A stretch of 64,000 nucleotides of DNA. It comes from an uncultured Prevotellaceae bacterium. Its GTDB lineage: Bacteria; Bacteroidota; Bacteroidia; Bacteroidales; Muribaculaceae. The translations under genes were made by a program, and so were the position numbers. The DNA is taken from the NCBI GenBank assembly GCA_947165675.1, contig CAMVBJ010000001.1, forward strand, positions 62,001-126,000, read 5' to 3'. Shown here piece by piece: positions 1 to 64,000 of the stretch (position 1 is the stretch's first letter; each line of letters opens with the position of its first letter). The notes below the pieces were generated by a model that was given only the letters and a program-made list of their open reading frames with translations, was not told the DNA's origin and made no database searches.

Positions 1-56
1 AGCTTGAGTTTCAATTGTTCGTTCATCTCTTGTGGCTGACTATTACCTGAATGAAA

Positions 57-86
57 GGGCTCAAGTCGGCGGTTGCCCTTGAGCCC
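57..86 (-). terminator. Hairpin downstream of apt
   Basis: Perfect 9-bp inverted repeat gggctcaag...cttgagccc just 3' of the minus-strand apt ORF. Confidence 0.6.
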
Positions 87-95
87 CCTGGTGGG

Positions 96-629
96 TTAAA
101 ACGTGAACAGAGAGGTGACCTCGACATCCTTGGGGAACACGTCGCGTCCGTGCAAGTCGGCCAGGTCGCAGATGAAGTTGATGTAAATCTTTTTAGGATT
201 CATGGACTTCACGAGTTCATAGGCGGCCAGCATGGTGCCACCAGTAGCGAGCAGGTCGTCATGGATGACCACGATGTCGTCGGGGGTGATGGCGTCCTTG
301 TGGATCTCGATGGTGTCGGTGCCATACTCCTTGGTGTAGGATTTCTGGATGACTTCGGCAGGCAGTTTGCCCGGTTTGCGCAGTGGAACGAATCCTGCAT
401 TCAACTGTGTTGCCAAGATGGCTCCGCCAATGAAGCCTCGTGCCTCGATGCCCACGACCTTGGTAACGCCTGAGTCGCGATACATGTCGGTCATGGCGCG
501 AGTCATGATTTGCAGGGCTTCGGGGTCCTTAAATGCGGTGGTCAGGTCCTTGAACTGGATGCCTGGAACAGGGAAGTCGGGTACGTTGCGTACCACGCTT
601 TTTACTTTTTCTAATTCTTGTTTATTCAT
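96..629 (-). CDS. apt: Adenine phosphoribosyltransferase
   Basis: PRPP-binding motif VVIHDDLLATGGTMLAA; GIEARGFIGGAILA; full-length 177 aa. Confidence 0.93.
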   Translation of the reverse strand: MNKQELEKVKSVVRNVPDFPVPGIQFKDLTTAFKDPEALQIMTRAMTDMYRDSGVTKVVGIEARGFIGGAILATQLNAGFVPLRKPGKLPAEVIQKSYTKEYGTDTIEIHKDAITPDDIVVIHDDLLATGGTMLAAYELVKSMNPKKIYINFICDLADLHGRDVFPKDVEVTSLFTF

Positions 630-656
630 CTGAATATCAATATTTTATGTTTAAAT

Positions 657-672
657 TGTTTCACGTGGAACA
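657..672. promoter_or_regulatory. parS: Candidate parS (ParB-binding) site
   Basis: tgtttcacgtggaaca differs at one position from the consensus TGTTTCACGTGAAACA; parA/parB are present in the window. Confidence 0.6.
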
Positions 673-674
673 TG

Positions 675-2552
675 TTATCTGCCCAGTAATGCGAGCAGGA
701 TGTTGATGTCGCTGGGTGATACGCCGGGGATGCGCGAGGCTTGCCCCACTGTTTCGGGGTCAATGGCCTGTAGCTTTTGACGGGCCTCGGTGGATATTTG
801 GCGGATTTGGGAATAGTCAAATTTGCCTTTCAGTGTCACGCCATCGAGCCGGGCCACGCGGTCGGCAATGAGGGTCTCGCGTTCGATGTAGCCCCTGTAC
901 TTGATGGAGATTTCGGTGGCCTCGACTATCTCTTGGCGTCGTGCGTCCTCGAGTTCATCTATCTGAGCCTTCAGGTCGGGTAAGGCTTCGGCGAGCAGAA
1001 TCATGTTTAACTGGGGCCGCAATAGCAGGTCGTGCAGTCGTTGGCCTTGGGTCAAGGGCTGCATACCGTGGGCCTCAAGTGCAGGGTTGATCAAGCTGGC
1101 CTTGACGGTGTAGTTGCGACAGAAGTCCGTGAGCCGCTCGATCTGTTCACGCTTAGAGTACATCAAATTGTAGCGTTCGCTGGTGGCTAATCCCAGTCGG
1201 TAACTGCGCTCGGTCAGGCGCATGTCGGCGTCATCCTGGCGCAACAGGATGCGGTGCTCGGCGCGCGATGTGAACATGCGGTAAGGTTCGTCCACGCCAC
1301 AGGTGACGAGGTCATCGATGAGCACGCCGATGTAGGCTTCGTTGCGTGCCAGCGTGAAGGGTTCGCCTCCGGTCACATTCTGGTGGGCGTTAATGCCAGC
1401 GATGAGTCCCTGCCCGGCAGCCTCTTCATAGCCTGTAGTGCCGTTGACCTGTCCTGCCAGGAACAAGTTCTTGATTAATTTGGACTCAAGCGTGTGGGTG
1501 AGCTGGGTGGGGTCAAAGAAGTCGTACTCTATCGCATATCCAGGGCGGAAGGCGTGCACATCGCGCAGGGCGGGAATGTGGCGCAGTGCCTCGATCTGGA
1601 CCTCCCAGGGCAGGGATGACGAGAAACCATTGAGGTACATCTCGTGGGTCGTGGCTCCCTCGGGTTCGATAAAGAGTTGATGGGAAGTTTTGTCGGCAAA
1701 GGTCACGATTTTGGTCTCAATGCTGGGACAGTATCGGGGACCGATGCTGGTGATTTGTCCATTATAGAGTGGTGATTGCGGCAGTCCCATGCGCAGGATC
1801 TCATGCACCTGTTCGTTGGTATGCACAATCCAGCATGGGCGTTGTGGCAGTCGTGAACCCACGCCTGGTAGGTATGAGAAGTGGTGGAAGTCATGCTCGC
1901 CTTCTTGCTTGATGCACTGTGAGAAGTCGATTGTGCGCTCGTCAAGTCGTGGTGGCGTGCCCGTCTTCATGCGTCCGACGGTGAAACCGAGCGATGCTAA
2001 CTGCTCGGTGACGCCCCTTGCCGGTGGTTCAGCAACACGTCCACCAGGGGTCTTGACAGGCCCCACGTGCATCAATCCATTCAGGAATGTGCCCGCTGTG
2101 AGGATAACGGCCTTGGCCTGAAAAGTGATTCCCATCTGGGTCTTGACACCTTTCACTACCCCACCCTCGATGACGAATTCATCGACCGAATCTTGCCACA
2201 TGTATAAGTTGGGAGTGTTCTCGAGCACGTTTCTCCACTCGAGGATGAACTGTTGGCGATCGCTCTGTGATCGCGGGCTCCACATGGCGGGGCCTTTACT
2301 GCGGTTGAGCATCCTGAACTGAATGCTGCTGCGGTCAGTCACAATACCCATTTGTCCGCCCAGGGCGTCAATCTCGCGTACGATCTGCCCCTTGGCAATG
2401 CCGCCGACGGCGGGATTGCAACTCATCTGAGCGATCTTATTCATGTCGATGGTGATGAGTAGGGTGCGTGATCCCAGTCGGGCAGCAGCACAGGCAGCCT
2501 CGCAGCCGGCATGACCAGCCCCCACCACTATCACGTCATAGTCGTGCCTCAT
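675..2552 (-). CDS. mnmG: tRNA uridine-5-carboxymethylaminomethyl(34) synthesis enzyme MnmG (GidA)
   Basis: VIVVGAGHAGCEAACAAARLG FAD-binding N-terminus, SCNPAVGGIAKG, PGRVAEPPARG; 625 aa. Confidence 0.96.
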   Translation of the reverse strand: MRHDYDVIVVGAGHAGCEAACAAARLGSRTLLITIDMNKIAQMSCNPAVGGIAKGQIVREIDALGGQMGIVTDRSSIQFRMLNRSKGPAMWSPRSQSDRQQFILEWRNVLENTPNLYMWQDSVDEFVIEGGVVKGVKTQMGITFQAKAVILTAGTFLNGLMHVGPVKTPGGRVAEPPARGVTEQLASLGFTVGRMKTGTPPRLDERTIDFSQCIKQEGEHDFHHFSYLPGVGSRLPQRPCWIVHTNEQVHEILRMGLPQSPLYNGQITSIGPRYCPSIETKIVTFADKTSHQLFIEPEGATTHEMYLNGFSSSLPWEVQIEALRHIPALRDVHAFRPGYAIEYDFFDPTQLTHTLESKLIKNLFLAGQVNGTTGYEEAAGQGLIAGINAHQNVTGGEPFTLARNEAYIGVLIDDLVTCGVDEPYRMFTSRAEHRILLRQDDADMRLTERSYRLGLATSERYNLMYSKREQIERLTDFCRNYTVKASLINPALEAHGMQPLTQGQRLHDLLLRPQLNMILLAEALPDLKAQIDELEDARRQEIVEATEISIKYRGYIERETLIADRVARLDGVTLKGKFDYSQIRQISTEARQKLQAIDPETVGQASRIPGVSPSDINILLALLGR

Positions 2553-2989
2553 TTCTTGAATACGTTGTCGGGAAGAATAGCCAGGGCGTTGTTCTCGTGT
2601 TGCTCCATGATTTCACGTTCACCAGGACCCTTGTCGTTGATGCCGCACAGGTGCAGCACGCCATGGATGATGACGCGCATGAGTTCGGTGTCATAGGCAG
2701 CTCCAAGCATCTCGGCATTGCTGCGCACCGTGTCGAGCGAGATGACCATGTCGCCCGCGATGTGGCGCGAATTGGTGTAGTCAAAGGTGATGATGTCGGT
2801 ATAGTAATCGTGACCCAGAAACTGGCGGTTAGTCTGCAGGATGTACTCATCGTCGCAGAAGACGTAGGTCAAGCACCCTACCCGTTGCTGATGTTGCTCG
2901 GCAACCGCCACAATCCAGTCACGCACCACATCCTCATTGAGGTGCGGCATTTCGACTTTACCTTGTAACATGTAATTGATTTCGGTCAT
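2549..2989 (-). CDS. ybeY: rRNA maturation RNase YbeY
   Basis: HGVLHLCGINDKGPGEREIMEQHE (HxxxHxxGxxH-type motif); start moved to MTEINYM; 4-nt overlap with mnmG. Confidence 0.9.
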   Translation of the reverse strand: MTEINYMLQGKVEMPHLNEDVVRDWIVAVAEQHQQRVGCLTYVFCDDEYILQTNRQFLGHDYYTDIITFDYTNSRHIAGDMVISLDTVRSNAEMLGAAYDTELMRVIIHGVLHLCGINDKGPGEREIMEQHENNALAILPDNVFKK

Positions 2990-3354
2990 TACTTGATGCT
3001 TCTTGAAAAACGGGAGACAAAGATAACACAAATATTTCACAAACAAGAAAAAAGTCTAAGAATTAACCCATCGAGAGGGCATATTTTGAATCGGGTTCGG
3101 GAGTTGAGCGCTGGAGTCGGTTTTTCTCCCCTACCCGATTTTTCTGACAAAACTTGAAATATGGTCAAAATCTCTGAAAAACAGCGAGAAAAGGCATTTT
3201 AACCCGCTGAGAATTGAAAATTCTATCTCAATCGATGGATGATGCGAGAATTTTTCAAGAAAATTGGCATTAAATTTGCAGATGTAATGATAAATCTATA
3301 CCTTTGATGAAATCTTAAGAAACCTTCATGCACACATTGAGAATTGACGATAAC

Positions 3355-3392
3355 ATTAATAACAACTATAAAAATTAATAACAACTATAAAA
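3355..3392. repeat. Two perfect copies of a 19-bp tandem repeat upstream of nfeD-like gene
   Basis: attaataacaactataaaa x2 at 3355-3373 and 3374-3392. Confidence 0.85.
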
Positions 3393-3401
3393 AAAAGTAT
3401 T

Positions 3402-3866
3402 ATGATTGAGTATTTCACATCCAACCTGTGGCTCGTGTGGGTGATCATCAGCATCCTCTGCTTGATTCTTGAGCTTTCTTCAGGTGATTTTTTCATTTTG
3501 TGCTTTGCGATTGGTGCTGCTGCCAGTGCAATCTTTGCCGGATGCGGTGCTGCCCTCTCTGTTCAGATTATCATGTTTGCTGTTGTGTCGGCATTGAGCC
3601 TAATGCTTGTACGCCCAGCCTTGTTGAAGAAGATACATCAGCCACAGCGCGAGCGCCTGAGCAATGCCGAGGCTATGATCGGTCAGACGGGCCGTGTCAG
3701 CGAGTCTATCGAGGCTGGCGGTTATGGCCGGGTTGCGATCGATGGTGACGACTGGAAGGCCAAGAGTGCCGACGGTTGTGCCATTGACAAGGATGTGCGC
3801 GTGCGCGTTGTCAAGATGGACAGTATCATTCTCACCGTTGAGCCTCTCAACACCGTCAATGAATAA
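3402..3866 (+). CDS. NfeD family membrane protein
   Basis: N-terminal TM segments plus C-terminal OB-fold (GQTGRVSESIEAGGYGRVAIDGDDWKAKS); adjacent to SPFH gene. Confidence 0.85.
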   Translation: MIEYFTSNLWLVWVIISILCLILELSSGDFFILCFAIGAAASAIFAGCGAALSVQIIMFAVVSALSLMLVRPALLKKIHQPQRERLSNAEAMIGQTGRVSESIEAGGYGRVAIDGDDWKAKSADGCAIDKDVRVRVVKMDSIILTVEPLNTVNE

Positions 3867-3894
3867 AAGAACTATTCACTAAAACTTAACAAAT

Positions 3895-4863
3895 ATGACA
3901 CCTTTATCAATATTTTTCATCGTAGTTATTCTGCTGGCCCTGATACTTGTTAAGAGCGCACTCGTGATTATTCCTCAGAGTGAGACCAAGATCATTGAGC
4001 GATTAGGTAAATACTATGCAACGCTCAAGCCCGGTATTAACCTGATTATCCCCTTTATTGACCGTCCCAAGACGATTATTGCCTATGAGCATGGCCGTTA
4101 TCGCACCACCAACAGTATCGACCTGCGCGAACAAGTCTATGACTTTGACAAGCAGAACGTGATTACTAAGGATAACGTCTTGACCCAGATCAATGCGTTG
4201 CTTTATTTCCAGATTGTGGATCCCTTCAAGGCTGTCTATGAGATTAACAACCTGCCCAATGCTATCGAGAAGTTGACCCAGACCACGCTGCGTAACATTA
4301 TTGGTGAGCTTGAGTTAGACCAGACGTTAACCTCGCGTGATACCATCAACTCGAAGCTGCGTGCAGTCCTTGATGATGCAACTAATAAGTGGGGTATTAA
4401 GGTCAATCGCGTGGAGTTGCAGGACATCCAACCGCCTCAAACTGTTCTCCAGGCCATGGAAAAGCAGATGCAGGCCGAGCGTAATAAGCGTGCAACCATT
4501 CTCACCAGTGAGGGTCAGAAGCAGTCTGCCATCCTTCAGTCCGAGGGTCAAAAGACGGCTCGTATCAATCAGGCTGAGGCAGACAAGCAGACAGAGATCC
4601 TGCGTGCCGAGGGTGAAGCTCAGGCCCGCATCCGCAAAGCCGAGGCTGAGGCTATTGCCATCGACAAGATCACCCAGGCAGTAGGGCAGAGCACCAACCC
4701 TGCAAACTACCTGCTGGCTCAAAAGTACATCCAGATGCTTGATGCCCTGGCCAGTGGCGATAAAACCAAGACGGTTTATCTGCCTTATGAGGCTACTAAT
4801 CTGTTAGGCTCTATCGGTGGCATTAAGGAACTCTTCCAGTCGGGAGAAGACAAGAAGGAGTAA
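3895..4863 (+). CDS. SPFH/Band 7 (stomatin-like) protein
   Basis: VIIPQSETKIIERLGKYYATLKPGINLIIPFID; Q/A/E-rich coiled-coil C-terminus; 322 aa. Confidence 0.92.
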   Translation: MTPLSIFFIVVILLALILVKSALVIIPQSETKIIERLGKYYATLKPGINLIIPFIDRPKTIIAYEHGRYRTTNSIDLREQVYDFDKQNVITKDNVLTQINALLYFQIVDPFKAVYEINNLPNAIEKLTQTTLRNIIGELELDQTLTSRDTINSKLRAVLDDATNKWGIKVNRVELQDIQPPQTVLQAMEKQMQAERNKRATILTSEGQKQSAILQSEGQKTARINQAEADKQTEILRAEGEAQARIRKAEAEAIAIDKITQAVGQSTNPANYLLAQKYIQMLDALASGDKTKTVYLPYEATNLLGSIGGIKELFQSGEDKKE

Positions 4864-4944
4864 AAAGAATGGGAAAAGGGTAGGGTAGAGTCCCTATCGA
4901 TGCTACAATGGGGGCGCGGCGATAGATGATTCTATCGCTGTGCC

Positions 4945-6036
4945 TCAACTGTAATGTTCTCTCCACTGGCCAGGTGTGATGCCCTCTTGGGCTTTGAAGT
5001 TTCTCATGAACTGGGATTTGGATGTAAAGCCTGTTTGCTGGGAAATTTTTTCTATCGTCAGGGTAGGGGAGGAGGCTAACAGGTTTTTGGCTTCCTCAAT
5101 GCGCAACCGGGTAAGCCAGGTGTTGAAGTTGCAGCCATAGTTGCTGTTGATGTAGCGTGACAGATATGTGCGGTTGGTTCTCAACTGCTTTGCCACTTGG
5201 GTTATGGTTATCCCCTGATGGCAATAGGCTCGTGTGGAGATCCATCGATCTAACTTGGAATCCAATTCACTGAGATTTCCTGCTAAGGCTTTAATCTGTT
5301 TATTATCAGGCGTCTGCAATGAGGGCATGTCCGTGGTGTCCATGGCGTCGGGGTAGTTGATGATCATGTTGACAACGGTGATGAACACATAGGCCCAGAG
5401 GACTAAAGACGCGAAGTTGAAGATAGCTAATGCGTCGTCTGACCACATCACCAAGAACGCATACAGCAAAGCAAATACAGATAGAAGCATGACGCATCTC
5501 CATATCAGGTTGAGGTAAGATAGTTCGAAACGCTCATCGGGATCGAGCTGATTACTCTGTTTTACCAATTTCTTATAGCCGATGGCAAAAACGAAGATAA
5601 TCCTCATTAAATCAATGAGATATAACGCCAGTGAGGATACGATCAAAATGGTGGCAAGAGAGGGATTACACCAGGGTGACACCCACACTAATGCAACGCA
5701 TAGCAAGAATATCATCAAGGTGAGAAACATGCGAGCTCTGGTCAAGTGCATTTTGTTAGCAAGCAGGATAAAGACCGTAGCTATCATCAGCGTCGCAGTA
5801 TATAACATTGTGATATTCAGCGCAGTGTTGACAAGTGGCTTGTCCATATTGAGTTTCAGTTGGAATTGTAGCAGCGTAATAATTCCCACCAGTATAAACA
5901 CAAGGGCTATAACTTGCTTGGCTCGTGAGAACCACCGTGAAGACTTGACCTTGAGATTGCCAATCAACAGCAGCGAGACACCGCCGAATAAGGTCTCGAC
6001 CACGCAACCCAGTTGTGAGTATTCATATAGTGTCAT
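4945..6036 (-). CDS. AraC-type HTH regulator with integral-membrane N-terminal region
   Basis: Multiple hydrophobic segments followed by TNRTYLSRYINSNYGCNFNTWLTRLRIEEAKNLL...GFTSKSQFMRNFKAQEGITPGQWR. Confidence 0.85.
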   Translation of the reverse strand: MTLYEYSQLGCVVETLFGGVSLLLIGNLKVKSSRWFSRAKQVIALVFILVGIITLLQFQLKLNMDKPLVNTALNITMLYTATLMIATVFILLANKMHLTRARMFLTLMIFLLCVALVWVSPWCNPSLATILIVSSLALYLIDLMRIIFVFAIGYKKLVKQSNQLDPDERFELSYLNLIWRCVMLLSVFALLYAFLVMWSDDALAIFNFASLVLWAYVFITVVNMIINYPDAMDTTDMPSLQTPDNKQIKALAGNLSELDSKLDRWISTRAYCHQGITITQVAKQLRTNRTYLSRYINSNYGCNFNTWLTRLRIEEAKNLLASSPTLTIEKISQQTGFTSKSQFMRNFKAQEGITPGQWREHYS

Positions 6037-6170
6037 TGGATGATCAGGTATAAAAAGAGATTAACGGCAAAATTATGAAAAAAAATAAAAAAACAAGCAA
6101 TTGTCTATGAAAATGCCCTGTTTCATGAGAAGAATTGGGGTTAAAATTGTATTTTTGCAATTGTGAAGTA

Positions 6171-7334
6171 ATGATTCAGTCAATAGTTGCAATGATTTCT
6201 CAAGAACTGGAACTTAATATTGTCATGATTGGATGGGTAGTGCCAATCCTATTGGGGTTGTTCTTGCTCATGATTAAAACGCCCGAAACCAGATCACATG
6301 TTTATTACCGGAAGGGTAAATTGACCTGTGCCATCGCTATGCTGCTGTTCGGTTCTGAAATCTTGTTCCAGTGGCTGTTGCGCATTCTTGAATTTGCTGA
6401 CCCATTCCTGTCTGTTTCTGTTTACTTGTTTATCTTCTGCCTCGCTACATTGCTCATTGCGACGGGATATTGCACCATGCTCAGTCCTGGGTCGGTTGAT
6501 AAGCGACAAATGCGAATCTCGGTATTCGTAGTCGTGATCTTTGCTGCCATATTGATCATCAGTTATTTCTTGCCATACAGGAAGTGGCAGGCACGAGGTG
6601 TGCTATTGTGTTGCGCGCTATTGTTCCTCATCACTTGTAGTGGGCTGTACTCGTGTGTAGCAGTCTATCGAAAGGCGATTAACAACTTGAGGACTTATTA
6701 CTCGGATGTCGTTGAGAACATGGTGAGGTGGATGCCAGGAGTGGGCGTAGGCATCTTGATTTTTCTACTGTCAGCTCCGTTTGTCTGTTGGCTGCCACGA
6801 TGGGTGGGTATCTATCAGGTAGCATTGAGCATCATCTTGTTTATCTACTCCTTTATCTGCATCATCAATTTCTCTACCACCTATAATTCCCTTGCCCTTG
6901 CCCTTGATACAACCCAAGCGGGTGCCAATGAGCAAGCTGGGCAGTTGCCAGACGATGTTGACACGGGTAATGATAATCCCCAGCGGAACCCCCTCAGTGA
7001 GTCTTTGCTTGAGGTGATTCAGGATAAGGAAGAGCGTTGGCAGGCACGTGGAGGATATCGCAACAAGGGAATAACTATCGAACAGGCTGCTCACGAGTTG
7101 GGCACTAACCGCAATTATCTTTCCAGATACCTTAACGAGGTGAAGCATGTGACTTTTTATGAATGGGTGGCCCAGATGCGCGTCCATGAAGCTCAGGAGC
7201 TCATGCTTAAAAACCGTAGCCTGTCCATTGAGCAGATTGCCAGTCGGGTGGGATTCACCTCGGCATCTACATTCTCAGTCGCCTTCAAGAAGGTGGTGGG
7301 ATTCACTCCTGCCAGGTGGCGAAATCAACAATGA
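6171..7334 (+). CDS. AraC-type HTH regulator with integral-membrane N-terminal region
   Basis: Hydrophobic N-terminal half; GTNRNYLSRYLNEVKHVTFYEWVAQMRVHEAQELM...GFTSASTFSVAFKKVVGFTPARWR; start moved to 6171, after a TATTTTTG -7 element. Confidence 0.85.
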   Translation: MIQSIVAMISQELELNIVMIGWVVPILLGLFLLMIKTPETRSHVYYRKGKLTCAIAMLLFGSEILFQWLLRILEFADPFLSVSVYLFIFCLATLLIATGYCTMLSPGSVDKRQMRISVFVVVIFAAILIISYFLPYRKWQARGVLLCCALLFLITCSGLYSCVAVYRKAINNLRTYYSDVVENMVRWMPGVGVGILIFLLSAPFVCWLPRWVGIYQVALSIILFIYSFICIINFSTTYNSLALALDTTQAGANEQAGQLPDDVDTGNDNPQRNPLSESLLEVIQDKEERWQARGGYRNKGITIEQAAHELGTNRNYLSRYLNEVKHVTFYEWVAQMRVHEAQELMLKNRSLSIEQIASRVGFTSASTFSVAFKKVVGFTPARWRNQQ

Positions 7335-7480
7335 CAAATTAAAATTGCTATATTCAAAAAACGCCGATTTCATCGACCCAAATCGGTATTTATCGGGTGT
7401 GAAATCGTCAAAATATTTAATACAAAACAATTAAATGGATTGTAGGTCTTGACGAGTGTTTTTATTTTGAAATTTATTTG

Positions 7481-7488
7481 TAACTTTG
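7481..7488 (+). promoter_or_regulatory. Bacteroidetes-type -7 element TAACTTTG
   Basis: Matches TAnnTTTG consensus; start of a ~200-nt intergenic unit ending in an intrinsic terminator. Confidence 0.45.
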
Positions 7489-7502
7489 CATGTGAAGATA
7501 AG

Positions 7503-7595
7503 ATGAATTGGCTGAAAGGTCAAGGGCACTTTAGGTTTTATGAAACGAGAGATCTAATTAAGAAATGTGCATTAATAATACAAGAATTGAAGTAG
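7503..7595 (+). CDS. Small ORF, 30 aa (MNWLKGQGHFRFYETRDLIKKCALIIQELK)
   Basis: ATG-to-TAG ORF just downstream of the TAACTTTG element; too short for the supplied ORF track. Confidence 0.3.
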   Translation: MNWLKGQGHFRFYETRDLIKKCALIIQELK

Positions 7596-7663
7596 TATCC
7601 TTGAAAAGTGTTATTTGACTTTGAGTGAAAAAGAATCACTCAATGAATATTAAGCAAGATTGT

Positions 7664-7697
7664 TCAGTCTGCCTGTGAAGGTTGACTGATTTTTTTT
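7664..7697 (+). terminator. Intrinsic terminator
   Basis: cagtc-t-gcct-gtga-aggt-t-gactg hairpin followed by a T8 tract. Confidence 0.6.
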
Positions 7698-7794
7698 GCT
7701 GTTTTTCAAGCTGTATGCCAAAAAAAATGACTATCTTCGTGCCGTATCATCGCCAGTGCCAGTGACACTGGCTCTAAATATTGAAATCTATCTA

Positions 7795-8934
7795 ATGATC
7801 AACGTTTTCCACATCGTATCCAATAAGCACTGGACAGGAGCCGAGCAATACACCTATGACTTGGTGGAGCGGTTGCGTAACGACGACGATTTCTATGTCG
7901 AGGTAGTCTGTCGCAAGTATCCTGTTGTGCTCAAGCAATACCGTCGTCTGGAGATACCTATCTCGATCTTGCCCCTCAAGGGCGTTACCGATATCGACTC
8001 TCCCGTGCGGTTTGCCCGCCTGTTGCGCAAGGGGCGCAATATCATCCATGTGCACAGCTTTAAAGACGCTTTCATGGCAGTGATGGCCCGCCGCATCAGC
8101 GAGAACCGTGATACGCGCGTTGTAGTCAGCGTGCACGGCGTTTACAAGCCCAAGAAGAACTACATGTACACCAAGCTGTATAAGTCCATCGATTGCTTTG
8201 TTTTCTCGTCCGAGATGGCTCGTGAGGCGTTCTTGGGCAAAGCAAAGAAGCAGTATGCCGACCGAACGGTGGTGCTGCGAGACAGTGTGTGTGACAGTAT
8301 GATTGGAACCACAGTGCCCAACCTGCGACGCGAGTTAGGCATTGACAGTCACCAGGCGCTGATCATGTACCACGGCAAATTATCCCCTGAGAAGGGCATA
8401 GATGCCCTCCTGGGCGCTTTAACCCACGTGGATAAGACCAAGTATCATCTGGTCGTCATCGGCGAGGGACAGGCCAAGTATAAGGCCAAAATCAAGGGAT
8501 TCATTGTTGCTGCCGGTATGGTGAATAATGTATCGCTGCTCGGTTTCAGGGACAACATCCTGGAGTACCTGCGCCAGGCCGATTTTGGCGTCCTCCCGTC
8601 AATCCAGCCCGAAGCATTGGGTATCAGCAACTTGGAGTATATGATGGCAGGTAAAGCCCATATCGCCAGCAATAATGGTGCCCAGCCTGAATATGTGCAC
8701 GATGGCGTGAATGGGTTGCTTGTTCCTCCTGGCGACGAACATGCGCTGACCACCGCCATCAATCATCTCATCAGGGACACTGCAAGCCGCTCACGCATGG
8801 GCACCCAAGCTCAGAAGGATTTCCAGGACAACCTGGATTATCCCAACTTCTATCAGAAGATGACCGATCAATACCGTCGATTGCTCGACACGGCTCCCGT
8901 TGTGGAGATCGACACCTCAGTATCGAAGGATTAA
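7795..8934 (+). CDS. Glycosyltransferase family 4 (GT-B)
   Basis: YHGKLSPEKGIDALLGAL...GEGQAKYKAKI...PSIQPEALGISNLEYMMAGKAHIASNNGAQPEYVHDGVNGLLVPPGD; start at MINVFHIVSNKHWTG. Confidence 0.9.
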   Translation: MINVFHIVSNKHWTGAEQYTYDLVERLRNDDDFYVEVVCRKYPVVLKQYRRLEIPISILPLKGVTDIDSPVRFARLLRKGRNIIHVHSFKDAFMAVMARRISENRDTRVVVSVHGVYKPKKNYMYTKLYKSIDCFVFSSEMAREAFLGKAKKQYADRTVVLRDSVCDSMIGTTVPNLRRELGIDSHQALIMYHGKLSPEKGIDALLGALTHVDKTKYHLVVIGEGQAKYKAKIKGFIVAAGMVNNVSLLGFRDNILEYLRQADFGVLPSIQPEALGISNLEYMMAGKAHIASNNGAQPEYVHDGVNGLLVPPGDEHALTTAINHLIRDTASRSRMGTQAQKDFQDNLDYPNFYQKMTDQYRRLLDTAPVVEIDTSVSKD

Positions 8935-8986
8935 GATCAACGCGAGTAGTTGGCGGAGTTCCTCGAGAACTCAGTATCCTACAAAT

Positions 8987-9026
8987 AACAACCGCCGGGG
9001 CTGCTGGAGCCCTGGCGGTCGTTGTT
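8987..9026. terminator. Bidirectional terminator hairpin
   Basis: aacaaccgccggggctgctggagccctggcggtcgttgtt between convergent genes. Confidence 0.75.
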
Positions 9027-9044
9027 AATCAATAGGGTAGGGGA

Positions 9045-10925
9045 TTACTCCTGGTCGCTGTCCCACCATACGGGGATGGTCCAAGCATCATCCTGAGTGT
9101 TCCAAATCACTTTGTTGCCCTCGCTGTCAGTCATGCGGGCGCCGGGAACCTTTTCGCCAATGGCCTGCAAGTTCACACTGTTGTACTTGTACTCATGTGA
9201 GCACTGGCGCCAGCGGCGATACTGCTTGCCCTCGGGGATAGCATTGGTTGCGGCAACCACCTTATAGTGGTAAGCGGGAATCGACCAACCGAAGAAGATG
9301 TTGGGATCGAAGTCATAGCGGCGCATATCGTTCCAGATCTCATAGGAGAACATCAGGGCGATGCGCTTCTGCATCAGGATGTGACCCAGGGTGAGCTCAC
9401 CTTGAGTACCGATACCGGTGTTCACGAAGTTGTCGATGGCTTCCTGTGTCATCGGGGTGAACGACGGGCAGTCGGCGAGGGAAGCATCCTCGGCAATCCA
9501 AGTCCTGAGCTTGTCATTCATCAACTCGCAGCTGGCCTTGACACCAGCCTTGTAGGCATTGTAGGCACCACCCTTGTCACCCTTCTTGAAGAGCACCTCG
9601 GCGCGGATGAAGCAGCACTCGGCATAGGTGCCGATGTAGGTAGGCGAACTTACGCGGGTGTAGAACGTACCTGACTCGGCCGACTGGAACTTACCGCTAC
9701 CGGCGCGGCAGTACAGGATGCTGGGGTTAGCGAAGTAACCCTTGCAGTCACTGGTACCCTCGATATAGACAGTATCACCCTTGCGGGCCTCGTTGGAACT
9801 GTTGATGTACCAACTGTTGGTCTCGGTGTTGAACATGGCGCGCAGGGGACCACCTTGGCTATTGATTTCGCTGGCCATGTCAACGCCCAGCGTACGGCGC
9901 CAGTGACCATTCCACTTGATGCCGGCAGCATCGAGACCATTTCCTTCCCTGTTGGGACTGTAAGCCCAAGGCAGGATGTGGTCGGCACGGGGATCCTCGA
10001 CACCCTTACCAGCAAAGTTGGTCAGGTTGTCGTAGAGCATCTTGGTTGCCATGTAACCGGAGTTCATACCACTAACCGAGAACAGAGGTGAGTAGTCAAC
10101 GGGCTCATCCCAACCCAGCACGTCGTGCGTGGGACCGTTGTCGTCGGTGTGGTTGACGATGGTGTTGTCGGCATTGCTCTGCATAGCCTTGTCAAGGCAG
10201 CGTAGGATCTCGTCGGCATCATACTTACCGTCCTTGTAACTGCCAGCGCCCTTCTTGTTCAACTTGTTGATCCAGCGGGCCTTCAACATGTAGGCAAGTT
10301 TGATCCACTTGTTCAGATCGCCATGGTTCCAGAAGTCACCAGCAGCCAGCGTGGGCAACTTGGGATCCTGGCTCTGACCCTTCTCAAGGTACTCGATGGC
10401 CTTGTCGATGGTCTCCAAGCAACCTAAATAAATTTCCTTACCCGTATTGTAGTGGGGAGCAGGGCTGTCAGCGGCAGCCTCTTCATATGGCATTTCGCCA
10501 TAGAGGTCGGTCATGGCCATAAAGCCGTAAGCCTTGATCAGGTAGCCGGCACCGGCAAACTGCCAATTCTCGACAGCCTCGGCCTTGGCAATCATGTCGG
10601 GCACGTTGGCGTAGGCACCCACGAACCACCACTGATAGGGCGTAGTCACCTGGGCCTCAACGGGATACCAATATGAAACGTGCCAGTAGTTACCGCCACC
10701 GTTGTTACGGGTCCAGTCACCCATGGCCATGGTGGTACGCCAAGCACCGAACTGCAAACCGCTATTGGTATAGAACTCAATGTGCGCCAGACGCTGGTCA
10801 TAACTTGTGATTTTGTCCGTGGGGTTATTGGGATCCACGTTCACATCCAACCAGTCGTTGCAAGAAGTCAGCGACAACGCTGCAACTCCCAGACCGCACA
10901 GTATAATTGATTTCAATGATTTCAT
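9045..10925 (-). CDS. SusD/RagB family nutrient-binding outer membrane lipoprotein
   Basis: Lipobox LSLTSCNDWLDV; paired with susC upstream; start reset to MKSLKSIILCG. Confidence 0.92.
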   Translation of the reverse strand: MKSLKSIILCGLGVAALSLTSCNDWLDVNVDPNNPTDKITSYDQRLAHIEFYTNSGLQFGAWRTTMAMGDWTRNNGGGNYWHVSYWYPVEAQVTTPYQWWFVGAYANVPDMIAKAEAVENWQFAGAGYLIKAYGFMAMTDLYGEMPYEEAAADSPAPHYNTGKEIYLGCLETIDKAIEYLEKGQSQDPKLPTLAAGDFWNHGDLNKWIKLAYMLKARWINKLNKKGAGSYKDGKYDADEILRCLDKAMQSNADNTIVNHTDDNGPTHDVLGWDEPVDYSPLFSVSGMNSGYMATKMLYDNLTNFAGKGVEDPRADHILPWAYSPNREGNGLDAAGIKWNGHWRRTLGVDMASEINSQGGPLRAMFNTETNSWYINSSNEARKGDTVYIEGTSDCKGYFANPSILYCRAGSGKFQSAESGTFYTRVSSPTYIGTYAECCFIRAEVLFKKGDKGGAYNAYKAGVKASCELMNDKLRTWIAEDASLADCPSFTPMTQEAIDNFVNTGIGTQGELTLGHILMQKRIALMFSYEIWNDMRRYDFDPNIFFGWSIPAYHYKVVAATNAIPEGKQYRRWRQCSHEYKYNSVNLQAIGEKVPGARMTDSEGNKVIWNTQDDAWTIPVWWDSDQE

Positions 10926-11059
10926 ATATTTTTTAGTTTTTAGTTTTAAGTTTTTAGTTTTAAGTATGGTTTGTATCGCCTGTAACTGTATCGTCATTCG
11001 GTAATATTACTTACAACTTAAAACTTACAACTTAAAACTCAGTTTAACCTTACTTCACG
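10902..11059. repeat. Left copy of 158-bp perfect inverted repeat (susC1 3' end / intergenic / susD1 5' end)
   Basis: Reverse complement matches 19175-19332 base for base on manual comparison. Confidence 0.95.
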
Positions 11060-14000
11060 ATGATCTCACAGATGGAAACACGGTTCCAGCTCAGTTCGTC
11101 AAACATGTTGCTGATACCCTGGCCAGCAGACTTGATGCGGTTGGCATTGATACCATACTTGTTGACGAGCATATCCTTCACGCTGGCGGCACGGCCGTTA
11201 GCGAGCTTGATGTTGTTCTCCTGGTTGCCCTCGGGGGAAGCATAACCCTTGATCTCGCAGGTGGCCTCGGGGTGGCTCTTCAGGTAGGAAGCTACGCGCT
11301 CAACGTTGGCGCGCTGGTCGGCGGTGATGCCGGTCTTGTTCACGGGGAAGTGAACGAGCACGTTCATGTACTGCTTGCTGTTGTCAACCACCTTGGGAGC
11401 GGCGTTCTTGGCAGCGTTCAGGTCGTTGCGGCAGTTGGCCAGAGCCTTGTTGGCAGCAGCCAGGTCGTTCTCGAGTTGAGCGATGCGGGCGTTGCTGGCA
11501 TTCTGAGCGTTGGCGAGTTGGTTGCGCAGGTCGTTGATCTGGCTATTGAGGTTGTCCAGTTCAACATTGTTGACGCGCGCGGGAGCAGCATCGTCAGTGC
11601 CGAAGGTCAGGTTGATACCCAATGCATACTGGCGGGTAGCGGGAACGCCGCAGTAGTCGAAGCCTACCGATGACGAACCACCGACACCAGCACCTGCAGC
11701 AGCCACCTCGGGATCACCGTCATAGTTGGTGAACAGCAACAGGTTGTTGGCAGATGCGGTGATTGAAGCGCGCTTGATGTACTTGGTGCGGGCCAGGAAG
11801 CTACGGGGAACATCATAGGTCAGTGAGATGGTGCGCAGACGCAGGCTCTTCACGTTAGTGATCCAGTTGCGGGTCTCATAATTATAAGCACCAGTGTAGT
11901 AGTTCTTGATAATGGTAGAACCACTAGTCTCGACACCATTAAAGATGTAGTTCTGATCAGCTTTCCAAGTGTTGGATACAGCCTCATAGATGGGCTTACC
12001 ATTATCATCTGTACCCGTCTGGAATACACCCTCGATGGTGAGGGGATCGTTGCGCCAGTCGCCAGAGAGTGCGCTTACACCGCTCATCGACATGGCATAC
12101 TTGGTACCGTTGAAGACGTCACCGCCATAACGGAACTCCCACAACATGTTGAAGGTCCAGTTCTTGAAGAAGGTGAAGGTGTTGTTCCAACCACCCTGGA
12201 ACTTGGGCTCACGGTCACCGACTTCAAATGCATCTTGCTTCTTATCCTCGGTGGGGAAGCCGTTCTTGTCAAGGATAAGTTTACCCTCGCTGTTACGGTT
12301 CCACTTGGTGCCAGAGATACCCATGAAGTTGCTACCGTTGAAGGTTGCAGCCTTAGCACCAGCATACTGTACATCGGTCACGTACATAATGTCCATACCA
12401 GCATACAGATTGTCGATTGTGCCACGGTTGCCATAGACGTTGATACCGGTTTCCCAGATGAAGTTCTCATGCTGGATGGGGGTACCACTCAGGCTGATCT
12501 CAAGACCCTTGTTGTAAACGTTACCTGCATTGTAGGAGGTAAAGATGTAACCGGTTGACTGCGGGCCACGCGGTGACAGAATCAGGTCGTATGAGTTGTT
12601 GGTATAGTAAGCAATGTCAAATTTCAAGCGGTTCTGGATAAAGCGCAGTTCCAGACCAACCTCGGTTGAACGGGTGGTCTCAGGCTTCAAATAGGGGTTA
12701 CCGCGGACCCAGCTGTTACCCAGACCCATCAGACCATCCAGGAAAGTGCTTACTGGCCACAAGGTTGTACCTGTCTCATAGGGACTGGTACCCTTACCTA
12801 CCTCAGCCCAGCTGGCACGGATCTTACCGAAGGAGAACCAGTCGGGCAGGCTCTCACGGAAGAGTTCGGTAAAGGCGATAGCGCCACTCACACTGGGATA
12901 GAAGTAGCTCCAGTGCTCCTTGGGAAGGGTCGAATCCCAATCGTTACGGCCAGTAACGGTCAAGAAGATGGCGTTGCGCCAGTCGATGCGGAACTCACCG
13001 AAGAGTGAAGCCAGACGCTTGCGACTCATACTGTGGCTAAACTTCTTGTCAGCATCGCTGGCATTGTTGTAGCTATAGAATTCAGGCACGGCGAAGTTCC
13101 AAGCCGACTCATAGTCACGGCGGGTCTTGGTGTACTCGGTAGCACCACCCAACATCAAGTTGATGTTGAAGTCACCGAACTGCTTGTTCCAGTTCGACAT
13201 CAGGTTGTTGCTCAGGTAGCGATACTTGTACATGTTGTCGCTCAACATACCGCGCTGCCAGATCTGCTTGATGGCACCGCCAGGAGCGATCTCGTTGTGG
13301 CTCTGGGTGGTATAGCTATCGACACCCATGCGGTAGCTAACCCACCACCAGTCGAAGATATCCCACTTCACATTGAAGTTGCCGGTGAAGCGCTCGGTGT
13401 CATCGGTCATCTTGTTCTTGTTGACAATCCAGTAGGGGTTGTCACGCTCTTCCCAAGGCTGAATCTGGTCGCCGAACAGGCGATAACGTGTGCCGTCCTC
13501 GTTGAGGTAGTGGCGCATGTCATCGCTGGGAGCCCAGTTGTAGGCAGCATACAGGGCACCAGTACCACTGGAACCGTACAGAGCGGCACCAGTCAGAGTC
13601 TTGGTGGTGCGGGCGTCACTGTAGGCAGCGTTGGCGCCGAAGGTGAAGCGGCCCACCTTCTGCTCACCGTTGAAGCGGAAGGTCGTCTTGGTGTAGCCCG
13701 TGGTGGGAACGATACCGTCCTGATCGTAGAATGAACCGCTCAGGAAGAAGTTGTTGTTCTTGGTACCGCCGCTCACGCTCAGGTTGGTGTCCCAGATGAT
13801 ACCCGTGTCGAAGAAGTTCTTCAGGTTGTCGTAGGTTTGCAGGCCAGGTACCTTAGGACCCCATGAGTTGTAACTGTCGTCCTTGATGTCCAAACCAGTC
13901 CACACGCTCATACCTTGAGCATCCTTCTCGTACATGTCAGTCATGTAACCGCGGGTGTACTGATTCTGGGTCTTGGGCAGATTTGCAACGGTCGAGGCAA

Positions 14001-14844
14001 TCATCTTACCTGAGAAGCTGACCTCAGTGTGGCCTTCTTTACCCTTCTTAGTGGTAATGATCACAACACCATTAGCAGCACGTGAACCATAGAGCGCCGA
14101 TGCAGCTGGGCCTTTCAGTACCGACATATTGTCGATATCCTCGGGGTTGATATCCATCACACGGTTGGAAGACGTGGTGGCGCTGTTCATCATACCGTCA
14201 AATGCCGAGTTACCCACAACACCTGCCGAGTTGTCATAGATGACACCATCCACAACGAACAACGGCTGGTTGTCATAATTCTCACTGACCGAAGTACCGC
14301 CACGGAGCACGATGTGTGCGCCTGAACCGGCAGCACCCGACGACTGGGTGATGTTCACACCCGCAATCTTACCAGAGAGCGAGTTGATGGCGTTGGCGCT
14401 CTTGTTGCGCATCAGCTCCTCGGCCTTCAAGTCATCGACGGCATAACCGAGCGACTTCTTGTCCTTGCGGATACCGAGTGCGGTTACAACCACCTCGTCG
14501 AGGACTTGGTCATTGGCCTGCATGTCAATGTCCAGGGCGTTGCCTGCCACGGTAACTTCCATGGGCTTGCTGCCGATGTAGGACACAACGAGCACGTCAC
14601 CACGGTTGGCGACAATTGAATACTTGCCATCGACATCGGTAGCGGTACCGCGGTTGGTACCCTTGACCTTGATGGTCGCACCGATGAGGGGCTCACCTTG
14701 GGCGTCACGTATGACGCCAGTAACTTTGTTGGTCTGGGCAACAGCGGTAAAACCCGTTGCGGTCTGACTCGACGTCATCCCCACGGGCACGCCACCAGCG
14801 ATTGCCAACGCGGCCAACAGTGCTAATTGTTTTTTCATACGCAC
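11050..14844 (-). CDS. SusC/RagA TonB-linked outer membrane protein with C-terminal coiled coil and OmpA-like domain
   Basis: CarboxypepD_reg-like VTGVIRDAQGEPLIGATIKVKGTNRGTATDVDGKYSI; plug LKGPAASALYGSRAANGVVIITTKKG; C-terminus GYASPEGNQENNIKLANGRAASVKDMLVNKYGINANRIKSAGQG. Confidence 0.95.
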   Translation of the reverse strand: MRMKKQLALLAALAIAGGVPVGMTSSQTATGFTAVAQTNKVTGVIRDAQGEPLIGATIKVKGTNRGTATDVDGKYSIVANRGDVLVVSYIGSKPMEVTVAGNALDIDMQANDQVLDEVVVTALGIRKDKKSLGYAVDDLKAEELMRNKSANAINSLSGKIAGVNITQSSGAAGSGAHIVLRGGTSVSENYDNQPLFVVDGVIYDNSAGVVGNSAFDGMMNSATTSSNRVMDINPEDIDNMSVLKGPAASALYGSRAANGVVIITTKKGKEGHTEVSFSGKMIASTVANLPKTQNQYTRGYMTDMYEKDAQGMSVWTGLDIKDDSYNSWGPKVPGLQTYDNLKNFFDTGIIWDTNLSVSGGTKNNNFFLSGSFYDQDGIVPTTGYTKTTFRFNGEQKVGRFTFGANAAYSDARTTKTLTGAALYGSSGTGALYAAYNWAPSDDMRHYLNEDGTRYRLFGDQIQPWEERDNPYWIVNKNKMTDDTERFTGNFNVKWDIFDWWWVSYRMGVDSYTTQSHNEIAPGGAIKQIWQRGMLSDNMYKYRYLSNNLMSNWNKQFGDFNINLMLGGATEYTKTRRDYESAWNFAVPEFYSYNNASDADKKFSHSMSRKRLASLFGEFRIDWRNAIFLTVTGRNDWDSTLPKEHWSYFYPSVSGAIAFTELFRESLPDWFSFGKIRASWAEVGKGTSPYETGTTLWPVSTFLDGLMGLGNSWVRGNPYLKPETTRSTEVGLELRFIQNRLKFDIAYYTNNSYDLILSPRGPQSTGYIFTSYNAGNVYNKGLEISLSGTPIQHENFIWETGINVYGNRGTIDNLYAGMDIMYVTDVQYAGAKAATFNGSNFMGISGTKWNRNSEGKLILDKNGFPTEDKKQDAFEVGDREPKFQGGWNNTFTFFKNWTFNMLWEFRYGGDVFNGTKYAMSMSGVSALSGDWRNDPLTIEGVFQTGTDDNGKPIYEAVSNTWKADQNYIFNGVETSGSTIIKNYYTGAYNYETRNWITNVKSLRLRTISLTYDVPRSFLARTKYIKRASITASANNLLLFTNYDGDPEVAAAGAGVGGSSSVGFDYCGVPATRQYALGINLTFGTDDAAPARVNNVELDNLNSQINDLRNQLANAQNASNARIAQLENDLAAANKALANCRNDLNAAKNAAPKVVDNSKQYMNVLVHFPVNKTGITADQRANVERVASYLKSHPEATCEIKGYASPEGNQENNIKLANGRAASVKDMLVNKYGINANRIKSAGQGISNMFDELSWNRVSICEIIVK

Positions 14845-15260
14845 TTAAATTTTAAAAAAAACTATAATTTAATGACTATATAAATTTTGTCTCAGTAACC
14901 TAATATTTAGTTAAACATGATAATTAGACAGGCCATTCAGGTAACACTGCATAGCAGTGAAGAGTCTAAATGGAAGGCAAATTTGCAAATAAAAATTAAC
15001 GTGACCAAAACTTTGAGTAAAAAAATGTTCACGAATGACCAAATTTGGTAAAAAATTGAAGTAATTTTTAGTGTCTTGGACAGATTTTCATGTTTATTAA
15101 CGTTTGTGTTTGTAAAAAGAGGCTGATTTTTTGCCTATTTCAAAAAAAATATAGAATTTTGCACCTTGTTAAAAAATTATAACCCAAACTATTTGTTTGA
15201 AGCATTAAAGCGGCAAAAGAAAATTTTAACTTATCAATTTTAATATTAACAAATTAGAAC

Positions 15261-18200
15261 GTGCTTATGAAAAGACATTTAGCTCTTTTGGGCGCATTGA
15301 TGATGCTGTGCGGTACAGGTTACCAGGCACAAGCTACACCTGCGCCCCAGGTGACGGCAAGCTCCGCCACCAGCATTGTGACAGGCCGTGTCGTCGATGA
15401 ACAGGGTGAACCCATCATCGGCGCCAGCATTGTCGAGGTTGGAACGACCCGTGGCACATCGACCGATGTGGACGGTAACTTCTCGTTAAAAGCAGGCGCT
15501 AACGCCAAGCTCCAGATCTCATTCATCGGCTACAAGACGGTGGATACCCGTGCCACAGCGGGCATGAACATTGTTCTTGTCGAGGACAAGGCGCTCCTTG
15601 ATGAACTCGTTGTTGTGGGTTATGGTACCCAGAAGAAGGTGAACCTCACTGGTGCCGTATCGACTGTGGATATTGACAAGACTTTTAATTCCCGTCCCGA
15701 GCAGGACGTCTCCCGCGCATTGCAGGGAGCCGTTCCAGGTCTGAGCATTGTTAATGCCAGTGGTGATATCGACGGTAATCCCACGATGCGCATCCGTGGC
15801 GTGGGAACCCTGAGTAACGACCAGAGCACTCCGCCCATGATTGTCATCGACGGTGTCGTGAGCGACATGGATGGACTGCAGTTGCTCAACGCCAACGATA
15901 TCGCGACGGTGTCGGTGCTCAAGGATGCCGCGTCGTCCTCGATCTATGGTACGCGTGCCGCCTTTGGTGTCATCTTGATCACCACCAAGATGGGTCAGAA
16001 GGGTGAGCGTGCCACCGTGAGCTACTCGAACAACTTTGGTTGGGATGATCCCACTTATCTGCCCGACTATCCTGATGTTCCCACCCAGTTGAGGTCGGCC
16101 ATCATGGCCAAGAAGCGTGAAGGCTCGGATGCTGTTGAGCTCTTCGGTATGTACTTCGACCAGTTGCTGCCCTATGCCGAGGCATGGAAGCAGCAGAACG
16201 GAGGCAAGAAGATCGGTTACGGTGAGATGCGTCCCTGGCAGAGTGACAGCAATGTGGGTGACTACCGCTTCATCGGCAGCCAGCCCATGTACTATGCCGA
16301 CTATGACATCCAGAACATCTGGTACAACCACGCTGCTCCTTCACAGGGCCACAACGTGTCGGTTCGCGGTGCCAGCAATCGCACGACCTACTACTTGTCC
16401 TTCGGCTACAATTATAAGGAGGACAACATGAAGTGGAATCCTGCCAAGCGCAAGCGCTACAATGCCGCCGCCAACATCTCGACCGACCTCACCGACTGGT
16501 TGACCGTGGGTGCGCGCATCAACTTCTCGCGTCGCCACTTCTCACGTGCCGATACGTGGAACAACATGTACCAGTACATCTGGCGCTGGGGCTCGTTCTT
16601 CATCCCCAGCGGCACCATCGCCGACCCCACCACGGGTGAGCAGCTCGACTTCCGCGTAATCGCTATGCAGAAGCAGGCCGCCCGCAAGAACGTGACGATG
16701 GATCGCCTGAGCATGACCGCATTCACCACCGTTCACATCACCAAGGACTTGACGTTGAATGCCGACTTCACCTATGAGATCGGTAACATGAACAGCGGCT
16801 CAAGCGATCACACGGTGTATGGCTACAACTGGAGCGGTGTGACCCCGCAGTGGATTGTGAACGACGGCAACACCAATGCATGGCGTGACAATAACAAGAG
16901 CAACAAGTGGGCAGCTAATGCCACCTTGAACTGGAACAAGAGTTTCAATGACGCTCACAACTTCAACATCATGGTCGGTGTCAATGGTGACAATTACACC
17001 AGTGACTACTTCTATGCCTACAGGCCCCAGCTCTATAGCGAAGCCTATCCTGAGCTGGCTTTGACCTATGGTGACCAGACCAAGTGGAACATCAACAGCA
17101 GCACCTACGACAAGGCTACTGCGGGCTACTTTGGCCGCATCAACTATGACTACAAGGGCATCTACCTGCTCGAGTTGAACGGACGCTACGACGGCTCGTC
17201 GAGCTTCCCCGTTAATGACCACTGGGCATTCTTCCCCTCGGGTTCGGTGGGCTACCGCTTCACCCAGGAGAAGTATTGGGACCGCCTGCGCCACATCGTG
17301 GACAACGGTAAGCTGCGTTTCTCCTACGGTACCATCGGTAACGAGGCCGTGGGCGCTAACCAGTTCCAGTCGCTCATCAGCCCCATCAGCCAGGGCAACA
17401 TCTATTGGCTCAACGAGAGTGGTGCCAAGGTGACCGAACTGGGCTTGCCCACTTGGGTAAACTCCTCGCTCACCTGGGAGCGCATCACCACCATGGACGC
17501 CGGTATCGACCTGGGTCTGTTTGGCGATGTGCTCACGCTGGGCTTTGACTGGTATCAGCGCACCACCAGCGACATGCTGGGCCCGGGTACCGCACTGCCT
17601 CCCAGTGTTGGTGCCGCAGCTCCTGTGACCAACAACGGTAAGCTCCGCACCCGTGGTTGGGAAGCCACCCTCGACCTGCGCAAGCAGTTCAACAAGGACT
17701 TTGGCGCTTACTTGAGCGCCAGCATCGGTGATGCCAAGACCAAGGTGACCAAGTGGAACAACGACTCTCACCTGATTGGTCATCCTTGCAGCAGTGCATA
17801 CGCCTACGAGGGCATGACCTGGGGTGACATCTGGGGCTTTGAGACCGACCGTTACTTCACGGTCAGCGACTTTACTGGCAAGAATGCCGACGGCTCATGG
17901 ATTTATGCTCCTGGCGTAGCCGACCAGACTGGCATCCAGACCCAGACCTTCGTCTATGGCCCTGGTGACATCAAGTACAAGGACTTGGACCATAACGGCG
18001 TGATTGACGGTGGCAAGGGCACCGAGGAGGATCATGGCGACCTCAAGGTCATCGGTAACATGATGCCCCGCTATGAGTACAGCTTCCATGTGGGTGGCAA
18101 TTTCAAGGGCTTCGACCTGGATGTCTTCTTCCAGGGTGTTGGCAAGCGTGAGATGTGGACTCAGTCAGCCTTCGTCTTCCCGATGATGCGTTCTGCCGAC

Positions 18201-19184
18201 CTGGCCATCTATGCCAACCAGACCAAGTATAATGTTTATGACCCCGATAATGGTCTGGTGAACATCAGCGAGGACAATGACTTCCCCTGCTTGTATCCCG
18301 GTAATGAGTTTGCAGGTAATGTCGTAGGTCTTTCAGGCCAAGGCGGTTGCCACAACTATTATCCTCAGACCAAGTACCTCGTGGACATGAGCTACCTGCG
18401 TCTCAAGAACATCACGCTGGGTTATACCCTGCCGGAGAAATTGACCCGCAAGGCCTTTATCGATAAGTTCCGTGTTTATGGTAGCGTGAACAACCTCTGC
18501 TTGCTCCACAAGGGCAACGGTGACCTCCCCATCGATCCCGAGATGAATGCCGGTCAGGGCTCTCTGGGTTATGGCACTTGGGGCCGTACTTATCCCATCA
18601 ACCGCACGTGGTCGGTAGGTCTGCAAGTGACCTTCGGTGTGAGCCGCAGCGCGGCCGTGGCTGCCCCCGCCGACAACAGTGCCCTGAATGCTCAGATCAA
18701 TGACCTGCGCTCTCAACTCGCCAATGCCGAGAACAGCTACAAGGCACGTATCGCCGACCTGCAGAACCAGCTCAATGCCGCCAACAACCGCAACAGCCAG
18801 CTGCAGAAGGATCTCGATGACTGCCAGAAGAGTAAGAGTGGCATGATTGACAAGGCCTTACAGTACATGACCATCCTGGTTCACTTCCCCGTGAACAAGA
18901 CCGCCGTGAGCGCCGATCAGGAACCCAACGTGGAGCGCATCGCCGCTTACATGAAGAGCCACCCCGAGGCCAAGTGCACCATCAACGGTTATGCTTCTAA
19001 GGACGGTCCCGCCGACCACAACATCAAGCTTGCCGAGGGTCGTGCCGCCAGTGTTAAGGACATGCTTGTCAAGAAGTATGGTATCAATGCCAAGCGCATC
19101 AACGCCAAGGGTCAAGGTATCAGCAACATGTTTGACGAACTGAGCTGGAACCGTGTATCCATCTGCGAAATCACCGTGAAGTAA
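15261..19184 (+). CDS. SusC/RagA TonB-linked outer membrane protein with C-terminal coiled coil and OmpA-like domain
   Basis: VTGRVVDEQGEPIIGASIVEVGTTRGTSTDVDGNFSL; LKDAASSSIYGTRAAFGVILITTKMG; C-terminus GYASKDGPADHNIKLAEGRAASVKDMLVKKYGINAKRINAKGQG. Confidence 0.95.
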   Translation: MLMKRHLALLGALMMLCGTGYQAQATPAPQVTASSATSIVTGRVVDEQGEPIIGASIVEVGTTRGTSTDVDGNFSLKAGANAKLQISFIGYKTVDTRATAGMNIVLVEDKALLDELVVVGYGTQKKVNLTGAVSTVDIDKTFNSRPEQDVSRALQGAVPGLSIVNASGDIDGNPTMRIRGVGTLSNDQSTPPMIVIDGVVSDMDGLQLLNANDIATVSVLKDAASSSIYGTRAAFGVILITTKMGQKGERATVSYSNNFGWDDPTYLPDYPDVPTQLRSAIMAKKREGSDAVELFGMYFDQLLPYAEAWKQQNGGKKIGYGEMRPWQSDSNVGDYRFIGSQPMYYADYDIQNIWYNHAAPSQGHNVSVRGASNRTTYYLSFGYNYKEDNMKWNPAKRKRYNAAANISTDLTDWLTVGARINFSRRHFSRADTWNNMYQYIWRWGSFFIPSGTIADPTTGEQLDFRVIAMQKQAARKNVTMDRLSMTAFTTVHITKDLTLNADFTYEIGNMNSGSSDHTVYGYNWSGVTPQWIVNDGNTNAWRDNNKSNKWAANATLNWNKSFNDAHNFNIMVGVNGDNYTSDYFYAYRPQLYSEAYPELALTYGDQTKWNINSSTYDKATAGYFGRINYDYKGIYLLELNGRYDGSSSFPVNDHWAFFPSGSVGYRFTQEKYWDRLRHIVDNGKLRFSYGTIGNEAVGANQFQSLISPISQGNIYWLNESGAKVTELGLPTWVNSSLTWERITTMDAGIDLGLFGDVLTLGFDWYQRTTSDMLGPGTALPPSVGAAAPVTNNGKLRTRGWEATLDLRKQFNKDFGAYLSASIGDAKTKVTKWNNDSHLIGHPCSSAYAYEGMTWGDIWGFETDRYFTVSDFTGKNADGSWIYAPGVADQTGIQTQTFVYGPGDIKYKDLDHNGVIDGGKGTEEDHGDLKVIGNMMPRYEYSFHVGGNFKGFDLDVFFQGVGKREMWTQSAFVFPMMRSADLAIYANQTKYNVYDPDNGLVNISEDNDFPCLYPGNEFAGNVVGLSGQGGCHNYYPQTKYLVDMSYLRLKNITLGYTLPEKLTRKAFIDKFRVYGSVNNLCLLHKGNGDLPIDPEMNAGQGSLGYGTWGRTYPINRTWSVGLQVTFGVSRSAAVAAPADNSALNAQINDLRSQLANAENSYKARIADLQNQLNAANNRNSQLQKDLDDCQKSKSGMIDKALQYMTILVHFPVNKTAVSADQEPNVERIAAYMKSHPEAKCTINGYASKDGPADHNIKLAEGRAASVKDMLVKKYGINAKRINAKGQGISNMFDELSWNRVSICEITVK

Positions 19185-19332
19185 GGTTAAACTGAGTTTT
19201 AAGTTGTAAGTTTTAAGTTGTAAGTAATATTACCGAATGACGATACAGTTACAGGCGATACAAACCATACTTAAAACTAAAAACTTAAAACTAAAAACTA
19301 AAAAATATATGAAATCATTGAAATCAATTATA
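19175..19332. repeat. Right copy of 158-bp perfect inverted repeat (susC2 3' end / intergenic / susD2 5' end)
   Basis: Reverse complement of 10902-11059. Confidence 0.95.
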
Positions 19333-21021
19333 TTGTGTGGACTGGGTATTGCCGTCTTGTCGATGTCCTCATGCGATGACATGCTTTCCAAGAGCGAGCG
19401 CACCAAGTTCGAGCTCGGCCAGGAATTCTGGAATAACGCTAACCAGGTAGCCAGCTATAGTAATTCACTCTATGAGAACTACATTGGCTATGGTACTGGT
19501 GGTGGCGCTGGCTGGTTCTATTTTAAGAGTTTGAGTGATGACCAGGTGAATCCCAGTTTTGATGACTGGATGTTCACGACTGTTCCAGGCACTTCCACTT
19601 ACTGGAGTGATCCCTACAGGGAGATCCGCCGTTGCAACTATATGTTGACAGGCTTGAAGAATTCAACCCTTCTTGACAACGAGAAGAACTACTATGTTGC
19701 CGTCGGTCGCCTGAACCGCGCTTGGCAGTACTATCAGCTCGTGCGCATGTATGGTGACGTTAACCTGATTGACGAGGTAGTTCTCGATCCCGTCGCTCAG
19801 AGTGATGTGGTCTATGGTCCCCGCGTTGACCGTGACCAGGTCATGGACTACGTTCTCGAGGACCTGAATTATGCCATTCAGAACCTGGGCTCCGCTGGCA
19901 AGAACTCGTGGAGCCAGGACATGGCCCTTGCCATGAAGAGTGACATCTGCCTGTTTGAGGGAACCTATTGCAAGTACCGTAATGTCGAGGAAAACGGCAA
20001 GGCTGCCGATGCTACTCGTGCCCAGAAGTACCTTAACGAGTGTGTGAATGCTTCGCAGCAGATCATGAATTCAGGCAAGTACAGCCTGTCGGCCAACTAT
20101 GGTGAGGTGTACAACTCGCTTGACCTGAGCAAGAGCTCGGAGGTGATCTTCTTCCGTAATTACGTGAAGGACCAGTTGATGCACTCGACTGCCGACTATA
20201 CCGCTTCCTCGTCCCAGCAGCGCGGTATCAGCAAGGACGCTGTTGATGCCTTCTTGTTCCTCGATGGCAAGCCCCTGGCTACCACCGCATACAACACCGA
20301 TGACCATCCCGTGCTCGACCCGACCAACAATGCCTATAGCATCCAGAACATGCTTGCTAAACGCGACAAGCGCCTGAGCGTGCTGCTCGATCCGTACCTG
20401 TGCTTCAAGGGACATGGCTGGGTTCGTTCCAATTCCATGTTGATGACCTCATCGACAGGTTATAACATTGCCAAGTATGACAATACCAGCATGGAGGTTG
20501 ACTACCGCATCAATACCGGCAAGAATTACACCGATGCTCCCATCTACTGGTTGGCTGTTATCTACCTGAATTATGCCGAGGCTAAGGCTGAGCTGGGCAA
20601 TATCGACCAGAATGACCTGAATGTCAGCATCAACCTGCTGCAGACCCGTGCTGGCCTGCCCGCCATGACGACCAATCCTGCTGTTGATCCTGCCAACAAT
20701 ATGGGCGTGAGCAGCTTGCTGTGGGAGATCCGCCGTGCTCGCCGTTGTGAATTGATGGCCGACAACTGGTATCGTTATTGGGATCTCGTGCGCTGGCATC
20801 AGCTCGACCTGCTCGACAGCCAGGCTCATCCCAACATCAACCGTGGTGCTTACCTGGGTGGTGTATCGGATCTTGACGAGGCCTTCAACCTGGATGCTAA
20901 TGGTTATATTATCCCTGTTAGCAAGCAGCGCACCTTCGACAAGAAGTATTACCTGTGCCCGATCCCCAGCAACCAGATTATACTGAGCAAGGACGGCACT
21001 AAGCAGAATCCTGGTTGGTAA
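19309..21021 (+). CDS. SusD/RagB family outer membrane lipoprotein
   Basis: MKSLKSIILCGLGIAVLSMSSCDDMLSKSERTKFELGQEFWNN lipobox; C-terminal LWEIRRARRCELMADNWYRYWDLVRW typical of SusD_RagB. Confidence 0.93.
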   Translation: MKSLKSIILCGLGIAVLSMSSCDDMLSKSERTKFELGQEFWNNANQVASYSNSLYENYIGYGTGGGAGWFYFKSLSDDQVNPSFDDWMFTTVPGTSTYWSDPYREIRRCNYMLTGLKNSTLLDNEKNYYVAVGRLNRAWQYYQLVRMYGDVNLIDEVVLDPVAQSDVVYGPRVDRDQVMDYVLEDLNYAIQNLGSAGKNSWSQDMALAMKSDICLFEGTYCKYRNVEENGKAADATRAQKYLNECVNASQQIMNSGKYSLSANYGEVYNSLDLSKSSEVIFFRNYVKDQLMHSTADYTASSSQQRGISKDAVDAFLFLDGKPLATTAYNTDDHPVLDPTNNAYSIQNMLAKRDKRLSVLLDPYLCFKGHGWVRSNSMLMTSSTGYNIAKYDNTSMEVDYRINTGKNYTDAPIYWLAVIYLNYAEAKAELGNIDQNDLNVSINLLQTRAGLPAMTTNPAVDPANNMGVSSLLWEIRRARRCELMADNWYRYWDLVRWHQLDLLDSQAHPNINRGAYLGGVSDLDEAFNLDANGYIIPVSKQRTFDKKYYLCPIPSNQIILSKDGTKQNPGW

Positions 21022-21024
21022 TGT

Positions 21025-21101
21025 TAGTCGCTAGTCGTTAGTCGTTAGCTGACAACTGAAAACTGATAACTGACAACTGAAAACTGACAACCGACAACTG
21101 A
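21025..21101. repeat. Heptanucleotide tandem repeat (TAGTCGY then NAACTGA units)
   Basis: tagtcgc|tagtcgt|tagtcgt|tagctga|caactga|aaactga|taactga|caactga|aaactga|caaccga|caactga. Confidence 0.85.
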
Positions 21102-21114
21102 CCAACTGAAAACA

Positions 21115-21157
21115 CTGTCACCGCATGGCTTTAATGGATGCGGTGACAGCTTTTTTT
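21115..21157 (+). terminator. Intrinsic terminator after susD2
   Basis: ctgtcaccgcat...atgcggtgacag followed by ctttttttg. Confidence 0.85.
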
Positions 21158-21228
21158 GTGTCGTTATGTCGGTGCTTTTCAAGAGAATGTTGTAATTTTG
21201 CCGCCATTAATCCAATTTCTGTTTTTCG

Positions 21229-22785
21229 ATGATTACCTTTTTGATCAGCTTTGTGGCCCTGATATTGGGCTATCTGGTGTATGGTGCTGTCATGGAGCGC
21301 GTGATGCGCCCCGATGACCGCGAGACGCCTGCTGTGCGCCTTGCCGATGGAGTAGATTATGTGGCATTGCCCACGTGGAAAGTGTTTATGATCCAGTTCC
21401 TCAACATTGCGGGAACGGGACCCATCTTCGGTGCCATCATGGGCATGTGGTTTGGTACTGCATCCTACTTGTGGATTGTGCTGGGCTGCATCTTTGCCGG
21501 AGCCGTGCACGATTTCATGAGCGGTACGCTCTCGTTGCGCCACGACGGTGCCAACCTGCCGGCGCTCATCGGCAAGTACCTGGGTGGCGGCACGCGCAAC
21601 GTGATGCTCGTGTTCACCGTCTTGCTGTTGCTGATGGTGGGGGCTGTGTTTGTCTATAGCCCGGCGCTCATCCTGGCAGGCATGTGGGGTAACCCCATCA
21701 TGTGGATTATTGTCATCTTCTGCTACTATATCATTGCCACGTTGTTGCCCATCGACAAGATTATCGGCAGGATTTATCCGCTGTTTGCCATTGCCCTGCT
21801 GGTCATGGCTGCTGGTCTGCTCGTGGGGCTGATTGTCAAGATGCCACACCTGCCCGAGTTGTGGAATATGGGCGACTTGTCCGAGTGGACCCGTTCCCAG
21901 GTTGTGGATGGCAAGGACACCTTAGGTGTAATTGGCTACCTGCAGAAGAATCCCACTTTCCCCTGCCTGTTCATCACTATCGCTTGTGGTGCCATCAGCG
22001 GTTTCCATGCGACCCAGAGCCCACTGATGGCGCGCTGCCTGAAGAGTGAGCGGCTGGCCAGGCCAGTATTCTATGGCGCAATGATTACCGAGGGTCTTGT
22101 GGCTCTTATCTGGGCTACCGTTTCGTCCTACTTCTTCTACTACGGTGGCTGGAAAGAGGTTGTCAGCCCCGATGTGGTCAACGAATTCATGGCCCAGGTG
22201 CAACTGGCCGATGGCAAGACGCTCGTACAGTACTTCACCGCCCCCCAGGTGGTTAACATCGTGTGCAGCGGTTGGCTGGGCATCTTGGGTGGCACGCTGG
22301 CAGTGCTGGGCGTGGTGGCTGCTCCCATCACCAGTGGTGACACGGCCTTCCGCAGTGCCCGGCTCATCATTGCCGAGTGGCTGCACTTTGAGCAGAAGAG
22401 CATGGCACGCCGCCTCATCATCAGCATCCCCCTGTTTGTGACCTCGTTGTTGTTACTGATCTGGCAAATGGAGAACCCTGACGGCTTCAACGTGCTGTGG
22501 CAATACTTCGGCTGGTTAAACCAGGCGTTGTCGGTATTCACCCTGTGGATGATCACCGTCTATCTGGCACGTAACCACAAGGCCTATATCATTACCCTGA
22601 TTCCTGCGGTTTTCATGACGGTGGTATGCACCACCTTCCTGGTGGTGTCCCCACAGGCCCTTGGACGTGTCGATCTTACCCACTGGGTTGTTCTCGCGGT
22701 AATCCTCATCTCGGTCATCTGGTTTGCCGTCTGGCTCAAGAAAGACCGCACCAGCCGACTCGATACTAATACCAAGTCTGAATAA
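21229..22785 (+). CDS. cstA: Carbon starvation protein CstA family peptide transporter
   Basis: FMIQFLNIAGTGPIFGAIMGMWFGTASYLWIVLGCIFAGAVHDFMSGTLSLRHDGANLP; polytopic membrane protein. Confidence 0.92.
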   Translation: MITFLISFVALILGYLVYGAVMERVMRPDDRETPAVRLADGVDYVALPTWKVFMIQFLNIAGTGPIFGAIMGMWFGTASYLWIVLGCIFAGAVHDFMSGTLSLRHDGANLPALIGKYLGGGTRNVMLVFTVLLLLMVGAVFVYSPALILAGMWGNPIMWIIVIFCYYIIATLLPIDKIIGRIYPLFAIALLVMAAGLLVGLIVKMPHLPELWNMGDLSEWTRSQVVDGKDTLGVIGYLQKNPTFPCLFITIACGAISGFHATQSPLMARCLKSERLARPVFYGAMITEGLVALIWATVSSYFFYYGGWKEVVSPDVVNEFMAQVQLADGKTLVQYFTAPQVVNIVCSGWLGILGGTLAVLGVVAAPITSGDTAFRSARLIIAEWLHFEQKSMARRLIISIPLFVTSLLLLIWQMENPDGFNVLWQYFGWLNQALSVFTLWMITVYLARNHKAYIITLIPAVFMTVVCTTFLVVSPQALGRVDLTHWVVLAVILISVIWFAVWLKKDRTSRLDTNTKSE

Positions 22786-22825
22786 TTTCAAAGAATAAAT
22801 ATGGGAATCAATATACCGCAATGGG

Positions 22826-24934
22826 TTAGAACCTGTTGCGGTTATTGTTGCGGTTGCGCTTGGCGTCGTTGTACTTGTTGCCAGTGTAGGCGTTGTTGAA
22901 GCCCGTGCTGAACTCGTCTTCTTCCTCTTCCTCGTCGCCCTGGTTCTTGTCTTGCTTCTTCTCGACTTTGTTCTTGGCTTGTTCGGGCTTGTTGCGTCGG
23001 ATGTCGTCGGGCTTCTGCAGGTCGAGTGCGGTTTCATAGATGTTCCAGGTCTCGTCCAGGTCCCAGTTGCGGCGCAATCTCAGTTTCTTGGGGTAATAAT
23101 AGACTTCCTCGGGTTGCAAGTGGCTCTTGTAGTTGCCAGTGTCCCACATGCCGTTGCCGTTGCTGTCGATGGTGAGGCGCAGGTAGTAGGTGCCCGGCGT
23201 GACGTTCAACAGTTCAAACGCGCCGTTGCTGACCACAGCGGTGCGGATGACCTTCTCGCCTGAGCCTAACAGCTCGACAAGGGCACCGCTTGCCGCGTTG
23301 ACGTGGAAATAGACGTTGGCATACTCTTCCAGTCCCCTCACTTTCAACTCCTTGCTTAACTTGTCGTTGCACAGGTTATAGACCGATCTGACGGCTGCGC
23401 TATCGATGGAGAGGCGGTAGGTCGAGTCGGGCAACAGGGTCGCGGGCAGCCAGTAGCGCATGGGGTCGCAGTCGTTAACAGGCCGCAGTTGTGGCATCAT
23501 GCCGGGGTAGGGAGCCCACAGGGTGTCGCGCTTCACCTCCAGGTGCACGCCAGCGGGGTCGATGCTGGCGATGGGCGTGTCAAACTTGAGCAAGATGGAA
23601 TCACCCACGTCGATGGTACCGGCCTTGGCGAGGTCCATCTGCAGTTTGGGTATCTCGTTGGGATCGACACGCTGTAGTTCCTTGATTTCGTCCAGCTCGC
23701 CCTCGTCCAGTTCCTTGCCTTGGGCAGCGGCTTTTTCTTGTTTGTCGAGAAGTGTGGCCAGACGCTTGGCGCGCTCCTGGCGTTCCTTGGCTTTCTTTTC
23801 CTCTTCCTTGATCTGGGCGTTGGGCTTGCGGTACCCAAAGCTGATGGTGTCCGTTACTTGCTGCAACTGGTCGGCCGAATCGGTGCGCCAGTAGGTCATG
23901 GCGACGACGATGGTGTCGGTCTTGATCATCGTCGAGTCGGTGATCCAGTAGAACAGCGAGTCGTTGTCCACGGTGCGCTGCACGCGGTACCAGTCACGCT
24001 CGTGCTCGGCGGGACGCAGGACGTCCAGCTTGGGAAGCGAGTCATTGGGGGCACCAAAGAGCAGATGCAGCTTGCTTGCCGCGGGGCGGCTTGTCTGGCG
24101 GAGGTAGTGGGAGCGGTAACCCTCATTGAACATGCACAACAGCAGGTCGTTGGGCAGGTATAGGGTGTGGGTTGCCGTCATCACTGTGTCGATGCGGCGG
24201 TCAAAGGTGAAGACGGTGTCCTGTGAGGTGTACTGGCTGGTTGAGGGAACGATGATCTGGTCCAGGAAGGCGATATCTTCGGTGCGGGCCATGCGGTAGT
24301 CACCGTCCACGTCGCTCAGGGCAAACACATGATAGTTGCCGGGCTTGAGGTTGCGGATGGTGAACTTGCCGCGGTCGTTGGTGCGGCTCACGCGCTCGAG
24401 AGGCACGTTGGTAAACGCGGTGTCATCCAGGTTGCTGTGCAGGCCGACGATGACGTGCTGCATGGGTTCCAGATCTTTGGCTCTCAGGACGATGCCTGAT
24501 ACCGCTAACGTGTCGATCACGTCGCCTGTCGAGAAAGCAAATGTGTAACCGTCGAGCTGGTTGCTCTCGTTATTATCCTCGATGGCGTTAGAGAAGTCGA
24601 TGACGTAGGTCGTGTTTTCCTTCAGAGAGTCACGGAACTCGATGGTCACCTTCTTGCCCACCGTGCGGATGAGTGGTGCCGTGCGTGGGGCAGGGGAGAT
24701 GATGACCTTCTTCTGCTGGTCCTTGAGGTTGATGATCTCGTCAAAGGTGATTTCCACCTTGTTGCCCTTGAAGTTGGTGGAACCGGGCTGGGGTGACGAC
24801 TTCACTACCTGGGGGGGCGTGTAATCACGCGGACCACCCTCGGGCGACCCGATGCTGGCACACGCCACGAGCATCATTGCCACGGCAACCGCCATCAACC
24901 AGTATGTCCAATGCTTTCTCATGAATTCTATCAA
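22826..24934 (-). CDS. Ig-like (Big_5-type) domain lipoprotein
   Basis: Lipobox MMLVACASIGSPEGGPRDYTPPQVVKSSPQPGSTNFKGNKVEITFDEIINL; typical Bacteroidetes Ig-like domain protein. Confidence 0.8.
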   Translation of the reverse strand: MIEFMRKHWTYWLMAVAVAMMLVACASIGSPEGGPRDYTPPQVVKSSPQPGSTNFKGNKVEITFDEIINLKDQQKKVIISPAPRTAPLIRTVGKKVTIEFRDSLKENTTYVIDFSNAIEDNNESNQLDGYTFAFSTGDVIDTLAVSGIVLRAKDLEPMQHVIVGLHSNLDDTAFTNVPLERVSRTNDRGKFTIRNLKPGNYHVFALSDVDGDYRMARTEDIAFLDQIIVPSTSQYTSQDTVFTFDRRIDTVMTATHTLYLPNDLLLCMFNEGYRSHYLRQTSRPAASKLHLLFGAPNDSLPKLDVLRPAEHERDWYRVQRTVDNDSLFYWITDSTMIKTDTIVVAMTYWRTDSADQLQQVTDTISFGYRKPNAQIKEEEKKAKERQERAKRLATLLDKQEKAAAQGKELDEGELDEIKELQRVDPNEIPKLQMDLAKAGTIDVGDSILLKFDTPIASIDPAGVHLEVKRDTLWAPYPGMMPQLRPVNDCDPMRYWLPATLLPDSTYRLSIDSAAVRSVYNLCNDKLSKELKVRGLEEYANVYFHVNAASGALVELLGSGEKVIRTAVVSNGAFELLNVTPGTYYLRLTIDSNGNGMWDTGNYKSHLQPEEVYYYPKKLRLRRNWDLDETWNIYETALDLQKPDDIRRNKPEQAKNKVEKKQDKNQGDEEEEEDEFSTGFNNAYTGNKYNDAKRNRNNNRNRF

Positions 24935-24996
24935 CCTGCAAAGGTAATCATTTTATCCATTTCCCGCAAATAAGAGATCAAGTCGGGAAGCTGTGA

Positions 24997-25824
24997 TTAC
25001 TTGAGGGGGAAGGAGTCGAGGTCGTTGGGGATGAGGATGGGGCCGTGGTAGTACTGTGCGGCCTCGGCGGTGTAGGTTGTGGCACGGGTGTCGAGGTGGG
25101 TGTCCTCGGTGTGGTAGAGGACGAGGTGCTTCACGCCGAGTTCCTGTGCGATCATGCCTGCATCCAGGGCAGTGCTGTGGCTTTTCTCGTAGGGGTTGAA
25201 CACAAAGCGGTCCTTGTAGAGGCAGAAGGCTTCACACATCAGCCAGTCACAGCCACGGGCATAGGGCTCACACTGCATGCTGTAGGGCTCATCGCCCAGG
25301 CAGACGAGGCGCTGCCCGTCGGGCAACTGAGCCTCGAACCCGAATTGCATTGCCTTGGTTGAACCGATGTCAAAGAATGTCACCTTCATGTCGTCAATAT
25401 CCAGCATTTCACCATCTTGCACCTCTCGCAGGATGATGGTCTGACCGATGGAGTCAAAGATCTTGCGTGGTATCATGAGATCGCCCATTGTGTAGAGGGC
25501 GTGACGCACGGCGTCATTGCAATAGATGGTAAACGGCCCCTTGTGCTTGCCCTTGAAAATCATGGGAGAAATCTTGCGCATCATCCAGATGGCTCCCAGG
25601 ATGTGGTCGGTGTGGCAGTGGGTGACAAACATGTGACGGATGCTCTCGAAGGGGATGTGTGCCGCGATGAGCTGGTTGATGATGCCGTTGCCTCCGCCAC
25701 CGTCCACGAGCATGCCACCTCGGGGGGTGTGCAGGTAGAAGCAGGTGTTGTAGCAGTTGACGCACATGGCATTGCCCGTGCCCAACATGGTGATGCGTGA
25801 GATCTTGTTGTCTGTGGTACTCAT
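24997..25824 (-). CDS. MBL-fold metallo-hydrolase
   Basis: MFVTHCHTDHILGAIW metal-binding motif; LVLYHTEDTH near C-terminus. Confidence 0.88.
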   Translation of the reverse strand: MSTTDNKISRITMLGTGNAMCVNCYNTCFYLHTPRGGMLVDGGGGNGIINQLIAAHIPFESIRHMFVTHCHTDHILGAIWMMRKISPMIFKGKHKGPFTIYCNDAVRHALYTMGDLMIPRKIFDSIGQTIILREVQDGEMLDIDDMKVTFFDIGSTKAMQFGFEAQLPDGQRLVCLGDEPYSMQCEPYARGCDWLMCEAFCLYKDRFVFNPYEKSHSTALDAGMIAQELGVKHLVLYHTEDTHLDTRATTYTAEAAQYYHGPILIPNDLDSFPLK

Positions 25825-25834
25825 GTGGGTCGCG

Positions 25835-27073
25835 TTATTTGACTTTGGGGAGCTCGATGCCGAATGTGGTACCCTTGCCCACCTCCGATTCCTTGATATA
25901 AATCTGGCCGTTGTGGTACTCCTCGATGATGCGTTTAACGAGGGTCAGCCCCAGTCCCCAACCGCGCTTCTTGGTGGTGAAGCCCGGATTAAAGACGTTC
26001 TTGAAGTTCTTGCGCAGGATGCCCTTGCCGGTGTCCTTGACCAGGATGACGACGTTGTTGGGACTGTCCTCGACGGTGATGTCGAGTTGTCCCTCGCCAT
26101 CCATGGCATCCACGGCGTTCTTGGTCAGGTTCTCCATGACCCAGGCGAACAGGGTCTGGCTCAGCATCACGCCATTGTTGGTCTGGTCGTTGGTGTGGAT
26201 GTTGAGGTTGACGCGCTTGGGAATGCGGGCACGCATGTATTCCAGACTGCTCGTGACAGCCTCGTTGATGGGAACAAGTTCCTTGTCGGGCATGGAACCG
26301 ATTTTGGAAAAACGGTCGGCGATGGTCGATAGTCGCTTCACATCCTTGTCCATGTCGGTGACGATGCTCTGGTCCACACCCATCTGTTCGAGCAGCTGTG
26401 TCCATGCCATGAGCGACGAGATGGGGGTGCCCAACTGATGGGCGGTCTCCTTGGACAGTCCCACCCACACCTTGTTTTGTTCGGCCTTCTTGATACTCAT
26501 GAGCGCAAAGTAGGCGATGGCAAAGAAGAGGATGAGCACGGCGAGCTGGATATAGGGGAAGTAGGCCAGTCGGCGCAGCAGCGTCGAATCCTCGTAATAG
26601 AGGTACTGGGTCGTGTGCTCGTCAATCTTGATGTCAATCTTGTTCTCCCCGTTCTTCAAGTGGCGCAGCTTCTTGTTGAGGTACTCCAAGTTGGCAGGTG
26701 TGATCTCAAACGCGAGGCTGTCCTCGGGTTCTGGCAGGCGGAAGTTGCGGTGCAGCAAGATGTTGTCCTGGTCATCGACAAGGAGCACTGGGATGTTGTG
26801 GTTGGCCTCGATGATACTCAACAGGAAATCAACATCGGTCGCACTCGTGCCGATGGGGTTGCCATCGGCATCCACCTCGCTGCCACTGCCCATGGTTGCG
26901 AGTTCCTGGGTCGCGTCGGCCCAGATTTCCATGCGTTCGCGTTCCTGCTGGGCCAGATCCTTCACCAGGTTGTTTGAGATATAGAGGAAAAGTGCCACCA
27001 GCACCAGGGAGATGGCAAGGAAGACCACCTTCCAGATGCGGCGCGAGTCATATATGTTGCTCAAGTTAGCCAT
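25835..27073 (-). CDS. Sensor histidine kinase
   Basis: H-box KETAHQLGTPISSL; N-box NLTKNAVDAM; GKGI / GWGLGLTLVKRIIEEY; start reset to MANLSN. Confidence 0.9.
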   Translation of the reverse strand: MANLSNIYDSRRIWKVVFLAISLVLVALFLYISNNLVKDLAQQERERMEIWADATQELATMGSGSEVDADGNPIGTSATDVDFLLSIIEANHNIPVLLVDDQDNILLHRNFRLPEPEDSLAFEITPANLEYLNKKLRHLKNGENKIDIKIDEHTTQYLYYEDSTLLRRLAYFPYIQLAVLILFFAIAYFALMSIKKAEQNKVWVGLSKETAHQLGTPISSLMAWTQLLEQMGVDQSIVTDMDKDVKRLSTIADRFSKIGSMPDKELVPINEAVTSSLEYMRARIPKRVNLNIHTNDQTNNGVMLSQTLFAWVMENLTKNAVDAMDGEGQLDITVEDSPNNVVILVKDTGKGILRKNFKNVFNPGFTTKKRGWGLGLTLVKRIIEEYHNGQIYIKESEVGKGTTFGIELPKVK

Positions 27074-27096
27074 GCCGTGCAAAGGTAGCACTTTTT

Positions 27097-27129
27097 TAGT
27101 TAACAGTGAATAGTTAACAGTGAATAGTT
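27097..27129. repeat. 7/14-bp tandem repeat (tagttaacagtgaa)2
   Basis: tagttaacagtgaa at 27097-27110 and 27111-27124, then partial tagtt. Confidence 0.85.
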
Positions 27130-27159
27130 GGTCCAACCTCCTTTTTTAAAAAACAACAA

Positions 27160-28032
27160 CTATGGACAAACAAGCAAATCCTGTTCTATCCAGTGCGGGA
27201 CGCTGTCGGCGGTGTTGGGGCCGATGACCTCGCTGGCAATGGCCTTGACCTCGGGGAAGGCATTTTCTACCGCTACGCTATAGTCGGCGGCCTGCATCAT
27301 GGCCATGTCATTGCGGTTGTCGCCAAATACCACGACCCTTGTAACCCCCAACTCACTGGCGAGCTGGCGGATAGCAGCGGCCTTGCTCGTGCCTGCCGTG
27401 AAAATCTCTAAGTATCCCTCATTGGGGTCAAAGATGTCGTGATAGACCATTACCGAACAGGATGGGACCCTGTGTCGCAGGTCACTGGCAATGGCGTCGA
27501 GCACAGCAAACTTGTTCATTGAGAAGATGAGCAGTGCCTCGTCGTCGCTGTGGCGGTAGTTAGGGTCATTGAGGAAGAACCGCTTCAGGGGCAGGTGCTG
27601 GCGCTCAGCGACAAAACGCTCCTCCTGGGGCGACAGGGGACCGTAGTGGTGAGTGTAAAGCATGTCCTGGCCGTGACGGCGATAGATGAAGGGATATGCG
27701 CCGTGGTGGTCAAACACGTCGGCCACGGCTTCTATCGTCGGGTTATCAATGCCACGGGTGTGCTCAAAGGAGCCTGTCACGGGATTCCACATCGCCGAGC
27801 CACCGATGACGATAAACGGCAGCCTGGCATGGACATCCTGCATCAACGGGACGACGGTGGCTGGCGTGCGTGCAGTGGCTACTGTGAACAAGCCCTCCAA
27901 CTCACCGATGATGCGATTGAGCTTGGTCACTGTGGCAGGGGATAACCGTGAGTCCTCGCCTAACAGTGTCCCGTCCATATCACTCACATAGAGTGTCCTT
28001 GCTTTCTCCTGCCTATGGTTATTGATAATCAT
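27160..28032 (-). CDS. HAD-IIB (Cof-type) family hydrolase
   Basis: LYVSDMDGTLLGEDSRLS; VVVFGDNRNDMAMMQAADYSVAVENA. Confidence 0.92.
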   Translation of the reverse strand: MIINNHRQEKARTLYVSDMDGTLLGEDSRLSPATVTKLNRIIGELEGLFTVATARTPATVVPLMQDVHARLPFIVIGGSAMWNPVTGSFEHTRGIDNPTIEAVADVFDHHGAYPFIYRRHGQDMLYTHHYGPLSPQEERFVAERQHLPLKRFFLNDPNYRHSDDEALLIFSMNKFAVLDAIASDLRHRVPSCSVMVYHDIFDPNEGYLEIFTAGTSKAAAIRQLASELGVTRVVVFGDNRNDMAMMQAADYSVAVENAFPEVKAIASEVIGPNTADSVPHWIEQDLLVCP

Positions 28033-28282
28033 GTCCGCAAAGTTAAAAAAAATAAACATTTTCGTTGAAGTTTTAAAAAAAAATATTATATCTTTGCAAA
28101 TAGATGGTAGTATGTGTACCCTGTTTTAACAGATTTTTTACTTGACATGATGAACGGAGTGTTATGCTTAACCCCAAGTGGTTGAATGCGTTGCCAGCCC
28201 TCACTCCATGGTTTATATTACCCCTCTGCTCAATGAGGGCTGTGAGTGGAGAACCTTATTAATTTCTTAATTTTTTTATTTT

Positions 28283-28777
28283 ATGAAAAAAGTTAATTTA
28301 CTAAAGTATCTGATGCTCCTCGTAGTGGGAGTGGCGTTTGCCTTGAACGCAAATGCCGCAGGTAAGTGGGTCATGCAAGTCTGGGACCGCACGGGACAAA
28401 TGTGTGGTAGCTATGAGTTAGGCATGAAGCCCAATGTGACCTTCACCGATAACCAAATGGTTGTGACCACCGACGTGGCAGATGTTTTCTATTACGGTCT
28501 ACCCGATATGTGGAAGTTGACCTACAAGTGGAATGATGGAACAGGTCTTAACAACATCACTGCCGACAACACCTTGATGAAGTATGATGGCAGCGCTATC
28601 GTATTCCCCGCTCTTGAGGCTGGCAGCAACGTGTCGGTTTATGCCGCTAACGGTAGCCTCGTGATGAACAAGATCGTCGGCACCGCTGGCGAGTACTGCT
28701 TTCCCCTGTCAAGCTTGAGCCAGGGCGTGTATATGGTTAATGTGAATGGTAAAACCTATAAAATCGTGAAGAAATGA
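28283..28777 (+). CDS. Secreted protein with T9SS type A-like C-terminal sorting segment
   Basis: Signal peptide; C-terminus GSNVSVYAANGSLVMNKIVG...LSQGVYMVNVNGKTYKIVKK. Confidence 0.65.
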   Translation: MKKVNLLKYLMLLVVGVAFALNANAAGKWVMQVWDRTGQMCGSYELGMKPNVTFTDNQMVVTTDVADVFYYGLPDMWKLTYKWNDGTGLNNITADNTLMKYDGSAIVFPALEAGSNVSVYAANGSLVMNKIVGTAGEYCFPLSSLSQGVYMVNVNGKTYKIVKK

Positions 28778-29562
28778 AAAAGTATATATTGACACTCGCC
28801 CTCGGCCTGGTTTGCGCCGTAGGCTTCGCCCAGGACTATGTGATTGTTAACCAGGGCGACGTACAGCATAAATATCTGTTGAAAGAGGTAACCGCTATTA
28901 ACCACACCGCCGATGCCGTAACCATCGAGCAGGGAGAGAATGCTTATACCTATCAGGTGGCTACTGTTGACAGCATCACCTTTGTAAATAGCCAGGATGA
29001 TGTGATGCCCGACAACCCGCTGGATCCCTACATGCCCATCTATGATGGTGACACGCCTCCCAACATCGAGGGTTGCTACGTGGTAAGTACCTGTGTGCTT
29101 GAGTATTCTACTCTGTGGTATGATGATCCCGGCTGGGACACCTTCGTTGACCACTATGTCAAATTCTCCAACCAGGATATGGTGAACAATACTGTAGATT
29201 ATGAGAGCGCCCAGTTCGCTAGCAATACAATTTATGATTATTCGCTTGACTCGTATGTTTCGGGTAAGGACAATAATTTCACTGTATTCTTCAATATCTA
29301 TGGTGAATACGATGATGGCGTAACCACCTACAAGATGGCTTATGCTATCTCAGGTACCATCAGCGAGAACGGAATCATTGACTACTACGACGGTTTCTAT
29401 CTGCAGGAGAAGAATGACCCGTACGATCAGATGGTTCCCGTAGGCACAATCCGCGTGTTCAAGGATATGGACGGTCTTGCTGCTAGAACACAATGGCCTC
29501 TTGACTTGATCATGAAGGGTGGCGCCAATAATCCCAACGGACGTGTTAATGTCGCAAAATAA
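28774..29562 (+). CDS. Secreted protein of unknown function, translationally coupled to upstream gene
   Basis: Signal peptide MKKYILTLALGLVCAVGFAQ; ATGA overlap with 28283-28777 ORF. Confidence 0.7.
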   Translation: MKKYILTLALGLVCAVGFAQDYVIVNQGDVQHKYLLKEVTAINHTADAVTIEQGENAYTYQVATVDSITFVNSQDDVMPDNPLDPYMPIYDGDTPPNIEGCYVVSTCVLEYSTLWYDDPGWDTFVDHYVKFSNQDMVNNTVDYESAQFASNTIYDYSLDSYVSGKDNNFTVFFNIYGEYDDGVTTYKMAYAISGTISENGIIDYYDGFYLQEKNDPYDQMVPVGTIRVFKDMDGLAARTQWPLDLIMKGGANNPNGRVNVAK

Positions 29563-29594
29563 TCTCTGCTTACAGTAGAAATTAATAATCTTTA

Positions 29595-29627
29595 TCACAG
29601 GGATTGCTTCAGTGGCAATCCCTGTGA
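29595..29627 (+). terminator. Terminator hairpin
   Basis: tcacagggattgc-ttcagtg-gcaatccctgtga, 13-bp perfect stem. Confidence 0.75.
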
Positions 29628-29707
29628 TTGTTATATGATCCCGCATGGGCAATGCGTGTGCCCATTGGTGCTTGTGCCAGCGCTTTTATTAAAAAAAGGA
29701 CTGATTC

Positions 29708-29740
29708 TTTTTGTTTTGCCCTCGAGTTGAACTACCTTTG
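29708..29740 (+). promoter_or_regulatory. Bacteroidetes-type promoter for sodB
   Basis: TTTTTG-N19-TACCTTTG upstream of the SOD gene. Confidence 0.65.
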
Positions 29741-29765
29741 TAATCCCTAATCTATAAATGACATA

Positions 29766-30380
29766 ATGATGAAGAAACAGACGATGCCTGTAGATGGAAA
29801 ATTTGAATTGATGGCGCTGCCCTATGCGCCTGATGCATTGGAACCCGTGATCAGTGCCAACACGCTGGCTTTTCACCACGGCAAGCACTTGGCAGCCTAT
29901 GTGAATAACCTGAATGCCGCATTGCCAGGCAGCGGTCTTGAGGGTAAACCTCTGGAAGAAGTGATCTTGAACGCTCAGGGCGGTATGCTCAACAATGCGG
30001 GACAGATCCTGAACCATAACCTGTACTTCTCCCAATTCAGGGCACCTCGTGCTGACAATGCGCCGACGGGCCGCTTGGCTCAGGCCATTAACGAGGAGTT
30101 TGGCTCGTTTGAGGCGTTTAAGGACATTTTTGCCAAGGCAGGAGCAACCCTGTTCGGGTCGGGCTGGGCATGGCTCAGTGCTGATGCCGAGGGCAATCTC
30201 AAAATCACCCAGGAGCCTAACGCCGCCAATCCCATCCAGCATGGCCTGCGGCCGCTGCTGACGATGGATGTGTGGGAACATGCCTACTATCTCGACTACC
30301 AGAACCGCCGCCCCGATCACCTGACCGCCTTGTGGCAGATTATCGACTGGGACGTGGTGGCAGCGCGCTACGAGAAATAG
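29766..30380 (+). CDS. sodB: Superoxide dismutase (Fe/Mn family)
   Basis: FHHGKHLAAYVNNLN; FGSGWAWLSAD; MDVWEHAYYLDYQNRRPDHL. Confidence 0.96.
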   Translation: MMKKQTMPVDGKFELMALPYAPDALEPVISANTLAFHHGKHLAAYVNNLNAALPGSGLEGKPLEEVILNAQGGMLNNAGQILNHNLYFSQFRAPRADNAPTGRLAQAINEEFGSFEAFKDIFAKAGATLFGSGWAWLSADAEGNLKITQEPNAANPIQHGLRPLLTMDVWEHAYYLDYQNRRPDHLTALWQIIDWDVVAARYEK

Positions 30381-30391
30381 CAAACGAGTCG

Positions 30392-31378
30392 ATGAAACGG
30401 GCGTTTTTTGTGTTTTTGACCCTGTCGTTAGCGGCGGTGTCGGCAATCGCTGGCGATAGGGAGAGCATGAGTTGGCAGCAGGCGATACTTGCTGCCATCG
30501 ACTCATTCCCTGACCATGGCGGTTATTACACGGGTGGGAAGCCTAACGAGTTGTTTGCACGGACGACTTGGCGTGGTCTGCATGATGCCTATCAGATGGG
30601 CATGGATGACGAGCGTCCACGATTTGACCCGATGCTGGCGCAGCCCTCGTTTTGCTCCAGCGCGACCTATGGGGTGCTGATCAAGGCGTTACTCATCTGG
30701 GACACGAAGCACAGGATCAGTCGAGAGGCCTGGATTAACATGAAACCCCGAGTCGGCGTCGCCGATGTGTTCAACCCCGATGGACTAGGCCAGGATGATG
30801 GAGTGGGCTTCTGGGGGCGTGCCAACGCCAATGGTCCGGGACTGGGCGTGCTGGTGCGGGAATTAGGTGCTGGCTACAGTTTCACGGCCTATCGTGGCGC
30901 CAAGAGTGAGCGTAACCGTGAGACGCCCGATGAGCGTTACCTGTCCGATGCCGAGTGGTGTGCCCTGGACGTGTGGTCTCGTGCCTTGCCTGGAGACTTG
31001 ATGAAAATCTTCTGGAACCGCAACGAGAGCCGTAGCAGCGACAGCGGTGCCATCATCGGGTGCAACGATGACAAGACTGCTGACCAGGAAGCCGGCCACA
31101 GCGTCATTTTCTTGGGATGTGAGGGCGATACGGTCGCCTATTGGTCCTCTAACGGCCCGGGGAAGCATCCCGAGCAGATGGGTTACAGCATCGGCCATTG
31201 CCACAAGAACGACATCCAGCGCGTCGTGTTTACCCGTATCACAAGGCCCGAATGCTTTGACAATGTGCGAAAAATGGCGCCGACCGATGTCAACGCCTAT
31301 CTCAGTGACCTTAACGGCAAGCGCCACAGCTCCACCGCCGAGATGCTCTATCAATTAGGTATCAAGGCTCAGAAATGA
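30392..31378 (+). CDS. Secreted hypothetical protein
   Basis: Signal peptide MKRAFFVFLTLSLAAVSAIAG at the re-chosen start; 328-aa ORF; family not recognised. Confidence 0.7.
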   Translation: MKRAFFVFLTLSLAAVSAIAGDRESMSWQQAILAAIDSFPDHGGYYTGGKPNELFARTTWRGLHDAYQMGMDDERPRFDPMLAQPSFCSSATYGVLIKALLIWDTKHRISREAWINMKPRVGVADVFNPDGLGQDDGVGFWGRANANGPGLGVLVRELGAGYSFTAYRGAKSERNRETPDERYLSDAEWCALDVWSRALPGDLMKIFWNRNESRSSDSGAIIGCNDDKTADQEAGHSVIFLGCEGDTVAYWSSNGPGKHPEQMGYSIGHCHKNDIQRVVFTRITRPECFDNVRKMAPTDVNAYLSDLNGKRHSSTAEMLYQLGIKAQK

Positions 31379-31401
31379 CCTGATCAATCCCTCATTTTAT
31401 T

Positions 31402-31577
31402 GGGACTTCTATAAATTACCAAAAAGATAGTTCTTAGTGTTGGATGCCTTTGGCCGCTTTTCGGCATCTTTTGCCTTACCTTCTTGAACCATAGCTTGCT
31501 ATGCTCCTGCGAAGGTAAGACAAAATCTACTCGAAAATCAATCCAAATTCATTCCAAGCTAATTTATAGAAGCCCCC
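31402..31577. mobile_element. MITE-like non-autonomous element, 176 bp
   Basis: Terminal inverted repeats gggacttctataaatta / taatttatagaagccccc; flanking 5-bp direct repeat TTATT (31397-31401 and 31578-31582); internal hairpins; no ORF. Confidence 0.75.
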
Positions 31578-32378
31578 TTATTTCTTAATTCCTGAAACAT
31601 CCACCTTGCCACTACCGGCGATATCCTCGGTGTGGGTGCCCACGTTGCCGCGCAGTATCACGTCACCCGAACCGGCAATCGAGGTGCTGACTTGGTCCAC
31701 GTTCAAGCAACTCAGCATGATGTCGCCCGAGCCGGCAATCTCGTTTTTCACATTCTTGCAGATGAGAGCAGCCAACTCAATGCTGCCTGAACCGGCAATG
31801 GTATTTTTCAGCCCGACGGCCTGAACATTGCCCAGAATGATATCTCCCGAGCCGGCAATCTCGATATCCAGGTCCTTGCAATTGAGCCTATCCAGTGTAA
31901 TGTCGCCCGAGCCAGCGATTTCAAGATGCATATCGCCCACAGCCAGTGCCTTGGGAGCTGTCACTGACCCCGAACCGGCAATCTCGATGCTCTCTACCAT
32001 GGGGGTTGATACAAACACCCTCATGCCCTTAAAGAACTTGCCCGCATCCACCATGTCCTCCTTCATGTCGATGACCAGATCACCATCCTTGACATAGATG
32101 GTCATGCTTGTGAGTTGGTCCACGGTGCCGTCCACACGCACCGTTGCGGCCTGACCCTGCTCCAGGATGACGTTAAACGGGCCTGCCACGTCGATTTGGC
32201 TAAACTGTTGCATCTGGGTCACTTCACCCACTTGATGCACCTGGGTGGGTGTGTCGTTGTGTCGTCCAGCTTTGTTGACGATAGACCAGCCATTCTCACC
32301 GATTTTCACACGCATGCATGATGACATCGTCATCACTACCAGAGCCGCAAGGCTTAACATTACAAAAATCTTCTTCAT
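31578..32378 (-). CDS. DUF2807-type head-GIN domain lipoprotein (beta-helix-like repeats)
   Basis: Lipobox MTMSSCMRV; repeated IEIAGSGDI motifs; start reset to MKKIFVML. Confidence 0.85.
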   Translation of the reverse strand: MKKIFVMLSLAALVVMTMSSCMRVKIGENGWSIVNKAGRHNDTPTQVHQVGEVTQMQQFSQIDVAGPFNVILEQGQAATVRVDGTVDQLTSMTIYVKDGDLVIDMKEDMVDAGKFFKGMRVFVSTPMVESIEIAGSGSVTAPKALAVGDMHLEIAGSGDITLDRLNCKDLDIEIAGSGDIILGNVQAVGLKNTIAGSGSIELAALICKNVKNEIAGSGDIMLSCLNVDQVSTSIAGSGDVILRGNVGTHTEDIAGSGKVDVSGIKK

Positions 32379-32455
32379 GTCGTTGTCTGTTATTGAGTTG
32401 TTATTGTCCTTCCTTAATATAGACGCACGACCACCCCAAAAAGTTTCACATTTTC

Positions 32456-32734
32456 TCAAAAAAAATTATTTTTGGTGCATCTGGAAAAGCCACGGAAATG
32501 GTTCATCTCGGTGGTCTCGTCATTACCAGTGCACCAGCCATAACTCTTGCCGTCGCTTACCGAGGACACATACACATTGCACCAGTAGGTGCCGCCGCCT
32601 GCATCACTGTAATTACTGCTGACGGCATGAGCCATCACGGGCAACATCATCAGTGCCAGTAGCAACGCTAATCGGTTGATCTTGCTATTCATAATCTTGA
32701 GATGATATTTGAAAATTTGGTTAATCTCTCGCAC
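32456..32734 (-). CDS. Small secreted hypothetical protein
   Basis: Signal-like INRLALLLALMMLPVMAHA then Cys/Trp/Gly-rich mature part; actual start possibly internal (MNSKINRLA). Confidence 0.45.
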   Translation of the reverse strand: MREINQIFKYHLKIMNSKINRLALLLALMMLPVMAHAVSSNYSDAGGGTYWCNVYVSSVSDGKSYGWCTGNDETTEMNHFRGFSRCTKNNFF

Positions 32735-32810
32735 AAGGCGTGTTATTTACTCAGAAATCATTATTATACAACACCTGATTCAAAGCAGGTCATGATAAAT
32801 AATAATCATT

Positions 32811-32835
32811 ATTCAGGTATCCCCGATACCTGAAT
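32811..32835. repeat. Perfect palindrome/hairpin
   Basis: attcaggtatc-ccc-gatacctgaat: 11-bp perfect arms, 3-nt loop. Confidence 0.9.
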
Positions 32836-33310
32836 ACTAACTTTCTGCAAAAATTGTGCAAATGTATCGTAAATCGCTCACATCCACAACATTTGTTTGA
32901 AAAAAATACGGTTTTCCATAAGTTACCCGATTTTTACCCGACTTCACGATAGCTTTTCCGCAATCCTCCCAGGCATTTTGTGAAAGCTCAGATCGAGCCT
33001 AAAATGGAAGATGATATGGCGACGAAAAGAAAAATGTGATTAAGCGAGTGCCATGCAAGCTCGCTTGCAAATGGTCGAGCGTGAACATTATATGTAAAAA
33101 TATCTCTCCTTTCGCCAGCACAAGATAATCGTAATGGCGAAGCATGTTTAGTCCACTTTGTGTATATATAGCAAGGGCCAAGATTAAACCGCCATTTTTC
33201 TATCACAAAGTGGTTAGGAGGGCAATTAAGTGAAATCTTTGCTAATTTAAGTGATAATCTGCACTGTTTTTTCGTTGAAAATGGTTACCTTTGCGACATA
33301 ACATTGAAGA

Positions 33311-33532
33311 ATGAAAATGGAGAAAGACATCAACCGCATCAAGGTGGTTCTTGCCGAGAAAAAAAGGACCAACAAGTGGCTGGCAGAGCAGTTAGGCTGT
33401 GCGCCTACCACCGTGTCAAAATGGTGCACCAACTCCTCACAGCCCCCAATGGAAACTTATTTGCGAATAGCAAGATTGCTTGAAGTTGAAATTGACGAGC
33501 TAATTAATAAGAATTATTTCAGAACAAATTAA
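33311..33532 (+). CDS. XRE/Cro-C1 family HTH transcriptional regulator
   Basis: KVVLAEKKRTNKWLAEQLGCAPTTVSKWCTNSSQPPMETYLRIARLLEVEIDELI. Confidence 0.9.
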   Translation: MKMEKDINRIKVVLAEKKRTNKWLAEQLGCAPTTVSKWCTNSSQPPMETYLRIARLLEVEIDELINKNYFRTN

Positions 33533-33543
33533 ATAACAATCTT

Positions 33544-34386
33544 ATGGAAGAGAAAGTAAATAAGAGTTGTTTTGTCATTATGCCTATCGCAGATAGTGAC
33601 GGGTATGAGAAAGGACATTTCAATCATGTATATAATGATATTATAAAGCCTGCAATTGAAAAAACTGAATTCACGGCAATTAGAGCTGACGAAGTTAAAC
33701 AAACGAATCTAATTCATCTAGATATACTTCAAAAACTAATCGATGCTCCAATAGCCGTGTGTGATTTAAGTACTCGTAATCCCAATGTGTTGTTTGAATT
33801 AGGAATCAGACAGGCTTTTGATAGACCTGTAGTCTTAATCCAAGAAATCGGTACACCAAAAATCTTTGATATAGCTCCATTAAGATATTTAGAATACTCC
33901 AAAGAATTAAAATATCATGAAGTATTAAAAACACAAAAAGAGCTGGAAGAAGCAATAAATGCTACCAAAGAAGCTGAAGGCAATAGTGGAAGTATTAATT
34001 CTATTGTCAAGTTACTTGCTTTGAGTTCGCCTGCCATGATACCAAATCTTGACCAGTCAAATAAGGAAGATATTGCATTAGATTATATGCAGTCACAGAT
34101 GACAGAGTTGAAAATGATGATGGATATGTTACTACTAGAAGGGCGTAAGAATAATCCAAAGAGAAATTCAATTGCTGCAATTGAGTATGAAAGAATTTCA
34201 AATCGGTTAGAGAAGTTGTCTTCAGGAAAATATAGTCCTACTCAAGCAGAAATTGAGTTCTCAAAATTATTACGCGATGCAGAAGAAGTTATGATGAATT
34301 GTGGAAATGAGTTGGATTATCGCATGTTTAGGTATTTGATGGATAAGATAATTCATCAAAGAGAAGAATATCTTTCAGCTCACTAA
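33544..34386 (+). CDS. Nucleoside 2-deoxyribosyltransferase/TIR-like fold protein (candidate defence effector)
   Basis: CFVIMPIADS...HVYNDIIKPAIE...LDILQKLIDAPIAVCDLSTRNPNVLFELGIRQAFDRPVVLIQE. Confidence 0.65.
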   Translation: MEEKVNKSCFVIMPIADSDGYEKGHFNHVYNDIIKPAIEKTEFTAIRADEVKQTNLIHLDILQKLIDAPIAVCDLSTRNPNVLFELGIRQAFDRPVVLIQEIGTPKIFDIAPLRYLEYSKELKYHEVLKTQKELEEAINATKEAEGNSGSINSIVKLLALSSPAMIPNLDQSNKEDIALDYMQSQMTELKMMMDMLLLEGRKNNPKRNSIAAIEYERISNRLEKLSSGKYSPTQAEIEFSKLLRDAEEVMMNCGNELDYRMFRYLMDKIIHQREEYLSAH

Positions 34387-34402
34387 TTAATTATTTCGAA
34401 AA

Positions 34403-35473
34403 ATGCAAATACCCCAGTCGGACATATTGACGACGAATCGTCTTGGGAAGATTTTCTCTAAGACGGTGGCTACATACAAGTATTTCTGGTTTGTGTCCAT
34501 TTTGCAGATACATGCCAGGACGGGTAATCTGCGAATGGATGTATGGGATATTGTGATTCGTATGGTGGCCAATGCGTGGTATCCGATACATTATTTCCGC
34601 TTGTCGTTTGGTAAGAGTGACTCACTGTTTGATATTGTTATGGAGTTGCATCGGATAACACAAATACCGATTGATGCGAACCCCGACGATGTCATCTGTG
34701 TTCTTACTGACAGATTGGGAGATAGACGGATTCAACGTTTACTGAGAACACTTACGTTAAATGTGCCTTATCGTTTCCTTCGTCCTTGGATAGACACAAG
34801 TGATGATAGGGATATGGTCAACCGCTCACAGAACCTTGAAAATGGTTGCCTATATTCGTTGCATAAAAAGGGTGGCGAGTTCTATATTGTGCTTAATCCC
34901 ATTTGGGATGCCTATTTACATAGCAATTACAACATATTGGTTGATTTCGCCTATTGGAATCTGACATTGTTTTTGCAAGTCCGTAATCCTAATGTTCCAG
35001 CCATTCCCAATAAGTTGATTAAGCCCGAAGTCAGAAACGCTTTGACAAAGCAGCATAATTATTGGGATACGGTAATCAATCTTGGTGGTCCCATTCATTG
35101 CATTTATACGGACAAAGAAATTCATTCATTTGACTATGAACTGGATCACTTTATCCCATGGAGTTTTGTGTCACATGATTTGTTGTGGAACTTGATACCA
35201 TCAGATGGTAGCATCAACTCGTCAAAGAGTAATAAACTACCCGATCTGGGTTTCTATCTGCCTAAATTGGCTTCAATGCAACATCGATCATTGCGGTTGA
35301 TGGTAAATGCCAATAAGAGGCCTCAAGTCATGGAAGACTACATTTCATTGGGTTATACCCCAAGGGAATTGGCTGAAATGAGCGATGAAAGATTCCGTGA
35401 ATTATATGAAAGAACGTTTAACCCAATGAGTCAAATAGCCCTCAACATGGGTTTTGAGACTTGGAAATATTGA
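34403..35473 (+). CDS. HNH endonuclease domain protein
   Basis: CIYTDKEIHSFDYELDHFIPWSFVSHDLLWNLIPSDGSINSSKSNKLP (DH...N...K arrangement). Confidence 0.8.
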   Translation: MQIPQSDILTTNRLGKIFSKTVATYKYFWFVSILQIHARTGNLRMDVWDIVIRMVANAWYPIHYFRLSFGKSDSLFDIVMELHRITQIPIDANPDDVICVLTDRLGDRRIQRLLRTLTLNVPYRFLRPWIDTSDDRDMVNRSQNLENGCLYSLHKKGGEFYIVLNPIWDAYLHSNYNILVDFAYWNLTLFLQVRNPNVPAIPNKLIKPEVRNALTKQHNYWDTVINLGGPIHCIYTDKEIHSFDYELDHFIPWSFVSHDLLWNLIPSDGSINSSKSNKLPDLGFYLPKLASMQHRSLRLMVNANKRPQVMEDYISLGYTPRELAEMSDERFRELYERTFNPMSQIALNMGFETWKY

Positions 35474-36342
35474 TGTCAATGGAACCAGAGAAGATAAATC
35501 ATCCCTATCTGACAGCAATTAAGCGCAGTGACTTTTCTGTGCCAACCCGATACCTCATGCAGCATGACCTGTTGAAGGGAAAGATACTCGACTTTGGATG
35601 TGGCTTCGGCTACGATACAGACGAACTTTGCAAACTGGGTTATGATGTGACGGGCTACGACTACTATTATCGTCCTGACTTTCCAGAGGGCAAGTTTGAT
35701 ACTATCATCTGTAACTATGTGCTTAACGTTCTTGAGCCTTATGCTCAAGCCGAAGTGATGATGAACGTGGCAAACTTGCTATCACCAAAAGGAACCGCTT
35801 ATTTTGCAGTACGTCGTGACTTAGTTGAAGAAGGTTTTAGGATCCACGCGATTCATAAGCAATACACCTATCAGTGTAATGTCAAATTGCCATTTAAGAG
35901 TCTTGTGGCCAACAAAAGTTACGAACTCTACCAATATAACCATTTCAACAAACTCCCACGAGTTGAAGGCGAGAAATGCCCATTTTGTCGTCTGTCTCGC
36001 AGGGTGGAAATCATCTGCGAAACGGCTACCTGTGTCGCATTCTATGACGGCTACCCTGTTTCGCCCGGTCACGCATTGATCATACCCAAACGGCATGTGG
36101 CCTCTTACTTCGACCTCACCAATCATGAGCGCGAGGCCATGAATGTAATGCTGCAATACGTCAAACAAAAGATAGACGAGCGTTTTCACCCCGACGGCTA
36201 TAACGTCGGCATCAACATCAACGAAGCCGCTGGCCAATCCGTTTTCCACTGCCACATGCACCTGATTCCCCGCTATAAAGGAGATGTAGAGAATCCCAAA
36301 GGCGGTATCCGTGGCGTAATTCCCAAGAAACAAAAATATTAA
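35473..36342 (+). CDS. Fused class I SAM-dependent methyltransferase / HIT-family protein
   Basis: KILDFGCGFGYDTDELCKLGYDVTGYDYYY (SAM motif) and CPFCRL...PVSPGHALIIPKRHV...AAGQSVFHCHMHLIPRYKGD (histidine triad); start overlaps HNH stop (TGATG). Confidence 0.85.
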   Translation: MSMEPEKINHPYLTAIKRSDFSVPTRYLMQHDLLKGKILDFGCGFGYDTDELCKLGYDVTGYDYYYRPDFPEGKFDTIICNYVLNVLEPYAQAEVMMNVANLLSPKGTAYFAVRRDLVEEGFRIHAIHKQYTYQCNVKLPFKSLVANKSYELYQYNHFNKLPRVEGEKCPFCRLSRRVEIICETATCVAFYDGYPVSPGHALIIPKRHVASYFDLTNHEREAMNVMLQYVKQKIDERFHPDGYNVGININEAAGQSVFHCHMHLIPRYKGDVENPKGGIRGVIPKKQKY

Positions 36343-36358
36343 ATGGTTATTTTGAAAT

Positions 36359-36664
36359 ATGATAGACAATAACAAAATACTTCATTACAAGAACGTTATG
36401 CTCTTAAATTCACAAGGAGGAGCAAAATTATTAGGGGTTTTGTTTTCAGGTATTTTAAATTTACCATCAGTAATCTCAGAAAGCGAGTTTAAAGGAGCTT
36501 TAGAATACTGTAAAGCAATAAGAAAATTAGAATTGGAGGAACATTCTGCTCTGCTTTCTGATGAAGAAAAACAAAAAATGGAGTTAACGATTGAACAAGA
36601 GGTTGAATCATTAGGTTCAATTGCTAAAGATTTTCTTAGGGCGAGAGGTATATTGTTAAGCTAG
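36359..36664 (+). CDS. Small hypothetical protein (101 aa)
   Basis: AT-rich ORF 17 nt downstream of the MTase-HIT gene; no recognised domain. Confidence 0.55.
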   Translation: MIDNNKILHYKNVMLLNSQGGAKLLGVLFSGILNLPSVISESEFKGALEYCKAIRKLELEEHSALLSDEEKQKMELTIEQEVESLGSIAKDFLRARGILLS

Positions 36665-36750
36665 TCGTATTATATAGTGATGAATGTGTTTTTGCATAAT
36701 TATATCGATACAAAACACCTCTTTAAATTGAAAGATAAAGATACTAATAT

Positions 36751-38220
36751 ATGACCATACAAGAAATACAGACCCAGAAAGAAGGCCAGACTTTTGATTG
36801 CAAGAGCATTCAGATTGAGCCGAAGGCTTTGGCTGTGCCCATTGTGGCAATGGCTAACGCTGATGGCGGTGTGCTTGCTATCGGTGTGTCGGATAAGACT
36901 CGGACGATTGAGGGGGTTGACCAACATACGGAAAAACTCAATGAGCTGCTGCGTGTGCCGTTCGACTTCTGCAACCCGTCGATTCCCGTCACATGTTCCT
37001 ACTTGCCTTGCATGGACAAGGATGGGAATGAGAACCATATTTTGCTGATGGAAATCCCTGCGAGCATGTATCTGCACACCAACCAGGCGGATGAGGCCTT
37101 CATGCGTGTGGGTGACAAGAGCCGGAAGCTATCGTTTGATGAGCGCGTGCAGCTGATGTACGACAAGGGTGAGCGCTTTTATGAGGACACGGCTGTCTAT
37201 GGTGCCACCGTTGATGACATCGACATGGATGCTGTTGCGGAATATACCAGGCTGGTCGGATATAGCAAGACCCCATTGGAATACTTGCGAGAGAATAATG
37301 GCTTTGTGACGACCAATAAGCAAGGCGAAGAAGATGTCAGCACAGCATGCATTCTGCTATTCGGCAAGAATCCTCAGAAGTTCTTCCCTCGCGCTCGCAC
37401 TCGTTTCATCAGATACGAAGGTGTCGATGAAAAGGTGGGTGCTGAAATGAATGTCATCAAGGATGTGACTTTTGAGGGACCCATCCTGAACCAAGTCAGG
37501 AGAACCATAGATTTCATAGAGACCCAGGTTCGGGAACACACATACCTGGGACAACATGCCCAGTTCGTGACGCGCCGCGATTATCCAGAGTTTGTCATTC
37601 AAGAGATGACCGTGAACAGCGTTTGCCATAGGGCATATAGCATCAAGGGAACCGAGATTCAAATCAAGATGTTCGATGACCGGCTTGTGTTCGAGTCGCC
37701 AGGCAAACTGCCTGGAATGGTGAAGCCAACCAACATCCGCAACACTCACTTCTCCCGTAATCCGAAGATAGCAGCTTTCCTAAAAGCTTATCACTACGTC
37801 AAGGAATATGGAGAAGGTGTTGACCGCATCTATAGAGAACTTGAAGCCAACGGCACATCTACCCTTTCTTTCCGTACTGATGACTTCATCCTGAAGATTA
37901 CCGTGCCCAAGGTAGCAGAAAAGGTGAATGTAAATGATGAAAAGGTGAATGTAAACGTCACAGAAAAGGTGAATGTAAATAACGGAAAGGTGAGTGAAAA
38001 GGTGATAGAAAGGGCTAAAATGAATGGCGATAAGTTGACTAAAAACCGTATTACCATTCTTGAACTTATGATAGACAATCCGTATGTATCGGTCATAGAA
38101 CTTTCAAAAGCCGTAGGAATCAGTGTTAATTCTATCATGCGCAATATAGATTATATGCGTGGCAAATACCTTCGTAGAGTGGGCGCAGATAAAAATGGTT
38201 TCTGGGAAATAATTGAGTAA
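36751..38220 (+). CDS. AlbA_2/Schlafen-like ATP-binding protein with C-terminal HTH
   Basis: EGQTFDCKSIQIEPKALAVPIVAMANADGGVLAIGVSD; HRAYSIKGTEIQIKMFDDRLVFESPGKLPGMV; ITILELMIDNPYVSVIELSKAVGISVNSIMRNIDYMR. Confidence 0.85.
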   Translation: MTIQEIQTQKEGQTFDCKSIQIEPKALAVPIVAMANADGGVLAIGVSDKTRTIEGVDQHTEKLNELLRVPFDFCNPSIPVTCSYLPCMDKDGNENHILLMEIPASMYLHTNQADEAFMRVGDKSRKLSFDERVQLMYDKGERFYEDTAVYGATVDDIDMDAVAEYTRLVGYSKTPLEYLRENNGFVTTNKQGEEDVSTACILLFGKNPQKFFPRARTRFIRYEGVDEKVGAEMNVIKDVTFEGPILNQVRRTIDFIETQVREHTYLGQHAQFVTRRDYPEFVIQEMTVNSVCHRAYSIKGTEIQIKMFDDRLVFESPGKLPGMVKPTNIRNTHFSRNPKIAAFLKAYHYVKEYGEGVDRIYRELEANGTSTLSFRTDDFILKITVPKVAEKVNVNDEKVNVNVTEKVNVNNGKVSEKVIERAKMNGDKLTKNRITILELMIDNPYVSVIELSKAVGISVNSIMRNIDYMRGKYLRRVGADKNGFWEIIE

Positions 38221-38398
38221 TCCACCATACAAGCATACCGAAAAAGCCCAACTGATTCATTGTTAGTATGTCACCAAATGGAGGAGAGCTGGGAAATTAT
38301 TGCAAGAAAGTTTGCTGATGTGAGGAAAAATTGGGAAGAAATTGGGAAATAGAAAAACGCCAATCGATTGAGTAACAAACGATTAGCGTTTCAAGCCG

Positions 38399-38482
38399 TA
38401 CCCAGAGCCGGGGTCGAACCGGCACGGGTGTTACCCCATTGGTGTTTGAGACCAACGCGTCTACCGATTCCGCCATCTGGGC
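38399..38482 (-). tRNA. tRNA-Leu (CAA)
   Basis: gcccagatggcggaatcggtagacgcgttggtctcaaacaccaatggggtaacacccgtgccggttcgaccccggctctgggta; 7-bp acceptor stem, CAA in the anticodon loop, long variable arm. Confidence 0.93.
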
Positions 38483-38630
38483 GTCGAAGCGGGTGCAAAG
38501 GTAATTGAATTTTTTGAATTGGGGGCAAAAAAATGGATATTTTTTGCTTGAAAAAGGTTTTTTAGGGATATAAAGGCTGATACTGGAGGTGGATTTTAGT
38601 ACTTTTGCGGGTATAAAGGTAAAATGAGTT

Positions 38631-39368
38631 ATGGATAATCATCAAGACAATCATCGGGTAGAGAATCCGTTTGCCCGCACAGAGTTGATGTTGGGAGCGG
38701 CAGCGATGGAACGGCTGGCTCATAGCCGCGTGGCGGTGTTTGGCATCGGTGGCGTGGGAGGCTATGTGGTCGAGGCGCTGGCTCGGAGTGGGGTGGGAGC
38801 GTTGGATCTGATTGATGACGACACGGTGAGTGTGTCTAACATCAATCGGCAGATTTTTGCGTTGCACAGCACCATCGGACGTCCCAAGGTGGATGTGGCT
38901 GCGGAGCGCGTGCTGGATATCAATCCGCAATGCAAGGTGACGACCCACAAGATGTTCTACTTGCCCGAAAATGCCGATGAAATCGACCTTTCCGCGTTTG
39001 ACTATGTGGTCGATAGCCTGGATACCATCACTGCCAAGATGGAGATTGCACGGCGCTGCTTGAAGCTGGGTGTGACCCACATCTGCTCGATGGGTGCGGC
39101 CTACAAGATGGATCCGATGGCCTTCCGCGTGGCGGACTTTGATGCGACCCGAATTGATCCGCTGGCGCGGATGCTGCGCAAACTGCTCCACCGGGAGGGC
39201 ATTCATCACTTCAAGTGTGTTTACAGCGAGGAGGAGCCGAAGTGGAATCCCGACGTGCCGGTCTATGTTGATGGCAAGAAGCAGCCTGGCAGCAATGCCT
39301 TTGTGCCTGCTGCTGCTGGTCTGCTCATCGCCCGCGAGGTGATTGTTGACTTGACGTCAAATGTGTGA
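38631..39368 (+). CDS. tcdA: tRNA threonylcarbamoyladenosine dehydratase (ThiF/HesA family)
   Basis: RVAVFGIGGVGGYVVEALARSGVGALDLIDDDTVSVSNINRQIFAL; DYVVDSLDTITAK. Confidence 0.93.
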   Translation: MDNHQDNHRVENPFARTELMLGAAAMERLAHSRVAVFGIGGVGGYVVEALARSGVGALDLIDDDTVSVSNINRQIFALHSTIGRPKVDVAAERVLDINPQCKVTTHKMFYLPENADEIDLSAFDYVVDSLDTITAKMEIARRCLKLGVTHICSMGAAYKMDPMAFRVADFDATRIDPLARMLRKLLHREGIHHFKCVYSEEEPKWNPDVPVYVDGKKQPGSNAFVPAAAGLLIAREVIVDLTSNV

Positions 39369-39396
39369 CTAATTGATGCCTTCATCGAGAGAAAAC

Positions 39397-39432
39397 AAAC
39401 GCCAACGATGCACTCTTGTGTCGCTGGCGTTT
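39397..39432. terminator. Bidirectional terminator hairpin
   Basis: aaacgccaacga...tcgctggcgttt between convergent genes. Confidence 0.75.
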
Positions 39433-39457
39433 ATTATTATTATTGCTTGTTTGCGGG

Positions 39458-41476
39458 CTACTTCCTTTTAGAGCTCTTCTTGCTGGATTTACTTGATGAA
39501 CCAGACTTGCTGGACGACTTGCTACCCTTGGATGAACTCTTTTTATTGCTCTTTTTCTCGTTGGCAGCGGCTTGACGGGCTTCGGACTTGGTGGGAATCT
39601 TGATTTTCTCGCCAGCCTTGATCTTGTTACCGTTCTCGATGCCGTTGGCGCGTTCGAGGTCCTTGACTGACAGGCCAGTTCTCTCGGCAATCTTGGTCAG
39701 CGACTCGCCCTTCTGGACCGTCACTTCGCTGGGTTGTTGAGGCTTGGACGACTTCTTGCTACGGTGTTTCTTGGAAGCGGTGGGCTCGTCATTGCGGTTT
39801 CTTTTGCTCTTGCTGCTCTTGTAGGATTTCTCCTTGCTGGTCCTGTCGTTATCCTTGTCGGCATACTTGGCATTGCGTGAGCGCCAGTTGGCCGAGTTGG
39901 TCTTGGCAGCGCGTTGACGGGAGGCTTGCTCGTCATTCCTTACAGTGGAGCTGCTCTTGCGAGAAGCTTGTGCCTTGTTGGTCTCTTCATCGACGTTGAC
40001 CGTGTAGGATCCCTTGTAGGGGGCCTTGCTGGCGGCCTCACGTTCGATATTCTTGACTTCGTCAAATTGTGCTTGTTCGGCAGCCTGTCCGTCGTTCAGA
40101 GCTAAATCATTATCGGTGGTGTTGTCGCTGGTGACCACCATGATCTCGTCATTGTCGGCGCTGGCATTGTTGTGTGCTGGAGCTTTGACCACAAGATTGT
40201 CTCCACGGCGCACACGCTCACTGCTCAAGCCGTTGAGTGCAATCAGCTCCTGAGTTGTCATGCCATACTTTGCAGCAATTGATGCGGCGGTTTCTCCGCG
40301 ACCCACCTTGTGGCTGATGGTGCGGATATTGTTGTCGATAGTGTGTTCAGATATATATTCCTCGGCTGTCAAGACTTGTCCGCCTGGCTCAACGACTTCG
40401 CGGTGGGCATACAGGTCATCGCGGTAGTTGTCGATGCTGTCCTGGCTCATGATGAAGCTATATACCTGCTGTGAGGGCAGCACGAGCGTGTAAGGATGGT
40501 TGTCGCCAGGGATGACGTCGGCACGGAACTGCGGGTTGAACGTGCGGATTTCCTCAATGGGGATGTTAAGCACTTGGGCAATCTGGGCGAAGTGGATGCG
40601 TCGATTGACAGTGACCGTGTCTGTAATGAGCGGCTTGCGGGCCAGCGTGGGGCTGATGTTGTGCTGCTTGTAGTAGGTCATCGCATAGTTGGCGGCAATA
40701 AAGGCAGGCACATAGCCTCTGGTCTCACGTGGCAGGTATTGATAGATGTCCCAGAAGTCGCCCGATCCACCATTGCGGTGTAGCGCTTTGTTGACGTTGC
40801 CTGGGCCGCAGTTATAGGCGGCAATGGCCAGTGACCAGTCGTTGTAGATCTGGTACAGGTTCTTGAGGTACTTGGCCGCCATGGCACTGGAACGGTAGGG
40901 GTCGCGGCGCTCATCGACGAGCGAGTTGATTTCGAGCCCCAGTCCCTTGCCTGTGCCAATCATGAACTGCCACAATCCCGCGGCTCCCACGCGTGAAACA
41001 GCATTAGGATCCATGGCGCTCTCGACGATGGGCAGGTACTTCAGTTCCAGGGGGAGACCTTCTTTCTCAAGCGCCTGCTCAAAGATGGGCATATAGTACA
41101 AGCTCATACCCAACATCTCCTCGATGAGCGTGCGGCTGCGGTAGACGTAGCGCTCGATGTGCTTGCGCACCACCTGATTATAAGGCATCTCGATAACCGA
41201 GGGTATGGCTGCCAGCCGACGGATGTAGGTCTCCTCACCTACCTCTCCTGCCGACTTGTTCTCCACATCGGCATCAAGCACGGTGTAGTTCTGCAAGTAC
41301 CAGTTGGTCATCATCTTGTGGACGTCGGTGTCAAAGCTCTCGGGGAAGACGATGTCCTCGTCGGTAATCGTGTTCTTGAGCGAGAGAATGTTGTTCTTCT
41401 CACGCGGAGTTGCAACCAACGTCATTGCTGCTAACGCCGTGGTGAGAAATAATGTGAGAAGTCGTTGTTTTGTCAT
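39458..41476 (-). CDS. Lytic transglycosylase (MltD-like) with LysM domains
   Basis: ESAMDPNAVSRVGAAGLWQFMIGTGKGLGLEINSLVDERRDPYRSS...AIAAYNCGPGNVNKAL; two LysM-like segments; Lys/Ser-rich tail. Confidence 0.92.
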   Translation of the reverse strand: MTKQRLLTLFLTTALAAMTLVATPREKNNILSLKNTITDEDIVFPESFDTDVHKMMTNWYLQNYTVLDADVENKSAGEVGEETYIRRLAAIPSVIEMPYNQVVRKHIERYVYRSRTLIEEMLGMSLYYMPIFEQALEKEGLPLELKYLPIVESAMDPNAVSRVGAAGLWQFMIGTGKGLGLEINSLVDERRDPYRSSAMAAKYLKNLYQIYNDWSLAIAAYNCGPGNVNKALHRNGGSGDFWDIYQYLPRETRGYVPAFIAANYAMTYYKQHNISPTLARKPLITDTVTVNRRIHFAQIAQVLNIPIEEIRTFNPQFRADVIPGDNHPYTLVLPSQQVYSFIMSQDSIDNYRDDLYAHREVVEPGGQVLTAEEYISEHTIDNNIRTISHKVGRGETAASIAAKYGMTTQELIALNGLSSERVRRGDNLVVKAPAHNNASADNDEIMVVTSDNTTDNDLALNDGQAAEQAQFDEVKNIEREAASKAPYKGSYTVNVDEETNKAQASRKSSSTVRNDEQASRQRAAKTNSANWRSRNAKYADKDNDRTSKEKSYKSSKSKRNRNDEPTASKKHRSKKSSKPQQPSEVTVQKGESLTKIAERTGLSVKDLERANGIENGNKIKAGEKIKIPTKSEARQAAANEKKSNKKSSSKGSKSSSKSGSSSKSSKKSSKRK

Positions 41477-41497
41477 ATTGTCTTGTTGTTATGTTCC

Positions 41498-42355
41498 TTA
41501 AAAACTAAAGGCGCATTGCAATCCCAGCGAGGGAAGCCTGCCCCCGGTCACACCGTTGTCGATGGCTGTCGGAGCTACATCAAGGGTGAGGTCGGGAGTG
41601 ATGTCGAAGTGGGCCAATGATGCGTCAACATAGGCATCCACGATATTAATGAGATAGACGCCCACCATGGCAATGACACAGATTTCACGATAGCGGCGGT
41701 AGTAGTTACGCTTGCCTTTCATCGTCTTCTGTAGCCAAGCTTTGTCCAGGTCACCTTCCTTGACCGTCGGCGGGAAGAAGTCCATGTAGCTGCGGGTGTC
41801 GGGATCGTCGTCCATCACGTCGCGGTAGCCCTTGGAGTAATCCTTATACATGCGGTTGTTCCATGAGGCACCATAGGTGAGACCGACAAAGGCTCCCACC
41901 ACAATGGGCAGTTTCCAGTAGCGCCGATTATAGATTTGACCCAAACCAGGGCATAGCGCCGACATCCATAATGCTCGCTTAGGGTCGGGGTTGAACGTGC
42001 GCACCTTGCCTAAGGTGGAAGACGTGGTGCTACTGTTGCTGTTGTCGTCCATCAGTATCTCCACGCCTTCAATTCCCCTGATGGAGTCGATCGAGGCAAA
42101 GGTGATTGTGTCGCCCGAAGCGTTGACAATCCGCACGGGATTACTATGGGCCTCGGTGGTCGTGTCGGTTGTCGTGATAGCCTTGCGGGTGTGGTGTGAC
42201 AGCTTGACTGTTGGCGCCGTGAGCGAGGTGTCGTTATTGACAGTGGTGGCTACCTCTTGGGCCACAGCCAGTCCACCATGCCAGGACAGGCACAGCAACA
42301 ATGCCGTGGCAAGCAAGCGCCACCTCATGCAATATGTCGTCAATTGTTTCACCAA
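41498..42355 (-). CDS. DUF5683-type membrane protein
   Basis: PKRALWMSALCPGLGQIYNRRYWKLPIVVGAFVGLTYGASWNN; located between parB and the LysM transglycosylase gene. Confidence 0.75.
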   Translation of the reverse strand: MVKQLTTYCMRWRLLATALLLCLSWHGGLAVAQEVATTVNNDTSLTAPTVKLSHHTRKAITTTDTTTEAHSNPVRIVNASGDTITFASIDSIRGIEGVEILMDDNSNSSTTSSTLGKVRTFNPDPKRALWMSALCPGLGQIYNRRYWKLPIVVGAFVGLTYGASWNNRMYKDYSKGYRDVMDDDPDTRSYMDFFPPTVKEGDLDKAWLQKTMKGKRNYYRRYREICVIAMVGVYLINIVDAYVDASLAHFDITPDLTLDVAPTAIDNGVTGGRLPSLGLQCAFSF

Positions 42356-42364
42356 GCAGCCGTT

Positions 42365-43246
42365 TTAGGCATTTTTCAAATTGTCAAAGATACGAATAAT
42401 TTTCTCAAGCTGCTCCTCGGTGGTGAACGGGAATGTTATTTTTCCTTTACCCGATTTGTCACAGGTGAACTTTACAGGCACCCCGAATGTGGATGAAAGA
42501 TGCTGCTGCAAGATTCCGAAACCCTTGATGTTCAGTTGCTTCCTGTCGTCCGTCTGACCTGCCTGTTCATCAAGTGCCGCTTGCTGCATCTGCTTGGCGC
42601 GCTGTTCAACCTGCCGTACTGATAAACCTTTTTTAATAGTTTCGTTATATAATTTTAACTGTAGCTTTGGGTCATCAAGTGACAGCAGAGCGCGGGCATG
42701 GCCCATATCGAGCGTGTGGTCATGCAGGCCTAATTGCACTTCGGCAGGCAGTTTGAGTAACCTCAGGAAGTTGGCAATGGTGGCGCGTTTCTTGCCGATG
42801 CGCTCACTCAAGCGTTCCTGTGTCAGGTTATATTGGTCGATGAGTTTCCTGAAAGTCAGGGCAATTTCGATGGCATCCAAGTCTTCGCGCTGGATGTTCT
42901 CGATCAGAGCCATCTCAGTCACCTCGCTATCGTTGGCTGTTCGGATGTAGGCCGGTACCGTCTCTAAGCCCGCGAGCAATGCTGCGCGGTAGCGGCGTTC
43001 GCCAGAGATGATCTGGTAAGAATTGTCGCCCATGCTGCGCAGCGTGAGGGGCTGGATGATGCCCAGCTCTCGGATGCTGGTTGCGAGTTCCTCGAGCGCT
43101 ACTTCATCAAAGTTCTGACGTGGCTGGTCGGGATTGGGGGCTATCTGGCTGATGGGTATCTCGTTGATGGCCGATGAACCTTCTGTCTGGATGTCATCCA
43201 TCGAGATCAGGGAGTCGAGTCCCTTGCCTAATGCGCTACGTTTCAT
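42365..43246 (-). CDS. parB: Chromosome partitioning protein ParB
   Basis: PISQIAPNPDQPRQNFDEVALEELATSIRELGIIQPLTLR...YQIISGERRYRAALLAGL...EMALIENIQREDLDAIE. Confidence 0.96.
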   Translation of the reverse strand: MKRSALGKGLDSLISMDDIQTEGSSAINEIPISQIAPNPDQPRQNFDEVALEELATSIRELGIIQPLTLRSMGDNSYQIISGERRYRAALLAGLETVPAYIRTANDSEVTEMALIENIQREDLDAIEIALTFRKLIDQYNLTQERLSERIGKKRATIANFLRLLKLPAEVQLGLHDHTLDMGHARALLSLDDPKLQLKLYNETIKKGLSVRQVEQRAKQMQQAALDEQAGQTDDRKQLNIKGFGILQQHLSSTFGVPVKFTCDKSGKGKITFPFTTEEQLEKIIRIFDNLKNA

Positions 43247-43294
43247 ATTTTTATTGTCTCAATTCTAATTAGGGATTATACTATATTGTGATGA

Positions 43295-44065
43295 TTATTT
43301 ATTCTTGCCGCGGTCGATGATTTCTTGGGCCAGTTGCATGTGGCTCGTGGTGCCACGGCACGAGGGGTCATACAGGATGACTGGTAGTCCATGACTGGGA
43401 GCTTCGCTGATGCGGATGTTGCGCGGGATGACAGTATTGAATACCATGTCACCGAAGTGTCCTTTCAGTTCCTCAAATATCTCATTGGCGAGCCTGAGTC
43501 TTGCGTCATACATCGTGAGCAGGAACCCCTCGATGCGCAGCGTCGAGTTGAGTTTGCCCTTGATGATGCGTATCGTGTTGAGTAGTTTGCTGATGCCTTC
43601 GAGGGCAAAGTACTCGGCTTGTACAGGGATGATGACACTGTCGGCTGCGGTGAGGGCATTGACGGTGATCAGTCCCAGCGAGGGGCTGCAGTCAATGATG
43701 ATGTAGTCGTAGTCGTCTTTTACATCCCGCAAGGCGGCTTGCAGGACGCGTTCACGACCTTTTTTCTCAACTAATTCAAGTTCAGCTCCCACCAGGTCGA
43801 TGCGTGACCCGAGGAGTTTGAGGTTGTCCACACAAGTGTCAACAGTGGCACTGGCAACGGGATATTCATCCACCAGGCACTCATAGATGGTCGAGGACAT
43901 CTGCTTGGGCTCTACACCCAGTCCTGAGGTCGCATTGGCCTGTGGGTCGGCGTCGATGAGCAGTACCCGCTGTCCACTTGTGGCCAATGCAGCTGACAGG
44001 TTGATTGAGGTGGTGGTCTTGCCCACGCCACCCTTCTGATTGGCTATTGCTATTATCTTTCCCAT
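43295..44065 (-). CDS. parA: Chromosome partitioning ATPase ParA (Soj)
   Basis: MGKIIAIANQKGGVGKTTTSINLSAALA deviant Walker A; IIDCSPSLGLITVNAL. Confidence 0.97.
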   Translation of the reverse strand: MGKIIAIANQKGGVGKTTTSINLSAALATSGQRVLLIDADPQANATSGLGVEPKQMSSTIYECLVDEYPVASATVDTCVDNLKLLGSRIDLVGAELELVEKKGRERVLQAALRDVKDDYDYIIIDCSPSLGLITVNALTAADSVIIPVQAEYFALEGISKLLNTIRIIKGKLNSTLRIEGFLLTMYDARLRLANEIFEELKGHFGDMVFNTVIPRNIRISEAPSHGLPVILYDPSCRGTTSHMQLAQEIIDRGKNK

Positions 44066-44385
44066 AAGTTGGTGTCGTAATCAAATTGTTTCTATAATGA
44101 ACATCGGCTGCGCCTCGTCCATGTGAAAGCAGGCTTTCGATGGAATTCGGCTTGCACGATGTTTCACGGGTGCAAAGGAACGTTTTTTTACTCAAAAAAC
44201 CTTGAAAAAGTCCGTTAAAATGGGTGAATTGTTCAAAACTATCGGTAATTGTTAATAAATCGTGGAACATTGCATTTTTACGTATGATTGTTATTGTCTT
44301 GATGTGAGAGAAATTGGCTTGGTTGCCATGGTGGCCGTTCGCTATAATCCTGATAAGATCCAGACGATGATATGGATGTTAGCCC

Positions 44386-44450
44386 GCCCCCTGCGGGGTT
44401 AATGCGAATTTCGCAAATTGGTTATATTATGAGTGGCTTCTCCAGGGGGC
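44386..44450. repeat. Inverted-repeat element between parA and the protease cluster
   Basis: gccccctg (44386-44393) and cagggggc (44443-44450) enclosing the internal palindrome gcgaatttcgc. Confidence 0.5.
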
Positions 44451-44698
44451 TGATCACATTTATGGGTTATCATTGTGGTAGCAAAAGCGGTTTTTCGTCT
44501 GAATAATGTCACAAATGCGCAATGAAAATCAACATTTAACCTTATTTTAAAGTGAATTGCAGAAAAATGATGTACATTTGCAGGCTGCATTGTCATTCAG
44601 CAGCATTTCACGGTGTTCAGTTTAAGGTTAATTTTGGCCTTCTTCCCGTCGCCGTGTCATTTTGCTTGAACCTAACAAAACAAGATAATTAACCGAAT

Positions 44699-46933
44699 AT
44701 GATCAAAAAATTCTTTTCTTCGCTACTTTTAGCAACCTTAATCGGGGCAAACGCATTTGCATGCCCTGCTCATCGTGGTATGGTCCAGATGCCTCAGCCC
44801 GATGGTACATTAGTCACTTTGCAGCTCAAGGGTGACGAGTTCTATAGCTTTAATACAACATCTGATGGTTACACCATCATGCTGAATAAAGCAGGTGCCT
44901 ATGTATATGCTCAACTCGATGGCGAGAATCTCGTTGAGACCCAGTTGCTCGCCCATGATCCCGGGCAACGTTCAGCGTCTGAGCTTGCTCTGCTTGCCAC
45001 CACTCCCAAGCACCTGGTTGACATGAAGGAGGTGGACGTGGCAAATGCCCGCCGTGCCAAGCGCAATGTTGACTTGTCAAACTTTGACTTTGAAAACTTC
45101 CGTGGCCTTGTGATTCTCATTGACTTCTCGGACAAGAAGTTTGCTACAGATGATCCACAGGCATTCTATACCGATATGTTCAGTACAGAGAATTTCACGG
45201 GATTCCACGATCCTATTACCAACCGTGATGTGTCCTGCCTGGGCAGTGTGCGTGACTACTTCAATGACCAGTCTAATGGTGCCTTCAAGCCCCCCTTTGA
45301 CGTGTATGGTCCTTATACCTCGACCCGCAAGGCCAGTGAGTGTAACCGCTATTCCACGTCCATTTTCACTACCGCATTGAAGAAGGCCAACGATGATGTT
45401 GACTTCAGCCGTTATGATAACAATGGTGATGGTCGCGTGGATATGGTTTACTTTCTGGTCGCTGGCTACTCGGCAGCTTCCAATGGTTCCGAGACAGGTT
45501 ATCTGTGGCCCCATGCCAGCAATCTGGCTTCATCTTACATCTCCTATGACGGCAAGTGGATGGACCGCTATGCCAGCTCCACAGAGCTGTATGGTTGGGA
45601 AACGTCTCCAAGCACTGTCACTGTCGAGGGTATCGGTACCATCTGCCACGAGTTCAGCCACGTGTTAGGCTTGCCTGATTTATATGATACTGACTATGCC
45701 AAATCAGGTGGCGAGAGTCATCATCCCGGTGAATGGGACTTGATGGCTGGTGGCGGTGATTTTGACTACGGCCGCACTCCTGCCGGTTACACGCTGTTTG
45801 AGCGTTATGCTATCGGTTGGGCGCATCCCAAGACGATAACCGAGGCTGGAACTTACTCGATTGAGGCCGTTAACATCTCGCGTGATGGTTTTATCCTGCG
45901 CTCACCAGTTGAGAACGAGTTCTTCACCATTGAGAACAGGCAGAAGACAGGTTGGGATTCCTACATTCCCGGCCATGGCATGATTGTGACTCGTGTTGAC
46001 AGCACCAACGTGAGCGTCTGGTCGATGAATAAATTGAATTGCAACCCAAGCCACAACTACTTTGAGATGTTGCGTGCTGGTAACACTACTGAGGGTGACC
46101 TTGCCAGCGACCCGTTCCCCGGCACCCTGGGCAACACCTTAATTACCAATGATTCCTATCCCAACATCAAGACTTGGAATGGCACTAAGAATCAGTTCAA
46201 TATCGTGGGCATTTCTGAGAAAAACGGCATTATCACCTTTAATGTCGTTGAGGATGGTTCCATCCAGACGCTCGTCGAGGACTTCGAGGGCATGAGTCCC
46301 AACAGCAGTACCACCGATACTAACATTGAAGGTAACTTTGCAACCTGGTCATTCAACAAGAGTGGCGTGCGTGCTCCCGGTAGCACTAAGGCCAATGGTA
46401 AGAACAGTGTGTTGATGAAGCTGCCCAGCCAATTCTACACGACCACTCCGATTTATTATAACGTCTATATGGCATCGTTGACCGTGTTCAACACGAGCTC
46501 CTATGTCGCAAAGTATTCTCTCGAGTACTCGACCGACGAGGGTGCCACTTGGACCAAGGTGATGTGTGCCAACGGCAAGGATGGAGCAGAAATCCCCGCC
46601 AAAACGACTTTTACCGGCTATTGGAATCTGAATCTTAATAACCACACTCCTGCTCTGTATCGCATCAGCCAGGTGGGTGGTAACAAGAATGCTTCGACCT
46701 ATGTTGATGACTTCACCCTGTACTACACGGGCGAGGAAGGTGGCCCGCTGGAATATCTGCCTGGTGACGTGAATGGTGACGGTGAAATCGGAATTGCCGA
46801 CGTCAATGCAATTCTTGACATCATCCTGGGCGGTGCTGCCGATGCAGACACACAAGTGCGCGCCGATGTCAATGAGGACTCAGAGATCGGTATCGCTGAC
46901 GCAAATGCCGTTATCGACATGATCTTGAAATAA
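44699..46933 (+). CDS. M6 family metalloprotease with C-terminal dockerin-like domain
   Basis: GTICHEFSHVLGLPDLYDTDYAKSGGESHHPGEWDLMAGG; C-terminus GDVNGDGEIGIADVNAILDIIL...ADVNEDSEIGIADANAVIDMIL. Confidence 0.92.
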   Translation: MIKKFFSSLLLATLIGANAFACPAHRGMVQMPQPDGTLVTLQLKGDEFYSFNTTSDGYTIMLNKAGAYVYAQLDGENLVETQLLAHDPGQRSASELALLATTPKHLVDMKEVDVANARRAKRNVDLSNFDFENFRGLVILIDFSDKKFATDDPQAFYTDMFSTENFTGFHDPITNRDVSCLGSVRDYFNDQSNGAFKPPFDVYGPYTSTRKASECNRYSTSIFTTALKKANDDVDFSRYDNNGDGRVDMVYFLVAGYSAASNGSETGYLWPHASNLASSYISYDGKWMDRYASSTELYGWETSPSTVTVEGIGTICHEFSHVLGLPDLYDTDYAKSGGESHHPGEWDLMAGGGDFDYGRTPAGYTLFERYAIGWAHPKTITEAGTYSIEAVNISRDGFILRSPVENEFFTIENRQKTGWDSYIPGHGMIVTRVDSTNVSVWSMNKLNCNPSHNYFEMLRAGNTTEGDLASDPFPGTLGNTLITNDSYPNIKTWNGTKNQFNIVGISEKNGIITFNVVEDGSIQTLVEDFEGMSPNSSTTDTNIEGNFATWSFNKSGVRAPGSTKANGKNSVLMKLPSQFYTTTPIYYNVYMASLTVFNTSSYVAKYSLEYSTDEGATWTKVMCANGKDGAEIPAKTTFTGYWNLNLNNHTPALYRISQVGGNKNASTYVDDFTLYYTGEEGGPLEYLPGDVNGDGEIGIADVNAILDIILGGAADADTQVRADVNEDSEIGIADANAVIDMILK

Positions 46934-46986
46934 TCATTTAATTTATATCATCAAAATTCAGAAGTGCAATTTCTTAAGGAAAAGTT

Positions 46987-49200
46987 ATGAAGAAAATCTT
47001 TATGTTATTCTTATTGGGATTGTTGTGCGTGGGCGCACAGGCAATCCCAGCCGATCCTGTACCTGTGCAGGTGGCGCAGCCCGATGGCTCAATGTTGACA
47101 GTGGTCCTGCATGGTGACGAGTTTATTCACTATACCACTACACTTGACGGGTACACGGTAATGAAGAATGCAGCGGGTTATTATACCTATGCCCGCCTTG
47201 ACGGTAATCGGTTGGTGGCTGGCGATTGTGTCGCTCATGATGCCGCCCATCGCACGAGTGCTGACCTTGCTGCTCTCGCCACGATACCCAAGGGGCTCGT
47301 GAGTGAGCAGCAGGTGCAGACCGGAACCCGCAAGATGAATCGCCGCAATAGCGCAATGCGCCGCGTGGGAGCCGACGGCATGATGGACTATGACCGTTTT
47401 CGTGGTCTGATTATCCTTGTCAACTTTAATGATAAGGAGTTCTCGATGCCTAATCCCGGCTCTTTTTATGACGATATGGTCAACACCCATAACTTCAATG
47501 GTTATTCCTTGAATGGACGTTATGTGAGGATGACGGGTAGCGTGAGGGATTATTTTTATGACAATTCCAACCACATTTTCGACCCGGCATTTGACGTGGT
47601 GGGCCCTGTTAATGTCAATTATTCTTGCAAGTATCCTAATGGTACTAACAATGCCGATGACGTTTTCCATGCAGCGCTTGAAGCCGCCGACCCCTATGTG
47701 GACTACAGTGAATATGACAGCGATGGGGACGGCTATGTGGATATGGTCTTCTTCCTGGTCGCTGGTCTCTCGTCCAACTATAGTGGTAACGACGAGGCTT
47801 ACCTGTGGCCTCACATGTTCTACCTGTACTGGGCTCCTCCCCATGATGGTAAATACTTTGGCCTGTATGCCTGCTCAACCGAGATTGCAGGTTGGGAGAA
47901 TTCCTATTACAAGGATGTGAACGGTATCGGTACATTCTGTCACGAGTTTGGTCACGTTTTGGGCCTGCCAGACTTGTATGACACGGACTATAGCGGAAGT
48001 GGCGGTGAGAGCCGTAATCCTGGTGAATGGTCCATTATGGCTGGCGGCAGTGGCAATAACTTTGGCCGCAATCCAGTGGGTTACAGCCTGTATGAGCGAT
48101 ATGCTTTGGGCTTCACCACGCCCACTGTCATTAATGCTGAAGGGCCCCAGACGCTCCAAGCACTTGATGAGAGCAATCAGGGCCTGCGCTTGAACACGCC
48201 CAACAGTCATGAGTTCTTCCTCATCGAGAACCGCCAGCCCGGCAAGTGGGATGTGAACCTGCCAAGCAGTGGCATGATGGTGGCGCGTGTTGACTCAAGC
48301 AGCGTGCGCGTGTGGGAGAATAATGAGGTTAACGTGAACCCCAATCGCATGTATTATGAGTTGCTCCGCGCTAACTACATGGGCGATGATAGTGAATATG
48401 ACCCATTCCCTGGAGCCTCTAATGTGACTAAACTTACTAATTACACTAAGCCCAATCTGCTCACTTGGGACAAGCAGTTCAATGAGTATTCCATTAAGGA
48501 TATTGCTATGAACAATGGCGTGATCACCTTCAATGTTGAGGCCGATAACTCGTTGATGACGATTGTCGAGGACTTTGAGGGGATGCCCATTGCAACCACC
48601 CAGTCCGATAAGGGCGTGAAGGGCGTCTATGCCAAGTGGGATTTCGCCAAGTGTGGTGTGGCGGCTCCTGCTGCTGGTGAGTGCAATGGAAGCCAAGCTG
48701 TGGGCATGATCAAGCCCAGCCAGATCACCACGACGGCTACGCTGGATGTCGCCCCTTACATGGTACAGTACACTGTTTACAATCCCACGACATCGGCTGC
48801 CAACTTCAGGCTCTCTTACTCCGTTGATAAGGGCCAAACTTGGCAGACGGCCGTTGAGTCGGTCATCACTGTCGATGCTGGTAGCACCAAGACGGCAACG
48901 GCTCAATTGCCTACCGATGCGCGCATCATGCTGCGTATCAACCAGACATCAGGCAGCGCTAAGACAAAGTGTTACCTTGACGATATCAAGCTGTTCTACA
49001 CTGAAACGTGGGAGCCTGAGGTCATTATAGGTGATGTGGATGGTGATAGCGAGGTCGGCATCAGCGATGTCAATGCTGTCATCGACTTGATATTAGGCGC
49101 AAGGGGCAATGACGAGTTGCGAGCCCGTGCCGATGTCAACGGCGATGGGGAAATTAGTATCAGTGATGTGAATATGATCATAGACCTTATTTTAAAATAA
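46987..49200 (+). CDS. M6 family metalloprotease with C-terminal dockerin-like domain
   Basis: GTFCHEFGHVLGLPDLYDTDYSGSGGESRNPGEWSIMAGG; GDVDGDSEVGISDVNAVIDLIL...ADVNGDGEISISDVNMIIDLIL. Confidence 0.92.
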   Translation: MKKIFMLFLLGLLCVGAQAIPADPVPVQVAQPDGSMLTVVLHGDEFIHYTTTLDGYTVMKNAAGYYTYARLDGNRLVAGDCVAHDAAHRTSADLAALATIPKGLVSEQQVQTGTRKMNRRNSAMRRVGADGMMDYDRFRGLIILVNFNDKEFSMPNPGSFYDDMVNTHNFNGYSLNGRYVRMTGSVRDYFYDNSNHIFDPAFDVVGPVNVNYSCKYPNGTNNADDVFHAALEAADPYVDYSEYDSDGDGYVDMVFFLVAGLSSNYSGNDEAYLWPHMFYLYWAPPHDGKYFGLYACSTEIAGWENSYYKDVNGIGTFCHEFGHVLGLPDLYDTDYSGSGGESRNPGEWSIMAGGSGNNFGRNPVGYSLYERYALGFTTPTVINAEGPQTLQALDESNQGLRLNTPNSHEFFLIENRQPGKWDVNLPSSGMMVARVDSSSVRVWENNEVNVNPNRMYYELLRANYMGDDSEYDPFPGASNVTKLTNYTKPNLLTWDKQFNEYSIKDIAMNNGVITFNVEADNSLMTIVEDFEGMPIATTQSDKGVKGVYAKWDFAKCGVAAPAAGECNGSQAVGMIKPSQITTTATLDVAPYMVQYTVYNPTTSAANFRLSYSVDKGQTWQTAVESVITVDAGSTKTATAQLPTDARIMLRINQTSGSAKTKCYLDDIKLFYTETWEPEVIIGDVDGDSEVGISDVNAVIDLILGARGNDELRARADVNGDGEISISDVNMIIDLILK

Positions 49201-49232
49201 GTTAGATGAAATTGTAAATAAATGTGATAGCC

Positions 49233-49260
49233 ACTCCCCCTCTCAGATTGGAGGGGGAGT
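49233..49260. terminator. G/C-rich hairpin between M6 genes 2 and 3
   Basis: actccccctc-tcagattg-gagggggagt: 10-bp arms. Confidence 0.6.
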
Positions 49261-49372
49261 TGGATATCAGTAATTCGTTTTCATCGAACACACATTATTT
49301 TAAAATAAACCTAAAATAGAAAAACCTTAATTAATTAGTTATTGACCTAAATTCATTAGTATTATTGATGTT

Positions 49373-51634
49373 ATGAAACATTTCTTATCATTACTTGCAG
49401 CGGGGTTGTTTTTCTTGACTGGCAACGCAATTCCTGCTGATCCAACTCCAACAAAGCTGCTCCAGCCAGATGGAACAGTGTTGACTGTGACCCTGCAGGG
49501 TGACGAGTTTTTTAACTACATGACGACCACCGATGGCTACACCGTGGTCAAGAACGAGGCGGGTTATTACACCTATGCCCGTCTTGAGGGTGACCGCTTA
49601 GTTGCTGGTGCATGTGTCGCTCATGACGCTGAACAGCGCACAGCTGTCGACAATGCCGCTCTTGCCGGCGTGCCCAAGAGACTGACCAGCTCGTCGATGG
49701 TGCAAAACGGCAAGCGCTTGCTGAGCCGTCGCAACGACACGATGCTGGGCATCGGCGCCAATGGTCACATGGATTATAGTAAGTTCCGTGGGCTGATCAT
49801 TCTGATTAATTACACTGACAAGACATTTGAGAATTATCTCCCGTACAACTACGAGACCTATGATTTCTATAATGAGATGATCAACGGTCACGATTACACG
49901 GGATATACGATGCCGTCAGGCACCAAGAAGGAAATGACTGGCAGTGTGCGCGACTTCTACTATGACAACTCCAACCAGATGTTCGACCCGCAGTTTGACA
50001 TCTTGGGACCGGTGAATGTGGACTTTGTCGCTACCGATGCCAATCAGATGGCCAACTGCGATACCATCTTCTTCTCGGCGGTACAGGCGCTGGACGATCA
50101 GGTGGATTTCAGCCAGTATGACACTGATGGTGACGGTACGGTCGATATGGTGTTCTTCCTGGTTGCCGGTTGGGGCTCTGATAACGGAAGCAATAACCGC
50201 AAGTACCTGTGGCCTCACATGTTCACTTTTGCTGAGTCTCCTGTGGTCGATGGCGTGAACTTCGGTCTATATGCCTGCTCGACTGCGATGACTGGCGCTG
50301 AACCTCAGTGGGGCAATGGCATTATTGGCGGTATTGGCACCTTCTGCCATGAGTTTAGCCATGTACTGGGATTGCCCGACTTGTATGACACCGACTATGC
50401 CCAGAGTGGAGGCCAAAGCCGTCATCCCAGCAACTGGTCCATCATGGCCAGCGGTTTTAAGGTAAACAATGGCTATAATCCAGTGGGCTACAGTCTATAT
50501 GAGCGTTATGCATTAGGCTTTGCGCAGCCCACGCTCATTGCCGACACGGGCGCTTACTCGCTTCAAGCACTTGATGTTTTCAATGAGGGCCTGCGATTGA
50601 ATTCGCCCAATGCTGGTGAGTATTTCCTCTTTGAGAACCGCCAGCAATCAGGCAAGTGGGACAAGAGCCTGCCCGGCAGTGGTATGCTGGTGTTCCGTGT
50701 AGATTCGACCAATGTCAGCGTGTGGGAGGATAATAAGATCAACTGCGACCCCAACCACATGTACTATGAGATGCTCAGAGCCAGTTACAACGGCTTCTCA
50801 GACACAGGCCGTGATGTTTTCCCTGGCACCTACGAGGTTACTGAGATCAATAACCTGTCCAGTCCCAGCTTGCGCACATGGGACGGCCAGGTGAACCGTT
50901 ATGGTATCACCGACATTGCGATGACCGACAAGGTTATCACCTTCAATGTCGTGAGGGATTACGCCGTGAGCATTATCGAGGACTTTGAGCAAATGCCGGT
51001 AACCGAAAACCAGAACGAGACAGGAGTGGAAGGAGTGTACGCTGACTGGAATTTCACCAACTGTGCTGTTGTTGACACCGCTCAGGTGGGTGTTGAGTGT
51101 GGTCACGTGGTTGCCATGACAAACGGAAGCATGATCACCACGGCAGACACGCTTGATGTCATGCCCACACTGGTGCGCTTCACCGTTTACAATGCCTCTG
51201 ACGCAAGTGCCCTCTATACGGTTAACTACTCGGTGGATGGTGGTAGCCGCTGGAAAGAACCTGATGCAGCATCGGTTTCGGTTCCGGCTGGTTCATCGAC
51301 ATCGTTCAGCGTCTATATGCCTGTAAACGAAGGCCCGATGATGATACGCATCAAGCAGACGACGGGTAGCACCGAGGTACCCTGCTTCCTCGATGATATC
51401 GTCCTGTACTATGATGGTCCCGAGGTGCCCGATGAACCCCAATACATTGTGGGTGATGTCAATGGCGATGGCATGGTGACGATCAAGGACGTTACAGCAC
51501 TCATCGACTACCTGTTAGGAGGCAATGCCGAACCAATCAATGAGGCTGCGGCCGACGTTAATCAGAATGGTGGTATAGCCATTAACGACGTTACTGCACT
51601 GATCGACCTATTGCTGAGTTCTCCTGCCAAATGA
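49373..51634 (+). CDS. M6 family metalloprotease with C-terminal dockerin-like domain
   Basis: GTFCHEFSHVLGLPDLYDTDYAQSGGQSRHPSNWSIMASG; GDVNGDGMVTIKDVTALIDYLL...ADVNQNGGIAINDVTALIDLLL. Confidence 0.92.
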   Translation: MKHFLSLLAAGLFFLTGNAIPADPTPTKLLQPDGTVLTVTLQGDEFFNYMTTTDGYTVVKNEAGYYTYARLEGDRLVAGACVAHDAEQRTAVDNAALAGVPKRLTSSSMVQNGKRLLSRRNDTMLGIGANGHMDYSKFRGLIILINYTDKTFENYLPYNYETYDFYNEMINGHDYTGYTMPSGTKKEMTGSVRDFYYDNSNQMFDPQFDILGPVNVDFVATDANQMANCDTIFFSAVQALDDQVDFSQYDTDGDGTVDMVFFLVAGWGSDNGSNNRKYLWPHMFTFAESPVVDGVNFGLYACSTAMTGAEPQWGNGIIGGIGTFCHEFSHVLGLPDLYDTDYAQSGGQSRHPSNWSIMASGFKVNNGYNPVGYSLYERYALGFAQPTLIADTGAYSLQALDVFNEGLRLNSPNAGEYFLFENRQQSGKWDKSLPGSGMLVFRVDSTNVSVWEDNKINCDPNHMYYEMLRASYNGFSDTGRDVFPGTYEVTEINNLSSPSLRTWDGQVNRYGITDIAMTDKVITFNVVRDYAVSIIEDFEQMPVTENQNETGVEGVYADWNFTNCAVVDTAQVGVECGHVVAMTNGSMITTADTLDVMPTLVRFTVYNASDASALYTVNYSVDGGSRWKEPDAASVSVPAGSSTSFSVYMPVNEGPMMIRIKQTTGSTEVPCFLDDIVLYYDGPEVPDEPQYIVGDVNGDGMVTIKDVTALIDYLLGGNAEPINEAAADVNQNGGIAINDVTALIDLLLSSPAK

Positions 51635-51782
51635 TTGTGGGTACCATGTAGCTTCAAGTCATAGTGTCACAAGTGGCTTGAAAAGAGCTTAATCGGATTG
51701 GGGGTTCCATTGAGGGATTCCCAATTTGATTTTACCCTACCGAAATCAGTTAACATTTTATAATAATTTTTTACAGTGAAAA

Positions 51783-51814
51783 TTTTGCCAGTTCGGCTAA
51801 ATGCAGTACCTTTG
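51783..51814 (+). promoter_or_regulatory. Bacteroidetes-type promoter (TTTTG-N19-TACCTTTG)
   Basis: -33/-7 elements at consensus spacing, upstream of a short region ending in a terminator-like hairpin. Confidence 0.6.
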
Positions 51815-51853
51815 CGTCAAAGTTGGAAATATTAATACTATTCATCCTAAATG

Positions 51854-51888
51854 AACATCGCGTTGTGAAACGGGGTGTTTATTTTTTT
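51854..51888 (+). terminator. Terminator-like hairpin with T tract
   Basis: aacatcgcgttgtgaaacggggtgtt followed by tatttttttgg. Confidence 0.5.
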
Positions 51889-51961
51889 GGTGGTTTGATG
51901 GACGTTATTTACCCGTTTTATATAAAAAATGATTTTGAATTGAAAACGTTTTCGTAAATTC

Positions 51962-51993
51962 TTTTGGCGTTTCCCATAAATAGTATAATTTTG
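51962..51993 (+). promoter_or_regulatory. Bacteroidetes-type promoter for C10 peptidase
   Basis: TTTTG-N19-TAATTTTG. Confidence 0.65.
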
Positions 51994-52147
51994 CAGCTGA
52001 AAAAGACAAAAATGCGATGTCTAAACTATCAGTGATTCAACAATTAATTGACCAAGGATATTCTCATTTCATTTTTGATTTTTTGGCATACAGTGAATAG
52101 ATGGACCCAATCAAGGCCTCTTTCTGTAACCATATCGAGTATTATTA

Positions 52148-53914
52148 ATGTTAAATAACTTTTACTTTACTATGAAGAAATTACTTTTTTTGATTTCAGT
52201 GCTAGCGCTGTGCGCTCAGAGCATTGAGGCTAATCCTGTTACTGTAGAGCAGGCAATGGCCGTTGCAAAGCAGCAGTTTGCTAACCCGGGCAAGATGATG
52301 GCTTCAAATGTCAAGATGAACTTGAACTATGCAGCCATGAATATGAAGGGTCAGACAGACTACTACGTGTTCAACCGTGAAGGTGGCCAGGGCTTCGTGA
52401 TCGTAGCCGGTGACGACCTGTCAACTCCCGTGCTGGGTTACAGCAATACGGGCTCATTTAACATCGACAAGGCTCCTGATGCTTTGGTTGCTATGCTCAA
52501 GGAGTATCAGAACCAAATGGAGTGGATGCGCAGCCATCCCGAGGCAGCTAAGGGCCCGGCTTTGACCTATGACCTGCAGCCTTATGGCGTGTATCCCATC
52601 TGTGGTGAGGTTCACTGGCACCAGTTCCCTCCCTACAACAACAACGCCCCCCGCTCAAGCCATGCATTGACTAGCAATGGTCGCTGCTATGCTGGTTGCG
52701 TTCCTGTTGCTTTTGCCACAATCATGAAGGGTCTGAAGTATCCGACATACGGCTTCGGTTCTAACACTTATACTTATATGTTGGATGGCCAGGAGATGAC
52801 CGCTACTGCAAAGTTCTATGACTATAAGTACGATTATGCTAAAATGAGGACTGGTTATGGTGAGTACCAGAACGCTCCCGAGGTGGCTGAGCTGATGTAT
52901 GAAGTCGGTGTTGCCTTCCATACTATCTATTCTGGCGAGAGCAGTGACGCTCTTCTCAGGAATGTGTTCCGTGGTATCATCGCTTTCTTTAACTACAATG
53001 CCAATATCCAGTATGTGCAGAAGGCCAATTACTCCTATAATGAGCAGGCATGGTATGACATGATGTATAACGAGATTGACAATGGTCGCCCCATCTATTA
53101 CATGGGTTACAGAACAGTTGACAATAGTGGTAACCAGTGCCACATCGGTCACGCCTTTGTAATTGACGGTTATGATAGTAACGGTAAGGTTCATGTGAAC
53201 TGGGGTTTCCAGCCTGAGGAGTACAACACCTATTTTGACTGGTCCATGCTGTCACCGAGGAACAACTATGACTATGATCAGTATGATTCTGGTTTCAACC
53301 ATGACCAGGCTGCCATCATCGGCCTCTGCCCGGATACTACCGGCATCGGTGGCGTTGTCGTAAATAAAGTGAACCTGGTTGCCGACACCATGCCCGCCAA
53401 CGACCTTCGCATCACCATCGACGTTCAGTCTCTGGGTGGTACCTGGAACGGCAATCTGAGGTATGGTATCGTAACCAAGAACTCTGACGGTACCTACAGC
53501 CCCTACATCTCCAAGACCGCAACTGGTGTTGAGATTGATGACAACGGTATCGCTACCCTCGACCTGAGTGGTGACTATGCTAACTACTATATGACTAACG
53601 GCAAGACCTACTATGTGGTTGTATGGACGCCTTACTTTGCCAACAGCTATGAGTGGAACTGGTTCCTCGATGATCCCGTGCCCTTCACCATCGGTGACTG
53701 GCCCACTCCTCCCGCACCCGTGTATCAGTTAGGTGACGTTAACCGTGATGGTAGCGTAACTATCGCTGATGTCACTGCCTTGATTGACTACCTGTTGAGT
53801 GGCGAGGGCGACGTGACCAACGACATCGCTGACATGAATGGCGACGAGAACATCTCCATTGCCGACGTTACCGCCTTGATCGACTACTTGCTGTCGAACG
53901 GTAGTGGTGAGTAA
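52148..53914 (+). CDS. C10 family (streptopain-like) cysteine protease with C-terminal dockerin-like domain
   Basis: GRCYAGCVPVAFATIMKGLKYP catalytic Cys; GHAFVIDGYDSNGKVHVNWGF catalytic His; Spi-like propeptide; LGDVNRDGSVTIADVTALIDYLL...ADMNGDENISIADVTALIDYLL. Confidence 0.92.
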   Translation: MLNNFYFTMKKLLFLISVLALCAQSIEANPVTVEQAMAVAKQQFANPGKMMASNVKMNLNYAAMNMKGQTDYYVFNREGGQGFVIVAGDDLSTPVLGYSNTGSFNIDKAPDALVAMLKEYQNQMEWMRSHPEAAKGPALTYDLQPYGVYPICGEVHWHQFPPYNNNAPRSSHALTSNGRCYAGCVPVAFATIMKGLKYPTYGFGSNTYTYMLDGQEMTATAKFYDYKYDYAKMRTGYGEYQNAPEVAELMYEVGVAFHTIYSGESSDALLRNVFRGIIAFFNYNANIQYVQKANYSYNEQAWYDMMYNEIDNGRPIYYMGYRTVDNSGNQCHIGHAFVIDGYDSNGKVHVNWGFQPEEYNTYFDWSMLSPRNNYDYDQYDSGFNHDQAAIIGLCPDTTGIGGVVVNKVNLVADTMPANDLRITIDVQSLGGTWNGNLRYGIVTKNSDGTYSPYISKTATGVEIDDNGIATLDLSGDYANYYMTNGKTYYVVVWTPYFANSYEWNWFLDDPVPFTIGDWPTPPAPVYQLGDVNRDGSVTIADVTALIDYLLSGEGDVTNDIADMNGDENISIADVTALIDYLLSNGSGE

Positions 53915-53950
53915 TCGTTAATTGTAGATTTTTATTCATCAATCACCATC

Positions 53951-53985
53951 AACTGTGCTGGGGGCTTATTCTCCCGGCACAGTTT
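53951..53985 (+). terminator. Terminator hairpin after C10 protease
   Basis: aactgtgctggggg-cttatt-ctcccggcacagtt followed by a T-rich tract. Confidence 0.7.
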
Positions 53986-54096
53986 GTTGTTATTGTGTCG
54001 ATGAGGGATTATGGAGGGCTGGAACTTGCAAGCTAAAGGTTTTTTCATTACCTTTGTAGGCATTGCCGTTGCATCGTTAATAATGTTACATTGCCT

Positions 54097-55512
54097 ATGA
54101 GCCAGAAGTCTAACCCCGTTGTTAAAATTGCCATCATCAGCGACCTGCATGTGATGGCTCCATCGCTGTTGGTCCACGATGGAGCGGCCCTTGAGGAATA
54201 CCTTAACCGTGACCGCAAGATGCTGCGCGAGAGCCCCGAGATTCTCAGCACACTCGTTGATGAAATTCTTGCTCTTAAACCAGATCTTGTGCTGGTTACA
54301 GGCGATCTCACCAAGGACGGTGAACGTGTGAGTCACCAACTGGTGGCCTCCTGCTTGCAGCGATTGGTGGACTCAGGCATCCAGGTGCTTGTCGTTCCCG
54401 GTAATCATGACATCAACAATCCTGACGCCAAGGTATATGACGGAGACGATACCATGCCTGCCGAGACCATCAGCCGTGCTGAGTTCGCTGACTTGTATCG
54501 TAACATGGGCTATGATGAGCGTTCGCGCCGCGATCCGGACTCATTGAGCTATTGCCGTGATATTAATGACCGTTTAGCCGTCTTGGGAATCGACGCATGC
54601 ATGGATAGGCTCAACACCTTTGTATCGCGTGGTGATGCCGTTGACCACTGCAAGACCAGTGGCATGCTTGACACTGCCACCCAGCAGTGGCTTGTTGATC
54701 AAGCCTCCATTGCGCGGGCGTCGGGACGACGTGTCATTGCCATGATGCACCACCACCTTGTTCCCCATTTCCACATGGAGGACACACTTGCTGCACCCTA
54801 TATGGTAGATGAGTCGAGTCAGTTGTGCCGTCGCCTTGTCGATGCCGGGGTGCATGTCATCTTCACAGGTCATCTTCACATCAGCGATATCTGCCAGACC
54901 TGCCATCACCAGCAGGCCATGGTCGAGATTGCCACTGCGGCTGCCGTGGGTTACCCTTGCCAGTGGCGAGTGGCGACATGTAACACTGCCAGTGGCAAGA
55001 TGCAGCTACACACCCGCACGTTATTCAGTTTGCCGTCGCAGCACGACTTTGGGGAGCGTGCCCGTGAAGTGTTCACCCACAGCATTCCCACGATTACTCG
55101 CGGACTGCTCAATCGTTATTGGTCAGAGGTTAGCAAGGCCATCGATAATTACCGCCATCAGCATTCATTCATGATGCGTTATGTTGATCTGCCCGACACA
55201 CCCGAGGCTCTGGCCGACCTCTTGCTCAAGTACCTGCAAGCCCCAGTGACGCGGGCCTACCTCAGTTTTGCTGAGGGTAATGAAGGCGGCAACGATAACC
55301 GTGGTCTTGTTGATAGTCTTATCGAGGGCGTGGATCAAGTGGTGGATGAAACCGTCAGGGGCATCCTCAAGCCTGTTGCCAAGGTTGCCCTGCGCTTGCG
55401 TGTCTATAACATTGCTCGACTGGTGCTGCGCAGCATCCTTGAGGATCGCAATGACATTGGGACCAAGCATGAGGCCGTCATCAACGACCACACGGCTATC
55501 ATCAATTTATAG
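54097..55512 (+). CDS. Metallophosphoesterase
   Basis: IAIISDLHVM; LVTGDLTKDGE; VPGNHDINNP; MMHHHLVPHF; FTGHLHISD. Confidence 0.92.
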   Translation: MSQKSNPVVKIAIISDLHVMAPSLLVHDGAALEEYLNRDRKMLRESPEILSTLVDEILALKPDLVLVTGDLTKDGERVSHQLVASCLQRLVDSGIQVLVVPGNHDINNPDAKVYDGDDTMPAETISRAEFADLYRNMGYDERSRRDPDSLSYCRDINDRLAVLGIDACMDRLNTFVSRGDAVDHCKTSGMLDTATQQWLVDQASIARASGRRVIAMMHHHLVPHFHMEDTLAAPYMVDESSQLCRRLVDAGVHVIFTGHLHISDICQTCHHQQAMVEIATAAAVGYPCQWRVATCNTASGKMQLHTRTLFSLPSQHDFGERAREVFTHSIPTITRGLLNRYWSEVSKAIDNYRHQHSFMMRYVDLPDTPEALADLLLKYLQAPVTRAYLSFAEGNEGGNDNRGLVDSLIEGVDQVVDETVRGILKPVAKVALRLRVYNIARLVLRSILEDRNDIGTKHEAVINDHTAIINL

Positions 55513-55743
55513 TCAGGAGCACGGGTTTGCTTGACGATAAATCACGTGAGAAGCACCTCAGATGCAAGAAAAAAATGGCTTGCAAGCTAACATTTGGTTG
55601 CATTTAATAAGATTTTGTTACTGAAATAAATAGTTTTGGTATCATTTTGTCTAAATTATTGCCATTTTGTTTGGTATGATGGGTTTTACTTTTTATTTTT
55701 GCAAATATGTTAAAATAAGCATCTTATCAAAAATCGTGATATT

Positions 55744-55962
55744 ATGAGTGCCCCCAAAATTGAACTGACTTCCAGAGAAAAGGAAGTACTCGAATTGCTG
55801 TCATCAGGGTATAACAGCAAGGAAATAGGTGAAAAAATTTTCATCTCATCTAACACTGTAGAGTATCACCGCAAACAGTTGTTGCGGAAGACCAACTCGC
55901 GCAATGTTGCTGAACTTATCGGTAAAGCATACCGAACAGGATTGTTAAAGATTAACGATTAA
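55744..55962 (+). CDS. Stand-alone LuxR-type HTH protein (72 aa)
   Basis: LTSREKEVLELLSSGYNSKEIGEKIFISSNTVEYHRKQLLRKTNSRNVAELIGKAYRTGLL. Confidence 0.88.
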   Translation: MSAPKIELTSREKEVLELLSSGYNSKEIGEKIFISSNTVEYHRKQLLRKTNSRNVAELIGKAYRTGLLKIND

Positions 55963-55987
55963 ATTAGCATCACTACCCTAAACGATC

Positions 55988-56020
55988 AGGGCTATTCCAG
56001 ATATGGTATAGCCTTTTTTT
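55988..56020 (+). terminator. Intrinsic terminator after LuxR-type gene
   Basis: aggctat-type stem (gggctat...atagcc) followed by TTTTTTT. Confidence 0.75.
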
Positions 56021-56063
56021 AAGCAATGTTGTTCCTGGCTCTATAGCTATGACAGGAAAAAAC

Positions 56064-56101
56064 TGCACGCCTGTTGTCCCACATTGGGATACAGGCGTGC
56101 A
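56064..56101 (-). terminator. Hairpin downstream of mscL
   Basis: tgcacgcctgt...acaggcgtgca 11-bp perfect arms. Confidence 0.6.
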
Positions 56102-56143
56102 TGTTTTGGGTTAGGTTGTGATTAAAGGGTGAAGTCGAAGCGA

Positions 56144-56641
56144 TTACTTCTGGTTCTTCAACAGGTCACGAATGTCGGTGAGCAGCTCTTCCTGGGTGGG
56201 ACCAGCGGGAGCCTCGGGCTCTTCCTTCTTGGGCATGAGCTTGTTCATAGCCTTGATCATCAAGAAGATGCAGAAGGCGATGATCAGGAAGTCGATGACG
56301 TTCTGGAGGAACAGACCATACTTGAGTGTGGCGCCAGCAGCCTCGGCAGCAACACCAGCGTTGGCAGCGACGGTGTTAGCGGCATCGGCAACAGCATCGA
56401 CAGCACCCTCGGCACCAACAGTTGAGGCGGCATCACTAACCATCTTGGATACGGGAGGCAAGTGATACTCCAGACCTGAGAGATCCACACCACCCGTCAG
56501 CAGACCGATTGCCGGCATCAGCACATCGTCAACGAGTGAGCTAACGATCTTACCAAACGCACCACCGATGATCACACCGACAGCCATGTCCATCACATTG
56601 CCCTTCATGGCAAACTCTTTAAATTCTTTGATAAAACCCAT
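56144..56641 (-). CDS. mscL: Large-conductance mechanosensitive channel MscL
   Basis: [53 protein letters not shown]. Confidence 0.96.
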
Positions 56642-56892
56642 AATTCTTCAAGTTTTAAAAAATTAATATAATGTTGTCTATCACATACTGTATCAAGTAA
56701 TTAACTATTAAACATTCTTAATAGAGTCGAAAAAAGGTGCTTTTTGACGCCTTCGGGTCAACGTTATCAAAATATTTTAGTTAATTTTGCAGTCGTGTTG
56801 TTATACACAGTTCGTGACAAATGTCATGGCAAAGATAACAAAAAAAACAAACAAAAGTTATATAACTGCATTATTTATTAAAAAATTATTAA

Positions 56893-57939
<1,047 letters not shown>

Positions 57940-57965
57940 TCAGCTAATCTGCTTGTACAACATTG

Positions 57966-58004
57966 ATCCCTGCAATGCCGGTGGGCATGGCAGGGATTTT
58001 TTTT
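57966..58004 (+). terminator. Intrinsic terminator after gap
   Basis: atccctgcaatgccggtgggcatggcagggat followed by T tract. Confidence 0.88.
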
Positions 58005-58023
58005 GATAAAAAAAGATAAAAAA

Positions 58024-58056
58024 TTTGGAATATTAACACCATGTGACGTAACTTTG
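58024..58056 (+). promoter_or_regulatory. Bacteroidetes-type promoter for mini-rubredoxin
   Basis: TTTG-N21-TAACTTTG. Confidence 0.65.
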
Positions 58057-58103
58057 TAAGCAGATAATCAATTTTTATTAACCATCTAAAACAATTCACG
58101 ACA

Positions 58104-58217
58104 ATGAAAAAATGGAAATGCGTTGTGTGTGGTTACATCCATGAGGGTGACACACCTCCCGAAGAGTGCCCTCTGTGTGGCGTTGGACCCGAGGACTTTG
58201 AGGAAGTGACCGAGTAA
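58104..58217 (+). CDS. Stand-alone rubredoxin-like protein, 37 aa
   Basis: [37 protein letters not shown]: two CxxC knuckles; not in supplied ORF track because short. Confidence 0.85.
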
Positions 58218-58328
58218 AGTCAGCAGTAGCTCTTTACACAGTGAGCAAGTGCTCAACTTGCGAAACTCAAGCTTATTAATTTATCTGTTTAACTTACTAA
58301 TCAAGACAAATACTGAATAACAATCATT

Positions 58329-58880
58329 ATGGCAAAGAAATGGATCTGCACCGTGTGCGGTTATGTACACGAGGGTGACACCCCTCCCGAGAAATGTCCA
58401 CAGTGTAAACAACCCGCCGAGAAGTTCAAGGAACTCAAGGAAGACGAGGAAGTAACCTATGCCGCCGAGCATGTGATTGGCGTCGCTAAGGGCGTTGACC
58501 CCGAAATCCTCGCTGGTCTCAAGGCGCACTTTGAGGGCGAATGCTCCGAGGTGGGTATGTACCTGGCTATGTCACGTCAGGCCGACCGTGAGGGCTATCC
58601 CGAGGTAGCCGAGGCCTTCAAGCGCTATGCCTTTGAGGAGGCCGAGCACGCCGCCAAGTTCGCTGAGCTGCTGGGCGAGGTAGTTTGGGACACCAAGACC
58701 AACCTCGAGAAACGCATGGCTGCCGAAGCCGGTGCATGTGAGGACAAGACCCGCATTGCTAAGCTCGCCAAGGCCCAGGGCCTGGATGCCATCCACGACA
58801 CCGTTCACGAGATGGCCCGCGACGAGGCACGCCACGGTCAGGGCTTCACTGGCCTGTACAACCGCTTCTTCAAGAAGTAA
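58329..58880 (+). CDS. Reverse-rubrerythrin-type protein (N-terminal rubredoxin, C-terminal ferritin-like domain)
   Basis: [29 protein letters not shown] then [49 protein letters not shown]...DEARHGQGF. Confidence 0.93.
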
Positions 58881-58903
58881 TCACATCCCGAAAGGGTATG
58901 GAA

Positions 58904-58943
58904 AAATCGCCTGGGCACTTAGTGCTCAGGCGATTTGATTTTT
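58904..58943 (+). terminator. Terminator after rubrerythrin gene
   Basis: aaatcgcctgggcac...gtgctcaggcgattt followed by gattttt. Confidence 0.75.
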
Positions 58944-58948
58944 CATTG

Positions 58949-59020
58949 TACTCCCGCTGGGAATCGAACCCAAATCTAAGGTTTAGGAAACCTCCATTCT
59001 ATCCATTGAACTACAGGAGC
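58949..59020 (-). tRNA. tRNA-Arg (CCT)
   Basis: gctcctgtagttcaatggatagaatggaggtttcctaaaccttagatttgggttcgattcccagcgggagta; CCT in the anticodon loop. Confidence 0.92.
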
Positions 59021-59094
59021 ATCAAGAAAATCGGCTGGACTCATGGCTTGGCACCGTGGCCAGCCGATTCTATTTTAAATTGGTTCAGGAATTA

Positions 59095-62000
59095 TTACTT
59101 CCTGGCGGTTGCAAGAGCAGCCTCCTTCTTGTCGCTGCGACGGGCAATCCAGTAAGCCACGGGCGAAGCGATGAACAGAGACGAGCAGGTACCGATGATA
59201 ACACCGAGGATCATCGCGAAGATGAAGCTGCGGATTGACTCACCACCCAAGAACAGCATGATGAAGAGCACGAGCAGGGTCGTGATAGAGGTCATCAAGG
59301 TACGTGACAGGGTGCTGCACAACGCCTTGTTGAAGGTGGTGTAGAGGTCCTGCTTGGGATAGAGTGAACGGTACTCACGCACACGGTCAAATACAACCAC
59401 GGTATCGTTTACCTGATAACCGATAACGGTCAGGATAGCGGCGATAAAGGTCTGGTCAATCTCCATCGAGAAGGGCAGCAGGCCATGCAGGTTGTAGAAG
59501 CCGATGACGATAAACGAGGTGAATGCTACGGCAGCCAGAGCGCCAATAGAGAACGCGATGTTGCGGAAGCGGAACAGGATGTACAGTGCCATTGCAAGCA
59601 GTGAGAACAGCACAGCCCATACGGCTTGACGCGTCATGTCACTTGCGATGCTCGGGCCTACGGTCTCGCTCGATACGACACCGACACTCTCATTAGACAT
59701 GCTGAAGTCTTCCTTGCTCATCGAGCCAAGTTCGCTCTTCAGGCCGTCATACAACTTGTTCATGATTTCATCATCAACACCCTCGCTGGAATCGTCAATC
59801 TTGTAGTTGGTCGAGATGCGCACCTTGGTGTCGTTATCAATGGTGATGACTGAGGTGTTAGCGCCATCGAACTGATTCTCTAACTGCGACTCAAGAGCCT
59901 GGGTCGATACGGGGTGATCAAATTGTACAACGAAGTTGCGACCACCAGAGAAGTCGATACCACGGTTCAAACCACGAACACCGAACAGGATGCCCATGAT
60001 GACGATCAGAGCCAATACTGCGGTAGCAGTTTTCTTGGCCGTGCCCATGAAGTTGAACTGAACGTTCTCCATCAGGTGACGGGTCAAGCTCGTGTTGAAG
60101 GTCATCTTGTCGAAGGTACCCTTGTTCACGAAGTGCTCCATCACAAGGCGTGTTGCAAACACGGCAGTGAAGAACGAGCAGCAGATACCGATTACCAGGG
60201 TAACGGCAAAACCGCGGATGGGACCGGAACCGAGCAGAATCAGGATGATACCGGTGATGATAGTGGTCAAGTTGGAGTCGAAGATGGCCGAGAATGCATT
60301 CTTGTAACCATCGCTGACGGCAGCCTTGAGACCCTTGCCTGCGCGGAGCTCCTCCTTACAACGCTCGAAGATAAGCACGTTGGCATCCACCGCCATACCT
60401 AACGTCAGTACAATACCGGCGATACCAGGCAGCGTGAGCACGCTCTGGAACGATGCAAGAATACCCATCGTGAAGAACAGGTTCAGGAAAAGACCCAGGT
60501 TAGCAATCATACCGGCATGGATACCGTAGGTGCAAACCATAAAGATCATCAGCAGCACGAGGGCGACGATGAACGAGATGAGACCCTTGCGGATGGATTC
60601 CTTACCCAGCGACGGGCCGATAACGCTCTCACTGGCGACATTGACACGTGCTACCATCTTACCAGACTCGAGCACGTTGGCAAGGTCGTTTGCCTCCTCG
60701 ACGGTGAAGCGACCGCTGATCTGCGAGCGACCACCATCAATCTGGCTGTTCACATTGGGGAATGAGTAAACCTGATCATCGAGGACGATGGCAATGGCCT
60801 TACCGATGTTCTGACCGGTGATGATGCTCCACTGACGTGCGCCCTCATCGTTCATGGTCATTGACACGACCTGACCCTGCAGGTTGTCAAACTCGCTGGT
60901 TGCGCGGGTAACGACGTCACCGTTCAGGACGGGCTGGTTGTTGACGGTGCGCAGGGCAACAAGCTGGAAGGCCTCATGGCCACCTTGCATGCTCTCGGGC
61001 TTAACAGTCCAGGCGAGCTTCAAGTCGGCGGGCAGGATGGTCTTGGCAACCGGGGAGTGGATGATGGCATTGACAGCAGCAGTGTCTGATGCGCTAACAT
61101 AACCCACAACGGGAGAACCAGCACCAGCGCTTGCCAGAGCCTCAAAGCCTGTCAGCTGAGCAAGGGTGAGCTCGCCCTTCTGGGCGGGAGCAGCCTTGGT
61201 GGCAGCGGCAGCCTTAGCAGCGCTGTCAGCAGCAGCCTTTACCTCGGCGGTAGCGGTGCTGTCGGTAGTAGCGGCAGCATCCTGGGCGGGAGCTTGGGCA
61301 GTGGTCTTGTTGGCCTGAGCCTGGTCGCTGAGTTGACGCAGAGGACCTACAATGTCACCTAAGGTATAAGTCAAGTAGAATTCAAGGTTGGCGGCACCCT
61401 GTAACAGTTTGCGAACGCGCTCGGGCTCTTTCACACCCGGGAGCTCGAGCAGGATGCGACCCGTGCTCTGCAGCTTTTGGATATTGGGTTGAACGACACC
61501 GAAGCGGTCGATACGGTTACGCAGCACCTTATAGGAATTGTCCACCATGCTGTTAACCTCGTCGTTGAGGATGTTCTGCACCTCACGGTCATTGGCATTG
61601 GGTTTTTCCTTAATGCGCTCGATGTTGCGGAAGATTTGTGCCAGATTGCCCTCGGGAGCCAGCTTCTTGTACTCCTTGCAGAAGGAGCCGACGAAGTCGT
61701 CCTGAGCGGTCTGGTTCTTCATCACGTTGTCAATCGCTTGATTAAACTTCTTGTCAGGATTGTTGTTCGCGAGAGCGCGCAAGATGTCGGGCACTGAAAT
61801 CTGCAGTGTCACATTCATACCACCCTTCAAGTCAAGGCCGAGGCCTAACTCTTTTTCACGAACCTGCTGGAAGGTGTAATAACCGAGATACACCTTCTCG
61901 TTGGCGAGGGAGTCCAAGCACTCATTAAGCACGGTCTTGTACGTCTCGTTGCTGGTGTCGGCACTCTTAATGCCTGCGGCAGCAAGAGCCTTCTGCTCTG

Positions 62001-62103
62001 CCTTGTTCTGGTAGTGATTGCTCACAAAGGTGAACGACAGATAGAAAAGGCAAATCAAGATCAATGCATAAGTAAGGACTCTAATAAAACCTTTAGTTTG
62101 CAT
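59095..62103 (-). CDS. secDF: Fused protein translocase subunit SecDF
   Basis: GLGLDLKGGMNVTLQ; TLPGIAGIVLTLGMAVDANVLIFERCKEELRAGK; GIDFSGGRNFVVQF; IGYQVNDTVVVFDRVRE. Confidence 0.96.
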   Translation of the reverse strand: MQTKGFIRVLTYALILICLFYLSFTFVSNHYQNKAEQKALAAAGIKSADTSNETYKTVLNECLDSLANEKVYLGYYTFQQVREKELGLGLDLKGGMNVTLQISVPDILRALANNNPDKKFNQAIDNVMKNQTAQDDFVGSFCKEYKKLAPEGNLAQIFRNIERIKEKPNANDREVQNILNDEVNSMVDNSYKVLRNRIDRFGVVQPNIQKLQSTGRILLELPGVKEPERVRKLLQGAANLEFYLTYTLGDIVGPLRQLSDQAQANKTTAQAPAQDAAATTDSTATAEVKAAADSAAKAAAATKAAPAQKGELTLAQLTGFEALASAGAGSPVVGYVSASDTAAVNAIIHSPVAKTILPADLKLAWTVKPESMQGGHEAFQLVALRTVNNQPVLNGDVVTRATSEFDNLQGQVVSMTMNDEGARQWSIITGQNIGKAIAIVLDDQVYSFPNVNSQIDGGRSQISGRFTVEEANDLANVLESGKMVARVNVASESVIGPSLGKESIRKGLISFIVALVLLMIFMVCTYGIHAGMIANLGLFLNLFFTMGILASFQSVLTLPGIAGIVLTLGMAVDANVLIFERCKEELRAGKGLKAAVSDGYKNAFSAIFDSNLTTIITGIILILLGSGPIRGFAVTLVIGICCSFFTAVFATRLVMEHFVNKGTFDKMTFNTSLTRHLMENVQFNFMGTAKKTATAVLALIVIMGILFGVRGLNRGIDFSGGRNFVVQFDHPVSTQALESQLENQFDGANTSVITIDNDTKVRISTNYKIDDSSEGVDDEIMNKLYDGLKSELGSMSKEDFSMSNESVGVVSSETVGPSIASDMTRQAVWAVLFSLLAMALYILFRFRNIAFSIGALAAVAFTSFIVIGFYNLHGLLPFSMEIDQTFIAAILTVIGYQVNDTVVVFDRVREYRSLYPKQDLYTTFNKALCSTLSRTLMTSITTLLVLFIMLFLGGESIRSFIFAMILGVIIGTCSSLFIASPVAYWIARRSDKKEAALATARK

Positions 62104-62308
62104 TTTTTGAATTGTGAATTATTTAATTAAATTTTGTTAATTTTCGTTTCAAACGTCTTTTTCAGCCTGCAAATATACATCTTTTTCTTAAAGTGGGGCA
62201 TAAAAAAATCAAGTTTTTAGATTTCACCTAATTAATTTTAAATGAAAAGCCGTTTTTTACACTCATTTCCTACTGATATCCATGACCAAGTTAACCCCCA
62301 TCAAGAAG

Positions 62309-62335
62309 CAAGAGACGTCATTACGGCGTCTCTTG
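62309..62335 (-). terminator. Hairpin downstream of aldo/keto reductase
   Basis: caagagacg...cgtctcttg 9-bp arms; no clear U tract. Confidence 0.4.
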
Positions 62336-62367
62336 TGGTGGTGATGAATGTCTCTTGATACTGTATA

Positions 62368-63816
62368 TCAGGCTTCCAGACCTCGGTCGATTCCCTGCTT
62401 GAGGGCTTCGACGTAGTTGTTGACGCGTTGCATCTCCTTGGGGATGTCGATGCGCTGCGGGCAATGCTCCACACACTTGCCGCAACCGATGCAGTGGTCG
62501 GCTTGGCGCAGCCGGGGTACGCTGCGGTCATATCCCACGAGGAAGGCCTTGCGGGCGCGGGCGTAGTCGGGATCCTTGCGGTCACGCGTGAGGTTACCCT
62601 CGGCGATACACTTGTTGTAGTGGGTGAGCACGCCGGGAATGTCGATGCCATAGGGGCATGGCATACAGTACTTACAGTCATTGCAGGGGATGGTGTTGTA
62701 GCTTACGATCTCATCTGCGATACCATAGAGGAAGTTTTTCTCCTCGTCGGTGAGTTCTTCGAGCGGGCTGTAGGTACACAGATTCTCCTTGAGGTGCTCC
62801 ATGTAGGTCATGCCGCTCAACACGGTGAGCACGCGCGGGAACGAGCCGGCATAGCGGAAGGCCCATGAAGCTGGCGAGCGCTCTGGGTCGCGGGCAAGCA
62901 GTTTGCGCGCCAGTGGGGTGGGCAATGAAGCCAGTCGTCCACCCAGCAGCGGCTCCATGATGACCGCGGGGATAGCGCGCTTATCGAGCTCGGCATAGAG
63001 GTACTCGGCATTGGTGTTCTCCTCGCTGAAGTCCTTGGCATGACGCCAGTCGAGGTAGTTGAGCTCAATCTGCACAAAGTCCCAGTGGTACTTGTCATGG
63101 TTGGCCAGCAGGTAGTCAAACACGGCGATTTCACCATGGTAGGAGAAGCCCAGGTTGCGTATCACGCCCTTTTCACGTTGTTCCAACAGGTAATCAAGAA
63201 TGCCGTTGTAGATGTAGCGCTGCCGGAAAAGCTCCATGGCTTCTTCGCCAGTGCCGCCTCCGATGGAGTGCAGCAGCAGGTAATCGATGTAATCGACCTG
63301 CAACTCCTTGAGCGAGTTCTGGAACATCTCGATGCTCGCCTCGCGCGTCTGGGTTTCGGGAGCGAAGTTGGACAACTTGGTGGCGATGAAGTACTCGTCG
63401 CGCTTGTGGCGGCTCAGTGCGATGCCCGTTGCCCGTTCGCTCAGGCCGCGGCTGTAGGCAGGTGATGTGTCAAAGTAGTTTACACCATGCTCAATGGCGT
63501 AGTCAATCTGCTTATTGACCATTTCCTGGTCAATCTCGGCGTCATTATCCCGACCGAAGGGTTCGCCATTGGTAGCGGGCAGCCGCATCATGCCGTAGCC
63601 CAGGATAGATACCTTCTCGTGGGTCTTGGGATTCTCGCGGTAGGTCATTTTGCCCACGGGTGGTTCCTGGGTGGTCCCTTTCTTCTCATCGCCCGTGGCG
63701 CAGCTCACGATGGCTGGCGCGGCAGCGGCGGCGGTTCCCAAGCCCAGTGCTTTGAGAAAAGAGCGGCGACTCAAGGTCTTGCCACTATGATTGTGATTAT
63801 GCTTGTTATCGTTCAT
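62368..63816 (-). CDS. Aldo/keto reductase with C-terminal 4Fe-4S motifs and Tat-like signal
   Basis: SRRSFLKALGLGTAAAAAPAIVSC; NYFDTSPAYSRGLSERATGIAL; CNDCKYCMPCPYGIDIP; CIGCGKCVEHCPQRIDIP. Confidence 0.92.
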   Translation of the reverse strand: MNDNKHNHNHSGKTLSRRSFLKALGLGTAAAAAPAIVSCATGDEKKGTTQEPPVGKMTYRENPKTHEKVSILGYGMMRLPATNGEPFGRDNDAEIDQEMVNKQIDYAIEHGVNYFDTSPAYSRGLSERATGIALSRHKRDEYFIATKLSNFAPETQTREASIEMFQNSLKELQVDYIDYLLLHSIGGGTGEEAMELFRQRYIYNGILDYLLEQREKGVIRNLGFSYHGEIAVFDYLLANHDKYHWDFVQIELNYLDWRHAKDFSEENTNAEYLYAELDKRAIPAVIMEPLLGGRLASLPTPLARKLLARDPERSPASWAFRYAGSFPRVLTVLSGMTYMEHLKENLCTYSPLEELTDEEKNFLYGIADEIVSYNTIPCNDCKYCMPCPYGIDIPGVLTHYNKCIAEGNLTRDRKDPDYARARKAFLVGYDRSVPRLRQADHCIGCGKCVEHCPQRIDIPKEMQRVNNYVEALKQGIDRGLEA

Positions 63817-63848
63817 GTCATTATCATGCTAACTTGTGTAACTAAAGC

Positions 63849-64000
63849 CTAAATCTGGCTGTGAACTTCGTGACCCTCGACATAGATGGCGCTAAACGGT
63901 CTGGCTGGGCACACATACTCGCAGGTTCCGCAGCCGATGCACATCGCACTGTTGACAGCGGGTACCATGGGTGACGTATCGTCCTGGGGATTGCTTGGCA
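63849..64000 (-). CDS. 4Fe-4S ferredoxin-type protein (C-terminal part; runs off window)
   Basis: Reverse strand reads ...SPMVPAVNSAMCIGCGTCEYVCPARPFSAIYVEGHEVHSQI*. Confidence 0.85.
   Translation of the reverse strand, partial: PSNPQDDTSPMVPAVNSAMCIGCGTCEYVCPARPFSAIYVEGHEVHSQI

Follow-up and report, generated by a model that had tools for sequence, protein, structure and literature searches.

The window analyzed here, the whole stretch of 64,000 nucleotides (G000:C1:62001-126000, G000 being its source genome), carries a short structured sequence directly at the stop codon of a DUF2807 gene, which raises the question of whether it is a mobile element, and if so moved by what, or an RNA structure belonging to that gene. 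An earlier note, made from the letters alone, had called it a 176-bp MITE-like element; the features it described are present in the sequence, and its overall interpretation is partly supported by our analysis. On comparative sequence grounds, we hold it very probable that this is a member of a non-autonomous MITE family moved in trans by an IS5-family transposase of the transpos_IS5_4 group, which inserted at the DUF2807 stop.

In terms of anatomy, the inverted arms that had been noticed are there, with the 17 nucleotides at 31402-31418 and 31560-31576 being 94% complementary. However, the length of about 17 bp given for the terminal inverted repeats (TIRs) falls short: the true TIR is 18 bp, GGGGAYTTCTATAAATTA, and in the window copy its first base has changed from G to T at 31401. 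The element hence extends from 31401 rather than 31402 and measures 177 bp, the length of most copies in the genus (Table 1). As previously remarked, it is non-coding, containing no ORF that reaches 60 aa. Its size, within the 50-1000 bp range of MITEs, the absence of a transposase gene and the 18-bp TIRs are all as expected for this class.

Pairing of the TIRs in the fetched loci delivered 68 copies, of which the 52 with good TIRs were used to count target-site duplications (TSDs). The flanks of the GGGG...CCCC unit match over exactly four bases in 31 of these (60%), whereas a mismatched-flank control, which pairs left and right flanks taken from different copies, gives 7.7%; none of the well-preserved copies (0/52) matches over five to nine bases. 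The 5-bp duplication TTATT proposed earlier must thus be rejected in favor of the 4-bp TTAT. TTATT does stand on both sides of the element (31397-31401 and 31578-31582), but the loss of the first G of the left TIR makes TTAT look like TTATT, the additional letter being, at the left, the mutated TIR base and, at the right, a flanking T that matches by chance. The duplications are A/T-rich, with TTAA, TTTA, ATAA, TAAA and TCAA being typical.

Table 1. Features at the insertion locus, in window positions.
Feature	Position	Strand	Remarks
MITE, 177 bp	31401..31577	- (strand with most stable RNA fold)	9 more copies in own genome; boundaries from 68 paired copies
Left terminal inverted repeat, TGGGACTTCTATAAATTA	31401..31418	+	First base changed from G to T; the pattern GGGRAYTTCTATMAATTA has 15 sites without mismatch in G000
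Right terminal inverted repeat	31560..31577	-	GGGGGCTTCTATAAATTA when read on - strand
Target-site duplication TTAT, left copy	31397..31400	.	Strand not assigned
Target-site duplication TTAT, right copy	31578..31581	.	Strand not assigned; DUF2807 stop codon within
Inner hairpin, TTTTGCCTTACCTTC / GAAGGTAAGACAAAA	31469..31525	-	Covarying core; arms 31469-31483 and 31511-31525; apical CATAGC-TT-GCTATG stem 31490-31503
DUF2807 gene, ORF as listed	31578..32459	-	Pfam PF10988, 124 bits; ends at insertion site
Convergent upstream gene, 327 aa	30395..31378	+	No Pfam match; together with DUF2807, marks orthologous site in relatives

The BLAST search against the own genome that the earlier note had suggested recovers ten copies in G000, counting the window copy; the nine others are 76-94% identical to it, lie in both orientations and have flanks unrelated to each other, with the one on contig C2 being interrupted by another repeat. 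Among 61 searched genomes, G000 included, the family is found in 13, all of the same genus, while scanning 101 genus genomes for the TIR yields matches in 14, a reversed control pattern giving almost none. Many dispersed copies are seen in G073, G100, G118 and G005. G073 has 74 TIR sites, and its contigs mostly end 124-149 bases inside nearly identical copies, which demonstrates a recent burst in one species; we rejected the reading of these contig-end TIRs as collapsed insertion sequences, as they are the MITE itself. The family thereby accounts for one kind of contig break in these assemblies. By a simple ORF caller, nearly all of 58 copies are intergenic, and their orientations to the neighboring genes are close to even (++ 20, -- 13, -+ 14, +- 11), with any bias being too weak to claim.

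The copies outside the window display further variety. Several of them (L004 on G000:C2; L236 and L238 in G100; L089 and L249 in G073; L268 in G118) contain an inserted palindromic repeat of 53-69 bp, CTCAGCAAA...GCAAGCTC...TTTGCATTCGGCTTGCAC or a close variant, and another MITE-like unit, bounded by GGCTGTGTCATAATT...AATTATGACACAGCC, is nested in MITE copies and also found elsewhere (L263, L265; also L221); both are absent from the window. The genus has, moreover, a second MITE subfamily with the TIR GGTGGGTTC. Internal deletion derivatives of 40-89 bp keep both TIRs (L251, L252 and L253 in G118; L250 in G073; L256 on G000:C40). Because L251 and L250 retain perfect 4-bp TSDs, mobility may persist down to a length of 40 bp.

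At the insertion site, the element abuts the DUF2807 stop as had been described: the TAA (- strand, 31578-31580) lies inside the right TSD copy, and the Pfam match confirms the gene assignment. Translation of this gene more likely starts from the ATG at 32378 than from the start of the listed ORF. The convergent neighbor is present in 79 of the 101 genus genomes. We sought DUF2807 in 30 fetched loci, the own one included, and found it convergent with and adjacent to the 327-aa gene in 25 relatives, where the spacers measure 0-218 bases, in most cases below 130, and contain no TIR-like sequence; the window spacer minus the element and one duplicate amounts to about 24 bases. Since the same convergent pair has element-less spacers in these 25 relatives, the insertion is, by this comparison, specific to the lineage of the G000 genome. 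The empty site anticipated in the earlier note was thus recovered as an element-less spacer; a base-exact site with a single TTATT was not, because the spacers have diverged beyond alignment. In several relatives the spacer after the 327-aa gene consists of TTAGGAGT/ACTCCTAA-type heptamer repeats able to pair mutually (L197, L198, L202, L213, L218, L219, L224).

These observations bear on the idea that we are dealing with a structured RNA or terminator that is native to the DUF2807 gene and does not move. Its position directly at the stop codon and its stable fold are what such an RNA might look like, but the ten dispersed copies, the TSDs and the same spacer without the element in 25 relatives contradict it, as does the absence of an Rfam family for the element (two microRNA matches fell far below threshold and were rejected). 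In our view, the empty sites and the scattered copies refute a resident origin, to which we accord almost no probability. The earlier suggestion that the insertion might serve as 3' UTR or terminator accordingly splits: a 3' UTR role agrees with where the element lies and with which strand folds more stably, whereas a terminator is not supported, as no T-tract follows the stem and scanning the element for terminators gives nothing, unlike the G+C-rich stem and T run of a Rho-independent terminator. Likewise, the pattern that had been named as fatal to the MITE call, a single copy in all genomes with no empty sites, did not occur, and the call withstood every check proposed for it.

With regard to what moves the element, insertion sequences (IS) with the same TIRs, as the earlier note had thought worth seeking, exist among the IS5-family elements of other Bacteroidales. 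Scanning for the TIR across the taxonomic family turned up GGGAACTTCTATAAATTA in other genera. Some of these sites belong to different MITEs, about 196 bp long, which form a related yet distinct family with the TIR GGGRACTTCTATAAATTA in another genus of the same family (L112, L116, L117, L122, L125). At L109, the terminal motif runs into an open frame starting like an IS5 transposase, and a full IS of 1319 bp was found in G175 (L131), whose 355-aa protein (P0001) has DDE_Tnp_1 and DUF772 domains and scores 269 bits against NF033581 (transpos_IS5_4, cut-off 140). A scan of species genomes for IS gave 19 loci, in which the ends carry the motif in a GGGRASTTCTATAAATTA-like form on the left and a GGGAGGTTCTATAAATTC-like form on the right. 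With flanks read by eye, L178 shows the terminal motif GGGAACTTCTATAAATTA with the TSD TAAA, and matching 4-bp flanks were likewise seen at L185 (TTTA), L188 (TAAA), L189 (TTCT) and L183 (TAGA), several other copies having no matching TSD. On a viral contig (L225), the left end of the IS is exactly GGGGACTTCTATAAATTA and the right end GGTGGGTTCTATCAATTC, with TTAA on both sides; this right end matches the TIR of the second MITE subfamily of the genus, and the transposase scores 314 bits for transpos_IS5_4 (cut-off 140) while being 52-79% identical to the other transposases. Thus, TIR and TSD length are shared with autonomous elements at L225, L178, L185, L188, L189 and L183. Beyond the terminal 18 bp, we saw no obvious common sequence between MITE and IS. 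At the left end of the L225 IS, a 138-base direct duplication joined by N (9113-9268) is probably an assembly artefact. L115, L118 and L119 have a TIR-like site with no transposase nearby and were set aside as IS, as were the unpaired sites of the viral matches L226-L228, which are probably due to chance.

The same anatomy decides against a REP/BIME-like repeat mobilized by a RAYT (TnpA-REP) transposase: such repeats are similarly palindromic, intergenic and dispersed, but each end here bears an 18-bp TIR, the duplication is 4 bp and IS with the same ends exist, all of which contradicts this kinship and makes it exceedingly improbable. Within the genus itself, searches with a single protein (positive controls G175 and G246), the family model and a nine-sequence profile (which had no control of its own) found no IS5_4-type transposase in G000 or the 101 genus genomes, nearly all of which are drafts. 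A parent transposase usually accompanies an IS5-family MITE in its genome, though this is not strictly part of the definition; its absence here weighs little, because repeated IS are often lost from draft assemblies. Weak NF033581 matches on G000 contigs C61, C33 and C39 lack these TIRs and were rejected as an own-genome transposase. From the shared termini and 4-bp duplications we infer that the mobilizer is likely an IS5-type transposase, with the transpos_IS5_4 group as the candidate source.

As to the fold, and going further than the earlier note, the 177 bp form one long imperfect palindrome whose arms covary, interior included. The folding z of the window copy is -5.2 as + strand RNA, -5.2 as DNA and -9.6 as - strand RNA, with 0 shuffles doing as well. 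In an alignment of 40 copies, 67-94% identical to that of the window, RNAalifold predicts a single long hairpin of 51 pairs, of which 46 are also predicted on the opposite strand. For these 46, 97.0% of cells are paired, and 25 pairs have changed on both sides while still pairing; double-change cells number 140, where shuffles give 31.7 (sd 6.3) and slid controls 9-31. The covariation of helix 1, i.e., the TIR, could come from one transposase recognizing both ends; the interior helices 2-8, however, covary too, in 20 of 31 pairs. A conserved stem-loop, as in ERIC-like elements, is thus observed. All three internal hairpins previously described exist in the sequence, but the GATGCC/GGCATC one (31443-31448/31463-31468) is a local one and not part of the conserved fold, as most copies lack a matching GGCATC there.

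One might read this fold as being maintained in RNA: the co-transcribed - strand would fold and alter mRNA stability, with transposition only spreading the element, a functional proposal compatible with a MITE origin. The reach of the covariation into helices 2-8 speaks for this, as does the strand preference: the - strand RNA, which in the window is the DUF2807 sense strand, is more stable in 40/40 copies (mean -67.1 vs -54.7 kcal/mol), which share ancestry and are not 40 independent observations, and in 35/40 by z against dinucleotide shuffles (-8.7 vs -6.6). Further, among the pairs that both strands are predicted to form, cells with G-U outnumber those with A-C 54:19; parsimony on a tree yields 40 paired-to-paired changes, 37 to G-U and 18 to A-C (37:18, two-sided p = 0.014). 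Against it stand the near-even gene orientation of the 58 copies and the missing terminator-like T-tract, leaving maintenance as RNA a tentative possibility that we nevertheless take seriously. The hairpin might instead be maintained as DNA, with a cruciform or single-strand hairpin aiding transposition, or with quasi-palindrome mutagenesis copying arm onto arm to give double changes. The DNA fold z, the covariation spanning the whole length including the TIR, and the 174-178 bp length held by most full copies at 67-94% identity would all agree with this. The G-U over A-C asymmetry is, however, unexpected under a strand-symmetric constraint, and hairpin DNA is not known to be required for IS5-family transposition; we regard the DNA alternative as a tentative possibility too, slightly less likely than the RNA one. 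Taken together, the strand asymmetry leans towards RNA over DNA constraint, though the effect is moderate and the copies share ancestry.

Returning to the IS5-linked MITE, we propose the following mechanism. Full-length IS with the same 18-bp ends would supply in trans a DDE transposase (IS5 family, NCBIfam transpos_IS5_4 group) that recognizes GGGGAYTTCTATAAATTA, moves the element and duplicates four A/T-rich target bases. In the G000 lineage, insertion took place at the DUF2807 stop codon, in the short spacer of two convergent genes, with the duplication preserving the stop. The - strand transcript, here the DUF2807 3' UTR, might then form a hairpin tolerated or useful at mRNA 3' ends. A bolder version, in which a transposon-spread RNA element has its one-strand hairpin held by selection in the genus while its transposase comes from outside the genus, seems to us unlikely; if true, each insertion would plant a ready-made 3' UTR structure beside a gene. 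Either way, the full-length covarying arms offer a case for asking whether selection on a mobile element acts through its RNA fold or its DNA ends.

Bacterial hairpin MITEs such as ERIC, YPAL, NEMIS and RUP are well known (PMC2229807, PMC2267715; review PMC10969869), and ERIC in Yersinia is reported to alter mRNA stability as a co-transcribed hairpin. The element studied here is of an ordinary kind, with its mobilizer type well supported and its hairpin evolutionarily kept, yet its family is apparently undescribed: we found no description of it in the open-licence literature, which makes this an apparently unreported Bacteroidales MITE family linked to a specific IS5 transposase group. Like ERIC, YPAL and NEMIS of enterobacteria and Neisseria (PMC2229807, PMC2267715), it is intergenic, dispersed and within 100-200 bp, with a transcript predicted as one long stem-loop; its sequence is unrelated to theirs, and so is its host phylum. 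Terminal TA motifs mark ERIC, NEMIS and RUP, the last of which is linked to IS630, whereas the present MITE is linked to IS5 and has a 4-bp TSD. Closer in host, Porphyromonas gingivalis has MITEs (BrickBuilt, MITE239 and MITE464/PgRS) whose TIRs match IS5-family IS (PMC4596501); these differ in their own TIRs (GAGACC..., ACGTCA/ACGTGA...) and in having parent-like IS in the same genomes, and BrickBuilt and 464/PgRS, unlike the present MITE, carry tandem repeats. The IS5-family IS of Bacteroidales (NF033581; e.g., L188/L189 of Prevotella denticola NCTC13067) share with the MITE the motif TTCTATAAATT in 18-bp TIRs and a 4-bp A/T-rich TSD, but are about 1.3 kb long and code for a transposase of about 350 aa, the MITE sharing their ends alone. 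In sum, it is an IS5-linked, ERIC-like hairpin MITE.
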